Positions 1-64,000 of a stretch of DNA of 64,000 nt are shown here, piece by piece (positions within the stretch are counted from its first letter, which is position 1; every line of letters begins with the position of its first letter). Below the pieces are notes generated by a model. The model searched no databases and was not told the origin of the DNA. It was given only the letters and a program-made list of their open reading frames with translations. A program made the position numbers and the translations under genes. Source of the DNA: Bryopsis sp. KO-2023 (Eukaryota > Chlorophyta > Ulvophyceae > Bryopsidales > Bryopsidaceae); NCBI GenBank assembly GCA_030272585.1, contig BSYQ01000006.1, positions 3,249,001 to 3,313,000 on the forward strand. The letters are read 5' to 3'.

Positions 1-364
1 CTGAAAGCTTTCACTGCAGGGGAGGTCATGCAAGGTAAAAGAAGGGCAGATGTTTTTATTTTTGCCAGAGAAAGAAAAAAACATGGGTTCATATTTGTGT
101 GTGTGCACACATGCAAGACATACTTCCAATTCAGATGGACAAAAGCTAGTTGGAAAATTCCCCCTAAAAAAAAAGGAATATTCTAAAAATGAGCATGAAA
201 TTACCACAATTGCTGTTTGTACTTTATACTAAGTCTATGCATGAAGTCCTTTTTAGACACTTACAAAAAGGACAATACATTTACAGCAATGCATTTTTTT
301 GCTGGAGGGAATATTGGTAAATATTTTTTGAGATTTTTTTGAGATTTTTTTTTGGGGTAAGCAG

Positions 365-1370
365 GAGATGAAGGTCCTTTCTGTGAGAAGTGCAATCAGA
401 AATGCAACGCCACGAGACAAATTCGCATTCATCGATTTCCACCTGTCCTTGTGTTGAACATCAAGAGATTCAAATACACAAAGGATGGCAGGGAAAAACT
501 CACTTGGAACATTAACTATCCAGTCAAGGGTTTGAAGCTGCAGGTGAGTTTTTCATCTGTGATCCAACAAAACAAGCCGTTTTTTGTGATTAAAAAAAAA
601 CTGAAAGATACCGTTCATGCGGTGCACCAGGGAAGATCTATGTGTTGCATTGAATGGGGGTTCGGATTTATGGATGTATCTCCCGATTAGTGATTTTGTG
701 GGGTTTAAAAAAAATCAAAAAAAAATCGATGGGATATTACTGATCCAGATGAATGTTTGTATCAGTCTACATCACAATATTTGGAGTCCGAATAAAACCC
801 GCCCACAATTTGCAATTAAAAAATTTCAGAATTCTTTTATTTTTATTTTTCATTTTTTTTAGTTTCATTTTTTATCGACTGAGGTCTGCATCCATGTTGG
901 ATTTTGAATCTTGTAAATTTTTTTAGAAAATTAATAAATAAATTGTGAATGTTTGGTCGGTTATTAGAGTTACGTAATCTTGTAATTTTTTAACAAATTA
1001 GTAAATAAATAAATTGTGAGCGTTTGGTCGGTTATTAGAGTTACGCAATCTTGTATTTTTTTTTTTTAAATCAAATCAGTAAATAAATTGTGAGTGTTTG
1101 GTCGATTATTAGAGTTACGCATCCAAGGAGAACCGAGGTTCGGCGGACTCATCCGTTTGCTACGACCTGTACGCCAGCAGCAATCATTTCGGAACTCTGA
1201 CGGGAGGTCATTACACGGCACATTGCAAAGTCAAAGATTCGTCGGACAAGGAGGGTTGGTTTTGCTTCAACGATCAAACCGTCAAGAAAGTGGAGGAGGA
1301 GGATGTGGTTACCCCCAACGCGTACGTCTTGTTCTATGCAAGACGGCGGTGGCGATCTCAGTCCAGATAA
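365..1370 (+). CDS. Ubiquitin-specific protease, C-terminal part (5' end outside window)
   Basis: Two exons are seen: 365-543 and 1113-1370. The first encodes a Cys pair (CEKC) followed by the fingers/palm strand typical of peptidase C19 (VLVLNIKRFKY). The second carries the catalytic His box (NHFGTLTGGHYTAHC) and the final strand (AYVLFYARR) before a TAA stop. These are the hallmarks of a USP2/UBP-type deubiquitinase, which removes ubiquitin from proteins. The splice joint (CAG|gtgagt to ttattag|AGT) is phase 0 and restores the family alignment. The catalytic Cys box must lie upstream of the window. The acceptor of the last exon sits in the third copy of a tandem repeat, described separately. 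Family assignment is secure; the subfamily is not. Confidence 0.9.
935..1120 (+). repeat. Three-copy tandem repeat containing the 3' splice site
   Basis: A unit of about 71-74 bp is present three times. Each copy contains the words AATTGTGA, GTTTGGTCG and ATTATTAGAGTTACG. In the last copy the AG before AGTTACGC is the true acceptor of the protease exon at 1113. Copies one and two carry the same AG at about 967 and 1038, followed by the same first exon bases. The duplication therefore copied the intron end together with the first few exon bases. Confidence 0.85.
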
Positions 1371-4300
1371 GAAAAGGAATAGTGTCGTATGACCAAGGGG
1401 GAGGAGGAAAACAGGGAATGCTGACGTGAACAAAAAATAGCGAAAAAAAAAGGAACCCCCTTGGAAAGCATGAAGAAATTTCAAAATTTGGTAATTCCGT
1501 ATGTGTTTATTGATGTTCATATGTATGTATCGTTTCTGTGCAGATTAAAAAAAAAAAAGGAGAGGAAGGGTGGGGGTGGTAATGGTGAAAATCACAATGT
1601 TCAGTTTTCGAAATGAAGGGGTGAAGGGGGGGGAAAAAAGAAGTGCCAAAAAAAAAAAAAAATTACCAAAAAAAAGGGGAAACAAGAAGAAAAAGACTTC
1701 GGGTATCTGGTTTGGTGATGATATATCGCACGTGTGTTTTTGAATTTCTGAAAGCATAGTTTTACGAATGGAAAATTGAGGTGGTGGTGTTGTTTTTTTT
1801 GCCTTGCCCCCTCTTCCCCTCCCCTTCCTCACCCGATCTCTCTCCTTTCTGCATATGTTTATTGATGTGATTCTGTCCACTGATTTGAATTTTCTTGGAA
1901 AACGAAAGGGAAAAAAAGAAAATCGTGCTGAAGTAGTTGGATTGATGTGCTTTTTTTTTCTGCTTCGGGGATTTGAGAAAAATCAGTCGGATATGATGTC
2001 CATGCATAAAATGGCGTTTTCACATCACCCAAGACAAAAAAAAAAAAAAAAAGAGGAGAAATCCCCAGGGTTTATGGAAAAAAGGACCAGCATACTGGAA
2101 AGAAAAAGGGCAAGTGAAAAAGAAGAGAAAGAGTGACATACGGAAGGAGATTTAAAACAAAAAAAAAGAGTTGGCGTTCGCAAAGTGTTTTCCTTTTTTT
2201 TTTTGGTTTTTGTTTTTCATGGGTGATTTAGAAAGAAGAGAGAGACAGAAAAAAAAATGCGAAACAGAAAGAAAAAAAAATCGTGAGGGGAAGATTTGTT
2301 TTAAGTGATAACTTTGGGTCAGGTATATCGGTGTATTTAGTTTTTCGTTTTTCGTTCGGGATATGGGTATGGTTAAAAGAAGATACACAATACAAAAAAT
2401 GAACCAAAAAAAAAGTTTGGGTTGAAATATTTGTGGTAGGTTTCACATATGGAGCTCAAAAAAAAAGGAAGATGAAAAAAAATGGCCAACCCCCCCCCCC
2501 CCCCCCCCCCTCCCTCCCTCTTGTGTTGAGTACATGTGGAAAGAGAAAGGTATGCAAATCCCACTTCTGAGGGATTTTTTTGTCTGAACTTTTTTTTATA
2601 TTACGGTGCAAATGGAAGGGGAGAGAAATATATCATTTTGGTTTTGTACGGGGGTGAGACGCAAGGCAAGGAAAGGAAAGGAAAAAAAAAACAAAAATGA
2701 TGTGGGGCTTTTTGAAAAAGCAAAATAAGAAGAAGAACAAAAGAGTGAGAAGAGTGAAAAGAGGAAAAAGGACTGAAGAGAAATAGCGAGCATTTTTAAA
2801 TTGTACAGATTTGACACAATATATATATGTTGAATATATATATTTACATATATAGATTCCAAGACTTGTTCTCTCGGTAAGGGAAAAAAAAGAAACGATA
2901 TGAGAATTACGGATTTGATTTTTGTATTTCAGTTTTGAGGGGTGGATTGATAGGATTTGAACCCATTTCAAAATCTGGAAGGGTGTATGCCAAGACTTAA
3001 AACCCCAAATCGGGGTTTAGGGGTTTGGGAAAGGCCAAGGGTGGGAGGCTTTTTTTTTGGGGGAAAAAAAACGGGAAATCTTTCTTTGGAGTCTATGTTA
3101 ATATGTTGCGCATTATATCTCTTTGCTGAGAAACAGCATTCTTCTTTTATACAAACATCCTATAAACACCCCTCCTCCCCCCCCCCCCCTCCCGGGCTTG
3201 TTTCGATTTTGCTCATCTGGATTTTGGGGAATGAATTCTGGATTGACGGGGGGGTTCTCTCTTTTTTCGCTGAATCCCTAAAAAGGAAAAAGGGTGAAAA
3301 TGAAGAGGCAAAAGAAATTGTGGGGACTTCTCAGCAAGAAACAAATAAGAAATTATGTTGAGAAGTTTTGGGGGCGGGAGGAAAAGAATAGTGGATAATT
3401 AATGGATGTGAGTGCATCCAGTGATGGTCGCTAATGAAAATGGATTATATGAACTCTTCTTTCTCTTTTATTTTTGGAGCTTCTGGTTGGAATTTTTGAG
3501 GGGCAGGTTGATGTTTTATTTCTCCGGTGGGATCTGTTGCCCCCTCTGTCAAATCTTTGGATGAAAAAAAAAATCAAGCAAAAAAAAAAAGCAAAAACAG
3601 AAAGATGTCGAATCAGAATTTCTTGGAGGGGTGAAACATTGTGAGGAAAGCTGAAATTGTGTGGGATATGGTTGGTTTGCTTATATGTCTTACATGCATG
3701 CTTTAAAGAAGAGAAAGGGTAAAATGCTCTTGTGTGTTTTTTTGGAGAAATGTGTTAGATATATATATATGTGTTCACTCAAGATTTTTGTGTGAATTTC
3801 GGAAGGAGAAAAAAGAATGCGATATTTTTTTCTCTTTTTCTGGGGGGGGGGAGGGGGGGACCTCTCTGGAAGATATGGGGTAGAACTAAAGCCTCTGTTC
3901 AAAAAAAAAAAAGGAAAAAGAAAAAAGAAAAAAAGCACTATCCGGGCTGAAAAAAAAAAAATGGAAATGGTTGCGTTTGTGAAACAGCTCATTTTTTTCC
4001 CCTTCAGATATTTGCCCTTTTTTGTTTTTTGGCCTGTGTGATTTCTCGGTGTTTACTTTCGTCCCATCTTTTTTTATTTATTGTTTTCTTTCCTTAGAGA
4101 AAACTCAATAATCGCGATATCAACCAAAAAAAAACAAAAAACATTCAATATATGCACCCAGGCCATTTTGAGACATGTGAATAGACAATCGAAAAAAAAG
4201 GAAAAGAAAATATGGGAAAGTGGGAACGGGGCAGGATTCAGTAAACACACTTTAGTGGGAAAAACTCTTTTTTTTTGTTATCATCGTGTTTTTTTTTGTT

Positions 4301-5620
4301 TTTTTTTCAAGGGGTGGTTCTAGAAAACGGGGTTTTTTTAAATATGGGATGGGGGGTGGGGGGGTGTTAATATGTATGCATTGAAGGACAATACCCTGGA
4401 AAACCGTTGTGGTTTTCCTGGGATCCAGAAATCGAAATTCTCGATTTCGGATTTGGGATTAAAAAAAAGAAAAAAGAAAAAAAAGGGACACAGAAAATGG
4501 CACTCTCTTTTTTTCTTACTGGAACTTTTTTTTTTTAATTTGAATGGCTGGTTATTCGTTTTTTAGTAATTTTTGTCAAATTCTTTGGCATTCCGTTCTG
4601 GAGTAAAAAAAAGTGGGGAAAGGGGAAAAGGACAGTTATACATGTACATATACATAAAAAAGAAAAGAAAGAAAAAAAAGGGGGTTTTGGAAAGCTGTGG
4701 TTTTGTAATTCGATGTATTGGAATTATTCTGGGTTGCTAGTGTTTTGGGGGGTTGCTTTTAAGCTTTTTCTTCCCAACCTTTTTTTTTCCTCCTGAAATA
4801 TCCTTGAATTCAGGGGTGTTCTTTTTCTTTTTTTTTCATTGATGGATGTATCTGTTCCTTTTTTTTTCGTATTTAAAAAAAGGAATCAGTAAAGTGGTTT
4901 TCATTTTCTTTGCCTTGACGGATTGAAGGGCAACCTTTTCATGGGGGAAAAAAAACTTCACGGCAAATGTCTTTTTAAGGTCTTTTTGTTAATGGGGAGC
5001 GGGAAAAAGGGAAATTTCACGAAGTTTTATTTTTTCTTGTAGGGCACATTTCATATAACTGTGTTGCTGAGAAAAATATTTATATATTTTTTTTTCTTCT
5101 GGTGGCTGGTGTGCTGGCCTTCTCAATTTTTTTTCTAAATTGACTCGCTTGTATGCACAAAAATTATATTTTTTTTCAAGAAAAGGGTTTTGAAAGAAAG
5201 CCAGAGATGAATGGCAGATAAATACTCTGTCCTCAACTTTGGGATTGGGAGAAAACTTTTTGGAATTGTGAATTATCGCGGAGTCGGAAAGATTTCAAGC
5301 TGCCCACATCCTTTCCAATTCCAATTTGTATGTATCGTCGATCAGCTCCCTCCTCCGACTTAACGCCACCCATTACACCACACAAGAGTTAAAAGAGCTC
5401 CCCGAGCTGGGCTGCAAAATCTATCGTGGGAAGGACCTGCCAGCACAATGTGTGTCGAACCTCATCTGCATTTTAAAAATCAAAAATGTGTTTTTCTTTC
5501 AACACAATTGAAAAAAAAGATCATTTTTTTTTGTTTTTGAATTTGCAGTGTGGTTAGAGATTCCGGTTGAGAAAATCTGGCGGATCGTCGCTGCAGCCCA
5601 GAGCTTTTGCTTCTGGAGTG
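1371..5620. other. Gene-free, homopolymer-rich tract
   Basis: About 4.2 kb downstream of the protease stop. It is full of runs of A, T, G and C, including a C run near 2491-2510 and G runs near 3842-3858, and has only short random reading frames. It should hold the protease 3' UTR and the PET117 promoter and 5' UTR. A stretch at about 5300-5470 is less biased in composition and could be a 5' UTR exon of PET117, with an acceptor-like TTTGCAG at 5543-5549. I see no protein-coding signal. Confidence 0.6.
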
Positions 5621-6400
5621 ATGGTGTCTCGCGCTGCAATCACCCTTGGTGTGGTTTCAGGTATCACTCTTGGGACTATTTTGGTGATACACTGGACGCA
5701 AGATTGGGAGAAGGAGGTGAGGCCGATCGAGCAGCGAGCAGTGTTCGTTAAACCACCTTCTTCTTTCGAGACTCTCACGACGGGTCCCGAACTTACGCCA
5801 GTTTTGAATCGTGTTCCAAGGCGTAGTAATGGGAAAGCTTGTGAATATCAGTGCTCTTGAGATATTTGCTTGATCGCATCTTTCGTGGGATTCTTTTCGG
5901 GTGGGAGACGACGACGTGTGGAACCTTATCTTTTCGACGGGCAGCGAGTTTCTGCTGACACTCGTCTAGGGTTTTTCATTTATTTGATGGGATCCGAACG
6001 GCAGAACCCCCAAAAAACAGCTGTATAGAAAGTTTTTAAAAGGAGCTTTCCCAGTCAAATATATATATATATGTATATTTATATCTACTATTTTATCAAA
6101 TGCAAAAAAATATGGGAAGTGGAGGGAGGAGAGGGGGGGGGATTTTGTAAACCGATTCTAAAAGTGTTTTTTCGTGCTTGAAAAAAAACCCTCAATGAAG
6201 CATTTTGTATATTTTTGTATTTTCTTCATTGAGTTCAGGAGGAATCCTGCCAGTTTGTGGATGTTCTGTCCGAATTGCCGACAAAATAACACTCTTCTGC
6301 CGTAATTGTTTTGCAGAGATTGTACAAGGGAGTGATCAGGGATAAGGAGCTGTATGCAATCAAGCTCGAACAGTTCAAATCTAAGCAATCCGAGCAGTAG
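5621..6400 (+). CDS. PET117: PET117-like cytochrome c oxidase assembly protein
   Basis: Exons 5621-5716 and 6317-6400 give a 59-residue protein. It has an N-terminal hydrophobic segment (about residues 5-24), then WTQDWEKERLYKGVIRDKE, which matches the PET117 core where a helix is followed by GVIRD. PET117 is a small inner-membrane mitochondrial protein that couples heme a synthesis to cytochrome oxidase assembly. The joint GAG|gtgagg to TTTTGCAG|AGA is phase 0. The first ATG of the frame is at 5621; the frame is open upstream without another ATG. The length is at the short end for the family. The call rests on the family pattern only. Confidence 0.8.
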
Positions 6401-7041
6401 TTTCTTGGAGGGAGGGGGAACAAAACAAAAAAGCAAATGACCCGAGGTTTCTGTTTTTTTTGTTGAACTCTCCCATCAGAAGCAGTACTTTTGTAATCAA
6501 AGGTATGGACCAAAAACAATACTGCACAATAATGACATGTTCAAAATACTGGAGATTTTCTCTTTTCAGGATGGTTCCAGTCGCCTCTTGATCATCCCCC
6601 AAAGCTTGCAAGCATGCCGAATTTGTACTTTTTTATTTATTGTTTACATGGAGGCTGAAAGCGTAATGTCAGTTTTTCACTGGATCAATTTGGTGCCACC
6701 TGTAGGAATGATTGTAAAATAATCATCGATCCAAGTATAATTTTTCCCAGACCAGAGAATTATTGTGTTAATGATGTTTCATTATGTGAAATTGCCAATA
6801 CGTTGATTCAACGTATTGGCAATCGACTTGAATCTTGCTTTTGTTGGCTACCCACTCTGAGGTTCTCCTCTAATTGACTTTTTGTGTACAGAAATTCGTC
6901 CCCACTATGAAACCAATACATGCTGATCATTGCGCAAACTGAACGGAGGGGACGGAATTCCGGTTTTTTGTTGTCTTACTGCCTGAAAGGGTGGGGAAAT
7001 CCCTCCTTTCTTGAAGGGCCGCTCGTTTTGAGTGTCCAGTG
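6401..7041. other. Intergenic spacer between PET117 and the WD40 gene
   Basis: Holds the PET117 3' UTR and the start region of the WD40 gene. The only clear structure is a perfect 33-bp palindrome at 6791-6823, listed separately. A CCAG just before the ATG at 7042 could be a splice acceptor of a 5' UTR intron. Confidence 0.5.
6791..6823. repeat. Perfect 33-bp palindrome
   Basis: Two 16-bp arms, ATTGCCAATACGTTGA and its exact reverse complement, flank a single T at 6807. It can form a near-loopless cruciform. It could be a footprint of a foldback element or a dyad binding site in the upstream region of the WD40 gene. Confidence 0.9.
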
Positions 7042-10000
7042 ATGACTAATCATTCGTTGCGACCTGGATTTCATTTGGAGGGGTCCTTCAGAGCTCACAA
7101 ATCCCCCATTCGACAAATCACTTACAATTCGAAGGCCAACTACTACATCTCTCTCGACGACAAATCCATACGAGCTTGGCGGCCCGAAGACCACAGCAAG
7201 CAGCTGCTGGTTTTGAATTTCCCAGCCTTCCAGCCCTCGTTCATAACATGCGTGCTGTACGTGGAAAAAATGGGCCTGCTTTTCGCAGCAGCCCTGGACA
7301 ACACGTTGAAATTGTACAACGGTCGATTGAAGCTGAGGGCCAGCTTGCCGTGGAATGCTGGGGCGGTGTTGTCGATGGTTTTCAACGAAAAAGACGATGA
7401 ACTGATCACTGCTGGCTCAGAAGGGGTGAAAGTTTGGTACAGCGCCCCGGATTATGCATCCTATAACTCGACGACGAGGGAAGCTTTCGAGAGGCCCCAA
7501 AAGTGTGATTCGGGGGAGCTGCTCAACTGGACGTTTGGAAAACATCAAAGAGTGCTGGAGAGGATGTCGCTCAGGGTGCCTGGAGTGACAACCCAGCCCT
7601 CCAGTGGTGATCAGTACGGTGGCGAGTGGGTGCAGAGAATGATTTGGAGCGGGAAGTCGAGCACTCTGCTTGTCCCAGTGTTTGGCAATATTTATGGGTT
7701 TGATGGGAGGTCGGGGACCAGGACGTACAACTGGGAAGGCTTGCATTCTCTGCCGATCACAGGGGTGTTATTCTTGCCCCAGCTTTTGACCGTGTTTACT
7801 TCTTCGCAAGATGCAAGCGTGGTGCAGTGGCGATTGATGGTGGATGGGTCCTTGCAGCTTTTCAAGAAATTCCACGGAATCACAACCCCAGTGAGCGGAA
7901 TGGCATTACAAGAGGACGGCCAAGCGATTCTGACATCAACGCTGGATGGAATGATCACCCTCTGGTCCTTCGAGTCGCTGGAAATCATGTTCCGGATGAA
8001 AGTGACGGGGTCGATTCTGGGCCTCACTTTTCGTGGAGCGGACAAGTTCTTTTTCCACTACGGTCACGAGGCGAAAGTTATGAAACTCAAGCATGTGTTC
8101 TCCACGCTCCGAACGTGCAATTCCTCCCCGACTCACATGCATTCTCTGGAAAACGGCCGGATTCTGATTCTGTTCGACGACGGCTGCGTTCGCCTGATGG
8201 ATTCGAAAGGCAGGTACATCCTTTCCACGGTGCCCCAACTCTCGACCAAGTCAGTCATAGGAGCAGAGTACTGCGATTCTCGGAAACAACTGGTGGTTCT
8301 CTTGGGCAATGGGCATATACACATTTGGGATGTTTTTACGCATCGACCCCCAAAGCTGGTCAAAGTGTGGAATCACTTGGCCAAGGAGAGCCCCTGCAGC
8401 TTACGATTTCTGGACAAGAGAGTCATCCCGAGTGGATTCTTCTCGGCGACCCGAGGAATAAGTTCTCGGACCGCTCGAATCGGTGATCATTTGATTCTCG
8501 GAACCAAGATGGGGGAGGTGACGTTCTGCGATATGGACGCGGATGGAAAAGTTACGCTGAGATCGTCGGGTTTTGAAAAAGAGGCGGTCAGGGGCATCGC
8601 CATGGACCACTGCACAGGGAATATTCTCATTCACGCCAAGTACTGCATCAAAATATTGAGACTCAGTGGCTTGCAGTGTGCCAGCACGGTGAAATTCAAT
8701 GACGAGGTCGTGAAAATAGGCACCCTGGGTGGAAGGGCTCTCGTGGGGGGGAAATCGGGAAGCCTGTCTGTTCTGGATCTCTGCTCAGGTCGGCACTTGC
8801 CCTCAGTCAAGTCTTTCGATCATAATAAGAGAGTGACATCCATATCCACTTCAAGGAGCCAATCGACGTTTTTGACCGGGAGTGAAGACGGGTCGATACG
8901 CGTTTTCGACAGGGACAAGAATCTCTGTGCGATGCTCCTTGTGGCAGAGCCTGTGAATTGCGTGTGTTACCTGAATGGGAAAGGTGATGTTCTGGTTGGA
9001 GTTGGGACAAGGATGCTGGTGGCAAAAGCGGATGTTTATCAAAGTCACTCCTCCCCCCCTCCAGAGAAATCCGAATCAGATACAGACGAAAGCAAGCCGA
9101 TCGATTCGAAGGATTCCGAGGTTGGGGGTTTGGATCGTTACATGTCTGGGTTCAACATCTGGAGACCGGACAGCCCCAATGCACCTCGAATTCCAGATTC
9201 ACCCATATCCAGCCCACGCAAGAGCATCGCTTTTGAGAACATGTCTGAGAAATTCAGCCTCCTTGCAGTCAGACGTGCAACGGGTTCGATCAGTAGGAGT
9301 GAATCTGATCGGCACCCTCTGGATGTGTTGTTGAGGCGAACGAAAAGCACACTAAGGAATGAGGCTACATCTGGGCAGCTGGAGGTGATTGAGGATAACA
9401 ATGAACAGGACCCAGTTCCACAAAAACAACCCACTGTCCCCATCGTCACTAAGTACAGCGTCGAGCTGCCGATTCACCAGAAAAATGACACAAACAAGGC
9501 TCCTCTCGTCCCCCACAACCACTTCGGCGGATCAAGCATGCTACCGGACAAGCTTGACATTGTGGAGGGTTCGAGAAACGGCCTGGCTAGTGAAAAATCG
9601 AGTATGAGCGAGTATGATTCCGAGGAGCGTTCTGTGGATGCCAGCGATTGCGCCAGCCAAGAGAGTGATCAGGAGAATTCACTGGTGGGATTGGAATCAT
9701 CGTTCAAGAAAGTAGTCCCTGTCGTAGCTTCTCGGGAAGCGTTCTATCCAGGATTGGCACCCCCTCGAGCGGTGGTGGAGGCGACCAGCACAAAAACGAC
9801 CAAGAAAAAGAAGAAAAGGAGGAAAAGGAGGCGGAGGAAAAAGAAGCAGATTTCGAAAGTTGGTCTTTCCTGGAGGGAAAGGGCTGAGGAATTGAGAAAA
9901 GCAGCTCTGGAGGATAAGGTCGTAATCGGGGTGCATGAGCTGCAAGCCCAAGAATCAGGAACCAAATCAGCAGTTCGATGTCTTTTGCCTTCTGTGACCA

Positions 10001-10068
10001 AGTTGGCCCAATCCACACCAGCACAGCCGCTTCGATTCTTTCCTCGAAACTCTGGGAAAACATCCTAA
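7042..10068 (+). CDS. Large single-exon WD40-repeat protein (1008 aa)
   Basis: An uninterrupted frame from the ATG at 7042 (just after an in-frame GTG) to a TAA. Roughly residues 15-670 carry degenerate WD40 blades, for example FRAHKSPIRQITY, LITAGSEGVKVWY, ILTSTLDGMITLW and FLTGSEDGSIRVFD. The C-terminal third is Ser- and acid-rich and low in order, followed by a very basic Lys/Arg block near residues 915-935 and a short helical tail. The layout recalls WDR87/WDR97-type proteins, some of which are linked to cilia, but I cannot name an ortholog. It has no intron, whereas nearly every neighbour has several; a retrocopy origin or simple intron loss would explain this. WD40 proteins act as scaffolds. 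The function is not determined. Confidence 0.85.
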   Translation: MTNHSLRPGFHLEGSFRAHKSPIRQITYNSKANYYISLDDKSIRAWRPEDHSKQLLVLNFPAFQPSFITCVLYVEKMGLLFAAALDNTLKLYNGRLKLRASLPWNAGAVLSMVFNEKDDELITAGSEGVKVWYSAPDYASYNSTTREAFERPQKCDSGELLNWTFGKHQRVLERMSLRVPGVTTQPSSGDQYGGEWVQRMIWSGKSSTLLVPVFGNIYGFDGRSGTRTYNWEGLHSLPITGVLFLPQLLTVFTSSQDASVVQWRLMVDGSLQLFKKFHGITTPVSGMALQEDGQAILTSTLDGMITLWSFESLEIMFRMKVTGSILGLTFRGADKFFFHYGHEAKVMKLKHVFSTLRTCNSSPTHMHSLENGRILILFDDGCVRLMDSKGRYILSTVPQLSTKSVIGAEYCDSRKQLVVLLGNGHIHIWDVFTHRPPKLVKVWNHLAKESPCSLRFLDKRVIPSGFFSATRGISSRTARIGDHLILGTKMGEVTFCDMDADGKVTLRSSGFEKEAVRGIAMDHCTGNILIHAKYCIKILRLSGLQCASTVKFNDEVVKIGTLGGRALVGGKSGSLSVLDLCSGRHLPSVKSFDHNKRVTSISTSRSQSTFLTGSEDGSIRVFDRDKNLCAMLLVAEPVNCVCYLNGKGDVLVGVGTRMLVAKADVYQSHSSPPPEKSESDTDESKPIDSKDSEVGGLDRYMSGFNIWRPDSPNAPRIPDSPISSPRKSIAFENMSEKFSLLAVRRATGSISRSESDRHPLDVLLRRTKSTLRNEATSGQLEVIEDNNEQDPVPQKQPTVPIVTKYSVELPIHQKNDTNKAPLVPHNHFGGSSMLPDKLDIVEGSRNGLASEKSSMSEYDSEERSVDASDCASQESDQENSLVGLESSFKKVVPVVASREAFYPGLAPPRAVVEATSTKTTKKKKKRRKRRRRKKKQISKVGLSWRERAEELRKAALEDKVVIGVHELQAQESGTKSAVRCLLPSVTKLAQSTPAQPLRFFPRNSGKTS

Positions 10069-10776
10069 CCTTGCTGTTCCATTTTTGTTTGTTGTTGAAA
10101 GGGGGGTGTGAGGACTCTTTTATGTGCATTTTCAAATCCATTTTTTCGGATTATTCAATAGAATGAATGTGCTGTGGAAAAAAGCCCATACATAACCAAG
10201 GAATCCCAACCTTCGCATGCAGACAAGTGGGGTGCTTATTGTTTCCTGCCCCATATTCTTCGAAAGAACCGGCCAAGACCACATGCTTCTGGAAAGAACT
10301 AATGCTGACAGGGGCAATGATCCATCCCCATTATCAATCATTCAAACTCTTGATAAGAAAAAACAAAAAAACCCATAAACTGGCAAGGAACAAAATAGGA
10401 CGTGGGGTATTAAAGGAGAAACACTGCTCATTCCACTTACAAAAAAAAAATCTTGTTCTTTCCCACCCACCCATACCCAAAAAAAAATCTTGTTTTGTTT
10501 TTTCCCACCCACCCATACCACGCCAAACAGTCATGAGCATGCGTCATACCTAATACACGCTTGCTTAGCCCATGACAGGAATCGCAGCGCCAAAATTGCT
10601 TGAACCACTAAAAAAAAAATTTCAAAGTCAATTCCCTGATATCTAAAATTCGTCTTGCGGTCAAGAATCCAATGCACACGAATAAAAACAGCCCATAAAA
10701 CAAATTCGAACCTGCCCATCCAATCGCCTGCGTCAACCCAGTCTTAACGAGTTCACCTAACGCCCACCCTCCAGCG
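10069..10776. other. Intergenic spacer with a 40-bp tandem duplication
   Basis: No coding signal. At 10441-10520 a unit made of an A run, TCTTGT and CCCACCCACCCATACC occurs twice in tandem. The two flanking genes point toward each other here, so both 3' UTRs probably end in this stretch. Confidence 0.5.
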
Positions 10777-11606
10777 TCACCGCCTTTCGGTTACCACCCA
10801 GCTTTGGGACCACGTCGTTCTTGTGTCGGTCTCCGTTTCGGATGCGCTGTGAGTTTCTTGCTCTTGATCCCCTTTCTTGTGCCCGCTCGCAGGACCTTTC
10901 TCGAAAGCCCAACACGTTTTCCCATTCTTGCGTCCCACACGCTTCAGTCTCCAGCCGGGGTTCGCGCGAAGAACCGCCCTGATCTCTTCCACAGCCGCTA
11001 TCTGTTGCTGGGCCAGTTGACGTCGAACCAAGCGGGCGTACTCGTCACGTGACAGGCGACGTCTGGGAACTCCCAGCACGGAGACCGCCTTTCCGATCGA
11101 GTAACCGACGACGAGCTTCGGCACGGGGAAGCCGCCGACTGCTCCGGAGTTTGGCGCAGTTTCTGGATTCATTTGCAGATGATTTTCCTGAGGAAATGTC
11201 GTCCATGCATGCGCGTTCCAGGGCTGAATCTTGAGGTTGTGGCCCACTTGCAGAGGGCTCTTTTTCACGTCCGCTATTCGGCAGAACTTCAGCCGCTCCC
11301 TAAACGAGGTCTCGCTCCTCGTATCGCTGCATCCCTCGCTCCGCATTTCAATCGTGCGTCGTTCTGCGTCACTTTGGTCAGTGGATCGACATTCGACTTC
11401 TGTGTCTGTGGTGGCGTTTTCTTTCTCGGGGGAAGCGCATGCCCCCGATTCTCTCGAGCGAACGATGCTGCACGCGCTTGTCATGTTATCGACCGATACC
11501 GTCCCGCAAGTCACCACCAAGCAAGGGAGCTCTCTTTTGGTGGAGGTCGTGGCTGCCACGAGGATTAAAAGCTGCCGTGAGTGATTTGAGTTTCTGGCGC
11601 GTCCGT
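10777..11606 (-). CDS. Unrecognised protein, last coding exon (about 275 aa seen)
   Basis: A long frame in balanced, exon-like sequence ends in TGA at 10777. No in-frame ATG exists at its 5' end. A good acceptor (CTCACATATCAG, exon from 11606) suggests that an upstream exon supplies the start, but I could not fix it. Features: near the N-side a short hydrophobic run (QLLILVAA); a Ser/Glu/Arg-rich middle; then a conserved-looking basic block (RLSRDEYARLVRRQLAQQQI) and a helix-strand part ending GKTCWAFEKGP. The tail is charged. No family is recognised. It could bind nucleic acid, but that is only a guess from the basic charge. Confidence 0.45.
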
Positions 11607-12541
11607 CTGATATGTGAGAAAAACACGTGACTCAGATTCTGGACAATTCTGTCACGTCAAAACCGCCATCACAGCCTGCGTTTCTCATCATTCTGGGTTC
11701 GCCGTTTCGCTGTCCCTGCTTGGGCTCCTCGGCACTGAGAAAGGGACAGAAGTTCACGTACGCGGCTACAGAAACCCGACAAGGTTGATAAATTGCCGTT
11801 GAGTCCAATGAGGCCGTGGGCACACAAATCAATGAAGGTGAATGGAAGGGAACGCCACACACATCTATAATTCCATGTTCAGAAAGAAACTCCCCCCTTC
11901 GTGTTCAGTGACGGCGTTCTGGGCGGTTGTACTCAAGAATGCATGCTCGGGCCTTCGCGAATCGACCCTGTTCAGCAGGACGGCGCACAACGAATTCCAT
12001 TGCTTGGTGGCGGTCGAGACGATCAACGTTTTCCTCAGAGTTTTAATGAAATGGGGGGGGGAGGCGGTAACAGTGTTGGGACAGATTGGGAGAGCCTATC
12101 CAACGGGCCATGATGCGCGTGTTCAACGAGATCTGACAAATCAAACAAACAGGAAGAACGCCCCCGCGGGCCAGAATGACACTGGAGATTTTTGTACTGT
12201 GAGTCACAGTTCAAGAGTCACAGTCTGTGACTCAAAGCGTTCGAGCAGCTCCGTGGTCGTTTCCTTTTTTCGACTGTTTTTTTTTTTTGTGCGCTCCTTG
12301 TCGGAGCATGGCTTGCGATTCAGTTCATTTTTTCCAATCAATCGGACGCGACCCTTTCAATGCTTTTTCAATTCTCCAAAGTAATGTTTATTGACGAGTC
12401 ATTGTTGATTGATAAGATGCCTACAGATTTTCTGATTTTTTGGCCACACTTAATCAACAGTTTTCTCATGTTAAGAAAAAGGCATTTGGATGGAAACAAA
12501 AGCATGGTTCAATTCCATGATGCCTTAAAAGTCTTGTATTC
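11607..12541. other. Intergenic or 5' region, no firm gene
   Basis: A forward frame of 180 codons (11842-12384) is open but low in complexity, without splice or family support. A perfect 19-bp dyad (GAGTCACAG T CTGTGACTC) lies at 12215-12233, with a third GAGTCACAG at about 12201-12209. These could be binding sites for a bZIP-type factor, since GAGTCA is the core of such sites. No other signal is seen. Confidence 0.35.
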
Positions 12542-13673
12542 TATTGAATACACTCGTTCGCAACAGCGATACCGAGTGGTGAAACGGCCGCCAAACAACG
12601 CTTTACAAAAAGTAAGCTAATGAACGACACAATGACCAGTCCCTTCACTTCCTAAATAACCTCACTGAATTCATCTTTCCTATACTTTCCAGTCATATCA
12701 AGATCGTTCCAATGTCGGACTATCGATTGTTGCGATACACTGAATTCCACACGCTTTCCTGCGCCTCCGAAAGAATAAAACTATCCACTCCTGACTCTAA
12801 AAATAGGTGCATGGTGGGCCCAACGTTTTTTTGTTTTTTTTTCTAAGAAAAAAACGGATCCTTTCCACTTTAAGATCACTTCGTCCAACGTCGATTTCGT
12901 TCACAGCACCCAGGGTGTCACTCCACAGCACACTCTCTTCCACACCCTTCTTCCGACGCGACTTGCCAAGCCTTTCAAATTTCCAGCGCACACGACTCAA
13001 ACTCACTAGGGTTGGTCAGCCCTCTCGTCAGACCTTCCCACGACGCTCCCAATCACCTCGGGCTCCGAATTTTCCCAACACCAACTGGACGGTTCTTCCC
13101 ACGACGCTCCCAGTCACCTTGGGCTCCACTCCATACGTTTCCGCCACATTCGTCTCGACCCAGGACTCTCCCACCTCGTCGCCACCACTCCTCGGTCGTT
13201 GCCTGATTTATTTTTCCTACGTCGCTCGAGGCCACGACTACTTTGTACACATCGCAGCACAAATAACCCGACCTGGCCACTGCAGAATTCGTCTCACTTC
13301 GAGACGCAACAGTGTCTGGTCGTCCCTGTGCTTGTGATATCGTTCCAGTCACACTTTCTTCGACCTCGCCACTGCAGAATTCGTCTCACTCCGAGACGCA
13401 ACAGTGTCTGGTCGTCCCTGTGCTTGTGCTATCGGTCCAATGAAGACCAAAGCTCCGAAACCATATTGAATACACTCGTTCGCAACAGCGATACCGAGTG
13501 GTGAAACGGCCGCCAAACAACGCTTTACAAAAAGTAAGCTAATGAACGACACAATGACCAGTCCCTTCACTTCCTAAATAGCCTCACTGAATTCATCTTT
13601 CCTATACTTTCCAGTCATATCAAGATCGTTCCAATGTCGGACTATCGATTGTTGCGATACACTGAATTCCACA
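12542..13673. mobile_element. TRIM-like element (small LTR-type element), young
   Basis: Two direct repeats of 210 bp, 12542-12751 and 13464-13673, are about 99.5 percent identical and enclose a 712-bp centre. Each contains a unit beginning TGAATACA and ending TTCCACA, so it can be read with TG...CA ends. The whole is flanked by a possible 4-bp target duplication ATTC (12538-12541 and 13674-13677). The centre has no coding capacity for element proteins and holds its own short tandem repeats (about 13037-13127 and 13276-13440). The near identity of the ends implies a recent origin. No clear primer-binding site is seen, so a plain segmental duplication is the alternative. Confidence 0.5.
13276..13440. 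repeat. Two-copy 92-bp tandem repeat inside the TRIM-like element
   Basis: About 70 bp starting CACTGCAGAATTCGTCTCAC and passing through CGAGACGCAACAGTGTC occur twice, offset by about 92 bp, with a few differences. A smaller pair built on CACGACGCTCCCA lies upstream at about 13037-13127. Both pairs lie between the 210-bp terminal repeats. Confidence 0.75.
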
Positions 13674-15144
13674 ATTCCTAAAATTAGTTTAGAGACCACA
13701 ATTGCATTTCTACAATTATTAATATTTTTACAATCAGATTCAGTATGTGGGTTACAGGCTGTTCGATAGTAGAGTGGAATGCAAAACTGGAGATGATGGT
13801 TGGTAATAAGAGAGCTCCTTCAATTGAGCATTGTATAACATACTTGAATTTAAAGCCAAAGAAAACAAGCGAATGAAAATATCCCAGAATCCGTAGTCAA
13901 CAAAAACTCGACGAGTTTGATGAAACCTTAAATCTATTTTGTCTTTTTTATATTGTCCTTTCGAGGGAGGTGGGTTTGGTGGGTTCATGATAACAAGGGG
14001 TTTTAATCAGTGATGCGCTGATTTCATGGCTGGGAGAGTGTGATGAGTCATAGTTTTTTTTTCTATTAGGAGTGATGTAGCTCTAATGAAGTTCAGAAAA
14101 ATGAATCCTGTTCTCGATTCGTGTGGCGTCTCATATTTCTCGTTAGTGAAATTTGAGAGCTCTATGATTAAAGTGGGTCATTACTTTTCTTGCTTTACTT
14201 TTATTTTCTTTCTCCAGCAACAGGGATTTGCTTTTAAGTGAGAGCTTGAGAGAAACAGGGAGATCACATGCTTGAATGAACCCTTTCAGAGCAGGAGCAG
14301 CAGCAGAAAGCATCATCTCATCTGACAATTCATATTGACAGCAGTGGTGATATCAATACATTAAGTACAAGAACAGATGGAAAGACACCCAAAAAAGTCG
14401 GTGTCTGTTTCTTTAGCCCTCCCACAAAAGTGCCCACAGTCTATCCATTTTTGTAACTTCGATTTTGTTTCCACCCCCACTTGATAACAAAATGGCATAC
14501 AAAAGAAAGCTTACGAGATATTTATTTTTTCAACATTCTTTGCTAGTGTTAGACTGGGTTTTCTGAACGGCAGTAAATGAAGAAGAGTTTGGTTGAATGG
14601 AAAAATTAGAATGAATCAGTGAACTGTTTAGTCATGTGAAGTTGAAGGAAACCAGGAAAAAGGGGTTGATGTGAAGAAAAAGGACGCCTGTGCAAAAAGT
14701 TTGGTTGCAACTTTGACACTGGAAACAAACGCCACTCACGAGGCTCCAGGGAATACTTTGCCGCCGCCGTCCCTCTCACATCATGATCAAGACTAAGCCT
14801 GGGAATCGAATCGAATGGTTTGCCTTCCGCTTCCGCTTCCGCTTCCGCTTCCGCTTCCACCAGAGCGTTTCTGGGTGCGAATAGCTCGCTTCGTTTCGAA
14901 ACATATTTAAACGAGCATGAAATTGCATCGTCGAGGAGAATGCGATGCGATGGGATGGAGTCATCGCAATGCTGCAATGTCTGTCATAGGAGCAGAGACG
15001 ACAAAGTTCTGGAAACCTCCCAACGCACTCGTCTGGAAGCAAGCGAAGCTCTGTTTCGTCAAGACATCGCACACAACTCTCGAATCAAGGGCACTTGTTT
15101 CGAAAAACTCACCTCTTTTACACCGCAGCACGTTTTCTCAGAAC
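13674..15144. other. Intergenic spacer and DnaJ 5' region with a TTCCGC hexamer repeat
   Basis: No gene recognised. At about 14825-14860 the hexamer CTTCCG is repeated about six times. The DnaJ frame is open upstream of 15145 as far as 14917, but the family start is at 15145, so this part is read as 5' UTR and promoter. A minus-strand frame crossing the hexamers (14606-14977) is repeat-driven. Confidence 0.5.
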
Positions 15145-17711
15145 ATGTTTGGCGGGTTCGGTTTCAACGCTTTCAACGGACCAATGGGGGGAATGCCCCC
15201 CTGCCGCGGTCCAGTGGATAATTCTCGATACTATGGGATCCTGGGGGTGGAAAAGACTTGTTCTTCTGCGCAGATAAAGAAAGCTTATCAGAAACTAGCA
15301 CTTAAGGTCCATCCTGACAAAGGTGATTGTGAGGAGACGACGTCTATGAACGATGTCCTTCCTCTTCTGGGGAAGGCACGTGTTCAGTTCGCTGCAATTG
15401 AACTGAGGAACGACACTGCCATGTGCTGCAGACGTTTGACGCAAGTTTTCAGACAAAGACGTAGTTAGGATGTGTTTCCTCGTCGACGACCCAGCCCCAC
15501 CGCAGCGCGCGACCTCGACGCGTTTGCTTCGGGTTTATTTTGCCTTACAGAAAAAAAAGGTTTTTCCATTTTGCGGTCGAACGGGGTTGCGGACGTCGGG
15601 TTCGGACATGTGCACGTGCTTTGTTTGTTTGTTTCTTTGTTGGGTGCGAAAAGAGTGAGAAGTGTGACTGCATGTGGCCATGTATGACCCAGCATGAATT
15701 GAGTGGCTGATAGCAGAGCAGAAATAGGAGGGGAGAATTGACAATTCTCAATTGAGAATTGAGAATTTCCTTTCCCTTCAGCTTTACAAACATATATATA
15801 TATATATTTCACGGAACTTCTCTGTGCGTTGGACAGGTGGTGACCCTGAAAAATTCAAGGAAATCAATGAAGCCTATGCTGTGCTTGGAGATGAAAAGAA
15901 AAGAGAGCTTTACGATGAGGTTTGTTGCAACTCACTAGCCCATTCCCCGATAACAACGAGAAAAACATAGTCCAAATTTGACCACATGCCATCCTCTGAT
16001 GCCGAATCAAACCCACCATTTTGTGCTGTTATCAAACATCCTAGCCCTTCCCCCCCCCCCTGCCCCAGAAAAAAAAAAAAAAAAAAACATTATTTTTTTT
16101 CCCTGTTGAAAATGACCTCGATTTCATGCAAGTCAGGTTGACGGGTTTCCTCCTGTTTGTGAGAAAAGCTTGGAGAAGAAGCTATGAAGGAGGGTGCAGG
16201 GGCTCCCAGCACCAGCGGCCACGGCACCATGGCAGACATTCTCGACCATCTCATGGGGGTTCGAATGGGGGGCCGCAGACCCTCAGGTCGGCCTTTCCGC
16301 AACATGAAGGGGGAGAATGCCGTGCACAAAATGGATGTAACTTTGGAAGAGATGTACAATGGAGGCACAAGGTAGCGCCAAAAAAAAAAAGTGTGTGGAT
16401 ATTATTTTTTGGACGAAAAGAAGGGTAGAGCCTCAATGTCTTTCCCCACACACATGCGCAAAAAAAGGCGAAAAAACAGTGATTTTGTCTGTGTGGAGAC
16501 TTTATACTTGATGTCGTTTCAGAATCGAATTGTGTGTGTGTGTGTGTCAGACAGTTGCCTTTGCGCCGGAAGAGGCGTTGCATCGATTGCAATGGCTCCG
16601 GATCGAAAACGGGGAAGAAGCAAGTCTGTATGGCATGTGATGGCGAAGGAGTGGAAGTGATATTGAACCGCATGGGAATGGGCCTTGTTCAGCAAATTCA
16701 GAGAACTTGCCAGCACTGCGGCGGACAAGGAAAACATTTGCACCCTTCACTCGCATGCATGAGGTTCGAGAGAAAGTCAGACATACGATATAACGAGACT
16801 CCCCGTCTTTCATTTACAACCACCATGCATCTTCGTTTCGGTGGGAAGGATTGTTTTTGTTTGCTGGGTTATTTCGTTCAGTGTGTTTTGATGGTCGGTG
16901 ACAGTTCCCCTTTTTTTTGCTGGAATTGCAAATCATGGGGGTGACCATTTTCTTCTTAGCAATTTTTTGAATGGAATTTTGCATTGTCCAGATGAGTAAG
17001 AAGAGCACAAGATATCCCTCCTTTTGCTTTCCAATCACCTTTTTTTTTCCCTTTTTTTTGACCAGGTGCCAAGGTGTGGGTGTCGTAAGCGAACAGAAGG
17101 TTCAGGAATTCTGTGTGGAGCAAGGCATGCGTGATAACGAGAAAATCGTCTTGTCGGGCGAGGCCGGAGTTGCCTCCCCAAACGAAGAACCGGGCGATCT
17201 CATTATCGTGGTGAAAGCCATTCCGCACCGACTATTCAAACGCCGAAATGCTGACTTGATAGTGGTCCGCAAAATCTCCTTAGCTGACGCCTTGTGCGGG
17301 ACGAGTTTGACCATCAGACACTTGGATGGCAGGGATATTTCCCTTTCAACCAATCCAGGGGAGGTCATCGAGCCAGGGCAATGGAAATGCATCGATGGGG
17401 AGGGCATGCCGGTTCACGGTCGACCTCTCATCAAAGGAAATCTGTACATTCAGTTCGAAGTGACTTTTCCGAAATTTATCCCCCCAACGGACCAGTCGAC
17501 CATCGGGATGATGTTGGGTAAGGAGAAACCGCCGGGCTGGGATCAGCCACAAGATGGTCAGACTGTGATGTCCCGAGATGTGCTGGACGTGGATGAAGAA
17601 TTCAGGACCAGGGTTAAATTTGGTAAAGGTAATTCTGCGTATGATTCTGATGAAGACTCCGGCGAAATGCGATGGAACCACAGCAATCATGTGCAATGTG
17701 CACATCAGTGA
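15145..17711 (+). CDS. Type I DnaJ (Hsp40) co-chaperone, plant J2/J3-like, with CaaX box
   Basis: Five exons, 15145-15322, 15837-15919, 16169-16371, 16551-16763 and 17066-17711, give 440 residues. The J domain (about residues 28-92) has the HPD motif in LKVHPDKGG. Four zinc-binding CxxCxGxG repeats follow: CIDCNGSG, CMACDGEG, CQHCGGQG and CMRCQGVG, the last rebuilt across an intron. Then come the two beta-barrel substrate domains. The protein ends VQCAHQ, a CaaX-type box. Land-plant homologues end in a like box and are farnesylated, so membrane-attached and soluble pools are expected. It delivers clients to Hsp70 and stimulates its ATPase. The start at 15145 matches the family start MFG. The Gly/Phe linker is short. 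Joints are all GT-AG with consistent phase. Confidence 0.93.
15743..15760. repeat. 18-bp palindrome in DnaJ intron 1
   Basis: AATTCTCAATTGAGAATT is perfectly self-complementary, and further copies of the half-word GAGAATT follow directly. It lies about 75 bp before the exon 2 acceptor. It may be incidental in AT-rich intron sequence. Confidence 0.7.
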
Positions 17712-18941
17712 GTGCCAGAATGTTCAGTTTTTTTTTTAATTTTCTTTTGGAAGGAACGATGACCATTAGTTGGGGGTTGGCGTGGGTTTATTTTGCATCC
17801 TGTTCAATATTGTTTTTGGAATTGCGAAAAAAGCAGCAGATCGACACACCATATTGTTGTTGGGGAAAACGGGGGGTGGGGGGAAGTAGGCTGGTGGCAG
17901 GGATTTGAATTTGGGGGGGGGATGTTGTTAGGAGTGGTTCCGCCTCTCAAGGTGCTCTTTATTTCATTGTTATTTGGGTGCAATTGGGGGGAGTGGGGAC
18001 TTGTTCGGATCTGAGGTTAGTTGGACAGAGTTTACGGGGAGGCTTTGCTTACGGGATCGATATCCTTGTAAGCTGGAGTCATATCGTGGCATACTTCGTT
18101 TCCAATACGACAAAAATACCAAAACTTTCGGCCCCCCAACCGACCAGTAGGGAAATGCCCTTAATGTTTTCGTTGAGTTTGGTGAAGCTTCGACTTGTTT
18201 TATTCTCGTGTGTTCCTTGAAGAGGTTGTGCTGAAGATATATTCCAATATATTCCAGAATTTGGAAATCTTACTTCAAATTGATATGTGTAAAAAAAGTT
18301 CACGAGTTCAAAGGGACCGAGAAATTGAGCTTAATTATGCTAGAATTAATTTAATTTAGTTAAGCAAGCATTATTATCCGCTCAAGACCTCCGTACACAT
18401 TAAAGCAGATATCAACGACATAGATAGAAAGACGTTCCAGCATATAATTATAGTAGTTTACAATTATAACAGGTGTGAAAAGGGAGAGTTGGGTTACAAT
18501 ATGAAACTTACACCAATTGTGGAAAGCAGTAATTCAGTTCGGTAGTTGCTGTACAATTAGGACTCTTGGTTGTGGTGTTTGAGGGGACTTGGTTGGCACA
18601 GGGGTCGAGTACTTTTTGCAAGTAGGAAGGTGAATTCAACACAATTTCAATTTCGATAATCACTGATGACATGGAGGCAGTTCTCCATTCGATCGCAGAA
18701 GAGGTAGTTCCAACCACCAACCACCTTTCAGTGATTCTTTTCACTGAAACGCATTCCCTGTGTTTTTGATGGTTGGCCCAAAGGCACTTTCCATTGCACA
18801 AAAACGCTCCTTTCACCAGGTGCTATTGGGATGAACCCCCCCCCCCAAAAAAAAAACCACCAGCTTTGAAATCAGAGGAAACCATAAAAGAAAACAACAG
18901 AATATGATACAAAACCCAGCCTAAAGAATTATGCTCGGTTC
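17712..18941. other. Spacer between the convergent DnaJ and XDH genes
   Basis: Both genes end here, so it should contain two 3' UTRs. G runs occur at about 17860-17920 and a C/A run at 18837-18856. I see no coding or RNA gene signal. Confidence 0.5.
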
Positions 18942-21900
18942 TCAAGAAAAGCTTGCAACGATCTCCTTCAAATCCTCGACTTTTGCCACTCCACACGCTA
19001 ACCTCAGCCTTTCAGGAGTGCAAGGGGCATCCAATCGAAACCATCCCTGGAGTCCCGCCTCTTCTCTGGACGTATACACTGCTTCCTTCAACGCAAAAAA
19101 AGCAGATTGTGCCAACAAGAACGGAGGCTCCCCCACGGCCTTGGAGGAGTGAATGACTCTCGGGTTCGCCGAGTTCTTCAGCAGACTGACGCGGAAATCG
19201 ATGGGAATATCGTTTGCAGTGGGTATTTTGTATGTGCCTGGCCCTGCAGTGTGGAGATGCCCCCGTCGAACCCAGGGGTTTGAACTGTCACCCCATACCA
19301 GCTCCTCCATGCACAGCCACCCCATGCCTTGAACGAATCCCCCTTCAACCTGTCAGAATTGCAGCTCAAAACAGTTCAGCCACCAACACAAAGGATTCAG
19401 ATTTCAAAAGCAAAAGACCCCATATCTGTAATTACAGATGCTTATAAGCATAGACATTCACAAAAATAAACACATTTCAATTTTTCCGTCGCAAGAAAAT
19501 TCACATTCTCCAATCAGGGTGCACTTGAGCAGCAAACTTCAAGAAGGTCCAAAAATAATACCTGTCCAATGTCGATGGCTGGATTGATTGGGTTTCCCAC
19601 ATCCATGACAATATCCACTCTCAAAATATGCCAGTCCCCCGTCAGTACGTCCAGTTCAACCTCCGTAGAGGCGGCTCCATAGCAAAAGTAATTGAACGGT
19701 TTATCACCACCCGCACCGGTAATGTCAGGGGTTGCATAAAAGCCATGGGCACTGAGGTCCACCCTTTCCAAGTAAGCAGCTTTGACGATCTGCTCCATGC
19801 TTGCTCCAGGGAGTTTTGCCCTGAAGGGTGCCAGTCTTTTGTTGATTTTCTGGCATGCATCCAGGATGGCTCCTCCGTACAGGTCCGAACTTGCTGAGGC
19901 TGCTGTTGGGGATGCGTTGGGTACCTGTGATTCAAACATGGAGATAAAAGTCGGCAAAAAATTGTGAGGAAGATAACAAGTATGAATTAAAAAAAACGAA
20001 AAAACATACCGTGAATGGGCTGCACTCAGCCTTTTGGCCTTGTGCAAAACACTTTCAATTTCAAATCAAATATATGAACCCACAACAAGACAGCGATCTT
20101 TACGAAAAGCTGTGGACACTCGTTGTCTGGAGGGGCCTTTGCACTGTAACATTTTGCGATTTCCTGATTTTTCCTCATTTTTTTTTCGGCAAAGTAGATT
20201 CTCACCTTGTCTGTGGATGTTTCGGATATGAATACAGACGTCAGTGGAACTTTCAGGGCACTGGCAGCCACTTGACACATTTTCGTATGGAGACCTTGCC
20301 CCATTTCGACACCTCCATGGGTGACCAATACACTGCCATCCGTGTATACATGCACCAAAGCCCCGCCTTGGTTCATGAATTTCGCGGTGAAAGATATGCC
20401 GAATTTGGTGGGGGTCAATGCCAAGCCTCTCTTGCGGAACCTGAAAAAAAAAGGTTTTTAAGGACAAAACTATTAACTTGAAAATAAAATTGGGTGTGAA
20501 TCCTCAGGTCATTGGTTGAAATCTAACGAAGCAAAACAGATCATTGCACTACGCCAAAAAAAAAAATACATAATTAAAACAATTTCAAGAATGTGAGGAA
20601 ATCACGCAGGATATAAATTTGCGAACAACAAAAAAGCATAAAATCATGACATGAAGCGCCCCCAAAAGTGTCCTCAAAACCAATAACCTGACACTTATTT
20701 TTCACTTTTTTTGTTTTGTTTTGATAATATATGTACAACATACACACATATATTGTCACCTGTTAGCAGCATTGAACTGTGCAACAGCCACTTCTCTGTC
20801 ACTGTAACTCGACGAGGCCACCACTTCCTCCCAACACCTCCTGACCTGGCAATCCTCCATGCGTTGACCGAAATGAGTCACATCCCCAGCAGAGTACAAA
20901 TTTCTTGATCTGACCTCCTCCGGTTTCAATTCCAAGACCCTTGCAACTCTATCCACGAACATTTCAGTCAAAAGGGATCCCTGAGGCCCCCCAAAGCCAC
21001 GGAATGCCGTGTTCGATGGGGTGTTTGTCTTGCACAGCCTCCCGTTGATTCGCATGTTTGGGATTTTGTAGCTGTTGTCTGAATGGAGGACAGCCCTGTC
21101 CATTATGGGTACAGACAGGTCGAGGGAATTCCCGGCATTAGAATACAGCTTTACATCTGCTGCCACGATTTTTCCATCGGAATTGAACCCCACTTTGTAC
21201 TTGGACAGAAATGCATGCCTGTGACCTATGATTCCAGAAAAAAAAAGAAAAAAGAAATGGTTATGTCTACATTATGCAGTTTTGAACGAGGATGATTTCA
21301 CAAAGAACCAAACAAAAATAGATATCGGCATGTTGATCATTCTCGACACGTTGCAGAATTCAGTCAAGGTGCAAGCTTTAGTCATGGAGACCCATTTGTT
21401 CCAGAAGCATAAGCTTTCAGCCCACTTCCAGCTAGTATACCCCTGCCGAAAATAACTCCCCCCCCCCCCCCCCACACACACACAATACAAACCATCCGCA
21501 CCCATTTTCCCCAACCAGCAAAAGACACACCTGTGATTTGCATGTCTTGATCTCGGTCCAAACAAAGTTTGACAGGTTTTTTCAGAATGAAGGCAGGCAC
21601 AGCGATTGCAGCGTTCAGAATGGCGCTTCTTGATTCTTTCCCTCCGAATCCGCCACCTATTCTCTTGGTCTTACAAACTATCTTGTGCTCTGGAACCCCC
21701 AGCACCTTGGCAGCAATGGACGTGTGTTTGTAGGGAGCCTGAAAATCAAGACTGATATGAATGAACGAGTTGTGATTTTTACAATATTCACACTAGCCTC
21801 CTCGAAGGGAGGAGGTGGAAGGCTAGACTTAGAAGCAATCCAACCCATATCTGTGGATTGCGGCCCATGCAATATTTTTGCTTCTCAGCACAGATTCATT

Positions 21901-22568
21901 CAAAAATGTGCAACCCGTAAGTTAGTTTAATTCTCTTTTAATTCCTCCCACCATTTTTCTTTTCACTATGTAACTCAATCAGCAAGCGAAACAGGCGCCA
22001 TCAGCCCTTGGATGCAACATAGCCCAGAAAAAGAGAAAAAAAAAACCAAAAACAAAGCCAAAAAAAAAAGTATTTCTGAACAAACATCACCTGTGTCGAC
22101 GCCAGCATCGTCATTTCCAAGTTTTCATCTGGGACGACCACACACCCTTGAGGTTCCAGATAAAAATGTTCTTGACCACCGCATGCATTCTCCCCCTCGA
22201 TCACATGATCACAGGATTGGAAAGCCGAATCCACATCCCCACACTCCACCCTGGGATATTCGTCAAAGAAACTCTGTGCCTCTACGGCATCCCGAATGGT
22301 CAAAATCGGATCGAGCTCCTCATACTCTATTTTCACCAATCGTGAGGCCAGCTGTGCGATGGCTTGAGTGGTTGCTACTGTCACTCCGATCACCTACGCA
22401 TTGTTATGCTGCCAGGCTGATTGGGAAGTCGTTTGATCGCTGGAAATCATGGACCATGTTTATTTACGTTTTAAACGAAGAATTTATGTCGTAACTGGAT
22501 GCTCGAGTCTTGACTTGATCGTTCTGCCAATATGTCTGAAGCTTTTTTCAGAGATAGGTTTTGGTCCC

Positions 22569-22636
<68 letters not shown>

Positions 22637-25600
22637 TTTTCCAAACTGGTCGTGTGATTTCTCCAGTCTTGAGATTTGCTGAAAAAAATAGTGGTCAATT
22701 TCTGAACCAGGAACGACATTTAGGAAAAAAAAAATTAACAAGATATAGAAAAAGAAAGGAAATGGACGTAAGGAAACGAACATAACTAGAAAAGGAAGCT
22801 GGTGATCTCTCTTTGTAGTGGTGTTCAGTTGGAGAAATCACCTGGCCAACGCAAGTGACTTTTTTCGAAGCAAAAAGCTCCTCATCAGGGACGATCGGCC
22901 CGACTATGTTGCTTCCGGGAACGTCTTTGTAAGAATAAAATCCATGAACCCCTTCGACTGCCAGAGCAGCAGAAGCATCGACACCCACAATGTTTGCATG
23001 AGGTTTTGAGCTGGTAACCAGGGCTGCATGGAGACACCCGGCCACGTCGACATCATCAAAGTATTTTGCCTCCCCACATACCTGAACATATTTCAATCAA
23101 ATTACCAGCTTGGATTCTTCTTCAACCAAAAATAGAAATTGCTTGGATAATACAGGGATGATGACACATGACTTAAAACTTGCTGACACACTCGCGAGCA
23201 TCAAAAAAAATATGGAAAAGGGTGTTTCAAACAGCCGTTTCATTGATTCATGCATGTATATTTGTGCTGGATTGCACCGGTCTTAGGGGAAGGGGCCTTA
23301 CGATGGTACTGGATATGATTCTATATATAGAGAGATATAAGTTGATAAAAAAGGTTTGTTCACGGAATAAAAAAGGTGTTCAACACACAATATCTTCCAA
23401 CAATGGTGCTTCGTTTTGTTTTTTTTGTTTTTTTTACCTGCATGTCTGCACTAAGATGCCTTTCTGGGTTTCCCACGATCTCATCCGAATTTTTGGTCTC
23501 CGCATAATATCGAATTCCATGGGAAGGCGGCCGATTGAATTGCTCGATGCTTGAAAGGTGCCTTTCGTGCACAGGAATCTCCAGAGCATCAGACACATGC
23601 AGGAAAAATTTGAACAGAAACGATGCTGCCAGCGAAAATCTGAACTCCGACATTCCACCAGGGGCATCAGCCGCAATGACGACATCATCTTTCAGAGAAT
23701 CCAATGCTGCCTGGAACAAAACATTTTCCGAGTAGGTCTGATTTCCATCGATGTTTTCACAATCTTAAGATTTTTCATCAGTCATGGTGTTGCTTCTATT
23801 AAATTTGAAAGGGCGGGGGAGGGGTGTGTGTCTAATTTTGGCTGCCTAGTGGTGGTGTTGGATTGCTGCCATGGGTTCGCAAGTCATGCTGTTTTTGCTG
23901 CCAACTTGTTCAATTTTTTTTCTCTGTTTTCATGTACCTTGAAAGTGTCTGGGCTCCATGGTTTCCCTAGCATAACTTTTTCGACTGACTTTGCACTGAT
24001 TGTTTTTGCTGCCACACCGCCGTATGCAATCGAGCTGTCCTGAACCACCCAACCATCCTTCCCATTGCTCCTCAGCTTGACTCGCATACCTATTGCCACC
24101 CCCCCAAAAAAAAAGAATGAAATAATGAAATAACATAACATAAATTGCACAATGTAAAGAAATCCCATGTAAACTCAACATAAACAATTCCATGTCTCAC
24201 CGAGTTCCACAAAAAGAAAGAGCAATGAGGGAGCTAGATTTCGATTCCAAGAAAGCAAAAGAAAAATCCATAAGGAATTCGTTGACCATCAGATACCTGC
24301 AGTCACTATGGCAATGTCGTCCTCCCTTCGACGGGCTTGTTTGAATTCTTTCACAAACTCATGCTCCTTGGTGTACAGAATGAACACCTCATACAGGATT
24401 TCATGAGGTTGCATGTCCACTTTTCTGTTTCAAGAAAAACACATACATAAATGAAAAAAGCACCTCCTTTATTTCAAAATTATCCCCCACAACACAAACG
24501 CGGTTATCAAAAACACAATTTCACCCTCCCCAAAACAAAATCCTGAAACCATATCAATTCATCACTTCATCACTTCAAAAAAGAAAAATTGTAGTTTCAT
24601 GCAACAAAAAAAACCCTTGTTCAAACCGAGCATCACTGCCACAACTCACCTATATCCCAGAAAGAAATTCGCTGCCGGCACATCCCTATCAGCCAATTTC
24701 AACCCTTTGATCTTGAAAGTCGCATTTCCAGCGATCAGCAAAGGATTCAAGTCAGAAATGGGACTCCCAGTAACTATATTCCCTCCTAACGAAGCCACGT
24801 TTCTTATTTGATTCCCAGCAAACCAGCGCAGCTGTTCAAGAATGGAGGAGAATATCGACAAGCGGTGGCCTTGACTAGGGCGTTGCTCCAGAATGCTTTC
24901 ACATGTCCTCATGAGATTTGTCAAACTCGTGGCTGCTCCAATTGTGACCCCCTCCTCGCCAATGGATATCTGTTCATTTCCAAAGAAAGCAGACAGATTT
25001 GTAGAAATTCTTAAAAAGAAAATGTTCAAATTGTCAAAAAAACACCCCCTCACAACAGGAGTGCATGTATGGAAAACAATGGAGCTTTTTCGGATCGAAC
25101 CTTAACCCATATCCCCCATCCATGCCCAGGATTGCCATGATCTCTCATTTCAGGTTTGGGTGCTGTCCGGAAAATCGAGTGTTACCTGTTTAAGCTCTGG
25201 AATGTGATTGACATCGATAAGATCCTGGTAACCAGCATGTTTGAATTTCATTTCTATCCCCACTTCGGTATTTCCGACCACGAGCTTCCCATGCGGCATG
25301 CGTTGTTTCGCCTCCAACAGCTTTTCCAGCGTCACTGGCCGATGCCAATTGCACACACCACCTGAAATCAAATCACCCACAACCATTCATGAATTTCCTC
25401 AAAATAAATTCTTTTTCTGTTCCCAAGAACAACCGGAAAAAAAAAAAAAAAACGGAATTTTCAAACTGGTATGACTGAAATCGTTCGCCAAGATGAATTT
25501 ATAGGACCAGCTTATGGACTGCTCAATATCTCCTCTTTGGATGCACGAGGTGTAAAGAAATCAAGCAACCTGATGGGAAGCCCATTATATTGAATGGTGA

Positions 25601-27401
25601 GCGTTACAATTTACTTGAAATGCTTACCAGGAACATTCAGGGGAAGAGTTTCACGTTTGTGCAGGTCGTTGGGAAAGATTGGCTCTGAAGGAAATTCGAT
25701 CTTTGACGAGCTGGCCGGTGGGCTAGGTTCGCTTTGCGCAGCCCCACCCCCACAATCGCAAGGTCTTCCAGTAGTGGGGCACAGCTAGGGGAAAGAGAGA
25801 AAAAAAAGGCAATTCAACAGCATTTATCATATCTGGATACAATTTCTGTGTTCAAAAAAACAAATCTGTAGAAAGCGTTTTTTTTTTCCCTTGTTTGTAA
25901 CCAGTGCGCCATGGATCGAAAACTACACAGTTACTTCAGAGTCGTCTTTATTTTTTTTTATTTTTTTATCAGGAAAATTTCTTCAGTAAAAAATTCACTG
26001 TTTCGCGGAAAATATCTTCGGATTCAACCCGTTCTGAAACAATCTCCCAAGTTTTTTAAATCCAATTTTTTTTCTCTTCACTGGCTCCGCAGTGCGGCAT
26101 TCAATAACGACCAGCAGAATATTTTAGTTGGGGGAAAAACAGAAATTCTAAAAAGATCCCCACCTTCACACCACTGGTAAGACCCCCACTGGACTGTCCC
26201 TTGGCTTCCTTACCCCCCATGCCTTCTTTGGAGTAATCGGAGCCTTTCGGCTGGGCAAAAATCTTGAATGCATCCAGAATCGGACGATATCCGGTACATC
26301 GGCTGCACACCATCCACACATCCCAACTCCTCAACAAAACTTAAATCATGGTCTTCCAACAGTTTAATTATATGCAATGGGTTTTCAAATGCTTTTGCCC
26401 TGAGAAAAATTAACTCTGGCGAAAAAGTAAAGGTCCAGTTGTGCCGAATCGGCATCCTCACCATAGATTTCCAGCAAGACATTCCTCAATTTCAGATTCG
26501 GTGGGGGCTCCCTTTTTGGAGCGGAGGAGGGAGTACATGGACATGATGAAGCCAGGCGTGCAAAATCCACATTGGGACCCATGAGATTTGGACAGATGCT
26601 CTTGAACTGGATGGAGCCCATCTTTGGTATTCCCAATGCCTTTTCAAGGGGAAAAAAGAAAACTAACTGAATTGGTGAAGGATTCTGTTGATTGTGAAAG
26701 GACTAAGTATGAAACTGTGAACATTTTTACATGCTAGCCCTTGGTGGTGGTTTTCCAAAACACCAAATCTGAGATTGTATGTGCAGGGCTGAATTTGAAT
26801 AATTGCAAGGTTGGATTCGATTGGATTTACCTTCCACCGTGATGATGTGGGCTCCATCAGCAGCATAGAGGGGGAACAGACATGCATTCACCGCCTTGTG
26901 AACGATTTCCCCTTTTTCCAGGTTTGACACCATGACTGTGCAAGCCCCACATCCCCCCTCCCCGCACCCAAGCTTCGTCCCCGTCAATCCACATTCTGCA
27001 AGTCACGCCAGGAGAAGGAAAAATGCATGAATTGACAAAACACACACACACACTGACTTGGGCGGCTTATTGCGGTGGGTGCGATTCTCGATCGAAAACA
27101 AAAAAAGGGGGTGGTGAATTCGAGCTTCCATCGAAAATCCGGGGTGAGGGGGGGGGGGGTCTGAACGACTCGGCCTGCACTGGAGAAGGAGGAGCACACC
27201 TCGAAGGTACGAAAGCAAGGTGGCTTCACCGCGAGCCGGAGGCAATTCGTGACGTTTCCCATTGACGTAGCAGGTCGGCGTGACGAAAACGTCGCGGGAA
27301 TCGACTTTGTTGAGCGAGCCCATGGGGCCAATAAGATTTCGGTTGGTGGGGTTGCTTTCCCTTGCTTTGGAGTTCTTCCGGTTGTTTGTCACTTGCTCCA
27401 T
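18942..27401 (-). CDS. XDH: Xanthine dehydrogenase (1370 aa, 17 exons)
   Basis: Exons (minus strand, 5' to 3'): 27401-27200, 26995-26831, 26639-26462, 26302-26164, 25784-25628, 25361-25186, 24969-24650, 24424-24297, 24089-23938, 23710-23438, 23081-22842, 22393-22091, 21738-21531, 21225-20760, 20440-20206, 19924-19562, 19349-18942. They sum to 1371 codons. The enzyme oxidises hypoxanthine to xanthine and urate, using two 2Fe-2S centres ([19 protein letters not shown] and CLAGNLCRCTGY), FAD ([11 protein letters not shown]) and a molybdopterin centre. Active-site residues are kept: Glu in GGQEHFYLE, Arg in ITGHRHAFL, Phe in AFRGFGGPQ and Glu in SKAVGEPP. These choose XDH over aldehyde oxidase. 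Wording such as ITGHRH and [20 protein letters not shown] is that of plant XDH. In plants it acts in purine breakdown and nitrogen recycling. All introns are GT-AG. Confidence 0.96.
22571..22635. repeat. (GT)n microsatellite in an XDH intron
   Basis: About 32 uninterrupted GT units lie in the intron between the exons ending at 22842 and starting at 22393. The run could adopt Z-DNA and is likely to vary in length between individuals. Confidence 0.95.
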
Positions 27402-27754
27402 TAATTTGGATGGTTTAAAACTCCTTCGATTTAGGCCCCATATTCAGTGAATCCCCCCTTGTTGGATTCAGTCTGATGACAAAAAACCACAGTAACAAGC
27501 AGCAGGGGTTCTGTGCCTTCTGGGGTTATTGGAGACCAAGAGTGGTGGTTTACGAAGGCTCCTCTTTCTCCTGCAATGTAATTTCATGTTTGCTCGAAAA
27601 ACTTTTCCTAACGCTCTTTAAAAACCACACCGCTTGCCACGATATCGCATCCATCGACATTGTCGACCGACCGCGCTGTGGAGAAGTAGGTCTGCCACTT
27701 AAAGGCGTCAAAACGTCGGGAGGGGTGCGGAGAGAATCAGAGGAGGCCAACACG
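27402..27754. promoter_or_regulatory. Divergent promoter region between XDH and the GATA/TFIIS-N gene
   Basis: The two genes start 353 bp apart and point away from each other. No core element is obvious. If the upstream ATG at 27476 is used for the GATA gene, the shared region shrinks to 74 bp, which argues for the ATG at 27755. Confidence 0.4.
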
Positions 27755-29188
27755 ATGACGGGGGAAGCGATGCCCATCTACTGCGGCTCCACCAAAGCCA
27801 CGAAGAATTATTGCGGGATGTGCGGGACCGACGCAACCAGGGGCGTTTGGCGGAGGGGCTGGTCTTTGAATCCAGCGGGGGACAAGCACGTGAATCTCTG
27901 CAACGCCTGCGGTCTGAAGTTCAAGGGAGGGAAAACGAAACGAATCGCAAAACAGAGAAGCGTCCACAAGAGCAACACCGAAGCCCAGACGTCCGCCAAG
28001 AAAAAGCCGGGAAATGCGTCGAAAAAAAGCGTCAATGCCAGAAACCCGCCATCACCACCACCACCACCGCAGCAAGAAAAACGGAAAGAGAAGCAAGAGA
28101 AAAAACCGGAGAAGAACGAGAAAACGGTCAAGAAGCCGGGGAACAAGCGCGGAGGCAAGACGCTCCCTTTCGTGAGTTATACTCTAGAGCGCAGGCCGCA
28201 GCCCGACAAACCGGAGCATTTGTCGGCATATTTCTACGTCCAGGATGCGAAAGGAAAGTCTAAATTGGCGGTCATCGGAACCAACACTGGTTCCTACCAC
28301 TTCGTTTACGTTTCGCAAGACTTGGGCAAAGGGATCCCCAGCCTGAGGTGCACGAACAGAAGCAAAGTGGTGGAATGGCTGAACAGCATCGGAGCCACGG
28401 AGCAGATTGACGAAAGTGGGGAGACGGTGCCAGATGGATGTCGTCCGCTGGAGAAAAAGGCCAAGATCGAAAAAACGTCCAAAACCGATGCCCGGAAAGG
28501 CACTGGAGAGCGGGCAGGCAAAGCTGAGGAGGTTGCGAAAAGAGGGGGGGCCAAAAATGCCACCAAAAGCGTCGGGGTGAAGAGAAAGGCGTCGGGTGGG
28601 GGTGGAGCACAGACATCGAAAGCGTCGAGGAGGACCAGAACGGGTGGTGCTCACGACACGCAGGAAGCTGCTGGGGACTCCACCGAAACGAAAGCTCTGG
28701 CAGATTTTATCGACAGGCAGGCAAAAGAGGAGGACGTCGCGAGATTCAGGTAAGGGGTCAAGTCACCCATCGTCTGAGAAACTCCAGCTGGACAACTCAG
28801 CTCCTCATCGATCGAAATTTCCTTCCCAGTTTTTTCAGTTATATTTTCCCTTGACACACAAACACACACACACAAGAATATTACATGGCTGTCATTTTTC
28901 CACAGGATTTGGGCTGAAAAATTGGACAACACAATCATGTACAACTGCGACACCACCGACCCCATGTGCACCACTCGAAAAGAAATCGTCAAAATCCTCC
29001 TGGCGTTGGAGGTCCATCCGATTTGCCTGTCTCTCCTAGAAGCAGCCCCGTTGCCAAAAAGAATAGCAAAATTGATTCGACACGAAAACAAGAAAATTTC
29101 GGCACTGGCCAGAAAGGTGAAAACAGACTGGATGTCGACGTCAAAAGCAGCCCTGGCACTCGCCAAACAAAGAAAGAAGCATAGGTAA
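27755..29188 (+). CDS. GATA-like zinc finger protein with C-terminal TFIIS-N (LW) domain
   Basis: Exons 27755-28749 and 28906-29188 encode 425 residues (518 if the in-frame ATG at 27476 is used). Residues about 22-55 form a GATA-type finger, CGMC...VWRRGW...LCNACGLKF, but with a longer loop between Cys pairs (25 residues instead of 17-20). A long Lys/Pro/Glu-rich linker follows, then a compact segment around SAYFYVQDAKGKSKLAVIG with strand-like pattern that I cannot name, and another basic linker. Exon 2 encodes a helical bundle, EIVKILLALEVHPICL to HENKKISALARKVKTDW, matching the TFIIS N-terminal domain of elongation factors. A nuclear role linking DNA or chromatin to transcription elongation is inferred. 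The end CATAG|gtaatg could also be a splice donor, so the C-terminus may continue. Confidence 0.75.
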
Positions 29189-29614
29189 TGCACTTTCTTT
29201 GGGGCAGAAAAATGGCAAGACAAGGGATTGTGTGTAACTTTTACAAGAAAAATAGGGACCAGACAGAAGCTAAGATTAGCTTCTAAATATGTAATAAAAT
29301 TGATTGCTGTACCGGGGATGTGGGAGTATGAACAATCAGTTGATGAAAACAAACCTTGCTGGGACTGAAAACGTCCCAACAAGAAAAAAATTGGCTTGAG
29401 CCTTTTCCAGGCTTCTGGATTTTTGAGAGAATCCTTGAAGAAGCCATTCCAAAAAAAAAAATGCAGAAAATACAGGGAGGCAAAAACCGTTCGTCCATCA
29501 GCGAAACCAAATCTGACCAACTGTCACAACCCGAGATGATACTCCAGTCTCAGCCAAAACTACATAAAACACCACCACGAAATCGCATTGTACGTGCAAC
29601 AAATGCAGGTCAAT
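29189..29614. other. Spacer between convergent GATA/TFIIS-N and F-box/WD genes
   Basis: Contains the two facing 3' UTRs. No coding signal or notable repeat. Confidence 0.5.
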
Positions 29615-32600
29615 TCACAGATTCTTTGCTTTCGGATTGGGAGCTTTCATCGCCACCCCCTCCCTATCCACCATTCTCGACAGTCTGACGCTTCCGTTTG
29701 CAAAACCATTGACCACCATTGTGGCGGTGGCATCCAGGCAAGTGACAGGAACGTAACCCCCTGTCTCTCTTTCCAGCCCAACCCCCAAGGGCTTCAACCG
29801 TCCGAATCTCTGGGCGACCATTATCGGGCCTTCCCAGGTGGCAACCACAACACCCTGTTCCGCATTGCAGAGAATTTGGCCTTCCATGTGTTTACACTCG
29901 CACATATGGAAAGTGACAAATGTGACATCATCGTGTTTAGCTCTGATAATAAAAACCAAAGCAAGGTCCATGGGTGTATTTGTTTTGCGTTATACAACAA
30001 TGGAGTTTTTTTCGTGGGCAGCTAGAAGCTCAAAATAGGATGTTGCTCGAAAACCTTCGAATAATGAGTTTAAGAATATGGAACTACCTGTGGTGCTGAC
30101 CCCAGCCCTTTGATGGTACTGATGCTGGTTTTGGTGGACCTGCTGTTGATTCCATCCAGCCTGATCCCGAGGGTGGAAAGAGGAGATTGTTCTTCAGGTG
30201 CGTCCTGAGAATCTACATTGTCCCCAGCAACAGACGTAGTGAAACAAGTTATTCTGTTCTTTTCTTTGGCCATCAAGCCAGACGGAAAACCCAACGTTCA
30301 CTCCTCAAGGGAGATATGCTCTGTAACTTCCATTCAACAATGCACACACACATATAGACATATAGAAACATCAACGAAATCGTGGAGAGAAGGGGATTCA
30401 AAGCATGACTTGGGCCGGGAAATTTTTTTTCGAAATTGAGGAAATTGAAATTGAGGTGAGGAGCCAATGACCTGACAGCGTCTCTATTGGTTTGACCAGT
30501 TTGTCAGTCATCCTCTCTAAAACATTAATAACACTAATCTTGTACTCTTCTTTTTGGTGGGGAAATCGCCAACTCTCTCAAAAACCAACCAGCCAAACTC
30601 CATTCCCTTATGGTTCCATCGTCACTACAAGACATCAATCTTTCAGTTCCAGCCACGAGCGAATGCACATCTCCTCCATGTCCAATCAGTTCAGTCAGCC
30701 ACTCCCCTGCCACAGAATTAAACCAATGAACAACAAGTTAACCCCCCCTCCCCCTCCCCAAACAAACATTTGCAGCTGCTTTCGTCCCGACCTCATTGCC
30801 AGAGCACACACATCCCCCCAGCAGCAAGAAATCCGGGATAAAAAAGAGGGAAGATCCCTCAGCTTTTGAACAGAAGATGCATTCCTGAAATTGGCACACA
30901 GAAAACCTGATGTGTCGGCCTGTCATGTTACCTGTTTCTATGTCGAATCGATTTATCTTTCTATCGCCCCCGCCGGTGTACAGCACTCCTTGTGATAAAT
31001 GGGGGGACAGGCAGTACACCGTGCCTGAGTGCCCCTCATATGCGGTAACAGGCTCAGACAAATCACGCTTGTCCCATCGATACGCAACTTCATCTCCACC
31101 ACCTAAAACATGACAAAACATCTGCTTTTTTTTCCACTTTTTTTGCTCAAGCCAAACTTCTCAGCAAGCTCATTCTTGACTTCGAGGTCCATGGTCGACT
31201 CTTGTTTCGACTTCCCATATACAGCCCCCAGTGTTCACTTCCGGGTGCATTTTTGTGTTAGTTTTCATTTTTGTCCTGTTCAGCTATGACTGTCATCAGG
31301 CGATTTTTAAATGTATTCAGAGAACATGCCTGTGAAAATATAGGGATCGCTGCTCCCTGGATTCATTGGTTCAACGCAATAGACTTCGTCCATGTGGGCT
31401 TGGACGCTTGCGATTAGACCAGCGGGGTGCTCCCCCAAGCACCGCATGTCCCAGAGCTTCAACTGCTTATCGCTGCCCACCGTGCAGATTGTCCGATTCC
31501 CTGAATTCGAGAAGAGAACGAAACACAAATGTGGGAATTGTGTGCGACGAGATACCCATGTTGAAATATGTTGCACAGAGAAACGCTGTGCTCTGGTTGT
31601 AGGGTTATCAACCTATGTTACGAGAAAGGCTGCAACATATACAGATTTCGATATAATCTGATGCCATTTCACATGTCAGACCTCTTGAAGATCTGTATCA
31701 AACCTTTATTTTATTTTTATTTTTTTAGGGAGAGGAAGGGGCTGAATTTCGAACACTGTTACAGGTATGGGGACTCAGTTTTGTTGTTAATTTACAGAGT
31801 GGTGTGCCATTTGCACAGTGGTCTGGATGCACTGGGTTTGCAACATCGATGTACTTTATTTAGAAGAGGTGGGGCTCTTTCGAAAAAAAGTAATGAAAAA
31901 AATAAAATAAAATGGCCCACGGATGTATTCATTAAACTCTTAAGTGTCATTTATGTTAAAGAGGCCCATGCACTCATTGGGAAAAGAAAAAAGAAAAGAA
32001 AAAAACCTAACAACACATTACCATATCGACTGCACAACTGGAACGCCGACCACAAGCAAAATTTCAAATTCACCTAAAAAGGCCAGAGCTTGTACAGCGG
32101 ACTGATGGGCATCTTCTACATCCACAACTTCTTGGCTCCTCTGAAACCGAGGCAAAAAAAAAAGTGAACCTCTTTTCAAATTCAAAGAAATGTACTGGGG
32201 ATTTCTCTCACTGTCTTACGATCGACTCGTACTCTGCAACCCAACTTGGCCTCATAAAGCAACGTTTGGAATCATTCATTAGGACTTCACAGCCAGCAAG
32301 CTTGATAACGGCTGCATATATGGCGATTTCTCTTACAGATTTGGCGTCAGTTGTTATTTCGATGTTGGCTACCTGTGAAAATGCCAGATTTGCTTTGACC
32401 TTAAAATGGAAGCTTCGAGGCCCACCTCGAGGTCGACCGCCCTCAAAGCCAAATCATTCCCTACGGTCCATGACCATGAAATCCCCTCCCAGGGCTCGAA
32501 TCCGATACCATTGATTTGCTTTCTCATGCTGCCCGCACCCTGGACCACCATCACACTCAGTGACGTGGAATGCCCTTTCCCATGTTGCTTCGATTTGCAT

Positions 32601-33289
32601 GGCGGTCGAGAGGGGTGTGCCGTTACTTTTCCCCCAATTTCTGACTGGGATTAAAATGAGTTGTTCTTTGTGCAAATTTTTCATGTGTGTTTCCCGTCTT
32701 GAAAAATTCGTGTCTCTTGAGGGGGATTCGAAGCTCACCCCTTTTCCATGGACATCCTCAATTATCGTTGTCTCGGCAGGGATTCCGGTGCACCAGCCCC
32801 GGCAAAGATTTTCCAAGTCTTTTGCACAGCTGATGTTGCTGGGCAGCTCCTAGGCAACCCACACAAGCCCTTCATTGAGCAACCTCGCCTTTATTATTTC
32901 CTCCAAGAGTGCTCCCGTTTTTCATTTTTTTGGAGCAAAATGGATTGAAGCTGGATTCCCCATGTAGTTCATCGACTGTGGAAGTGACATGTGGGGGCCA
33001 TTCCCTCATTTTAATTCCTAAATAATAAAATTATTAATATTTATTTCGACCTCTTGTACGCGCGTCATTCACTCACTTCGCCAACTGGGACGACATTCGT
33101 TTTGCAGAAAGAGCGCCAGAAGGACGGTTCGCTGGAAACTTGTTTGATTCCATTGGCCCAAGCCCTTGCCACCAGAGAACCCCTTCCCAACGTTTGGATG
33201 TCGACCAGGTCGAAAGTCTTACGCAACACCAAAGTGGGCAAACTCCAGAGATCATGCCGATGTTCTGGGGAGCCCACCTCCGCCGCCAT
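29615..33289 (-). CDS. F-box/WD40-repeat protein (531 aa, 9 exons)
   Basis: Exons: 33289-33077, 32849-32739, 32644-32426, 32372-32220, 32140-32074, 31500-31330, 31102-30932, 30263-30101, 29942-29615; they sum to 532 codons. Residues about 14-60 read as an F-box (LPTLVLRKTFDLVDIQTLGR). F-boxes bind Skp1 in SCF ubiquitin ligases. Residues about 72-235 are a mixed alpha/beta segment without a name. Then WD40 blades: AHQSAVQALAFLG, TVGSDKQLKLWDMR, IFTGGGDEVAYRWDKR, VLYTGGGDRKINRFD. A substrate-receptor role is inferred. Intron 6 starts with GC rather than GT (CACAG|gcatgt at 31330). The last two joints (30263, 30101/29942) were chosen to keep phase and are the least certain. An in-frame stop upstream supports the ATG at 33289. 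Confidence 0.7.
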
Positions 33290-33600
33290 TCTGCTGAACA
33301 GAATCCCGACAGATGTTGCAGAACACTGGACCAGGAGACTCTTGGTGAAGCAAGGATCACAAGAGTGTTTTCCAATGGTTACCTAACAGTCGCGCAATCC
33401 CAACAAGCGGCGGAGGTGATTCGAATCACAGAAGCAAACGATCAGGGGCGAATGACTACCAATGACGGATGGCGCTCCGATGTCCGCCTTCACGTCCTAT
33501 AAATTCCTCGTTTCTTTTTGGGTTTTCACTGATATTTTGCAACGCAAGATTCCACATATCTCTAGACACCTGCGCGCACTTTTTTTGACGTATCGACAAA
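33290..33600. promoter_or_regulatory. Divergent promoter between F-box/WD and GST genes
   Basis: The start codons are 311 bp apart on opposite strands. The region is not AT-skewed like other spacers. No specific element is identified. Confidence 0.45.
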
Positions 33601-34662
33601 ATGGCGGAATGGACGCTCTACTACTGGCCAGGCTTTAAGGGTCGCGGAGAGCTCGTGCGGCTGATGTTCGAAGAAGCGGGCGTGGCTTATCGAGACGTCG
33701 CCAAGGAGGAAGGTCCGTTGTGTGTTGTTTCTCGTAATGCCATTCACAAGCGTGGGAGAGAGTGTTTTTTTTTTTCCTTTTCCATCGATTGTCCGAATGT
33801 TGACGATTAAGTGAAGGTGTTTTGTTTTCTACTGCCGATCGAACAGATGCCGCTGAGACAGTCACGGAATTCTTTTTCAAGGGCGGTCAGAAGGCTGGGT
33901 TCCCCGCCAGAGCGCCGCCTGCGATTCAGAATGGCGACTTTGTGCTGAGCGAAACTGCCGTGATCATGAGTTATTTGGGGAAGAAGCTTGGGATTTCCCC
34001 GACATCGATTGAGGATGCTGCAAACGTGGACCAAGTGCTGTCGACGGTCGGCGACGCCATTGCCGAAGGGTTCCGCGCGTTTCGTCCCAAGGTTAGTGAT
34101 GATCATTTTTCTCAGCTGCAAACGGACTCCACTGTATAATGAGGGGCGTGAAACGGACTCCAAAGTGAACCAGGGGGAAAAGAAACACACGCAAGACATG
34201 CGTGCAGTGGATGCGACCTCTTGAGCCTGGGGGGGCTGTGATAATGAATATTCGTGCAATATCAAGATAGAATATTCGTTTTTCCCCAACCAAATGACGC
34301 CATCGTTTGCACGTGTTCAACAGTCCATGACTGACAGTCACGAGTCGCAACTGGATGTGGCCAAAGACACCCTGGAAGCATTCTGCACCCACCGATTGCC
34401 TGCATACATCGGGTTCATCGAGCGTGTGCTGGGCTCCAACAAAGCTGGTGGGGGCTTTGTGGTGGGGGATTCCGTGTCGGCGGCTGATTTTATCGTTTTT
34501 CACTTCATGCAAGCCTTGGAAGCAGAGCTACCAGACGCTTTCAAGACGGCGGATGCTCCTCTAGCGAAAGCCCACATGAAACAAATCGCCGAGAGACCCA
34601 ACATCAAGGCTTACCAAGCTTCGGATAGATGTGCCGATTGGCTGGGAGAGGCATTCATGTAG
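33601..34662 (+). CDS. Glutathione S-transferase (231 aa)
   Basis: Exons 33601-33712, 33847-34091 and 34324-34662. The N-terminal thioredoxin-like domain starts MAEWTLYYWPGFKGRGELVR, with a Tyr placed where alpha/mu/pi/sigma GSTs have the catalytic Tyr, and contains the cis-Pro/Ser-Glu signature near LSETAVIMSYLGKKL that binds glutathione. The all-helical C-terminal domain follows (SAADFIVFHFMQALE has the N-capping-box-like Asp). The enzyme conjugates glutathione to electrophiles. The class cannot be fixed; it resembles alpha/mu/pi-like cytosolic forms rather than the plant phi or tau classes. Phases 1 and 0 are consistent across both introns. Confidence 0.88.
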
Positions 34663-35511
34663 TTTGCTGGGGAGGGGGGGGTTGAATTGAGTTTATTCCG
34701 CTAGAAAATGTTCATGTTTGAATTTATGCAGTTTTTTGCGGGGTTCCGAATCACCGGGATGGGTTGGTTCTGCTAGAAAATGTAAATGTTTTCTGAAAAT
34801 GTCTTGATATGACACGAATGCAACCATAAATGCTATACTGAAAGCCCAAGCTTTTTTTTTTTGGAGCAGAGCCCATTATAAGGTCCAATGAAAGAATCTA
34901 TTGCAACACCGGAGTCCGAGGGATGTTCCTTAAGCCTCCTTGAAAATATTAAGTATTAGTGATTATCTCTGAGATTGGTTGCTTGTCTCCACTGCGTCTG
35001 TCTGTAGCGAAAAAGAAAGAAAAAGAAGAAAAAAACAAACAAGAACCCTGTATCCTTTGGATTGGAAAAGAAAAAAAGGAAAGAAAAAAACCCGATCAAA
35101 CGCCGATATGGGTACCGATATCCAAATCGATATCCCACATGTCTATATGTATATATATATTCAGCACCCCAAGCACATCCACAGTGAGATGAAATAGAGA
35201 AAAGGCCCAACTGCAAATAACAAACAACCGCAAAGAAAAAAAAAAACAAAAAAAACGAAATAGTAATTCCCCTGGAAATATATAACAGCAATTTTGCTCC
35301 ACCAAAATCAGAAAGCCCAAAACTTTTCGTCCAACTCCGATTCTTTTCCCCAGAACACCCCCTGGTGAACAGTATCATACGCCTCCGACTTCCATCAACA
35401 TATACATATACATATAAATATAAATATAAATATATATATCACGCTCCTCGAAGGTGTACCAGGAACTCCCTCACACACTCTCAGTCCTCCCAAGATATTT
35501 TTTTTCGCTTG
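34663..35511. other. Spacer between convergent GST and CARM1 genes
   Basis: No gene seen. Includes A-rich runs at about 35010-35095 and 35235-35262, and an ATAT/AAATAT microsatellite near 35398-35440. Holds both 3' UTRs. Confidence 0.5.
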
Positions 35512-35637
35512 TCAGCCACACCCATCGACATGCATGTCGCCCCCCATTCTCGGAGGAGGGGGTGCTGGTCCTTGCGAGTGCCACCAGCTCGTCAACTGAC
35601 GATAATAGGGTTCTTTCAGATCAAGAACGCCCGAGGT
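35512..35637 (-). CDS. CARM1 alternative last exon B
   Basis: Starts after GTGTCTGCAG and encodes [15 protein letters not shown], then a longer tail rich in Trp, Pro and Gly ([17 protein letters not shown] and on) before TGA at 35512. It lies 106 bp downstream of exon A in gene order. The first 15 codons of A and B are homologous. Confidence 0.75.
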   Translation of the reverse strand, partial: TSGVLDLKEPYYRQLTSWWHSQGPAPPPPRMGGDMHVDGCG

Positions 35638-38600
35638 CTGCAGACACCAGTCAGTCCAGCGGTGGGTCAACGAGAGATCACGAATCAAACCCGTACGTCA
35701 TTTGGCGATAATACGGTTCTTTCAAATCCAGGATGCCCGATGTCTGCAGTCACCATATGTATGATTTCAATAACGTTACGAAAAATGATGTCAGATTCCT
35801 TCATTTTTTTATTTCAGTTCACTTAGTGTCAATGCGACTACCGTAGCCTTTTGAAAAGGTAGCCTATAGCCTATAGCCTCAGGGTTTTATTCGGGATGTA
35901 TACTCAATCAGCTACTGATGAGGGTGCCAGGCCCCAGTTTAAACTAGTTTCTCAGTGGGATGAGGGTGAGTTGAACCTAATTAGACAAGAATAACACCTA
36001 GCCACAGATGGCCAGTCTGCCGTCCAAATATCTGAACCTCCATGGGCAACCCCCCCCAAAAAAAAGGAACGAAAATAAGAAGATATTACAGGGGAAATGA
36101 GTCGATGGGGCTGACCTTTTGTGACTCCATTCCTTCGGCTATGGGTGGTACCTCCAACGTTACGTGGACATCGTAGCTTTGTCGGGCATGCGCCACTAAT
36201 CTCATTTTTCCCACCACCTGACAGCCCCCCGTGGCCCAAAGGGGTTTTTGCATCACACACCTCAGCTGAAACCTGGATAGAAAAAGAAAAAAAAAACAAG
36301 AATGGAAACCAACTGGAAAGAGGATGATATTTAAGGGAAGAAAGAAGAAAAACAAGAACAAAAAGAGCTCAGCTTTGCTGGTTTGGGCATGCGTTGACCT
36401 GACATTTCATTTCAGGTTGAAGAAATACCATTTTTTTTTTATTTTTTTTTTTAAATACCATCTTGCCACACAATCTGCATGTCTGTCTCTGAGCCCAAGG
36501 TTGAAAGACAAAAAGGGGGGGAGGGGGGGAGAAAAAAGAAAAAAAAAGATGTTTTTTACCCCCCCTAAAGATATCGAGAAATTCTTGTTTACCAATGGGT
36601 GGCTGGATGGCCTGGTGCCGTGCTCAGCCACTCTCCTCTCGTGCTTCCATCAAAAAAAATGTCAAACCAACAGGCAATTCCATGTATCATACAAGGCCGA
36701 ACTGCAAGCGCGAACGAAAAAAAAAGTGTGATTTATTTATAACTCCACACTCTTGACACAGACACCCAACACAGAGGGGGGGGGAAAGCAAACCAGCATT
36801 TAGCACATCCCAAACAAAGAAGCCAACAATGAGGGAATTGTTCCAGCATGTTAAGAGCATGGCCAAGTCTAGATCAACAGCATTTTTCACAGGAAACCAC
36901 ACACTCAAACAGACAAATGTCCACAGTATACAACCTATGCAATCAAGAATCGTGGATGCTCTTCCACAGAAAAGCCCAATACACCCCACATACATGTGCG
37001 AGTGTTTAAATTACCATGCTCCATAAATTCTTCGTATAATATTTTCAAACACGGGGAAAAAATTGCTCTATAAATTCTTCAAAAAGTGTTTTCAAACGAG
37101 GTAAAAAAATTGCTCTGTAAATTCTTCATATGATATTTTCAAACGAGAGGAAAAAAAATTCAAGTGCAGGTTTTCTCAGAGAAATATGTTACAAAAGCTG
37201 ATCCAGCACTTAAATGTCTGTACCATCTCGAATCCTACCGAAACGATGCCCCAGTGAAAATCCACACATGTTGATGTTAAAATATTTATTTAGATGCCAC
37301 ACAGAAAAAGACAATTCAAGACTCCTACCGACTGTGAGCTTGAGCGGTATCTCAATATCGTACAGCTCCTCCTCTCTGACTGTGGAAAAATCCACCACTT
37401 TCATTACTGGTGCAGAAACTAACAGCCCTGGGTCAAAAGCATCAATCACAACCTAAAAGCACAGTCACCCACACCGATATTAGGAAAAACAAGAGGCAAA
37501 AATTTGCCACTCCCTTTAATCCACAGCAGGAAAAAAAGGGAGTGGATTTTATCAACTTTTTTTCAAGTTTTTCCAATGAGGTTTACGTTTACAATTTGTT
37601 CACACTCCTTCCTTTCTCGATTTTTGTAATTTTTTGTGATTTTTTTTTTCCAGTGGGTTTACCTGGGAAAAATATTGGTTGACTGCTTCCTTGTGTAGGG
37701 ATGATACGTTGACACCATAAAAATTCTCTTGCATCCAAAAAGCAGCTCTTGTCAAAAGTTCATTGTGCAAGACTTCGTCAGAAAATGCAGCTACTTGTAT
37801 TCTTCCAACTTTCTGATAAACAAAAAGAAGAACAAAAAGAAAATCATCCTCAATAGAAAATTAGCCTCCCCCCTCTCCCCCGCCAAAAAAAAAAACTAAG
37901 TAATTAATTAGTATCTCGGCCATTATTCTTGCTCGAGGATATTCAACAAAACAAAAACTGCACCAGGAAAAAAAGCATTGTGACAGACATTCTTCTCATT
38001 TCCTTGATCCAAAAAAAGTAAAATTTCCAAATCTACAACAAATATACAGTTACAACATAAAGACGTGTATGGACATTATGAAATATATAAATTATATATC
38101 TAAAAAAGCACAACTATAGAACCAACCAGCAACCCACAAAAGCAAATCACGCACCCACAACTTACCGGAAACATTTTTCCGTTTGGTTTTAAAAAATGAT
38201 CCCTCGCGTATAGATAGGTTTCCAACATGCGCTCGTTTACAAGCAACGTGCCTATCGGTTCAGAAATCAAGACGTCCATTTTTTCCTCGATCTTAATTTC
38301 TTCCACCTTTCCTTGCACGACTTCGATTCTCTCCCCAAGGCCTGCAAAAAATAAAATAAAATAAATCTTATCAAGACATTCAGTTGAGACAAACCAGTTC
38401 GGTTACTTTCCCCAATTCTAAGCCTGTGAAAAAAAAAACTAAAAAAAAACATGATTCGTGAATAAGCTTCAGTATGTGGAGGGAATGGCCAAAATAGTCA
38501 GTAAACAGACCAAATCGATCGGTGCATCAATACCTGGGTTATCAACAGCAAGCTTCCTTGCATATTCAGCCATCACCGACGCCTCCACTGCATACACCTT

Positions 38601-40928
38601 CTTCGCTCCTGCCTGACCAACACAAAAATTCAGTGCACCATTCCACCTGAGTCTGACTGTTGGATCACGCTTGACATCAAGACATGCTTTTCTAACAAAT
38701 ATCTCCCCCCCTCCCCCCCCCCTAATTTTCAAAAGCCTGTGAAAATCCATTGCCAAGTTTTTCATTTGATGCTTGACAGTTTGGGAAACGGTGCAGGCAA
38801 CGGATGTCAATATGCACACAAACACAGAACGAAATGGGCAAAAGATCCCAGAAAATCAACCTAGGATTCCTAGGCTAGGAATTATTCTGGTGTGGGACCG
38901 AGCCATCCCACACAGTGGTGAAACATCACCAAACATCATCAAAATAAGCCTCAAGTTTTTTTTGACAGAAAGTTCTTTCACCTGCGCAGCGAACAGCGAT
39001 AAAATTCCACTGCCGGCCCCCACGTCCATCACTGTTTTCCCTTCGAAGTCATCTCGATTTCCTTGGATGGCGGTGTAGTAGCTACCCGTCCGGATGTAGT
39101 CCTGAAGCATGTTTTGTTGATGCTGCAGGGTGCCATAATAATGGAAGTAGAGCTCTGCACTCGATTGGTCGATTTTCTTTTCGAACCAGCTGTGGGCAGT
39201 CTGACATAGGGGAAGAAAAACAGCGCACAAGGATGACGTCAAAAAAAAAGGAAATTGTGAAAAAAAATAGACATGACATCGCACAAGACAATGTTAAAAA
39301 GAAAGGGAACTGTGAAAAAAAAAACAGAAGGAAAAAGAGTTTATCAAAGAATTATTTAAAAACGGAATATTGTCGACGCTAGCATGATGGTACTTGCATT
39401 AACGAGCTTAGCGATTCATATCATTGTCCAAGTGGGAAAACTGCGCAATATGCCAATGATGGGTAGGGGCTTAGTCTTACTTCTCCCCCTAACACAGTGG
39501 AAACATGAACCAAAGCTGGGAAACTGTAAAAGAATGAGCATGCGCAGTCACCTTTCCTGGCTGTGCTGATTCCAATGCCATGTACAGTCTCGATGCTGCC
39601 GACGCATTCGCTGACCGAACTCTACAGCACGTCGAGGGTCTCTGGAAAGGAACATAAAAAGTTTTTTCTTTCGGGTAAGCAAATTCGAAAAATAACAGTG
39701 CAAACAGAACAGTGTTTAGTTGATACTTTCCTATCAAAACATTCCTGAAGGTTATTTCTGAGTTTAGAAAGAAAAAGTACTGAAATATTCTTTAAAACAA
39801 CAAATTTCCAACAGAATAGTGGGTTCCTCAATGTCAGTTTTTGCGGAATGAGCAAGTAGGACATCCACTCACGTATGGTACCGATTTCAGGGTTTGTCTG
39901 ACAACAGTTCAGACGATTTGTTCACTATTTTTTTTTTTTTCTCACCTCTCCCCCACCAAGTCGCACCATGCATGCTCTCTTCCCAAGCTGATAAATCTAT
40001 GAACAAAAATAAAAATAAAACAACTCGAGACTGTTTCAGTAAGGAAAATCAACCGACAATCCCGAACGGATATGAATACAGACCAAAAAATCAAAGTTAT
40101 TTTTCTTCTTTTTTCAAATGAGCTACTAAACAAGAGAGCAGCAGTTAAGAAGCAATTCAATGCACGTCATTATTACATGAAAAAGAACCCAATGTGATTC
40201 GAAGGGTCAACCTCAGCTAATCTCCATGTCCCGCACAACATTTTAATGGAATACATGTATGCCTTCAGATTTTATGTTTTCCTTTTTTTTTGCCTGCATG
40301 GTTTGCATACCGAATTAGGTCCCAGCGGCGCTTCCACAATTTTTTCACCACCTTCACGCTTTAAAATCAAAACTAAGGCCTGCTCCGGCCCCACTTTCAC
40401 AACAATTCGGACTTCCACCTCCTCCCCTGTTTCAACAAAAAGACACAGAGAATGAGCATCCACCCCTGGGTCGATATCACTCATTTGCACAGTGATGAAA
40501 AAAAAAAAAAAGAAAAAAAAGCTTCCACTGCCTTGCAACACTATTCAGTTCCACAACCCAACAAGTGGTCCCATCACACAGGACAATCAAAAAGAACTGC
40601 TCCTCTCTCTAAAAACACCCCCACAGACAAACACAAAGGGTACCAATAAGAATAACAATCATCCGTCAACTGTGCCGCATTTCTTCGCCAGAGTCGCCAG
40701 TGCTCTTTAATCTCTGGTCAGCTCATTTTAAACTCCAGCGACAGCCCCTTTGCATCCAGGTCGGCCACCGCACCCAAGGACAACCATCAAGCAATCAGCC
40801 ACCAAAAACCAACACCTCCCTCTCTGTTCCGTTCCAACCCCGAAGAAAGACTCACCCATTTCCCCCGTGCCCTCATCCACTGTCGACACCTTGACATCAT
40901 CAAAAACGAGCTCGGTGCAACCGTCCAT
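35512..40928 (-). CDS. PRMT4: CARM1/PRMT4 arginine methyltransferase (472 aa with last exon B)
   Basis: Exons: 40928-40856, 40426-40311, 39641-39552, 39200-38982, 38612-38534, 38341-38166, 37812-37663, 37452-37329, 36701-36593, 36272-36116, then either 35743-35678 (A) or 35637-35512 (B). The enzyme makes asymmetric dimethylarginine on histones and RNA-binding proteins, using SAM. Seen motifs: motif [18 protein letters not shown], post-I VYAVEAS, double-Glu loop [15 protein letters not shown], and the THW loop in PGHPATHW. The stretch [23 protein letters not shown] fits CARM1 rather than PRMT1. The C-terminus holds RQSYDVHVT and then LDLKEPYYR, matching the family's LDLKNPFFR. The N-terminal PH-like domain is short and divergent, and an extra small exon between 39641 and 40311 may be missed. 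Exon sums are whole codons for both forms. Confidence 0.9.
35678..35743 (-). CDS. CARM1 alternative last exon A
   Basis: Starts after TGACTGCAG and encodes [20 protein letters not shown] plus one Ser, then TGA. It accepts the same phase-0 donor (end of exon 36116) as exon B. Use of A gives a 452-residue protein with a short tail. A possible donor inside A (GAC|gtacgg) would be in a phase that does not fit B, so A and B should be mutually exclusive. Confidence 0.7.
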   Translation of the reverse strand, partial: TSGILDLKEPYYRQMTYGFDS

Positions 40929-41484
40929 CGTGTCGCAAGAGCAGCCAGCAACACCAGGAACTGAAACGAATTCTATCAACAGCAGATTTAAATTGTGGAA
41001 ACGGTTTGGTTTTTTTTTTCTTTCTCCCTTTGGACAATGTGTCACGTGTATTTGTCGCCTTTCTCGTGAAGTGCAGGAAAAGGGCAATTACGAAAGATGG
41101 CTGTTGGATGGATGGCTTTGGGGGTGAATGGAACTTTCGAAATCAAAATCAAAATCATACGAAAAACGTTTTCTGGAGCTGTACCAGACCAATTCAGAGT
41201 TGTGGAGGGCGATGGACTGTTTGTTTGTTTGTTTGACTGTCTAAACTTGGGACGCCAGATTCTCTTTCAACCCTAGCAACATTCCAGCAAACATGTTTTT
41301 TTCCCAGCACCCTATTTCGGAGATTACCGATTTTCCAAGGAGTGGTGGCGGGTGTCATGGACACGTGGATGTGACTGGGGGGACCTGGGGGACACAAATT
41401 GACGTATTTGGGATGCCGAAGGCGTCAGATAGTGTTCTGTTTTCGTTTTGTTGTCCAGCCTTTTTTGTGTGTGTGTGATATTTG
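40929..41484. promoter_or_regulatory. Divergent promoter between CARM1 and the UspA-type gene
   Basis: The start codons are 556 bp apart on opposite strands. The stretch includes two short GTTT runs (41218-41233) and GGTT repeats downstream. The CARM1 frame stays open upstream of its ATG for some codons without another clear start. Confidence 0.4.
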
Positions 41485-43475
41485 ATGCAAAGCGTGGGTA
41501 AAACTTCCTGTCCGCCGCTCGTTTGCGACTTGCACAGGTCCAGGCGGGTGAGCTCTCGGAAACCTGTGAAACTCGCTGCGAACCATCTGTGGAAGGGGAA
41601 AGCGAGTAGAACAGAGATCCGAAAACGTCACGGTAGGTGCTTTGATTTTTGAAAGGAGGTAATTTTGGGTTGGTTGGTTGGTTGGTTGGTTGTTGCATCA
41701 GTCTATGGAGTGGTGTTTCGTTGGTAGTATGTTTGGACCTCCGACGAGTCCAGTCAGGATGCTGCCTGTTTGGTTTGTTGATTCCTTGTTTTTTTTTCTT
41801 TGATTTCTTTTTTAAGAGTTTGGCAGGTTATATTCTAGCCAGACTGAGGGAACAGAAGCAGCTCCTGCTGGCAAGGTGACTTTTTTTTTTCGGTTCATTT
41901 TATTTTATATTCTGTCCTAGGCTGCCTTGTTTGGGCTTATGGATAATAATCAAACAAATGACTAATGTTGTACAATGCTCAACAAAAAAAAAATAAAAAA
42001 AAATTCTTCTTTGAAACAATTGAACAGAGTTCTCAAGTCACATGTGTGCAACAGTTGATATAGTTACATGAGCCCCCAGAAAAAGAAAAAAAAAAAAAAA
42101 ATTAAAAAGAATTTTTCCCCCCCTGCCTTTTCCCGTGAAAAATATTGCAATCAACGATTGATTGAACTGATTGAGTGGGAATTTCCTTTTCAGAATGGTC
42201 TCAGCTATGACAAGTTGCTTCTGGCAATTGCGGATTCCAACCCATATCTGTCAGAAGGCTCCAGGGATGTGAGTTGCTCACAGACGATTCAGTTGCTTTA
42301 TTTCTTTATTTCACTGTAAATAATAATAATAATAATATTTTTATTTATTTTATTTCAGTTGCTTTATTTTATTTTTTATTTCAGTTTTTTTTGTACCAAC
42401 TTGCACTTTTTTTGGTTGGAAATAACACACCGCCTTCTTTTCCTCCCCCCGCCCCCCCTAAACGAAAGAAAAAAGTTGGAGAGCAAAAGCAGAGAGAAAA
42501 TCGATTCAATTCTATTCATTGATTTAAAAAAAAAAACAGAATTAGGGAAAAAAATGTACATGAATGTTCAGATAAGGATTTACTTATGTATGTTGGTTTG
42601 ACAGTACTTTAACAGATACATTGTGTGTGAATGTTGATCTGAAAGGCTCTTGTGACGACTGCAATGATGGCGGTGACTCATCAAAGCAAGCTGACTGTTC
42701 TCATGGTGGATCCCCCCGGGGTGTCGGTAACTGATGTCAGATACGAGTTGCTATCCAGGTAAACTGGGCTTCTTTGCTCATTTGTTGTGTGAGGAAACTT
42801 TCTGACCATGAGAATCAGCAATGTTATCCCTATGTATGTTTTGAACTGAAAGCATTTGACAAGGCCAGAAGGCCGAGTGCAGTCCATTCACGGAAATGTG
42901 TTTTAGGCTTCCTGTATATATACATGTATACAATTTACATACTGTGAATGGAGTCCTTATATAATCGCAAAAAGACTGTTTTATTTATAGAGGTGGCTGC
43001 ATGCTGGAACTGTTTTGGTGTTTTTTTTCATGGGTGGTGCATTTTTCTTTTATACCAGGGAGCTGCAAGGAATTGGGTGTGAATCCTTTCATCTCTTGTC
43101 GCGAGATTTGGATACCAAATGCTCAGCTGTCGTGGGTAAGGAAAAAAAAATGAAAGATGCCACAGATGTTCGTTGAAGCCACATAGCCCGAAATACACAT
43201 TTGAAACTGAGAAAGTCCTGAAGGGGTTGCAACAATCTTGATGAGACTTGTCTCCTATATATATATATATATATATTTATTTATTTTTTATTTTATTTTA
43301 TTTTTTTTTTATTTTTTTTTATTTTTATTTTCTCAAAAATGCTTTTGTAGGTGACGTGGCAGATGAGATCGGTGCAGACCTTGTGGTGATGAGCTCTGAC
43401 ACAATTCACAACAAAACTGTGGATGCCAACCTCCTGGCAGAATTCGTACCTTGCCCTGTCTTGCTGGTTCCCTAG
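41485..43475 (+). CDS. Universal stress protein (UspA/adenine nucleotide hydrolase-like), plastid-targeted by prediction
   Basis: Six exons, 41485-41632, 41817-41875, 42194-42268, 42646-42758, 43059-43135 and 43351-43475, sum to 199 codons. The first about 50 residues (MQSVGKTSCPPLVCDLHRSR and on) are Ser/Arg/Lys-rich with almost no acidic residues, as in a chloroplast transit peptide. The mature part follows the HUP/UspA fold: KLLLAIADSNPY (strand 1), ALVTTAMMAVTHQSKLTVLMVD, then GDVADEIGADLVVMSSD and AEFVPCPVLLVP, the usual UspA ending. The Gly-rich ATP loop of classic UspA is not obvious, so ATP binding is unsure. UspA proteins act in stress and energy sensing. All introns are GT-AG with consistent phase. 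Confidence 0.82.
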
Positions 43476-45717
43476 GGAACAGATTTCTCCCCCCACCAAT
43501 TGACCATAAGAGCCTGAAAAAAAAAAAAAAAAAAAAAAAAAATTGGACTAGATTTGAAGAAAAGGGATGAGCACAAGAAGAAGGGGTTACATCGTTAGGT
43601 CACGCAAAACCCAAAAGCGAAAATCAAGAGAACATGTTTATTTCGCGTTTTTGGTTTTCGAGGTTGGATTTTTTTTTTAATTTCCTGTTCCTTTGGGTGT
43701 GAGTTTTGATACAATTGAAGCAATTTTGACGAGAAGATAATGAAAAGGATTTGTATGATAAGAGATCATGTAAACGAATGATCATCTGATTTGATTTCGA
43801 TTCCTGAAGCCATTTGTTCAAACATGCACATAGTATCTGGGCCCGTTAATCACAAGAGCTAAAATTGTAATGGACAGATGTTCATGATTGATGATTGGAT
43901 TCAGGCTCTGAACTTGGGGTGGAAGGGTGCATGCTACTGTTCCTAGGATTTGCGTTTGACTCAGTAGAAACACAAGCTTCACACAAGCTTGTGCTTATTC
44001 TGGGTGTTGTGCCTTTGCAGCTGAGAGCTTATGCAGCTCTTTATCAAAAGTTTCCACCCTGGCGACTCACAATGTTCAATCTTTGATTCCCATCCGTCTA
44101 AGCATGGGGTGCATTCCTTTTCAGGGTTGCCCCAAGTCTGTCCAAACATGTGTCAGGAACATGGCTCGTTGTGGGCTCATGGCCAGCACATGTTGAGCAA
44201 TACCCATCAATGATTCATACTGAATCATCTCCCTCAAAACCTCTCCTGTGTTATTTGTCCTGCTGTAACTTGGCAAGGATAATCAGACTGTATGGAGTGA
44301 GATGGTGGGCTTGATCAATTGAAAGTGTTATGGCTTGGTGGAGTGAGACGAAGCGGTTTGGAGATTGTTGCAATAGCCATGAAGTTCACAAGTATGTTCA
44401 GCCCTCTGTTGGGCACAAAGGCTGGCTGTTTCCGTTCGCCGAGCAGTGTACTCACTATCTGCTGAGTCACCCTGCTGCAGCACCGGCGGCCTCACGGGAC
44501 CGTGGCACTTGCACGCGCTGGTCGGCATCCTGCGGTGTCCCAGCACATGATTTCTGGAAACCGTGTCTTAGCAAATGGATTTCTGGATCCATTTGATTCT
44601 TTGAACCGACAGGAGCATGGTTTGGGAACTTGGTTGAAATTATGACAGCACAATAAGGTTTTCTTTCTGCAAGACGTCCTACCCATGCAGTTGTCAAAAA
44701 AACACATGGGGGGGGGGACCTAGAATAAAGTTCTCTGTCGTTGGATTTCCAAAGTGTTATCTGCATCATTGAGAATATACAAACTAGCGTCCTGCAACGT
44801 AGGCAAGCTTGGGGAGCAAACCCCAAGAAGGTTGCTTTACTGAAACACCATGCAAATCTAGCTTTGTAATACAATTTCAATGTATAATGCAATCCACACT
44901 CAAATCGCAAAAAGACTGTTTTCCCAAAGTAGGAGAAGTTCAGTTAGGATATCGAAAGGTTAAAAATAGATCTCTTTTACCATATCCAATGAATCCCAAC
45001 CAACTCTTTCTAGAAAATTAACGAATTATTTCTAGAAAAACAAGAGAACCCACATGCTTCCCACTTTTAACCAAATCTATATGTTGTTTTTTTGTTGTTG
45101 ATTTTTTCCCCTTTCCCTTAATCACTTTCCCAAAGACTTTGTTTTTGCTTTTGATAAGCAAATCAACAAAAAATCCACACATTGTTTTTTACTCAAAAGA
45201 CCTTCACTACTAATCTTACTCTCTCTCTCTCTCTTTTTTTCTTCCTTGCACTAATGTTTTTTGTGTTTTTTTGGTTAACTGGCCCGCATCTTGTTTTTTT
45301 TCACGGCCATACTTGTAATGATCATAGCCCGAAAAATCAAAAAAATATCCTTATCAAACCTTTCAATTTTTTTTTCCCTCTTTTTTTTCTTTCCTTCAAC
45401 CCCCTCTGTCAGTTTCATTCGCTCTTTTTCATTTTGTCTGTTCGGACTCCAACCGTCAAAAAAACACCCTTTTTACGAAAAAAACAGTCATATTTTTTTC
45501 ACCCTCGAGTTCCTCGTTTTGGAATTAGAGATAGAATGATAAATTGATGGGATGTATGTGCATGAAAAAGGGAAAAAAAAATAAAAATTTGACCCACCCC
45601 CCACCCCCACCCCTCCCCCCATGCGTTAACACGTGTGGTCTCTTTTATGTTCAAGCGATAGGTTATTTTGCTTTGGTATCTTTTTTTCCCCCACTCTCTT
45701 TCCTCATGAATCATCCA
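43476..45717. other. Gene-free spacer
   Basis: About 2.2 kb between convergent genes. Poly-A at 43518-43542, T-rich tracts at 45230-45500 and a C-rich stretch at 45594-45620. Frames here are short. I see no gene. Confidence 0.5.
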
Positions 45718-47452
45718 TCAAGCAGTCCCAAACAGCAAACCGATCGCAAAAGTTCCCAAAAGAAAAAGCAGAGACGTTTTTGCCGTCGCCGAACCATTTT
45801 CCTTTTCCACCTGGTCAATATCAAACTCATCAGACGGGGATTCTTTCTGTTTCAATTCAGTGATGGAACCACCAGCCGCTTGAGCTGTGGCTGAGCCACG
45901 GGTCGAGGCGCTGCCACCGGTAAAAGATGAAGTGGACTCGCTGGAAACAGAACTGATGGAGCCGCCCGAGAAGGAACCGAGAGAGCCACCGGACAACGAA
46001 CCGGTTGCTTCGGTCGGTTCCATCTCAACTGCAGCTTTCGGCGTTTTTTCTTTTTTTTCGTTCGATGTGAGGGTCACCTTTTCCATCTCGGGCTCCTCAT
46101 CTGGGGTTCCTGCTGCTGGCTCAGGAAGTTCCGCATACCCAAAATTAATGCCGAACTGACGACACCTGTCAAAAAAACCCAGGAGAAACCATACGGTTAC
46201 GGTAACAGCAAAGCTCACCAACAGTTCGTTTCATGTCAATTTTTTGCATTTTGACCCCAGCAAGTTTCATGCCATTCACTTATAATATCTTTCCTAGACT
46301 GGTAACCATGTGCAATCTTTTGGACAGGAGAGGATAGTCGTCCCCTTCTCAGCTATTTCTTTTAAAGGGGTCCAATTCGACCCCAATTCCAATTCTCTCT
46401 CGGAACAATATCGGGCTTGGATGAGCTAATCCCTTACCAAACAGAGATCACGTTTACATCGTCCCAAGTAGTGCCTGCTGCCAAAGTGATCGTGACCTCT
46501 CTAGTTCCGTCCCAGACACCGTCTGACCTGGGGATAGAGTCCAGAATGTATCCAGCCCTGTGTGCAACCGTAAAAAAAACCCAAAATCAGAAATTTCAAG
46601 TCTGGCTCATTGTCGACTTGCCTTGCATGACACTGGGTATGATTTACAAAAGAAAATGGGCAATGTTTTTTTGTGGATCAGAGCTGTTTTTTTTGCACTG
46701 GCAAATTCACTAGCAGATTTCCGACCATGGGATGTTTCGGATTGACTCGCCTGGATTATACTTCAATCATTATTTATCTTGTTTAGTCAATATCCTTCCC
46801 TTAATTTCAGGATTCAAAAATGAAAAAACCCATCACCTAATGCATTTGTGTTGGGCCCTAGGTTCCTTTTAAAGGTTTGCTGCGTGTTGTATTTAATTTT
46901 TATTTTTTTGCTGAAAGCCACTTACTCAAGGTTTGCTTTTTCGTCGGCAGCATACCAAAACACATCGGGCCCTGTTCCATCGTATCTATGAAAAGAAACC
47001 GACGACGACGCGTCAATGCTGCTGGCACCTTTCTTTTTTTTTTCCCACAAACGTCAAAAAAACGCGCAACAACGAAACGACGGAACAATTTGGCGTTCGC
47101 GCCAAACTCACTTGAAATTTTCCACTTTGAACGTGCAGTCATCCACAACCACGATAGTTCCCTCGACCTGGATAGTTCCACAGGCGCGCGACGAACAAGT
47201 TTCAGTGTCGTTACCACAAACCCAACGAGCGCATGAATTATCGAACCGTTTCACGGATTGTTTCCAATAGTAAAAACCTGCTTGAAGCGATTTGCGCAGC
47301 AGCAGCACTTTTATGGGCACACTCACGTCGTGTTCAAGTGTCGAGAGCTCGGCAGACAGACCGACTTTGGGGTGATCCTTAGTGCAAGCGCCAAGTGAAG
47401 ATCCAACCAGGCAAGTGGTCGCGATGACCAAGCATAATGTCGCGCGCATCAT
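45718..47452 (-). CDS. Secreted, GPI-anchored DM13-domain protein (322 aa)
   Basis: Exons 47452-47112, 46985-46926, 46557-46438 and 46165-45718. A signal peptide (MMRATLCLVIATTCLVGSSL) precedes an N-terminal Cys-containing part. The DM13 domain runs across exons 1-4: GTIVVVDDCTFKVENF, YDGTGPDVFWYAA, GYILDSIPRSDGVWDG, and WCRQFGINFGYAEL. After it comes a Glu/Lys stretch, then a Ser/Gly-rich linker (GGSLGSFSGGSISSVSS and on) and a hydrophobic C-terminus TSLLFLLGTFAIGLLFG, the pattern of a GPI attachment signal. DM13 domains occur with DOMON redox domains and are thought to handle electrons through a conserved Cys; here DM13 stands alone. Cell-surface or wall location is inferred. Confidence 0.85.
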
Positions 47453-48777
47453 TGTGCAACAAGCTCTCGAAACTACTGGTTCGAACGAAGCTCTTGTTGC
47501 GTTCTTGTAGCTTTTCTTTGCGTTTTCCTGTCGTTTTTTTTTTATGAAAAACACCCCAGAGACTCGCTTATTTATGCTTGTCTCGTGACGGACATACGGG
47601 AACGCCCGAACTGGGAGACAGATGGCGCCACGAATCACGAGAGAAATCGTGCCAACACGCGGCACCCACCTTGAATCAACCCATCACCTTTCCACTGCCA
47701 GAATTTGTGTGTGTCAACTGCAACTTCGACCAAATTCCCACCAAGTGGCAGCCAAACCAGTGGTGCAGACAATCCAACAGTTCCTGGAAATGTGTTGCCA
47801 TTGATAGGGTAATTTTGGGTGCATTAACTATTGCGTGTTTATTTTTTGCGATTGAATCAGGTCGCGAAAATTAGTCCAACGCAAAATTTAGGCCTTCCCA
47901 GAAAATAAAAAAAAGTAACTCACAAAAAGAGTGCCATTTCACAACAGATCAGTAGCTGTTGTCGACACAAAAAATAACACCCAACGGCAAGGTTACAGCC
48001 ACCAATGTATACTGGTAGATTGGAACACCAAAGCCATTGTTGGGCTGGAGATTCTGATGGACTAAGGGGGACAGTCAGTTCCGTGAATGTGGCAAGATTA
48101 TTCATGAATGTAACTGGTAGTCATAGCTTAGTAAAAGGGGATCGGGAAGGATAAGGTGGTGTCTGTGAGAGGGGGAACTGACTCTTGTAAAAGTTTGGAA
48201 GCAACTTTCGTCTCAAGGGTCTCACACCATTCAATCAGTTCTCACAGCCCGTTCCTGAAATCCAATCCCAGTCAGCCAACATGTGACGCAATTGCACGAA
48301 AACCAGTTCCATGAAAACCGGTCACTAATTTTTGTGATTTCTTTTTTACTGCAAATGTTTCGTGTGTGGATCCACCTAGGATTTTTATTTCACATGCCTC
48401 GGAAGGATGTTGCATGGCAATTGAAACAACGAAATAGACAAATTCATGTTCTTGATCCAATTTCCAGAATGACTGGCCAACACATATACAAAAAAACTCA
48501 TGTACATTGTCCTAAGATGACGAGCAACTTGTCATCCCCCTCCAAAAACAAAAAATCCAACTGCCCAATTGAAAAAAAACATGAAAAGTAAAAAAACAGA
48601 AATGTTTTTACCAGCTGAAAATGAATGACAATATATCAATTACTAGGTGTGCATTTTTCAATTTTCCCCATTTTACTGCGTTTATTACACCTGTCGGTAA
48701 TGAACAAGAAACGAATTATATAGCACCCTCCCAAATGTGGGTTACCACATTTGGTAGATGTCTTTTCGCCAAAACAC
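47453..48777. other. Spacer upstream of the DM13 gene
   Basis: Contains the DM13 promoter and, at the far end, the 3' UTR of the Cys-rich gene. No gene or repeat of note. Confidence 0.45.
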
Positions 48778-51700
48778 CTACAACCCATGCACGAATTTCC
48801 AGTCCCTCAAAATTGGATCAACTCGCAACCGGCTCTCCAGACATTCCAGACACTTGTCAATACTCGACTGTTTCAACTTCTGCGATTTCCAGGCGCATAT
48901 CGGACACTTGTTGTTGAACCACTCCGAATTCATGGAGCTTGAGTACATTCGATATGCCCGCTCCTCGATGCACGGAGCAAATAATTTCACTTTCGAATAA
49001 TTGACCTTGGAAATGTCCCGAGTCAGCGAAATTCTCCACAACAGGACAGTTTTCAGAACGCAAAGCTTGACCGCCTTGGTTTCCGAGAGGAGGCACACCG
49101 AATGATTCTCGGAGTGCATGCAGTTTTCGAAGTACAAGGGATACGTCCCGACTGTGTCTTGACAACAAACACAGGTTGCGATTTCACTTTTCTGGAGTTG
49201 TTTCCGGTCATCAAAAGAGAGTGCGAGGGGATAAGCCGACATTATGGCTTGCTCTAAGTCGATACTGGAGGGCTCCGGATTGAAATTCCCACCACCAGCA
49301 TCCGCAGAATTACCTAAAAAAAAAAAAACAATCAGACAGTGAAGGGAATCTTTTCTTCTTTTTTTTTCGCTTGTTTTATTTCTGGACATATCACTCCGTT
49401 GTGTTGGTAAACACTTCCAGCTTGCATATTCACAAAACTCGCAGCATTTCTTGTTTCTGGTTACCAAACCCCAGTGAGGTTGATAGAGGTCCAGTCGGTC
49501 TAGTCCAGGGTTGGACATCACCCAACTATCCAACAAAGAAAAAAGCAAGAAAAAAGCAACTCACTTGTCACCTCCACTTCCAGGTCAGTCTTCTGCTCAG
49601 TATCGTTTGCTGCCTCCATCTCAGAAGAGATGACCACAAGCTCCACACCAGTTCCTGACTCATTCCTAATCCATCGTAGCTTCTGGTCAGACGGACCTCC
49701 CACCTTCTCGTCGATGCCATTCTCTGTGCTGATCTCCTGACATTCAATCGGATCAATCCCAGTACTCACGCCGAAACTCTGCCTGCCATGCAAATCCTGG
49801 CTTTTTGGAGGTTCCGAGTCTGACACCCTGTCGTCGCTCTGCAGAGGCCTATCATTATCGACGCTTTTCACACCCGACTGATTTCTGAAAGCTTCCCAAA
49901 CATCATCAGTACAATCCTTGCCCGAGTTGCTCGGTCCGATCGTCTCCCTGGAGTGCTGACTTTCAGCTGGAGCACTACAATCGACCTCGCTGGGCGAACC
50001 CGATTCCACCTCTGAAACTGATATCTGTTCATCACTGTCGTTCCTTTTTTGAGGCTTGTCTGTCAAACCTGCCAGTCTTAGCTTTCTCTCCAATTTCGGA
50101 TCACCCCTGGTCAATCTTTTGAGGGCCTTTTCCAAACTCTTTTTCCACCATTTTTCGAGCGATGACCTCTGGGCAAAGGACTCCATGAGGGTTGTGACCC
50201 ATTTTTCGTACTCCCTGTCGCACGGTTTCCCATGCATGGCAAATGCACACCTGGGGCAAGTGATCTCCTCTCCATTGATCCAACACAGCCGAGCTGTCGG
50301 GAAACGTTTACACAAGTCCTTCCAATTGCTCCAAACAGATTCCAGCACCCTATTCCGATCTGTTTCATGTACGGACCGAATACATTCTGCTTTCATTCCC
50401 ATGAGCTGTGCTTGCTGAAGAAAACAATAGGCCAAAAAATCGTGGCAGGCATGGCGATCATAACCCTCGCCACGAGGGCATATGTAATGTTTCTTATGGT
50501 GCCGGCACTGAAAGATCCAGCCCATGGCCTTCCACAGCGAACTGTCAAAAGCACTGGTAGGCTCTCTGGCACACAGGGTGCAGCCAAATTCGGAGGATGT
50601 CTGACTGAGAGCATTCGATGAGGAACCTCCAGTGGGCTTTGCTCGGGGCTGAACATAAAGATTGAGGCGCTGCCTCTTTGTTCTCTTTTTATATGGTTCA
50701 GATGTTGTGCCAAATATGAGGAGACAATTGTGATCACGCTTCCCCCTCTGCATAGAAAAGGAGAATTGGGGTTACCATTCGACACAAAAGTTGTTTGATA
50801 TTGAAATGCTTTATCGAAAAGAAAAAAGGGGGAGGAGGGAGGGGGACAATTTATGAACACGTGTGTATATTTGTTGTTGTTTTTTTCCGGAGAATCATGA
50901 ATGCTTGTTTTTTTAAAGGAAAAGGATGTTGGAAATACCCCTCATCGTTGTTTTTTTGTCGTATTTGATATTTCACAAGACATGAATTTCAAGAGCGGGC
51001 GATTGTTGAGGGGCTTTTTTTTTTTTTTTCGAGGTCTTCTCTTAAGAACTCACCCGACTTATCACCTTGTGCGCCATCTGTTCCAAACCTTTACCAATCC
51101 GAAGAGCGGCTGAAAGTTTCGCAACGCTCCAGCGGCACAGTCGTTTTGTTTCAAAATGCAAAGTGAAGAGTGGTGGTTGCAAAGAAGTCTTTAACCCCTG
51201 AAATATGAGGTACGATCTCATTTCATTCGTATTCACAATTCCATTGTCTGTGTTTTTGGTGGGTGAATCTGGGGAAAAAAACGATGTTGAATTTTCGGAC
51301 GATGTTCATTGTTGCAACCTAGCCTAGAAAAATAAGTCTTTAACTTCGATGAGGATTTTTTCTGTCGAACAAGAGGCCAATTCCACCTCCAGCCAAAATG
51401 CAGCCAGGGGGAGTCGACACATCACAATAGAAGATGAAAAATCATAAAAAAAGGGACAATCCCCTGCAAAGATATTGGAAACTGAAATAGCAAAATTTGA
51501 AGTTCAAGTTTTCTCTCTGTAAAACGTAGCAGGGAAACCAAATCCCCCCAAATATATAATTCAGTGCCTGAACCTTAACCACAGTCGCAAGAAATTCAGT
51601 TCAGCAGCAGGTCCAGATTTTATCAGCAAAACAAAACCTCCAACTGTATTGCTCCACCCCACCTTGATCTCTGAAACTTTGAGGGCAGAAATTTTGTACA

Positions 51701-52102
51701 GCGGTGTACTGTCAGATTTGGTCAGGTCAAAGTGCGCCTTCAGGAATTCATGCATGTTTAGCCCCCAAGCAAAAGTCTGTCTTCGTTGGCAGATACCCTT
51801 CAGGTCGATGTCATTCTCATCGAATACCACCAGCTGCTGTGAAAAAAAAAATCACAGCAATTTTCCACTGGAAGAAAAAAAAACAAGAAGGACAGATACA
51901 AGGGATGTGATAAAATGTATTTCGGGACAATTCAGAGCGGTGTTTTATTTCTGCTCATGAAGGGAGGAAGTGGGTGAAGCATGTTCCTATACTTATTTCA
52001 TTTTTTTAAAGACAAGGTACATGGGCTGAAAGCAAATATGGTTAAAAAACAATAGGGGATTTTTATCTCGCTTACCACTACATGCAAGTCACCGTTGCGC
52101 AT
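48778..52102 (-). CDS. Unrecognised Cys-rich protein (about 687 aa, 5 exons)
   Basis: Exons: 52102-52076, 51836-51663, 51197-51054, 50747-49565 and 49313-48778; they sum to 688 codons. The start ATG at 52102 is tentative, since the frame is open further upstream. N-terminal strands (QLVVFDENDIDLKGICQRR) and a helical part are followed by a basic patch (YKKRTKRQR), a Cys/His cluster (GCTLCAREP...FQCRHHKKHYICPRG...CHDFLAYCF), a second one (CWINGEEITCPRCAFAMHGKPC), a long acidic Ser-rich linker, and a C-terminal Cys cluster (CVCCQD...CPICAWKS...CLECLESR). The paired Cys/His spacing suggests zinc binding, perhaps chromatin related. No family is recognised. The apparent ATG at 50753 lies inside a splice acceptor (CTATGCAG) and is not the start. 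Confidence 0.65.
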
Positions 52103-52892
52103 TCTGTCGAAACGAAACTTGGTTGCCTATTCATCACAAACACTTATGTTTCAAATTGGTTGCGACCTTATTTCTATCCATTCTGCATGTATCCTATCTA
52201 TCTCTCATAATATCTACATATGATATGAACGAAGGAACAAGTAGGTTATAGTTTTGTTATGTTTTCAAGGGTTTTTTCCACTAGTCTTGTCAAGTACAAT
52301 ACAAAATTAAATAGATATAGTTGTCGATTGATTAAGAGGAAAAATGGAAAAAAAGTGAAGTAAACGCTCATTCAAGGACACATGCTAGAAATAACGGACT
52401 GAAAGATATAAGATTTTCTTTTTCACTTTTTTTTTCTCCTAGCATATGGAAGGTAATGGTGCGACCTAATTCGTTTGTTGGACTTAAACGGAGTCCGACC
52501 GCAAAGAACAAGATCTTGACAGCATGAATGGGTTAAAGAGACTTCAAGGAACATCGATAAAAACATCGATGAAAGGAGGATTATTTTTCTCCTTTCCCCG
52601 CTTGTTCTTGAATTTGGGTTCTAAATATCCAAGGCATTCTTTTAACGAAGGGAGACCAAAAAAACAACTTCGGAATCCACCTCGTGGGTCTACGATAGTG
52701 AACCACGTGCTTTGGGTGGAGATGTGTGAGAGGAGGCGACTTGCGCGAGGAAGCTCCCCTTGTTCTCCTCCTTTGTCTCCGCAGACGCGGTGAGAAAATG
52801 GATCGAAAAGTGTAAAATGAGGCGGTTGTGTGGGGCGGGATTGTGCGGATTTTTGCACTTGTGATATGACAGTCAGCGTACCGCCGGGATAT
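52103..52892. other. Spacer upstream of the Cys-rich gene
   Basis: Contains its promoter region. A minus-strand frame (52544-52858) is open for about 100 codons but lacks an ATG, and its link to the downstream gene could not be shown. Confidence 0.35.
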
Positions 52893-53053
52893 TAGGGATG
52901 TTCAGCAATTCGACGATAGCACTATTTCGACGTTATTACTAAGCGAAATAGCGTGTTTTGCTATCGTTTTCGCCCACGACTCGCCCCAACGACGCTATTT
53001 CGATTAGTAATAACGTCGAAATAGTGCTATCGTTGAATTGCTGAACATCCCTA
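52893..53053. mobile_element. MITE with long terminal inverted repeats (161 bp)
   Basis: The two ends, starting TAGGGATGTTCAGCAATTC, are inverted copies extending over about 60 bp with only a few differences, leaving a small centre rich in CGCCC. The whole can fold into one long hairpin and has no coding capacity. This is the form of a miniature inverted-repeat DNA transposon; the TAGGGATG ends recall hAT-type or mariner-like families, but no clear target duplication is seen. It lies in an intergenic region. Confidence 0.8.
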
Positions 53054-53982
53054 TTTTCTATATGTTGGAATCTCTTCTGGAACCTGTTTACACTTGAGAA
53101 GGCCGCTGGGGCTGTACACCAGTGTATTTTTTTTTCAATTTCCCCAAAGTGACCCTAAATTTGGCCATTCCATCTAGTTGTGACCCTTTTGTGGCCCCAA
53201 TTTGTCCGAAAAAAATAAAATGCCCCAACTTCAAAAACAGAAATTACAAGGCTTGGTGTCTATATAGCATTTACTTGATGTTGTTGGTTTTGATTTTTGT
53301 GGAAACTCGGTTGATTTCTTGGATGTGGCCCAAGCCTTATAACCTTCGGGTGAATGTGGCCTTTTTGTGGCCCCAAAATCATCTTGTAATAAAACGTTTT
53401 GGCCCTTATGTGGCCCCAAGATTTGCCATTCTATTTTTTGGGGGACCAAAATGGGCCAAAAGGGCCAAGAAAAAATACACTGTTGTACACCTGGGGCGTG
53501 TTTCAAGTCTCAATCAATAAGCTGTTCATGCGCATCATTATCCTCCACATGTTGTTGAAATCCATTTTTCAGTGTCATGCAAATGATGGAGATGGTACGC
53601 ATGATACACGAAATGATGGTGTGGATGGTTGGGAGGGACTTGACGGTCAACTGTCAGACTTGTGTATTATGAGAGGGGGTAATCACTGTTGCCTGTCACA
53701 ATCCCATTCCTAATCATAAATGTTTGTTGGGGCCACAAATCATCTCACTCGCTCTCAATATCTCACTTATTCTACACTTTTATTGTCAAGATCACATGGT
53801 TCATTTATCTATCCATCTTTGATCCACAAGAAGGTTTTTTTTCCATCTCTCCCTAACCCACTCACTCAATCAAAAAAACAAAAAAAAAGCAATGAGAACT
53901 TATTATTCCACGACAAACCACAGGGATAAGAGCCGCAGTGAGTTTATTCAAGCATGCAATTGGCTTCGATTGGCCAAGATAC
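53054..53982. other. Spacer with a repeated TGTGGCCCCAA word
   Basis: The word TGTGGCCCCAA occurs three times at about 53190, 53365 and 53410, in otherwise unlike sequence. There is no gene. It contains the 3' UTR of the secreted Ala/Cys-rich gene. Confidence 0.4.
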
Positions 53983-55986
53983 TCAGAAACCACACACACA
54001 TTTGGTGCCAGAGGTGTGGCCAACGACACGAGGGCGGCTGACTGGAAGTACGAGTTTGTAGCCATTGGGGCATCTGAAAAGGAAAAAAAACCAACTTTTT
54101 GAGAATCTACTGTCAAGCTCACACCAATGGTATGCCACAAGGAGAAACTCTTTTTATTCCTCCCCCCCCCAAAAAAAAAATAAAATAAAAAAGAGGAGAG
54201 GGGGGGGGGTTCTACAATGAAAAGTCACTTATCCTGCTTTTATGGCAGAATTAAGATGTTTTATGTTGCACCATTCTTGCTGGAAAGAGTGTCTTTCAAG
54301 GAAGACGTTTTTTGACAGGAACTGATATTGGCAGACAAGCATGGCCTGCAACAATTGGACCCAGCTCAGATGTTCAGTACAACAAGAAATTTCAAGACCC
54401 ACCCGAAAAAGACTCTGTCGAAGCAGCAAATCTTGATGTTGCTTGGGCAAGGCAATAAAACATTGCTGCTTCCCTCCACCTCAGCAGTACACTTGGAAGT
54501 CGCAGAAAGCTCATTCTCTGTTGGATCACACCACCAACATATTTCAGCATTTGACTATTTACCATGCGACAGTCGACCCTGATAATTTCGCACACAAACG
54601 GCAGCAGCACTTCTGATGGCTAATAATCAACAGTTCTCCAACAAGCAGGATACAACAAGACATTCACTAATTTTAGCACACATGTGGCAATTCCCAGCAT
54701 CTCACTTCCGCAAACTTCTGCAGTTGCAAGAGCAAAAGCTCTGGCAATGGCAACGCTGACTGACTTCACAAATGCAGAGGAGAATTGTGTTGCACTTCCT
54801 CTGCCACTCACGCATGAGCTGTAGGAATGAGAAAAAAAAAAAAAAAGATTAGGAGGTAAGTGGAAAAACATTTCTTGATTTTCGGCCACCATGTATGAAA
54901 TTATGAGAAGCCAGCCCCTGCAAATCATTTTCATCTTGCAAATGGACAGCTTGCATGCTTTTTTGTCAAAAAAAAAAAAACGCCGGAAGGGGGGAGAGGA
55001 GTTGGACCTTTTAATAAAGGATGAGAGGAGATGGGCATACCTAGCCTGAGCACTTGCAGCAGCTTCTGCAATTGCTGTTGCGAGTGCCCTGATGTCAGCC
55101 AGACAGACACCAGAGTTGGGTCCCACAAAAGCGGCGGCGACACTCTTGGCAAATGCCTCAGCATAGCCCTGAGCAAATGAGCTTCCTTGGGACAGCGCGA
55201 AACCACAGCCAAAACCCTGTCCTGTGCACTTCACCTGCACCATGAACAATTTTGTATGTTGATCAAACAGTTACACAACCAGTTACGTTCTTGGCATAAC
55301 CAATAAGCAATCGCATAGGTTTCAATACCTGGGACAAGGCTTGCGTATGGACTGAAGCCACTGCAGTTGCCATGGCTCCAGCAGTCGACTGCACAACGAC
55401 AGGGCTGCAGAAATCCTGGGTGGACAGAGCCCTCACTTGCTCATCAATCTGACTGGTTGCACTAGCGTGGGCCTGGACACAGAAAAAAGTGAAACACAGT
55501 GAGGGACAAAGTATGTGGAAGAAATACATACCATGGCAAGGAGAATCAAAATAGATCCAGACGTGCAAAATTAACAAACAAACATGTTGGCGACGCAAGC
55601 ATTAAAAGCATAGTACCGTGCATGAAGCCGCCGCCCTTCCTCTGCACCTTCCAGATTTCACGCGGATCGAAAGGGAGCCAAAAGCGCTGCACGAAGTCGA
55701 CGTGGTGAACCCTTTCACAAAGAGCAAGCAAAACAAACAAGAACTCAAGAAATCAACGTTACGATGCCTGGATGGGCACATCCCATCAGAAAAATTTGCC
55801 TGTTGGGACAGAGAACCGCGTTTCTTTCGGAGTTCGCTGAAAATCGATCGATCGATCGATCGGAGGGCTGCCAGACGACGCCCACCATCGCAGCACTGCA
55901 GCCCGCGGATACGATCAGCCCACGAACCCACCTTGTGCATGTGTGCCGATCAACCCAGCAAGGAGCAGGATAACTGTAAGGCTCAT
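53983..55986 (-). CDS. Secreted Ala/Ser-rich, Cys-containing protein (268 aa, 7 exons)
   Basis: Exons: 55986-55932, 55711-55617, 55472-55329, 55234-55041, 54818-54706, 54517-54403 and 54073-53983; they sum to 269 codons. It starts with a signal peptide (MSLTVILLLAGLIGTHAQ). The centre has Ala-rich amphipathic helices in loosely repeated blocks (SSFAQGYAEAFAKSVAAAFV, ATAIAEAAASAQA, FSSAFVKSVSVAIARAFALA), each ending near a Cys. The C-terminal 60 residues are Cys-rich (CTAEVEG, PCPSNIKICCF, CPNGYKLVLP, TKCVCGF). It looks like a structural extracellular protein. The Ala/Ser helices superficially recall silk and egg-case proteins of animals, but this is probably convergence. The acceptor of exon 2 is weak. 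No family is recognised. Confidence 0.68.
55843..55861. repeat. (ATCG)n microsatellite
   Basis: Four to five perfect ATCG units in the first intron of the secreted Ala/Cys-rich gene. Self-complementary. Confidence 0.85.
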
Positions 55987-57211
55987 GGTGGCGTCGAGTG
56001 GATCGAGAGTGGGAGTTGAGAAAGGAGCGAAGTTTCAACGCTGCGGTGTGGTATTGATATTTGAGTTCGTGTGGGGGTGGCAAAGCGTACAGCCAGCAGT
56101 TCGCACAGGGGCAGTCGCAATCACGAGGAAACCCAAGTCCCATCTCGACACGCTTGCGACATCAACCCTGTACATTTCGCGTCATGCCGAACAAACATCC
56201 TTGTGAGGCCTTGGCCAACGAACAAACCGGTTTTATTGTGTTGGTCGGAACGAGATGCGTTTGGGCTATATCCACTCACGGCATCTTCGCATGAATTTTG
56301 CTTGTCTGTTTGTATTCACTCACGAACGGGAAACACATTCATACAATTGCCCAGAACGAAGTCCATGGTGCAACATCCACAGGGATTAAAAAGCCTTCAG
56401 CCCTCGATAATCACCACCATACTCTATTGAGTAGCTAGGTAGCTTTAGGTATTTTCTCACATTTTTTACAGATACTCCAGGAAATTTAAAGGGTTTTCCC
56501 ACTGAACCTTAGCAGTCATTCTTTCCCCCCTTGTCTTAACTCCAGCAGATGATATGAATCCTTTTCTTTTAGATTTCTGTTCCGTTCGAGTACAAAACAT
56601 CCCGCGCCATATATGTCCCATGAAGAAATAAAAATCAAAAGCTCAGGTAGCCTGGAAAGGGAGGGATCCAGGGTGGGGAAAAGAGCAAACAATAAGCTGA
56701 GCCTCCGCTGACTAGAATATCCCCCAAAGGCTGGCTGTCCAATATACTCAACCACTCACAACCATTGTATTATATGACCCACCATGACCTAGTCATCAGC
56801 TTTGAACCTTCCATATCAAAGATACTCCCAGTTTGATCAACTTCGGGAATCTTTGAAGTGCTGTTCCCCCAGGGTGCCATATGGGAGAATGTGGGCTTCA
56901 AAAGACCATAGCCTTTTTCGATAAGTGATGTCAGGACATTTTTGAGTGTTGAAAGGTGAAATTTGTTTAGGAGTTCTTTTAGTGTTGATTAACGATCAAA
57001 ACACCGCCCCAAATAAGCAGAATCATGAAATCACCTCCAAATTTTTTGTCGTTCACCAAAGACGTCCGGCACGTTTTAGCGCTAAGTTGGTGTTGTTACA
57101 CTCTATCATGATTGCAATAAAACACCATCGTCTCAAAAAAAGGACCGGTTTTCCTCATTTTCAGAGAACTACCCCCCGTGCTCTATACAAACTATCGAAA
57201 CACGCATTTTG
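55987..57211. other. Spacer between the secreted-protein gene and REX1-B
   Basis: Contains the promoter of the secreted-protein gene on one side and the REX1-B 3' UTR on the other. Several short frames at 55.9-56.4 kb have no support. No gene seen. Confidence 0.45.
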
Positions 57212-58233
57212 TCAAGATCCCTCTGCATCCCCCTCCTCAAAATCAACCCGTGCATATCGGATTTCCTCCAATACTTCATTGATACGGTTGATGGCAGAGT
57301 CCAGCATATGAGTGGCCTCCCCCACAGCCCCATCATAATCCCATCTGCTTGGTTCCCCTCCTTCACCCCCATCCACTCTATTAATATCCACTGAACCATT
57401 CTCCAAGTTGATAAAAGAAATTCCGGATGTCACATCCGACACTCCTGGGGCTCCATGTGCATGTTGATGTGTGTGAGGGTCAGCTCCAAGGACGGATGGG
57501 GGAGGTTCTAACTGCTGCCATGAGAATTTTTCGACCTCATACACCCTTCGAAGGGATTGCAAAGCCATGGTTGCCTTCAGTTTCGAACGCTCACCTTCTT
57601 GCACCGACCGGAGCAAGTCGGCCAGCTCGCCAGCGTTTGGGGTTTCACGGAGAACCTGCAAAGGGCAATCTGAAAAACTGTGACACCGCATCATTTCAGT
57701 GGTCGAAAACAAAATAAGAGGGCATATTTATTAACTTCAGTGAGGATGGTGTGAATAGGATATTGACCGCTGGCCTCCCATCAAATTATGTCATAATTTT
57801 TTGGTACATCTCATGTGAAAAAGTGAGTCGGCAACTTGCAACCCATCGACCTCCTTTTTGGGGGGGGTAAAGAAACCTAACTGTTCAGTGCAATGCAGTT
57901 TCCTTTTTCAAAAGCGACGAGGCAATGGTGGAGAACACGACTGATCGAACTCAATTACATTGAACTCCAAACAACAACATTTATAACATTAACATTCTTA
58001 ACCACCTTTTCGATTCGAATGACTTCTTGGGAGCATTTCTTGAAAACTTGTGTCGCATCTGCCATTGATTTGACAAACGGGGCTTCATCTTTGGATTTCA
58101 AAAAGTCTCGGAAACCCTCATGTAACAATGTGTAAGTTTCAGCTCGGGTGGATTGGATGTTCTGGAATTCTTCGAGCAAAGAGGTGATTTTGGGTGGAGG
58201 GTCCTGAGCCGAAACCCCATTCACCACAGCCAT
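57212..58233 (-). CDS. REX1-B: REX1-B-like DNA repair protein (second cistron of the REX1 locus)
   Basis: Exons 58233-58006 and 57655-57212 give 223 residues. The REX1-B domain is seen as LLEEFQNIQSTRAETYTLLHEGFRDFL, ADATQVFKKCSQEVIRIEK, then LRETPNAGELADLLRSVQEGERSKLKATMALQSLRR: three helical segments with the conserved LQ.GE..KL..T..LQ core. The rest is acidic and low in complexity with a final helix (AINRINEVLEEIRYARVDFEEGD). In Chlamydomonas, REX1-B is needed for excision of UV damage. The first ATG of the frame is at 58233. It follows the GTF2H5 frame on the same strand. Between the two stop/start sites lies an intron (about 58606-58260), so after splicing the spacer would be about 30 nt. 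Confidence 0.75.
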
Positions 58234-58259
58234 GGGAAAATGAGGGATGCTGTCACAAA

Positions 58260-58609
58260 CTGCATACCAAAACATTTTGAAGAAAGATCAACTCCTGTGG
58301 TAATATGCGAACCGCAACCAGGGCTTCCTTATTCTCTTCTTAAACATTATTCTGATCTGAAGGCGCCACACTTTGCCTTTCTATTGCCTGTTGTACGGAA
58401 AATAGAGGGAATTGACACGGTGATTTCTACGCAATTACATTCAAGTGCAAACACGACGCCACATATATTTCCACTTCTATTCGGAAAAAATCGGAAATCA
58501 AAATTACAGCCTCAATGGGGTCTTCCTTCAGAATTCACTGAATTTCCATGACTTCATCAAATAATTTTAATTTTAATTTTTTTTAATTTTTCTTCGCCTC
58601 AATACTCAC
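58260..58609 (-). other. Intercistronic intron of the REX1 locus
   Basis: Directly after the GTF2H5 TGA (58616-58614) comes GAAT and then a strong donor GTGAGT. The matching acceptor TTTTGGTATGCAG ends at about 58260, 26 bp before the REX1-B ATG. Splicing would join the two reading frames in one mRNA with a spacer of about 30 nt that contains no AUG. Confidence 0.65.
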
Positions 58610-58613
58610 ATTC

Positions 58614-59339
58614 TCAGTTGCCCTCCTTCCTTGGAGCCTGGAATGTATTTGCTTCTTGAAACTTTTTCAGTTCCGCGAGTATCCAATTCACAACACTGCT
58701 GTGGACGAACAACCGACTGTCTCCGAGATCTGCAATGATGAATTTTTCCCTGATTTCACCCCACACAATTTTACTAAAAAATAATTTTCAAAATTGTGCC
58801 ATTGTCTGTGGACACTAATCTGTATTTTTTTTATTAACCTTTCATTTATCACAGCCGATGATGCACAGTAAATAATATTACGAATAAATAATTAATAATA
58901 TTATTATGGAGGATCTTTCCTTGCCTCCAGTTAAGGAGGCAAGGAAAGATTTGTTTCAAGTCCACAGGAAAAGTGTTTCAACCCCGCTAGTGGTCACTGG
59001 AATTGCAGTCCCCCCCATAAACAGATTGATTCGCAGTGAAGATTTAAACAATCTTCACAAATCAAATCAATCTTCCATACTCACAAGCAGACTGGGACTC
59101 GTAAATATAACCACACTTAAACAACACACGGCAGAAATCCCGTCGCGAAAAACACCACTCACCAGCGGCGTTGGTCGTTAAGGTGTAGGATGAACTCCTT
59201 TGTGGGTGCGTCGCTGCAACAAAAATATTCCCAGGAAAGTCAACGACGAGATCACCAAGGAAAAGCGAAAAAAAGCAAGAACGAAGGGCTCCTTCGGTTC
59301 GCACCACTCGAGATAAACACCCTTCACAGCGGAAACCAT
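58614..59339 (-). CDS. GTF2H5: TFIIH subunit GTF2H5/TTDA/Tfb5 (REX1-S), first cistron
   Basis: Exons 59339-59248 and 58773-58614 give 83 residues. The start MVSAVKGVYLEWCEPKEPFVL matches the family start [21 protein letters not shown] in register, and exon 2 gives REKFIIADLGDSRLFVHSSVVNW, matching [20 protein letters not shown]. The human protein has 71 residues. GTF2H5 stabilises the TFIIH core and is needed for nucleotide excision repair; it is REX1-S in Chlamydomonas. The exon 1 donor (TC|gtcgtt) was chosen by phase and is not a strong site; the alternative TTG|gtgatc does not keep frame with exon 2. No AUG other than the start occurs in the spliced frame. Confidence 0.8.
58913..58950. repeat. 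Perfect 16-bp hairpin with 6-nt loop in the GTF2H5 intron
   Basis: ATCTTTCCTTGCCTCC (58913-58928), loop AGTTAA, then the exact reverse complement to 58950. It lies in the intron between the two GTF2H5 exons, about 140 bp upstream (in gene sense, downstream) of the acceptor. It could form a stable stem in the pre-mRNA. Confidence 0.9.
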
Positions 59340-59822
59340 TCGGGGGGCGGACTGGGCAGCAGATTCTGTCAAAGCTTCCCCCTGACCCCTGCACTTTACG
59401 CAACGCCTACGAAATGGTAGACAACGCAGAGCTGATTCATAGATCGTATCCTGGAGCACGTGGGAAATGATTTTGCTCAGGAGTTGCTGGCTTCCACGTA
59501 AGGTCGTACGGACTGCAAAGCAAGCAGCGCCACCTTGCCAAAAGCTTTGTCAAGAGAGAACCATACTCCCTGCGCCCGAGGGCGCGGATCGACGTCACAG
59601 GGAGGCAATTCAGGAAGAGAGTTTGTGCGACAGTGCAGCGAGACGCGTGGCAAATGGCGATCCCGGCGCAGGCGGCCCCACGAGGTGCCAGAAGGGATGA
59701 TGTCGGAGTTGCCGATCTCAATCGAAGGTTTTCCAGGGCTATAATCAACTACAACGCCGAGCTGTCGGGCTCCAAGTCGGGTTCCCTCGTTCAGGTGGGC
59801 ATGAGGAGGACGAGGTGGAATT
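59340..59822. promoter_or_regulatory. Divergent region between GTF2H5 and the NLP gene
   Basis: The two genes point away from each other. The sequence is GC-richer than other spacers and may include the untranslated or first coding exon of the NLP gene, whose start I could not fix. Confidence 0.35.
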
Positions 59823-62800
59823 TTGATGGTGACACACGCTGGGTTGCCTTCCATGCGAGCCTCTGTTATCGCTGAAATTCGCTGGCGTGTTTTGCTCGGG
59901 CAGGTTTGGCAGCCTGAGATAGACTGCAGTGGGGTTGTGATGCTCGTCACACAGGTGGGTTTCCTGGCGTCGCGCTCAGTTTTTTGCACGTCTTTTCGCG
60001 GGTTTCCTGGAGTGGGTTGGACCACATGAGTGACAAAAAAACCTAAATGCTCGAAATGCGCACTCTGCACAGGGCCTGCCGTTTTCGATATCTGGTGTGG
60101 GCGACCTTCTGGCCTTGTTCCGTTGCATATCTTGCAAGTATCGTTTCTCGACGGACGGTTCGAAGCCGGAAACGATGGGAGCGGTTGGCCGGGCATTTGC
60201 GGAGTGCCAGGTACTCCTGCTTTCCACAAATCCCACCACTTTGTTTTGTCGTTGCTCGACGAGGGTGCCCCCGCCTGTTTTTTTTGTCTTTTCTCTTTTG
60301 TCTCAGGCACTTTTTGATTAACTTGACCTGCAATAAGTCCATCAAAACAACTGCCTTGCAACATGCATGCATGAAATTCCCTGGAACCACCACGCCACAT
60401 AACCAAAAACAATTACGTTCCCTTCCTTAAAAAAGAAATGCTTTGAAATGGGCTTGGGCCATCAGGTGGAAATGTGTTCGGATGTACAAAAGCATGGCAA
60501 GTCGACGTTTCTTAGAGTAGACGAGGCTCAGAGATGCAGCGTTCACTCGACCGTGGTGCTCCCAGTGTTCATGAGTGAAAACCCTGGCAAACCTGTGGCT
60601 GTCATCGAGATTTCGCACCATGAAAAGGATGTCCAGTTTGCCACGATCATCAGCCGAATGGATGAATGCTTGAAGGCAAGAAGGCGATCCCCTCATCAAT
60701 TTTGCTAAAATTGGACTTTTTTTTCCCTCAAGCACTCGGTTTTTGAAAGACTTACCCTCCCACCCCTCCCCCCCCCAAAAAAAAAAAAAAAAAAAACACC
60801 CAAAAAACATAGAAATATAGATCTGAATGGATGTGAGGACGTGATTTGTTTAGCGTGTGGACAATAATTCATCATAATTCCAACCCCCAGCATGAATCAT
60901 TTTCTCGCAACAAAACAATGCTCAACATCAAGCTTGAGGTTCCTAGAAAATCCTAGAAAATAAGTGAGAAACCCCAAATCTCTGTTTCACAGACATGCCT
61001 TGTTCTGGTGGTTTGTAACCGGCATCTGGTGCTGATCCAATGTGCAGGAAGAGAATCTCTCGACCATGGATGTTGGGAACATAGATGGACTTTTGGGGGA
61101 TGGCATAGGAGTTCGCTATCAAATCTACGGACCAGGGCGGGCCCTCGTGACAGCAGCCAATGCATTCACTGCTGTTGAGGCGGGAAACGCTGTGCTGGAA
61201 AGAACGGAAATGCCACCCTCCCCCTCGGTATCTGCTGGCTATGATTCTGGTAAAATGGGGGAAAAAGTCTACTTAGATTTGTGGATCTCGTTTGAAATGT
61301 ACGAAATCGAGGCCCCATGTGGGCCGTCAACTGTGCAAATATTTATCAATGAGTGCTGATGGGACTAAGCCACCACTGGTTCATTTGGAAAAAGATGAGG
61401 GTCCCAGGCCTGTAATGGAAATTTACCTTTGCTAAATCTGTTTTGCTTTCAATTTCACACTTTTGAAATGTATTGTATTTTCGCTTGGGAGGAAGGATGG
61501 GAGTTTACATTCCATATGTATCTGTTTGCAACAGGAAGCCTTGGAGTACTAGGAGACCTGGAGCCACGAACAATGGGGACTTCGAGAAATCCTGTGGTGG
61601 TTTCCATGCCAGAAGTGAATGGGTTGGTCCCCACAATGGTGGTTAATTCAGCTCCTATGGTCCATGCCGAAAGGTTTGTTTTTTTTGTCCCACCAGGAAA
61701 TTAATTTCTGTGACGACAATTGATGATGGGGGAACGTGCTTTTGTCGCAAAACTGGACCATCAAATAAAATCTAGAGTCAGTTTTTCCTCATCGTCAATT
61801 GATATTTCCACTTGCCAGTCATGGAAAATGCATCTTTTACGTCCAGTCGAGTCAATTCTCAAATGTCGACGATCTCACCAAAGACACCTTTTTTTTTCTA
61901 AGCGATGCACCACTTGGCTTGTTATTCTTTGAAATCCTCTCGTCCTCCATCCAAAAAATTCTGTTTAAAAATTATGGTGCAGTGTGCAAGCAATGGCTCC
62001 CCCCCATCCGACTCCCCTCATTTCCCCTCAGCCCCCTCCCGTGAACGCGGACCCATCCAATCAGTATCGTCCCGATATCGAGGTGAAGGGCCTGGATACC
62101 GAGATGGACTGCAAGGAGGAAGATTGGGGTGAGGGCACTAATGAGGGCTTCTGTGGAGGCGATGCACAGGCCGAGATGGAGGGGACCTCGGTGCTGTTGG
62201 GATCGGTGAGTTCTGAGATTTCGGCGGACTCGGGTGGGCTGGATGGCGTGGACAGCAGCACGTCGACCAAAAAGCATGATAATAGGCTTGGTGGTGGTGC
62301 GGGCAAGAGGCTGACATACAAAGATTTGCAGGTAGGGAGAGAATGATGGGGTTAACTTGTATGGCTATTCCTTTTGTGGGTTTTTTGGTTTTTTTTGGGG
62401 GGAAAGGGTGCATGCAATAACTTTTTGAACCCACGTCCGAAAGGAAAAAAAAAGGAAAGTAGGATTTTTTTTTTTTAGTGATACTCCCAGAAGATTATAT
62501 GAAATGTCCATCATGGTACGCTCCAAAATTATTTGAGGAGCTTCCCTGGATGTCGAAATTTCCGACACCGACCAGAATAGAAAGCCCCCTGGACAAATGA
62601 AGCAACGGCATTTGACTTTTTTTTCGGTGCTGTGACAGGCTCAGTTTGCGGTTGGATTAAAAGAGGCGGCGACACGGCTTGGCATTTGTCCCACCACGTT
62701 GAAAAGAGCCTGTCGGCGGAATGGGATATCCAGGTGGCCGTCTCGCCAAATTGCAAAGCTCAACAAAGCATGGAGCCAGATGGGGTATAGCGGGTCACCC

Positions 62801-64000
62801 CCTGAATGGCTGGTGAAAAATGCCATCGCAGGGAATCTGAAGGCAGACAATCTGGCGTTTGCATTGAACACAGGTAGATAGGGGGGAAAAAAGATATAGA
62901 TATGCCAAAAAAAAAAAAAGAAGCATTGTTAAAACTGTTTATATATAGATATATGAAATAGGGAGGGAGAGTGTGTTGAATATATGGGCTCTTGGAGTGC
63001 AGATTTTTAGTAAACTGAAATGAGGAGAATCTGGAGGGTGAAAAACATTAACACGGTGGTGCTTTGATCTTCCTCACACAAGGATATGTTGTTGTGAGGG
63101 CTTTCTTGTTTTTTTGTTTTCAAACCCCTCAAGCCGGACAGCATATTGTGAAGATATTTTCTTTTTTAATTAGGATAGCATCTGCCATTACAAGTGGGTG
63201 AGATTGGGGTCGCCTTATTTTCCCAACAAAATCTACTGTTGCATTTACAGTCTAAAATCTGGGTTCTGCTGCAGGTTTGCACATGGGATTGCTGCAGAAT
63301 TTGGGTACCAGCTCCACGGCAGTGGCCTGTCCACCTCCCACCGACATGCAAATGGTTGAGCAGAAATCCCCACGGCTGTCGCCAGTATCATGTCCATCTT
63401 CCGTGGGTGCAATGTCCAGTGACGATACAGCAATGATGAGTTTGCCGACGTCAGCCTCTATGCTAAGCGTTTCGCACATGGAGGAGGTATGAGTTGTCCT
63501 GCATAGAATGGCATAGTGTGTCGCCTGGAGAGATCCAGATATAGTTTCTGTGACAATTGTGGGGTGGGGTGGAGTGTCAGAATGCACTGGAGGGGGAGGT
63601 GAATGCATTAACAAGCACACCTCAACACCATTTTGATATATTGACTTTTCGCAGTGTAGAAGGAATCCTTCGTTGGTGTTGAACTGGAGAAGAATCCAAC
63701 AGAAACGGAAAAAAACAGAAAAAAAGGTTTCGATATGCACACAGATACTTGATGTTCGGCGGTTGATAGATTGATGAGATTATTGTGTGTGTGTTTTTTT
63801 CATTCAACTGGCAGGGCTTCTTGTCAGACATGCGGACCATGTCAGATCCATCCACATCGGGAAATAGAACATGGCATGCTGGTCAGAACGCTGCCAGTTT
63901 GCTGCCTGCCTCGGGATTTCGCAGTTTAGGACAAGGCATACCAGGGAGCACATCCCCACAAACGATGCTAGTCCCCATGATTTCCGCCCCTGCCAACATG
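59823..64000 (+). CDS. NLP: NIN-like protein (NLP): GAF-like plus RWP-RK transcription factor, 3' end outside window
   Basis: Exons: about 59823-59954 (start uncertain), 60073-60210, 60466-60675, 61048-61249, 61535-61673, 61983-62331, 62639-62873, 63275-63486, and 63815 to beyond 64000. The N-terminal part follows the conserved NLP GAF-like region: [55 protein letters not shown] and PVAVIEI. The RWP-RK domain lies in exon 62639-62873: [20 protein letters not shown], then [20 protein letters not shown]. NLPs bind nitrate-responsive elements and control nitrogen genes; nitrate binding acts through the N-terminal part in plants. Ser/Thr- and Met-rich sequence follows; a PB1 domain may lie outside the window. 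One intron starts with GC (CTTGAAG|gcaaga at 60676). Confidence 0.88.

What the first reader, a model, noticed from the sequence alone, without database searches (positions are those of the whole stretch)
57212..59339. Dicistronic REX1 locus: GTF2H5 (REX1-S) followed by REX1-B with a spliced 30-nt spacer
GTF2H5 and REX1-B lie in tandem on the minus strand. The genomic gap is 380 bp, but an intron (donor GTGAGT four bases after the GTF2H5 stop, acceptor TATGCAG) removes most of it, leaving about 30 nt between stop and next start. Neither the 252-nt GTF2H5 frame nor the spacer has any AUG besides the two starts, and the first AUG has a C at -3, a weak context. These features fit leaky scanning to the second frame. 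Chlamydomonas REX1 was described as encoding both proteins from one locus, so the arrangement may be ancient in the green lineage and under selection to stay coupled.
Basis: partly seen in the sequence, partly recalled or inferred. Interest (0 to 1): 0.92.

Follow-up and report, generated by a model that had tools for sequence, protein, structure and literature searches.

The report
Two DNA-repair genes, one message
Two small DNA-repair genes sit head to tail in what looks like a green alga or plant and probably share one messenger RNA, an arrangement already described in green algae, here with a likely intron between the two reading frames.

Summary
On the minus strand, a 73-aa TFIIH subunit Tfb5/GTF2H5 (REX1-S; three exons, 59339-58614) is followed by a 223-aa REX1-B (two coding exons, 58233-57212); Pfam 1e-22 and 5.8e-26. 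The 380-bp gap carries an intron-like stretch, 58609-58260 (GTGAGT...TATGCAG). Removing it leaves a 30-nt spacer and destroys all eight ATGs of the gap. It also missed that the second AUG has C at -3 too, that the two frames are in register with one UGA between them, and that an in-frame AUG inside the intron (58275, A at -3) gives REX1-B a possible start of its own. AUG depletion beyond the protein's lack of methionine is marginal (P(0) 0.06-0.19). The arrangement is known: REX1S-REX1B is reported as bicistronic in Chlamydomonas and Auxenochlorella, and leaky scanning is the favoured mechanism for green-algal bicistrons (PMC11892635). This is most likely one more member, with an inter-ORF intron as its distinctive trait. 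No transcript data and no related eukaryote genome could be examined; the host lineage is unresolved.

The parts
59305..59339 (-). Tfb5/GTF2H5 (REX1-S) exon 1, ATG at 59339, C at -3, G at +4
   Evidence: Pfam Tfb5 1e-22 on the joined product
59214..59304 (-). intron 1, 91 nt (GTGCGA...TTGCAG)
   Evidence: inferred from protein continuity
59163..59213 (-). Tfb5 exon 2
58750..59162 (-). intron 2, 413 nt (GTGAGT...AATCAG)
   Evidence: inferred from protein continuity
58610..58749 (-). exon 3: end of Tfb5, stop TGA 58616-58614, plus 4 nt of spacer
   Evidence: Tfb5 residues 1-68 align to the GTF2H5 chain 1-69 of 71
58260..58609 (-). inferred inter-ORF intron 3, 350 nt (GTGAGTAT...TATGCAG); holds seven ATGs and splits an eighth at the donor, so splicing would remove all eight ATGs of the gap
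   Evidence: chance test
58273..58275 (-). alternative ATG inside intron 3, in frame with REX1-B (A at -3), adding 14 residues: possible start of a separate REX1-B transcript or of an intron-retained form
58006..58259 (-). exon 4: 26 nt of spacer, then REX1-B ATG at 58233 (C at -3, G at +4)
   Evidence: Pfam DNA_repr_REX1B 5.8e-26 on the joined product
57656..58005 (-). intron 4, 350 nt (GTGGTT...TTGCAG)
   Evidence: inferred from protein continuity
57212..57655 (-). exon 5: rest of REX1-B, stop TGA at 57214-57212
57096..57100 (-). TGTAA 111 nt after the REX1-B stop, a candidate chlorophyte-type poly(A) signal
   Evidence: motif and its lineage limits from the abstract of PMC1868727

Best explanation
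This is the REX1-S/REX1-B locus of a nuclear genome, most likely of the green lineage: one promoter upstream of 59339, one five-exon mRNA, two proteins. A 43S ribosome scanning from the cap meets AUG1 in a poor context (C at -3). Most ribosomes translate Tfb5; some pass it, meet no other AUG until 252 nt downstream because splicing of the inter-ORF intron has removed the eight AUGs of the gap, and start REX1-B at AUG2. Shown here: the two protein families, their order, an in-silico exon structure, and the absence of other AUGs between the two starts in the inferred spliced mRNA. Inferred: that intron 3 is spliced, that one mRNA carries both frames, and that leaky scanning (tested by others with two other green-algal bicistrons and with a reporter holding the A. 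protothecoides REX1 inter-ORF) delivers REX1-B.
For: Families. Gene structure and a 30-nt spacer free of AUG. The donor/acceptor arrangement is rare in shuffled gaps: 36 of 4000, or 21 of 4000 with tighter limits. Intron 3 (350 nt, 37% GC) resembles introns 2 (413 nt, 37%) and 4 (350 nt, 41%), less so intron 1 (91 nt, 46%). In the 400 nt upstream there are two ATGs, at 225 and 101 nt before ATG1, and both ORFs close before it, so a 5' UTR under about 100 nt would be AUG-free. Precedent: REX1S-REX1B bicistronic in C. reinhardtii and A. protothecoides; bicistron ORF 1 short, weakly started and AUG-depleted; mutational support for leaky scanning (PMC11892635, passages and sections 5 and 8; preprint PMC11291117, passages, abstract and the first third of Results).
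Against: No transcript or ribosome data. AUG2 is as poor at -3 as AUG1. AUG depletion is marginal once the protein is held fixed (P(0) 0.064-0.186). An in-frame AUG with A at -3 inside intron 3 suits an independent REX1-B transcript. The gap contains two TGTAA and three AATAAA/ATTAAA matches, so a poly(A) site of Tfb5 there is not excluded. No relative was found to show conservation of the intron.
Confidence: 0.72

Rival explanations
1. Two ordinary neighbouring genes. Tfb5 ends with its own poly(A) site in the gap, and REX1-B starts from its own promoter inside 58609-58260, using the in-frame AUG at 58275 (14 extra residues) or the AUG at 58233.
For: AUG at 58275 is in frame, open and has A at -3; TGTAA and AATAAA/ATTAAA matches occur in the gap.
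Against: A GTGAGT donor 4 nt after the stop with an acceptor 26 nt before the start is rare in shuffled gaps; published loci with the same gene pair are bicistronic.
Confidence: 0.2
2. One mRNA, but REX1-B made by termination and reinitiation after Tfb5, 30 nt downstream of the stop.
For: Short AUG-free spacer; the authors of PMC11892635 say they cannot completely discount some reinitiation.
Against: A 73-codon first frame is long for reinitiation (general knowledge; the paper mentions a documented negative correlation with uORF length); the ORF 1 start mutations reported there point to leaky scanning.
Confidence: 0.05
3. Readthrough of the single UGA gives some Tfb5-REX1-B fusion, because both frames are in register in the inferred spliced mRNA and the 10-codon spacer is open.
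For: AUG1-AUG2 distance is 252 nt, a multiple of 3, and the spacer reads EFCDSIPHFP without a stop.
Against: Register plus an open 10-codon spacer is expected by chance about one time in five (own estimate); two polypeptides are described for the known C. reinhardtii locus.
Confidence: 0.03

Closest known systems
REX1 (REX1-S/REX1-B) locus of Chlamydomonas reinhardtii
   Same: The same pair of names and a bicistronic mRNA (PMC11892635 passages, citing Cenkci et al. 2003; the original paper is not held). That REX1-S is the Tfb5/GTF2H5 homologue is recalled.
   Different: Nothing could be compared at sequence level; whether an inter-ORF intron exists there was not seen.
REX1S_REX1B bicistron of Auxenochlorella protothecoides (UTEX250_A11.30960/30955)
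   Same: Same pair, short inter-ORF.
   Different: 14-nt inter-ORF there, 30 nt here after inferred splicing. The main texts held do not contain the word 'intron' (PMC11291117, PMC11892635); supplements were not searched.
Green-algal bicistronic loci read by leaky scanning (36 in C. reinhardtii, 43 in A. protothecoides)
   Same: Short ORF 1, short inter-ORF, poor ORF 1 start, no AUG between the starts.
   Different: ORF 2 start here is also poor at -3; one mRNA is not demonstrated.
CDC26-TTM3 bicistron of land plants and green algae
   Same: A short nuclear protein frame ahead of another one, with NMD discussed (passages of PMC11892635).
   Different: Unrelated proteins.

Membership tests
Tfb5/GTF2H5 (REX1-S) | Tfb5 domain over the whole short protein | tested here: met
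   Pfam PF06331 1e-22, profile positions 1-66 of 67; GTF2H5 chain 28jm_G E 4.7e-10
REX1-B | DNA_repr_REX1B domain | tested here: met
   Pfam PF14966 5.8e-26, profile positions 2-93 of 94
REX1S-REX1B bicistronic locus | both frames collinear, REX1-S first, short inter-ORF | tested here: met
   380 bp genomic, 30 nt after inferred splicing
REX1S-REX1B bicistronic locus | a single mRNA carries both frames | not testable with these tools
   no transcript data; splice signals only
leaky-scanning bicistron | weak ORF 1 start | tested here: met
   C at -3, though G at +4; the species' own consensus is unknown
leaky-scanning bicistron | ORF 2 start stronger than ORF 1 start | tested here: not met
   ATG2 also has C at -3 and G at +4. 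In print this is a tendency over loci, not a requirement of each
leaky-scanning bicistron | AUG depletion before ORF 2 | tested here: inconclusive
   0 internal AUG; P(0) 0.064, 0.068, 0.186 in three null models
leaky-scanning bicistron | ORF 2 output falls when the ORF 1 start is strengthened | not testable with these tools
   needs a reporter experiment
chlorophyte genome | UGUAA poly(A) signal | tested here: inconclusive
   TGTAA 9 against 3.2 expected in 500 nt after 8 chosen stops (6 of 8 have it), rank 4 of 1024 pentamers; at 300 nt 4 against 1.9, rank 87; antisense motif 4, upstream stretch 4

The most novel reading that the evidence does not exclude
The inter-ORF intron is a switch. 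Spliced, the mRNA presents no AUG between the two starts and yields Tfb5 plus REX1-B by leaky scanning. Retained, the eight AUGs of the gap block the normal REX1-B start and at most allow a REX1-B with 14 extra residues from AUG 58275. Splicing would then set the ratio of a TFIIH repair subunit to its partner, and translation of Tfb5, whose stop lies 258 nt before the exon 4/5 junction, would expose the mRNA to nonsense-mediated decay. If the host is a streptophyte, the bicistron would also predate the chlorophyte-streptophyte split.
Probability: 0.12. Interest if true: 0.6.

Novelty: new member of a known kind. Interest (0 to 1): 0.3.

Why it matters
REX1-S is a TFIIH subunit and REX1-B a repair protein, so one mRNA would fix their co-expression. 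Each further genome with the pair helps date the bicistron. The inter-ORF intron is the one feature not met in the texts read, and it offers a testable link between splicing and use of the second frame. Otherwise the finding agrees with a published arrangement.

Tried and rejected
Relatives: REX1-B and Tfb5 against viral contigs and REX1-B against prokaryote genome contigs gave 2, 6 and 45 pattern matches, none confirmed. No collection of eukaryote genomes is on hand, so synteny could not be tested. No whole genome is held for the window.

Lineage: an RWP-RK domain and the REX1 pair point to the green lineage; that RWP-RK is mainly of the green lineage is recalled. The methyltransferase exons match CARM1 chains best (3e-31), while a chain named PRMT 4.2 scores lower (9.2e-24), so that test does not by itself favour plants; closeness to plant PRMT4 is recalled only. 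TGTAA enrichment after stops hints at a chlorophyte but depends on the span chosen.

RNA structure of ORF1, spacer and the start of ORF2: z -0.20, 83 of 200 shuffles fold as well. A bacterial-type promoter scan of the gap was uninformative. Rfam (gathering threshold) and tRNA scans of the window: none. REX1-B against solved structures gave only weak matches, the best 'Uncharacterized protein C4H3.06' (E 0.06; that it is from S. pombe is recalled); no paper held under SPAC4H3.06. PMC5144980 was seen only as two reference-list passages. Structure prediction was not requested, because a spliced protein does not read letter for letter from the window, as that tool requires.

Full report
Observation. 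Reading the minus strand and joining exons by protein continuity gives a five-exon model: 59339-59305, 59213-59163, 58749-58610, 58259-58006 and 57655-57212; introns of 91, 413, 350 and 350 nt, all GT-AG. The first frame encodes 73 aa (222 nt with stop TGA 58616-58614), the second 223 aa (ATG 58233, stop 57214-57212). Pfam identifies Tfb5 (1e-22, profile positions 1-66 of 67) and DNA_repr_REX1B (5.8e-26, positions 2-93 of 94). Among solved structures a GTF2H5 chain is the best match of the first (4.7e-10; eight distinct sequences matched).

The gap. The 380-bp gap holds eight ATGs: seven inside intron 3 and one split by the donor. All go if the intron is spliced, which leaves 30 nt. In dinucleotide shuffles of the gap, 36 of 4000 show a donor, a YAG acceptor and an ATG-free spacer in a similar place, 21 of 4000 with tighter limits; the criteria were set after seeing the arrangement. 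Intron 3 has 37% GC, like introns 2 (37%) and 4 (41%) and unlike intron 1 (46%). This supports an intron but is not RNA evidence. The last gap ATG but one, 58275, is in frame with REX1-B, adds 14 residues and has A at -3, so a REX1-B gene with its own promoter remains possible. The gap also holds two TGTAA and three AATAAA/ATTAAA matches.

Start contexts and AUG depletion. No AUG lies between the starts. Under three null models the chance of none is 0.064, 0.068 and 0.186. Of overlapping windows from eight approximate coding segments (REX1-B included), 19 of 1638 (249 nt) and 44 of 1718 (219 nt) are also free of ATG. Much of the effect comes from the protein having no internal methionine. In the 400 nt upstream there are two ATGs, 225 and 101 nt before AUG1, with ORFs of 4 and 14 codons that end before it.

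Frames. AUG1 and AUG2 are in register and the 10-codon spacer is open, so one UGA separates a Tfb5-REX1-B fusion. By my estimate this happens by chance about one time in five; it is a rival to test, not a finding. The Tfb5 stop is 4 nt before the exon 3/4 junction and 258 nt before the exon 4/5 junction, a position from which translation of Tfb5 could trigger nonsense-mediated decay (general knowledge; PMC11892635 discusses NMD for CDC26-TTM3).

What is known. PMC11892635 (PNAS 2025; passages and sections 5 and 8) reports 36 and 43 high-confidence bicistronic loci in C. reinhardtii and A. protothecoides, AUG depletion before ORF 2, and in vivo tests with TOM22_Venus, OST4_Venus and a GFP_LUC reporter that holds the REX1 inter-ORF, which favour leaky scanning while not wholly discounting reinitiation. 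Its preprint PMC11291117 (passages, abstract, first third of Results) gives short ORF 1, short 5' UTR and weak ORF 1 start contexts. PMC11892635 states that the C. reinhardtii REX1S-REX1B locus produces a bicistronic mRNA, citing Cenkci et al. 2003 (not held; Gallaher et al. 2021, looked up by a recalled DOI, not held). In the section read, conservation was examined among chlorophytes only. The listings of searches for REX1-S/REX1-B, REX1 with dicistronic, GTF2H5 with REX1, bicistronic with streptophyte and leaky scanning, and REX1 with TTD-A/TFB5 showed no title or abstract start describing this locus in streptophytes; the papers listed were mostly not opened.

Lineage of the window. No genome is held. 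Among 40 ORF stretches chosen for a Pfam scan (one search had listed 654 of 55 aa or more), 19 families matched, among them xanthine dehydrogenase domains, DnaJ, UCH, PET117, Med26, F-box-like and WD40. There is a CARM1-type methyltransferase and an RWP-RK domain. These fit the green lineage but do not decide between chlorophyte and streptophyte; the methyltransferase scores higher with CARM1 chains than with the chain named PRMT 4.2. TGTAA, described as confined to late-branching Chlorophyta and absent from streptophytes (abstract of PMC1868727), is found 9 times in 500 nt after 8 stops that I chose, against 3.2 expected (rank 4 of 1024), but 4 against 1.9 (rank 87) at 300 nt; the antisense motif and the upstream stretch each give 4. 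I lean to a chlorophyte without claiming it.

Verdict. Most likely a further REX1-S/REX1-B bicistron read by leaky scanning, with an inter-ORF intron as the distinctive detail. It is a new member of a known kind, of modest interest unless the host proves to be a streptophyte or the intron proves regulatory.

Noticed in passing
window 59477-60400 (-): A 307-aa ORF on the same strand ends 137 nt upstream of the Tfb5 start; no Pfam match listed. An open frame this long (311 codons) arises in 1 of 1000 shuffles of 59341-60500, but its GC by codon position is nearly flat, so its status is unclear.
   Followed up: partly
window about 62305-62790 (+): RWP-RK domain exons of a transcription factor gene on the plus strand; Pfam 2.9e-22 on two joined exon pieces. 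The gene's extent was not worked out; it may run off the window end.
   Followed up: partly
window 54620-55270 (-): Alanine-rich ORF with AFAKS/AIA-like stretches and no Pfam match listed.
   Followed up: no
window 27419-29188 (+): An ORF with a GATA-finger-like match (24.8 bits, just under Pfam's cut-off of 26.8), followed on the same strand by an ORF that I take to be the Med26/TFIIS-type match (8.4e-4); perhaps one gene.
   Followed up: no
window 5558-5857 (+): ORF that I take to be the PET117-like match (E 0.00023 for one of 40 members).
   Followed up: no
window, 500 nt after 8 gene stops: TGTAA more frequent after stops (9 against 3.2 expected), a possible chlorophyte poly(A) signal; weaker at 300 nt.
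   Followed up: partly
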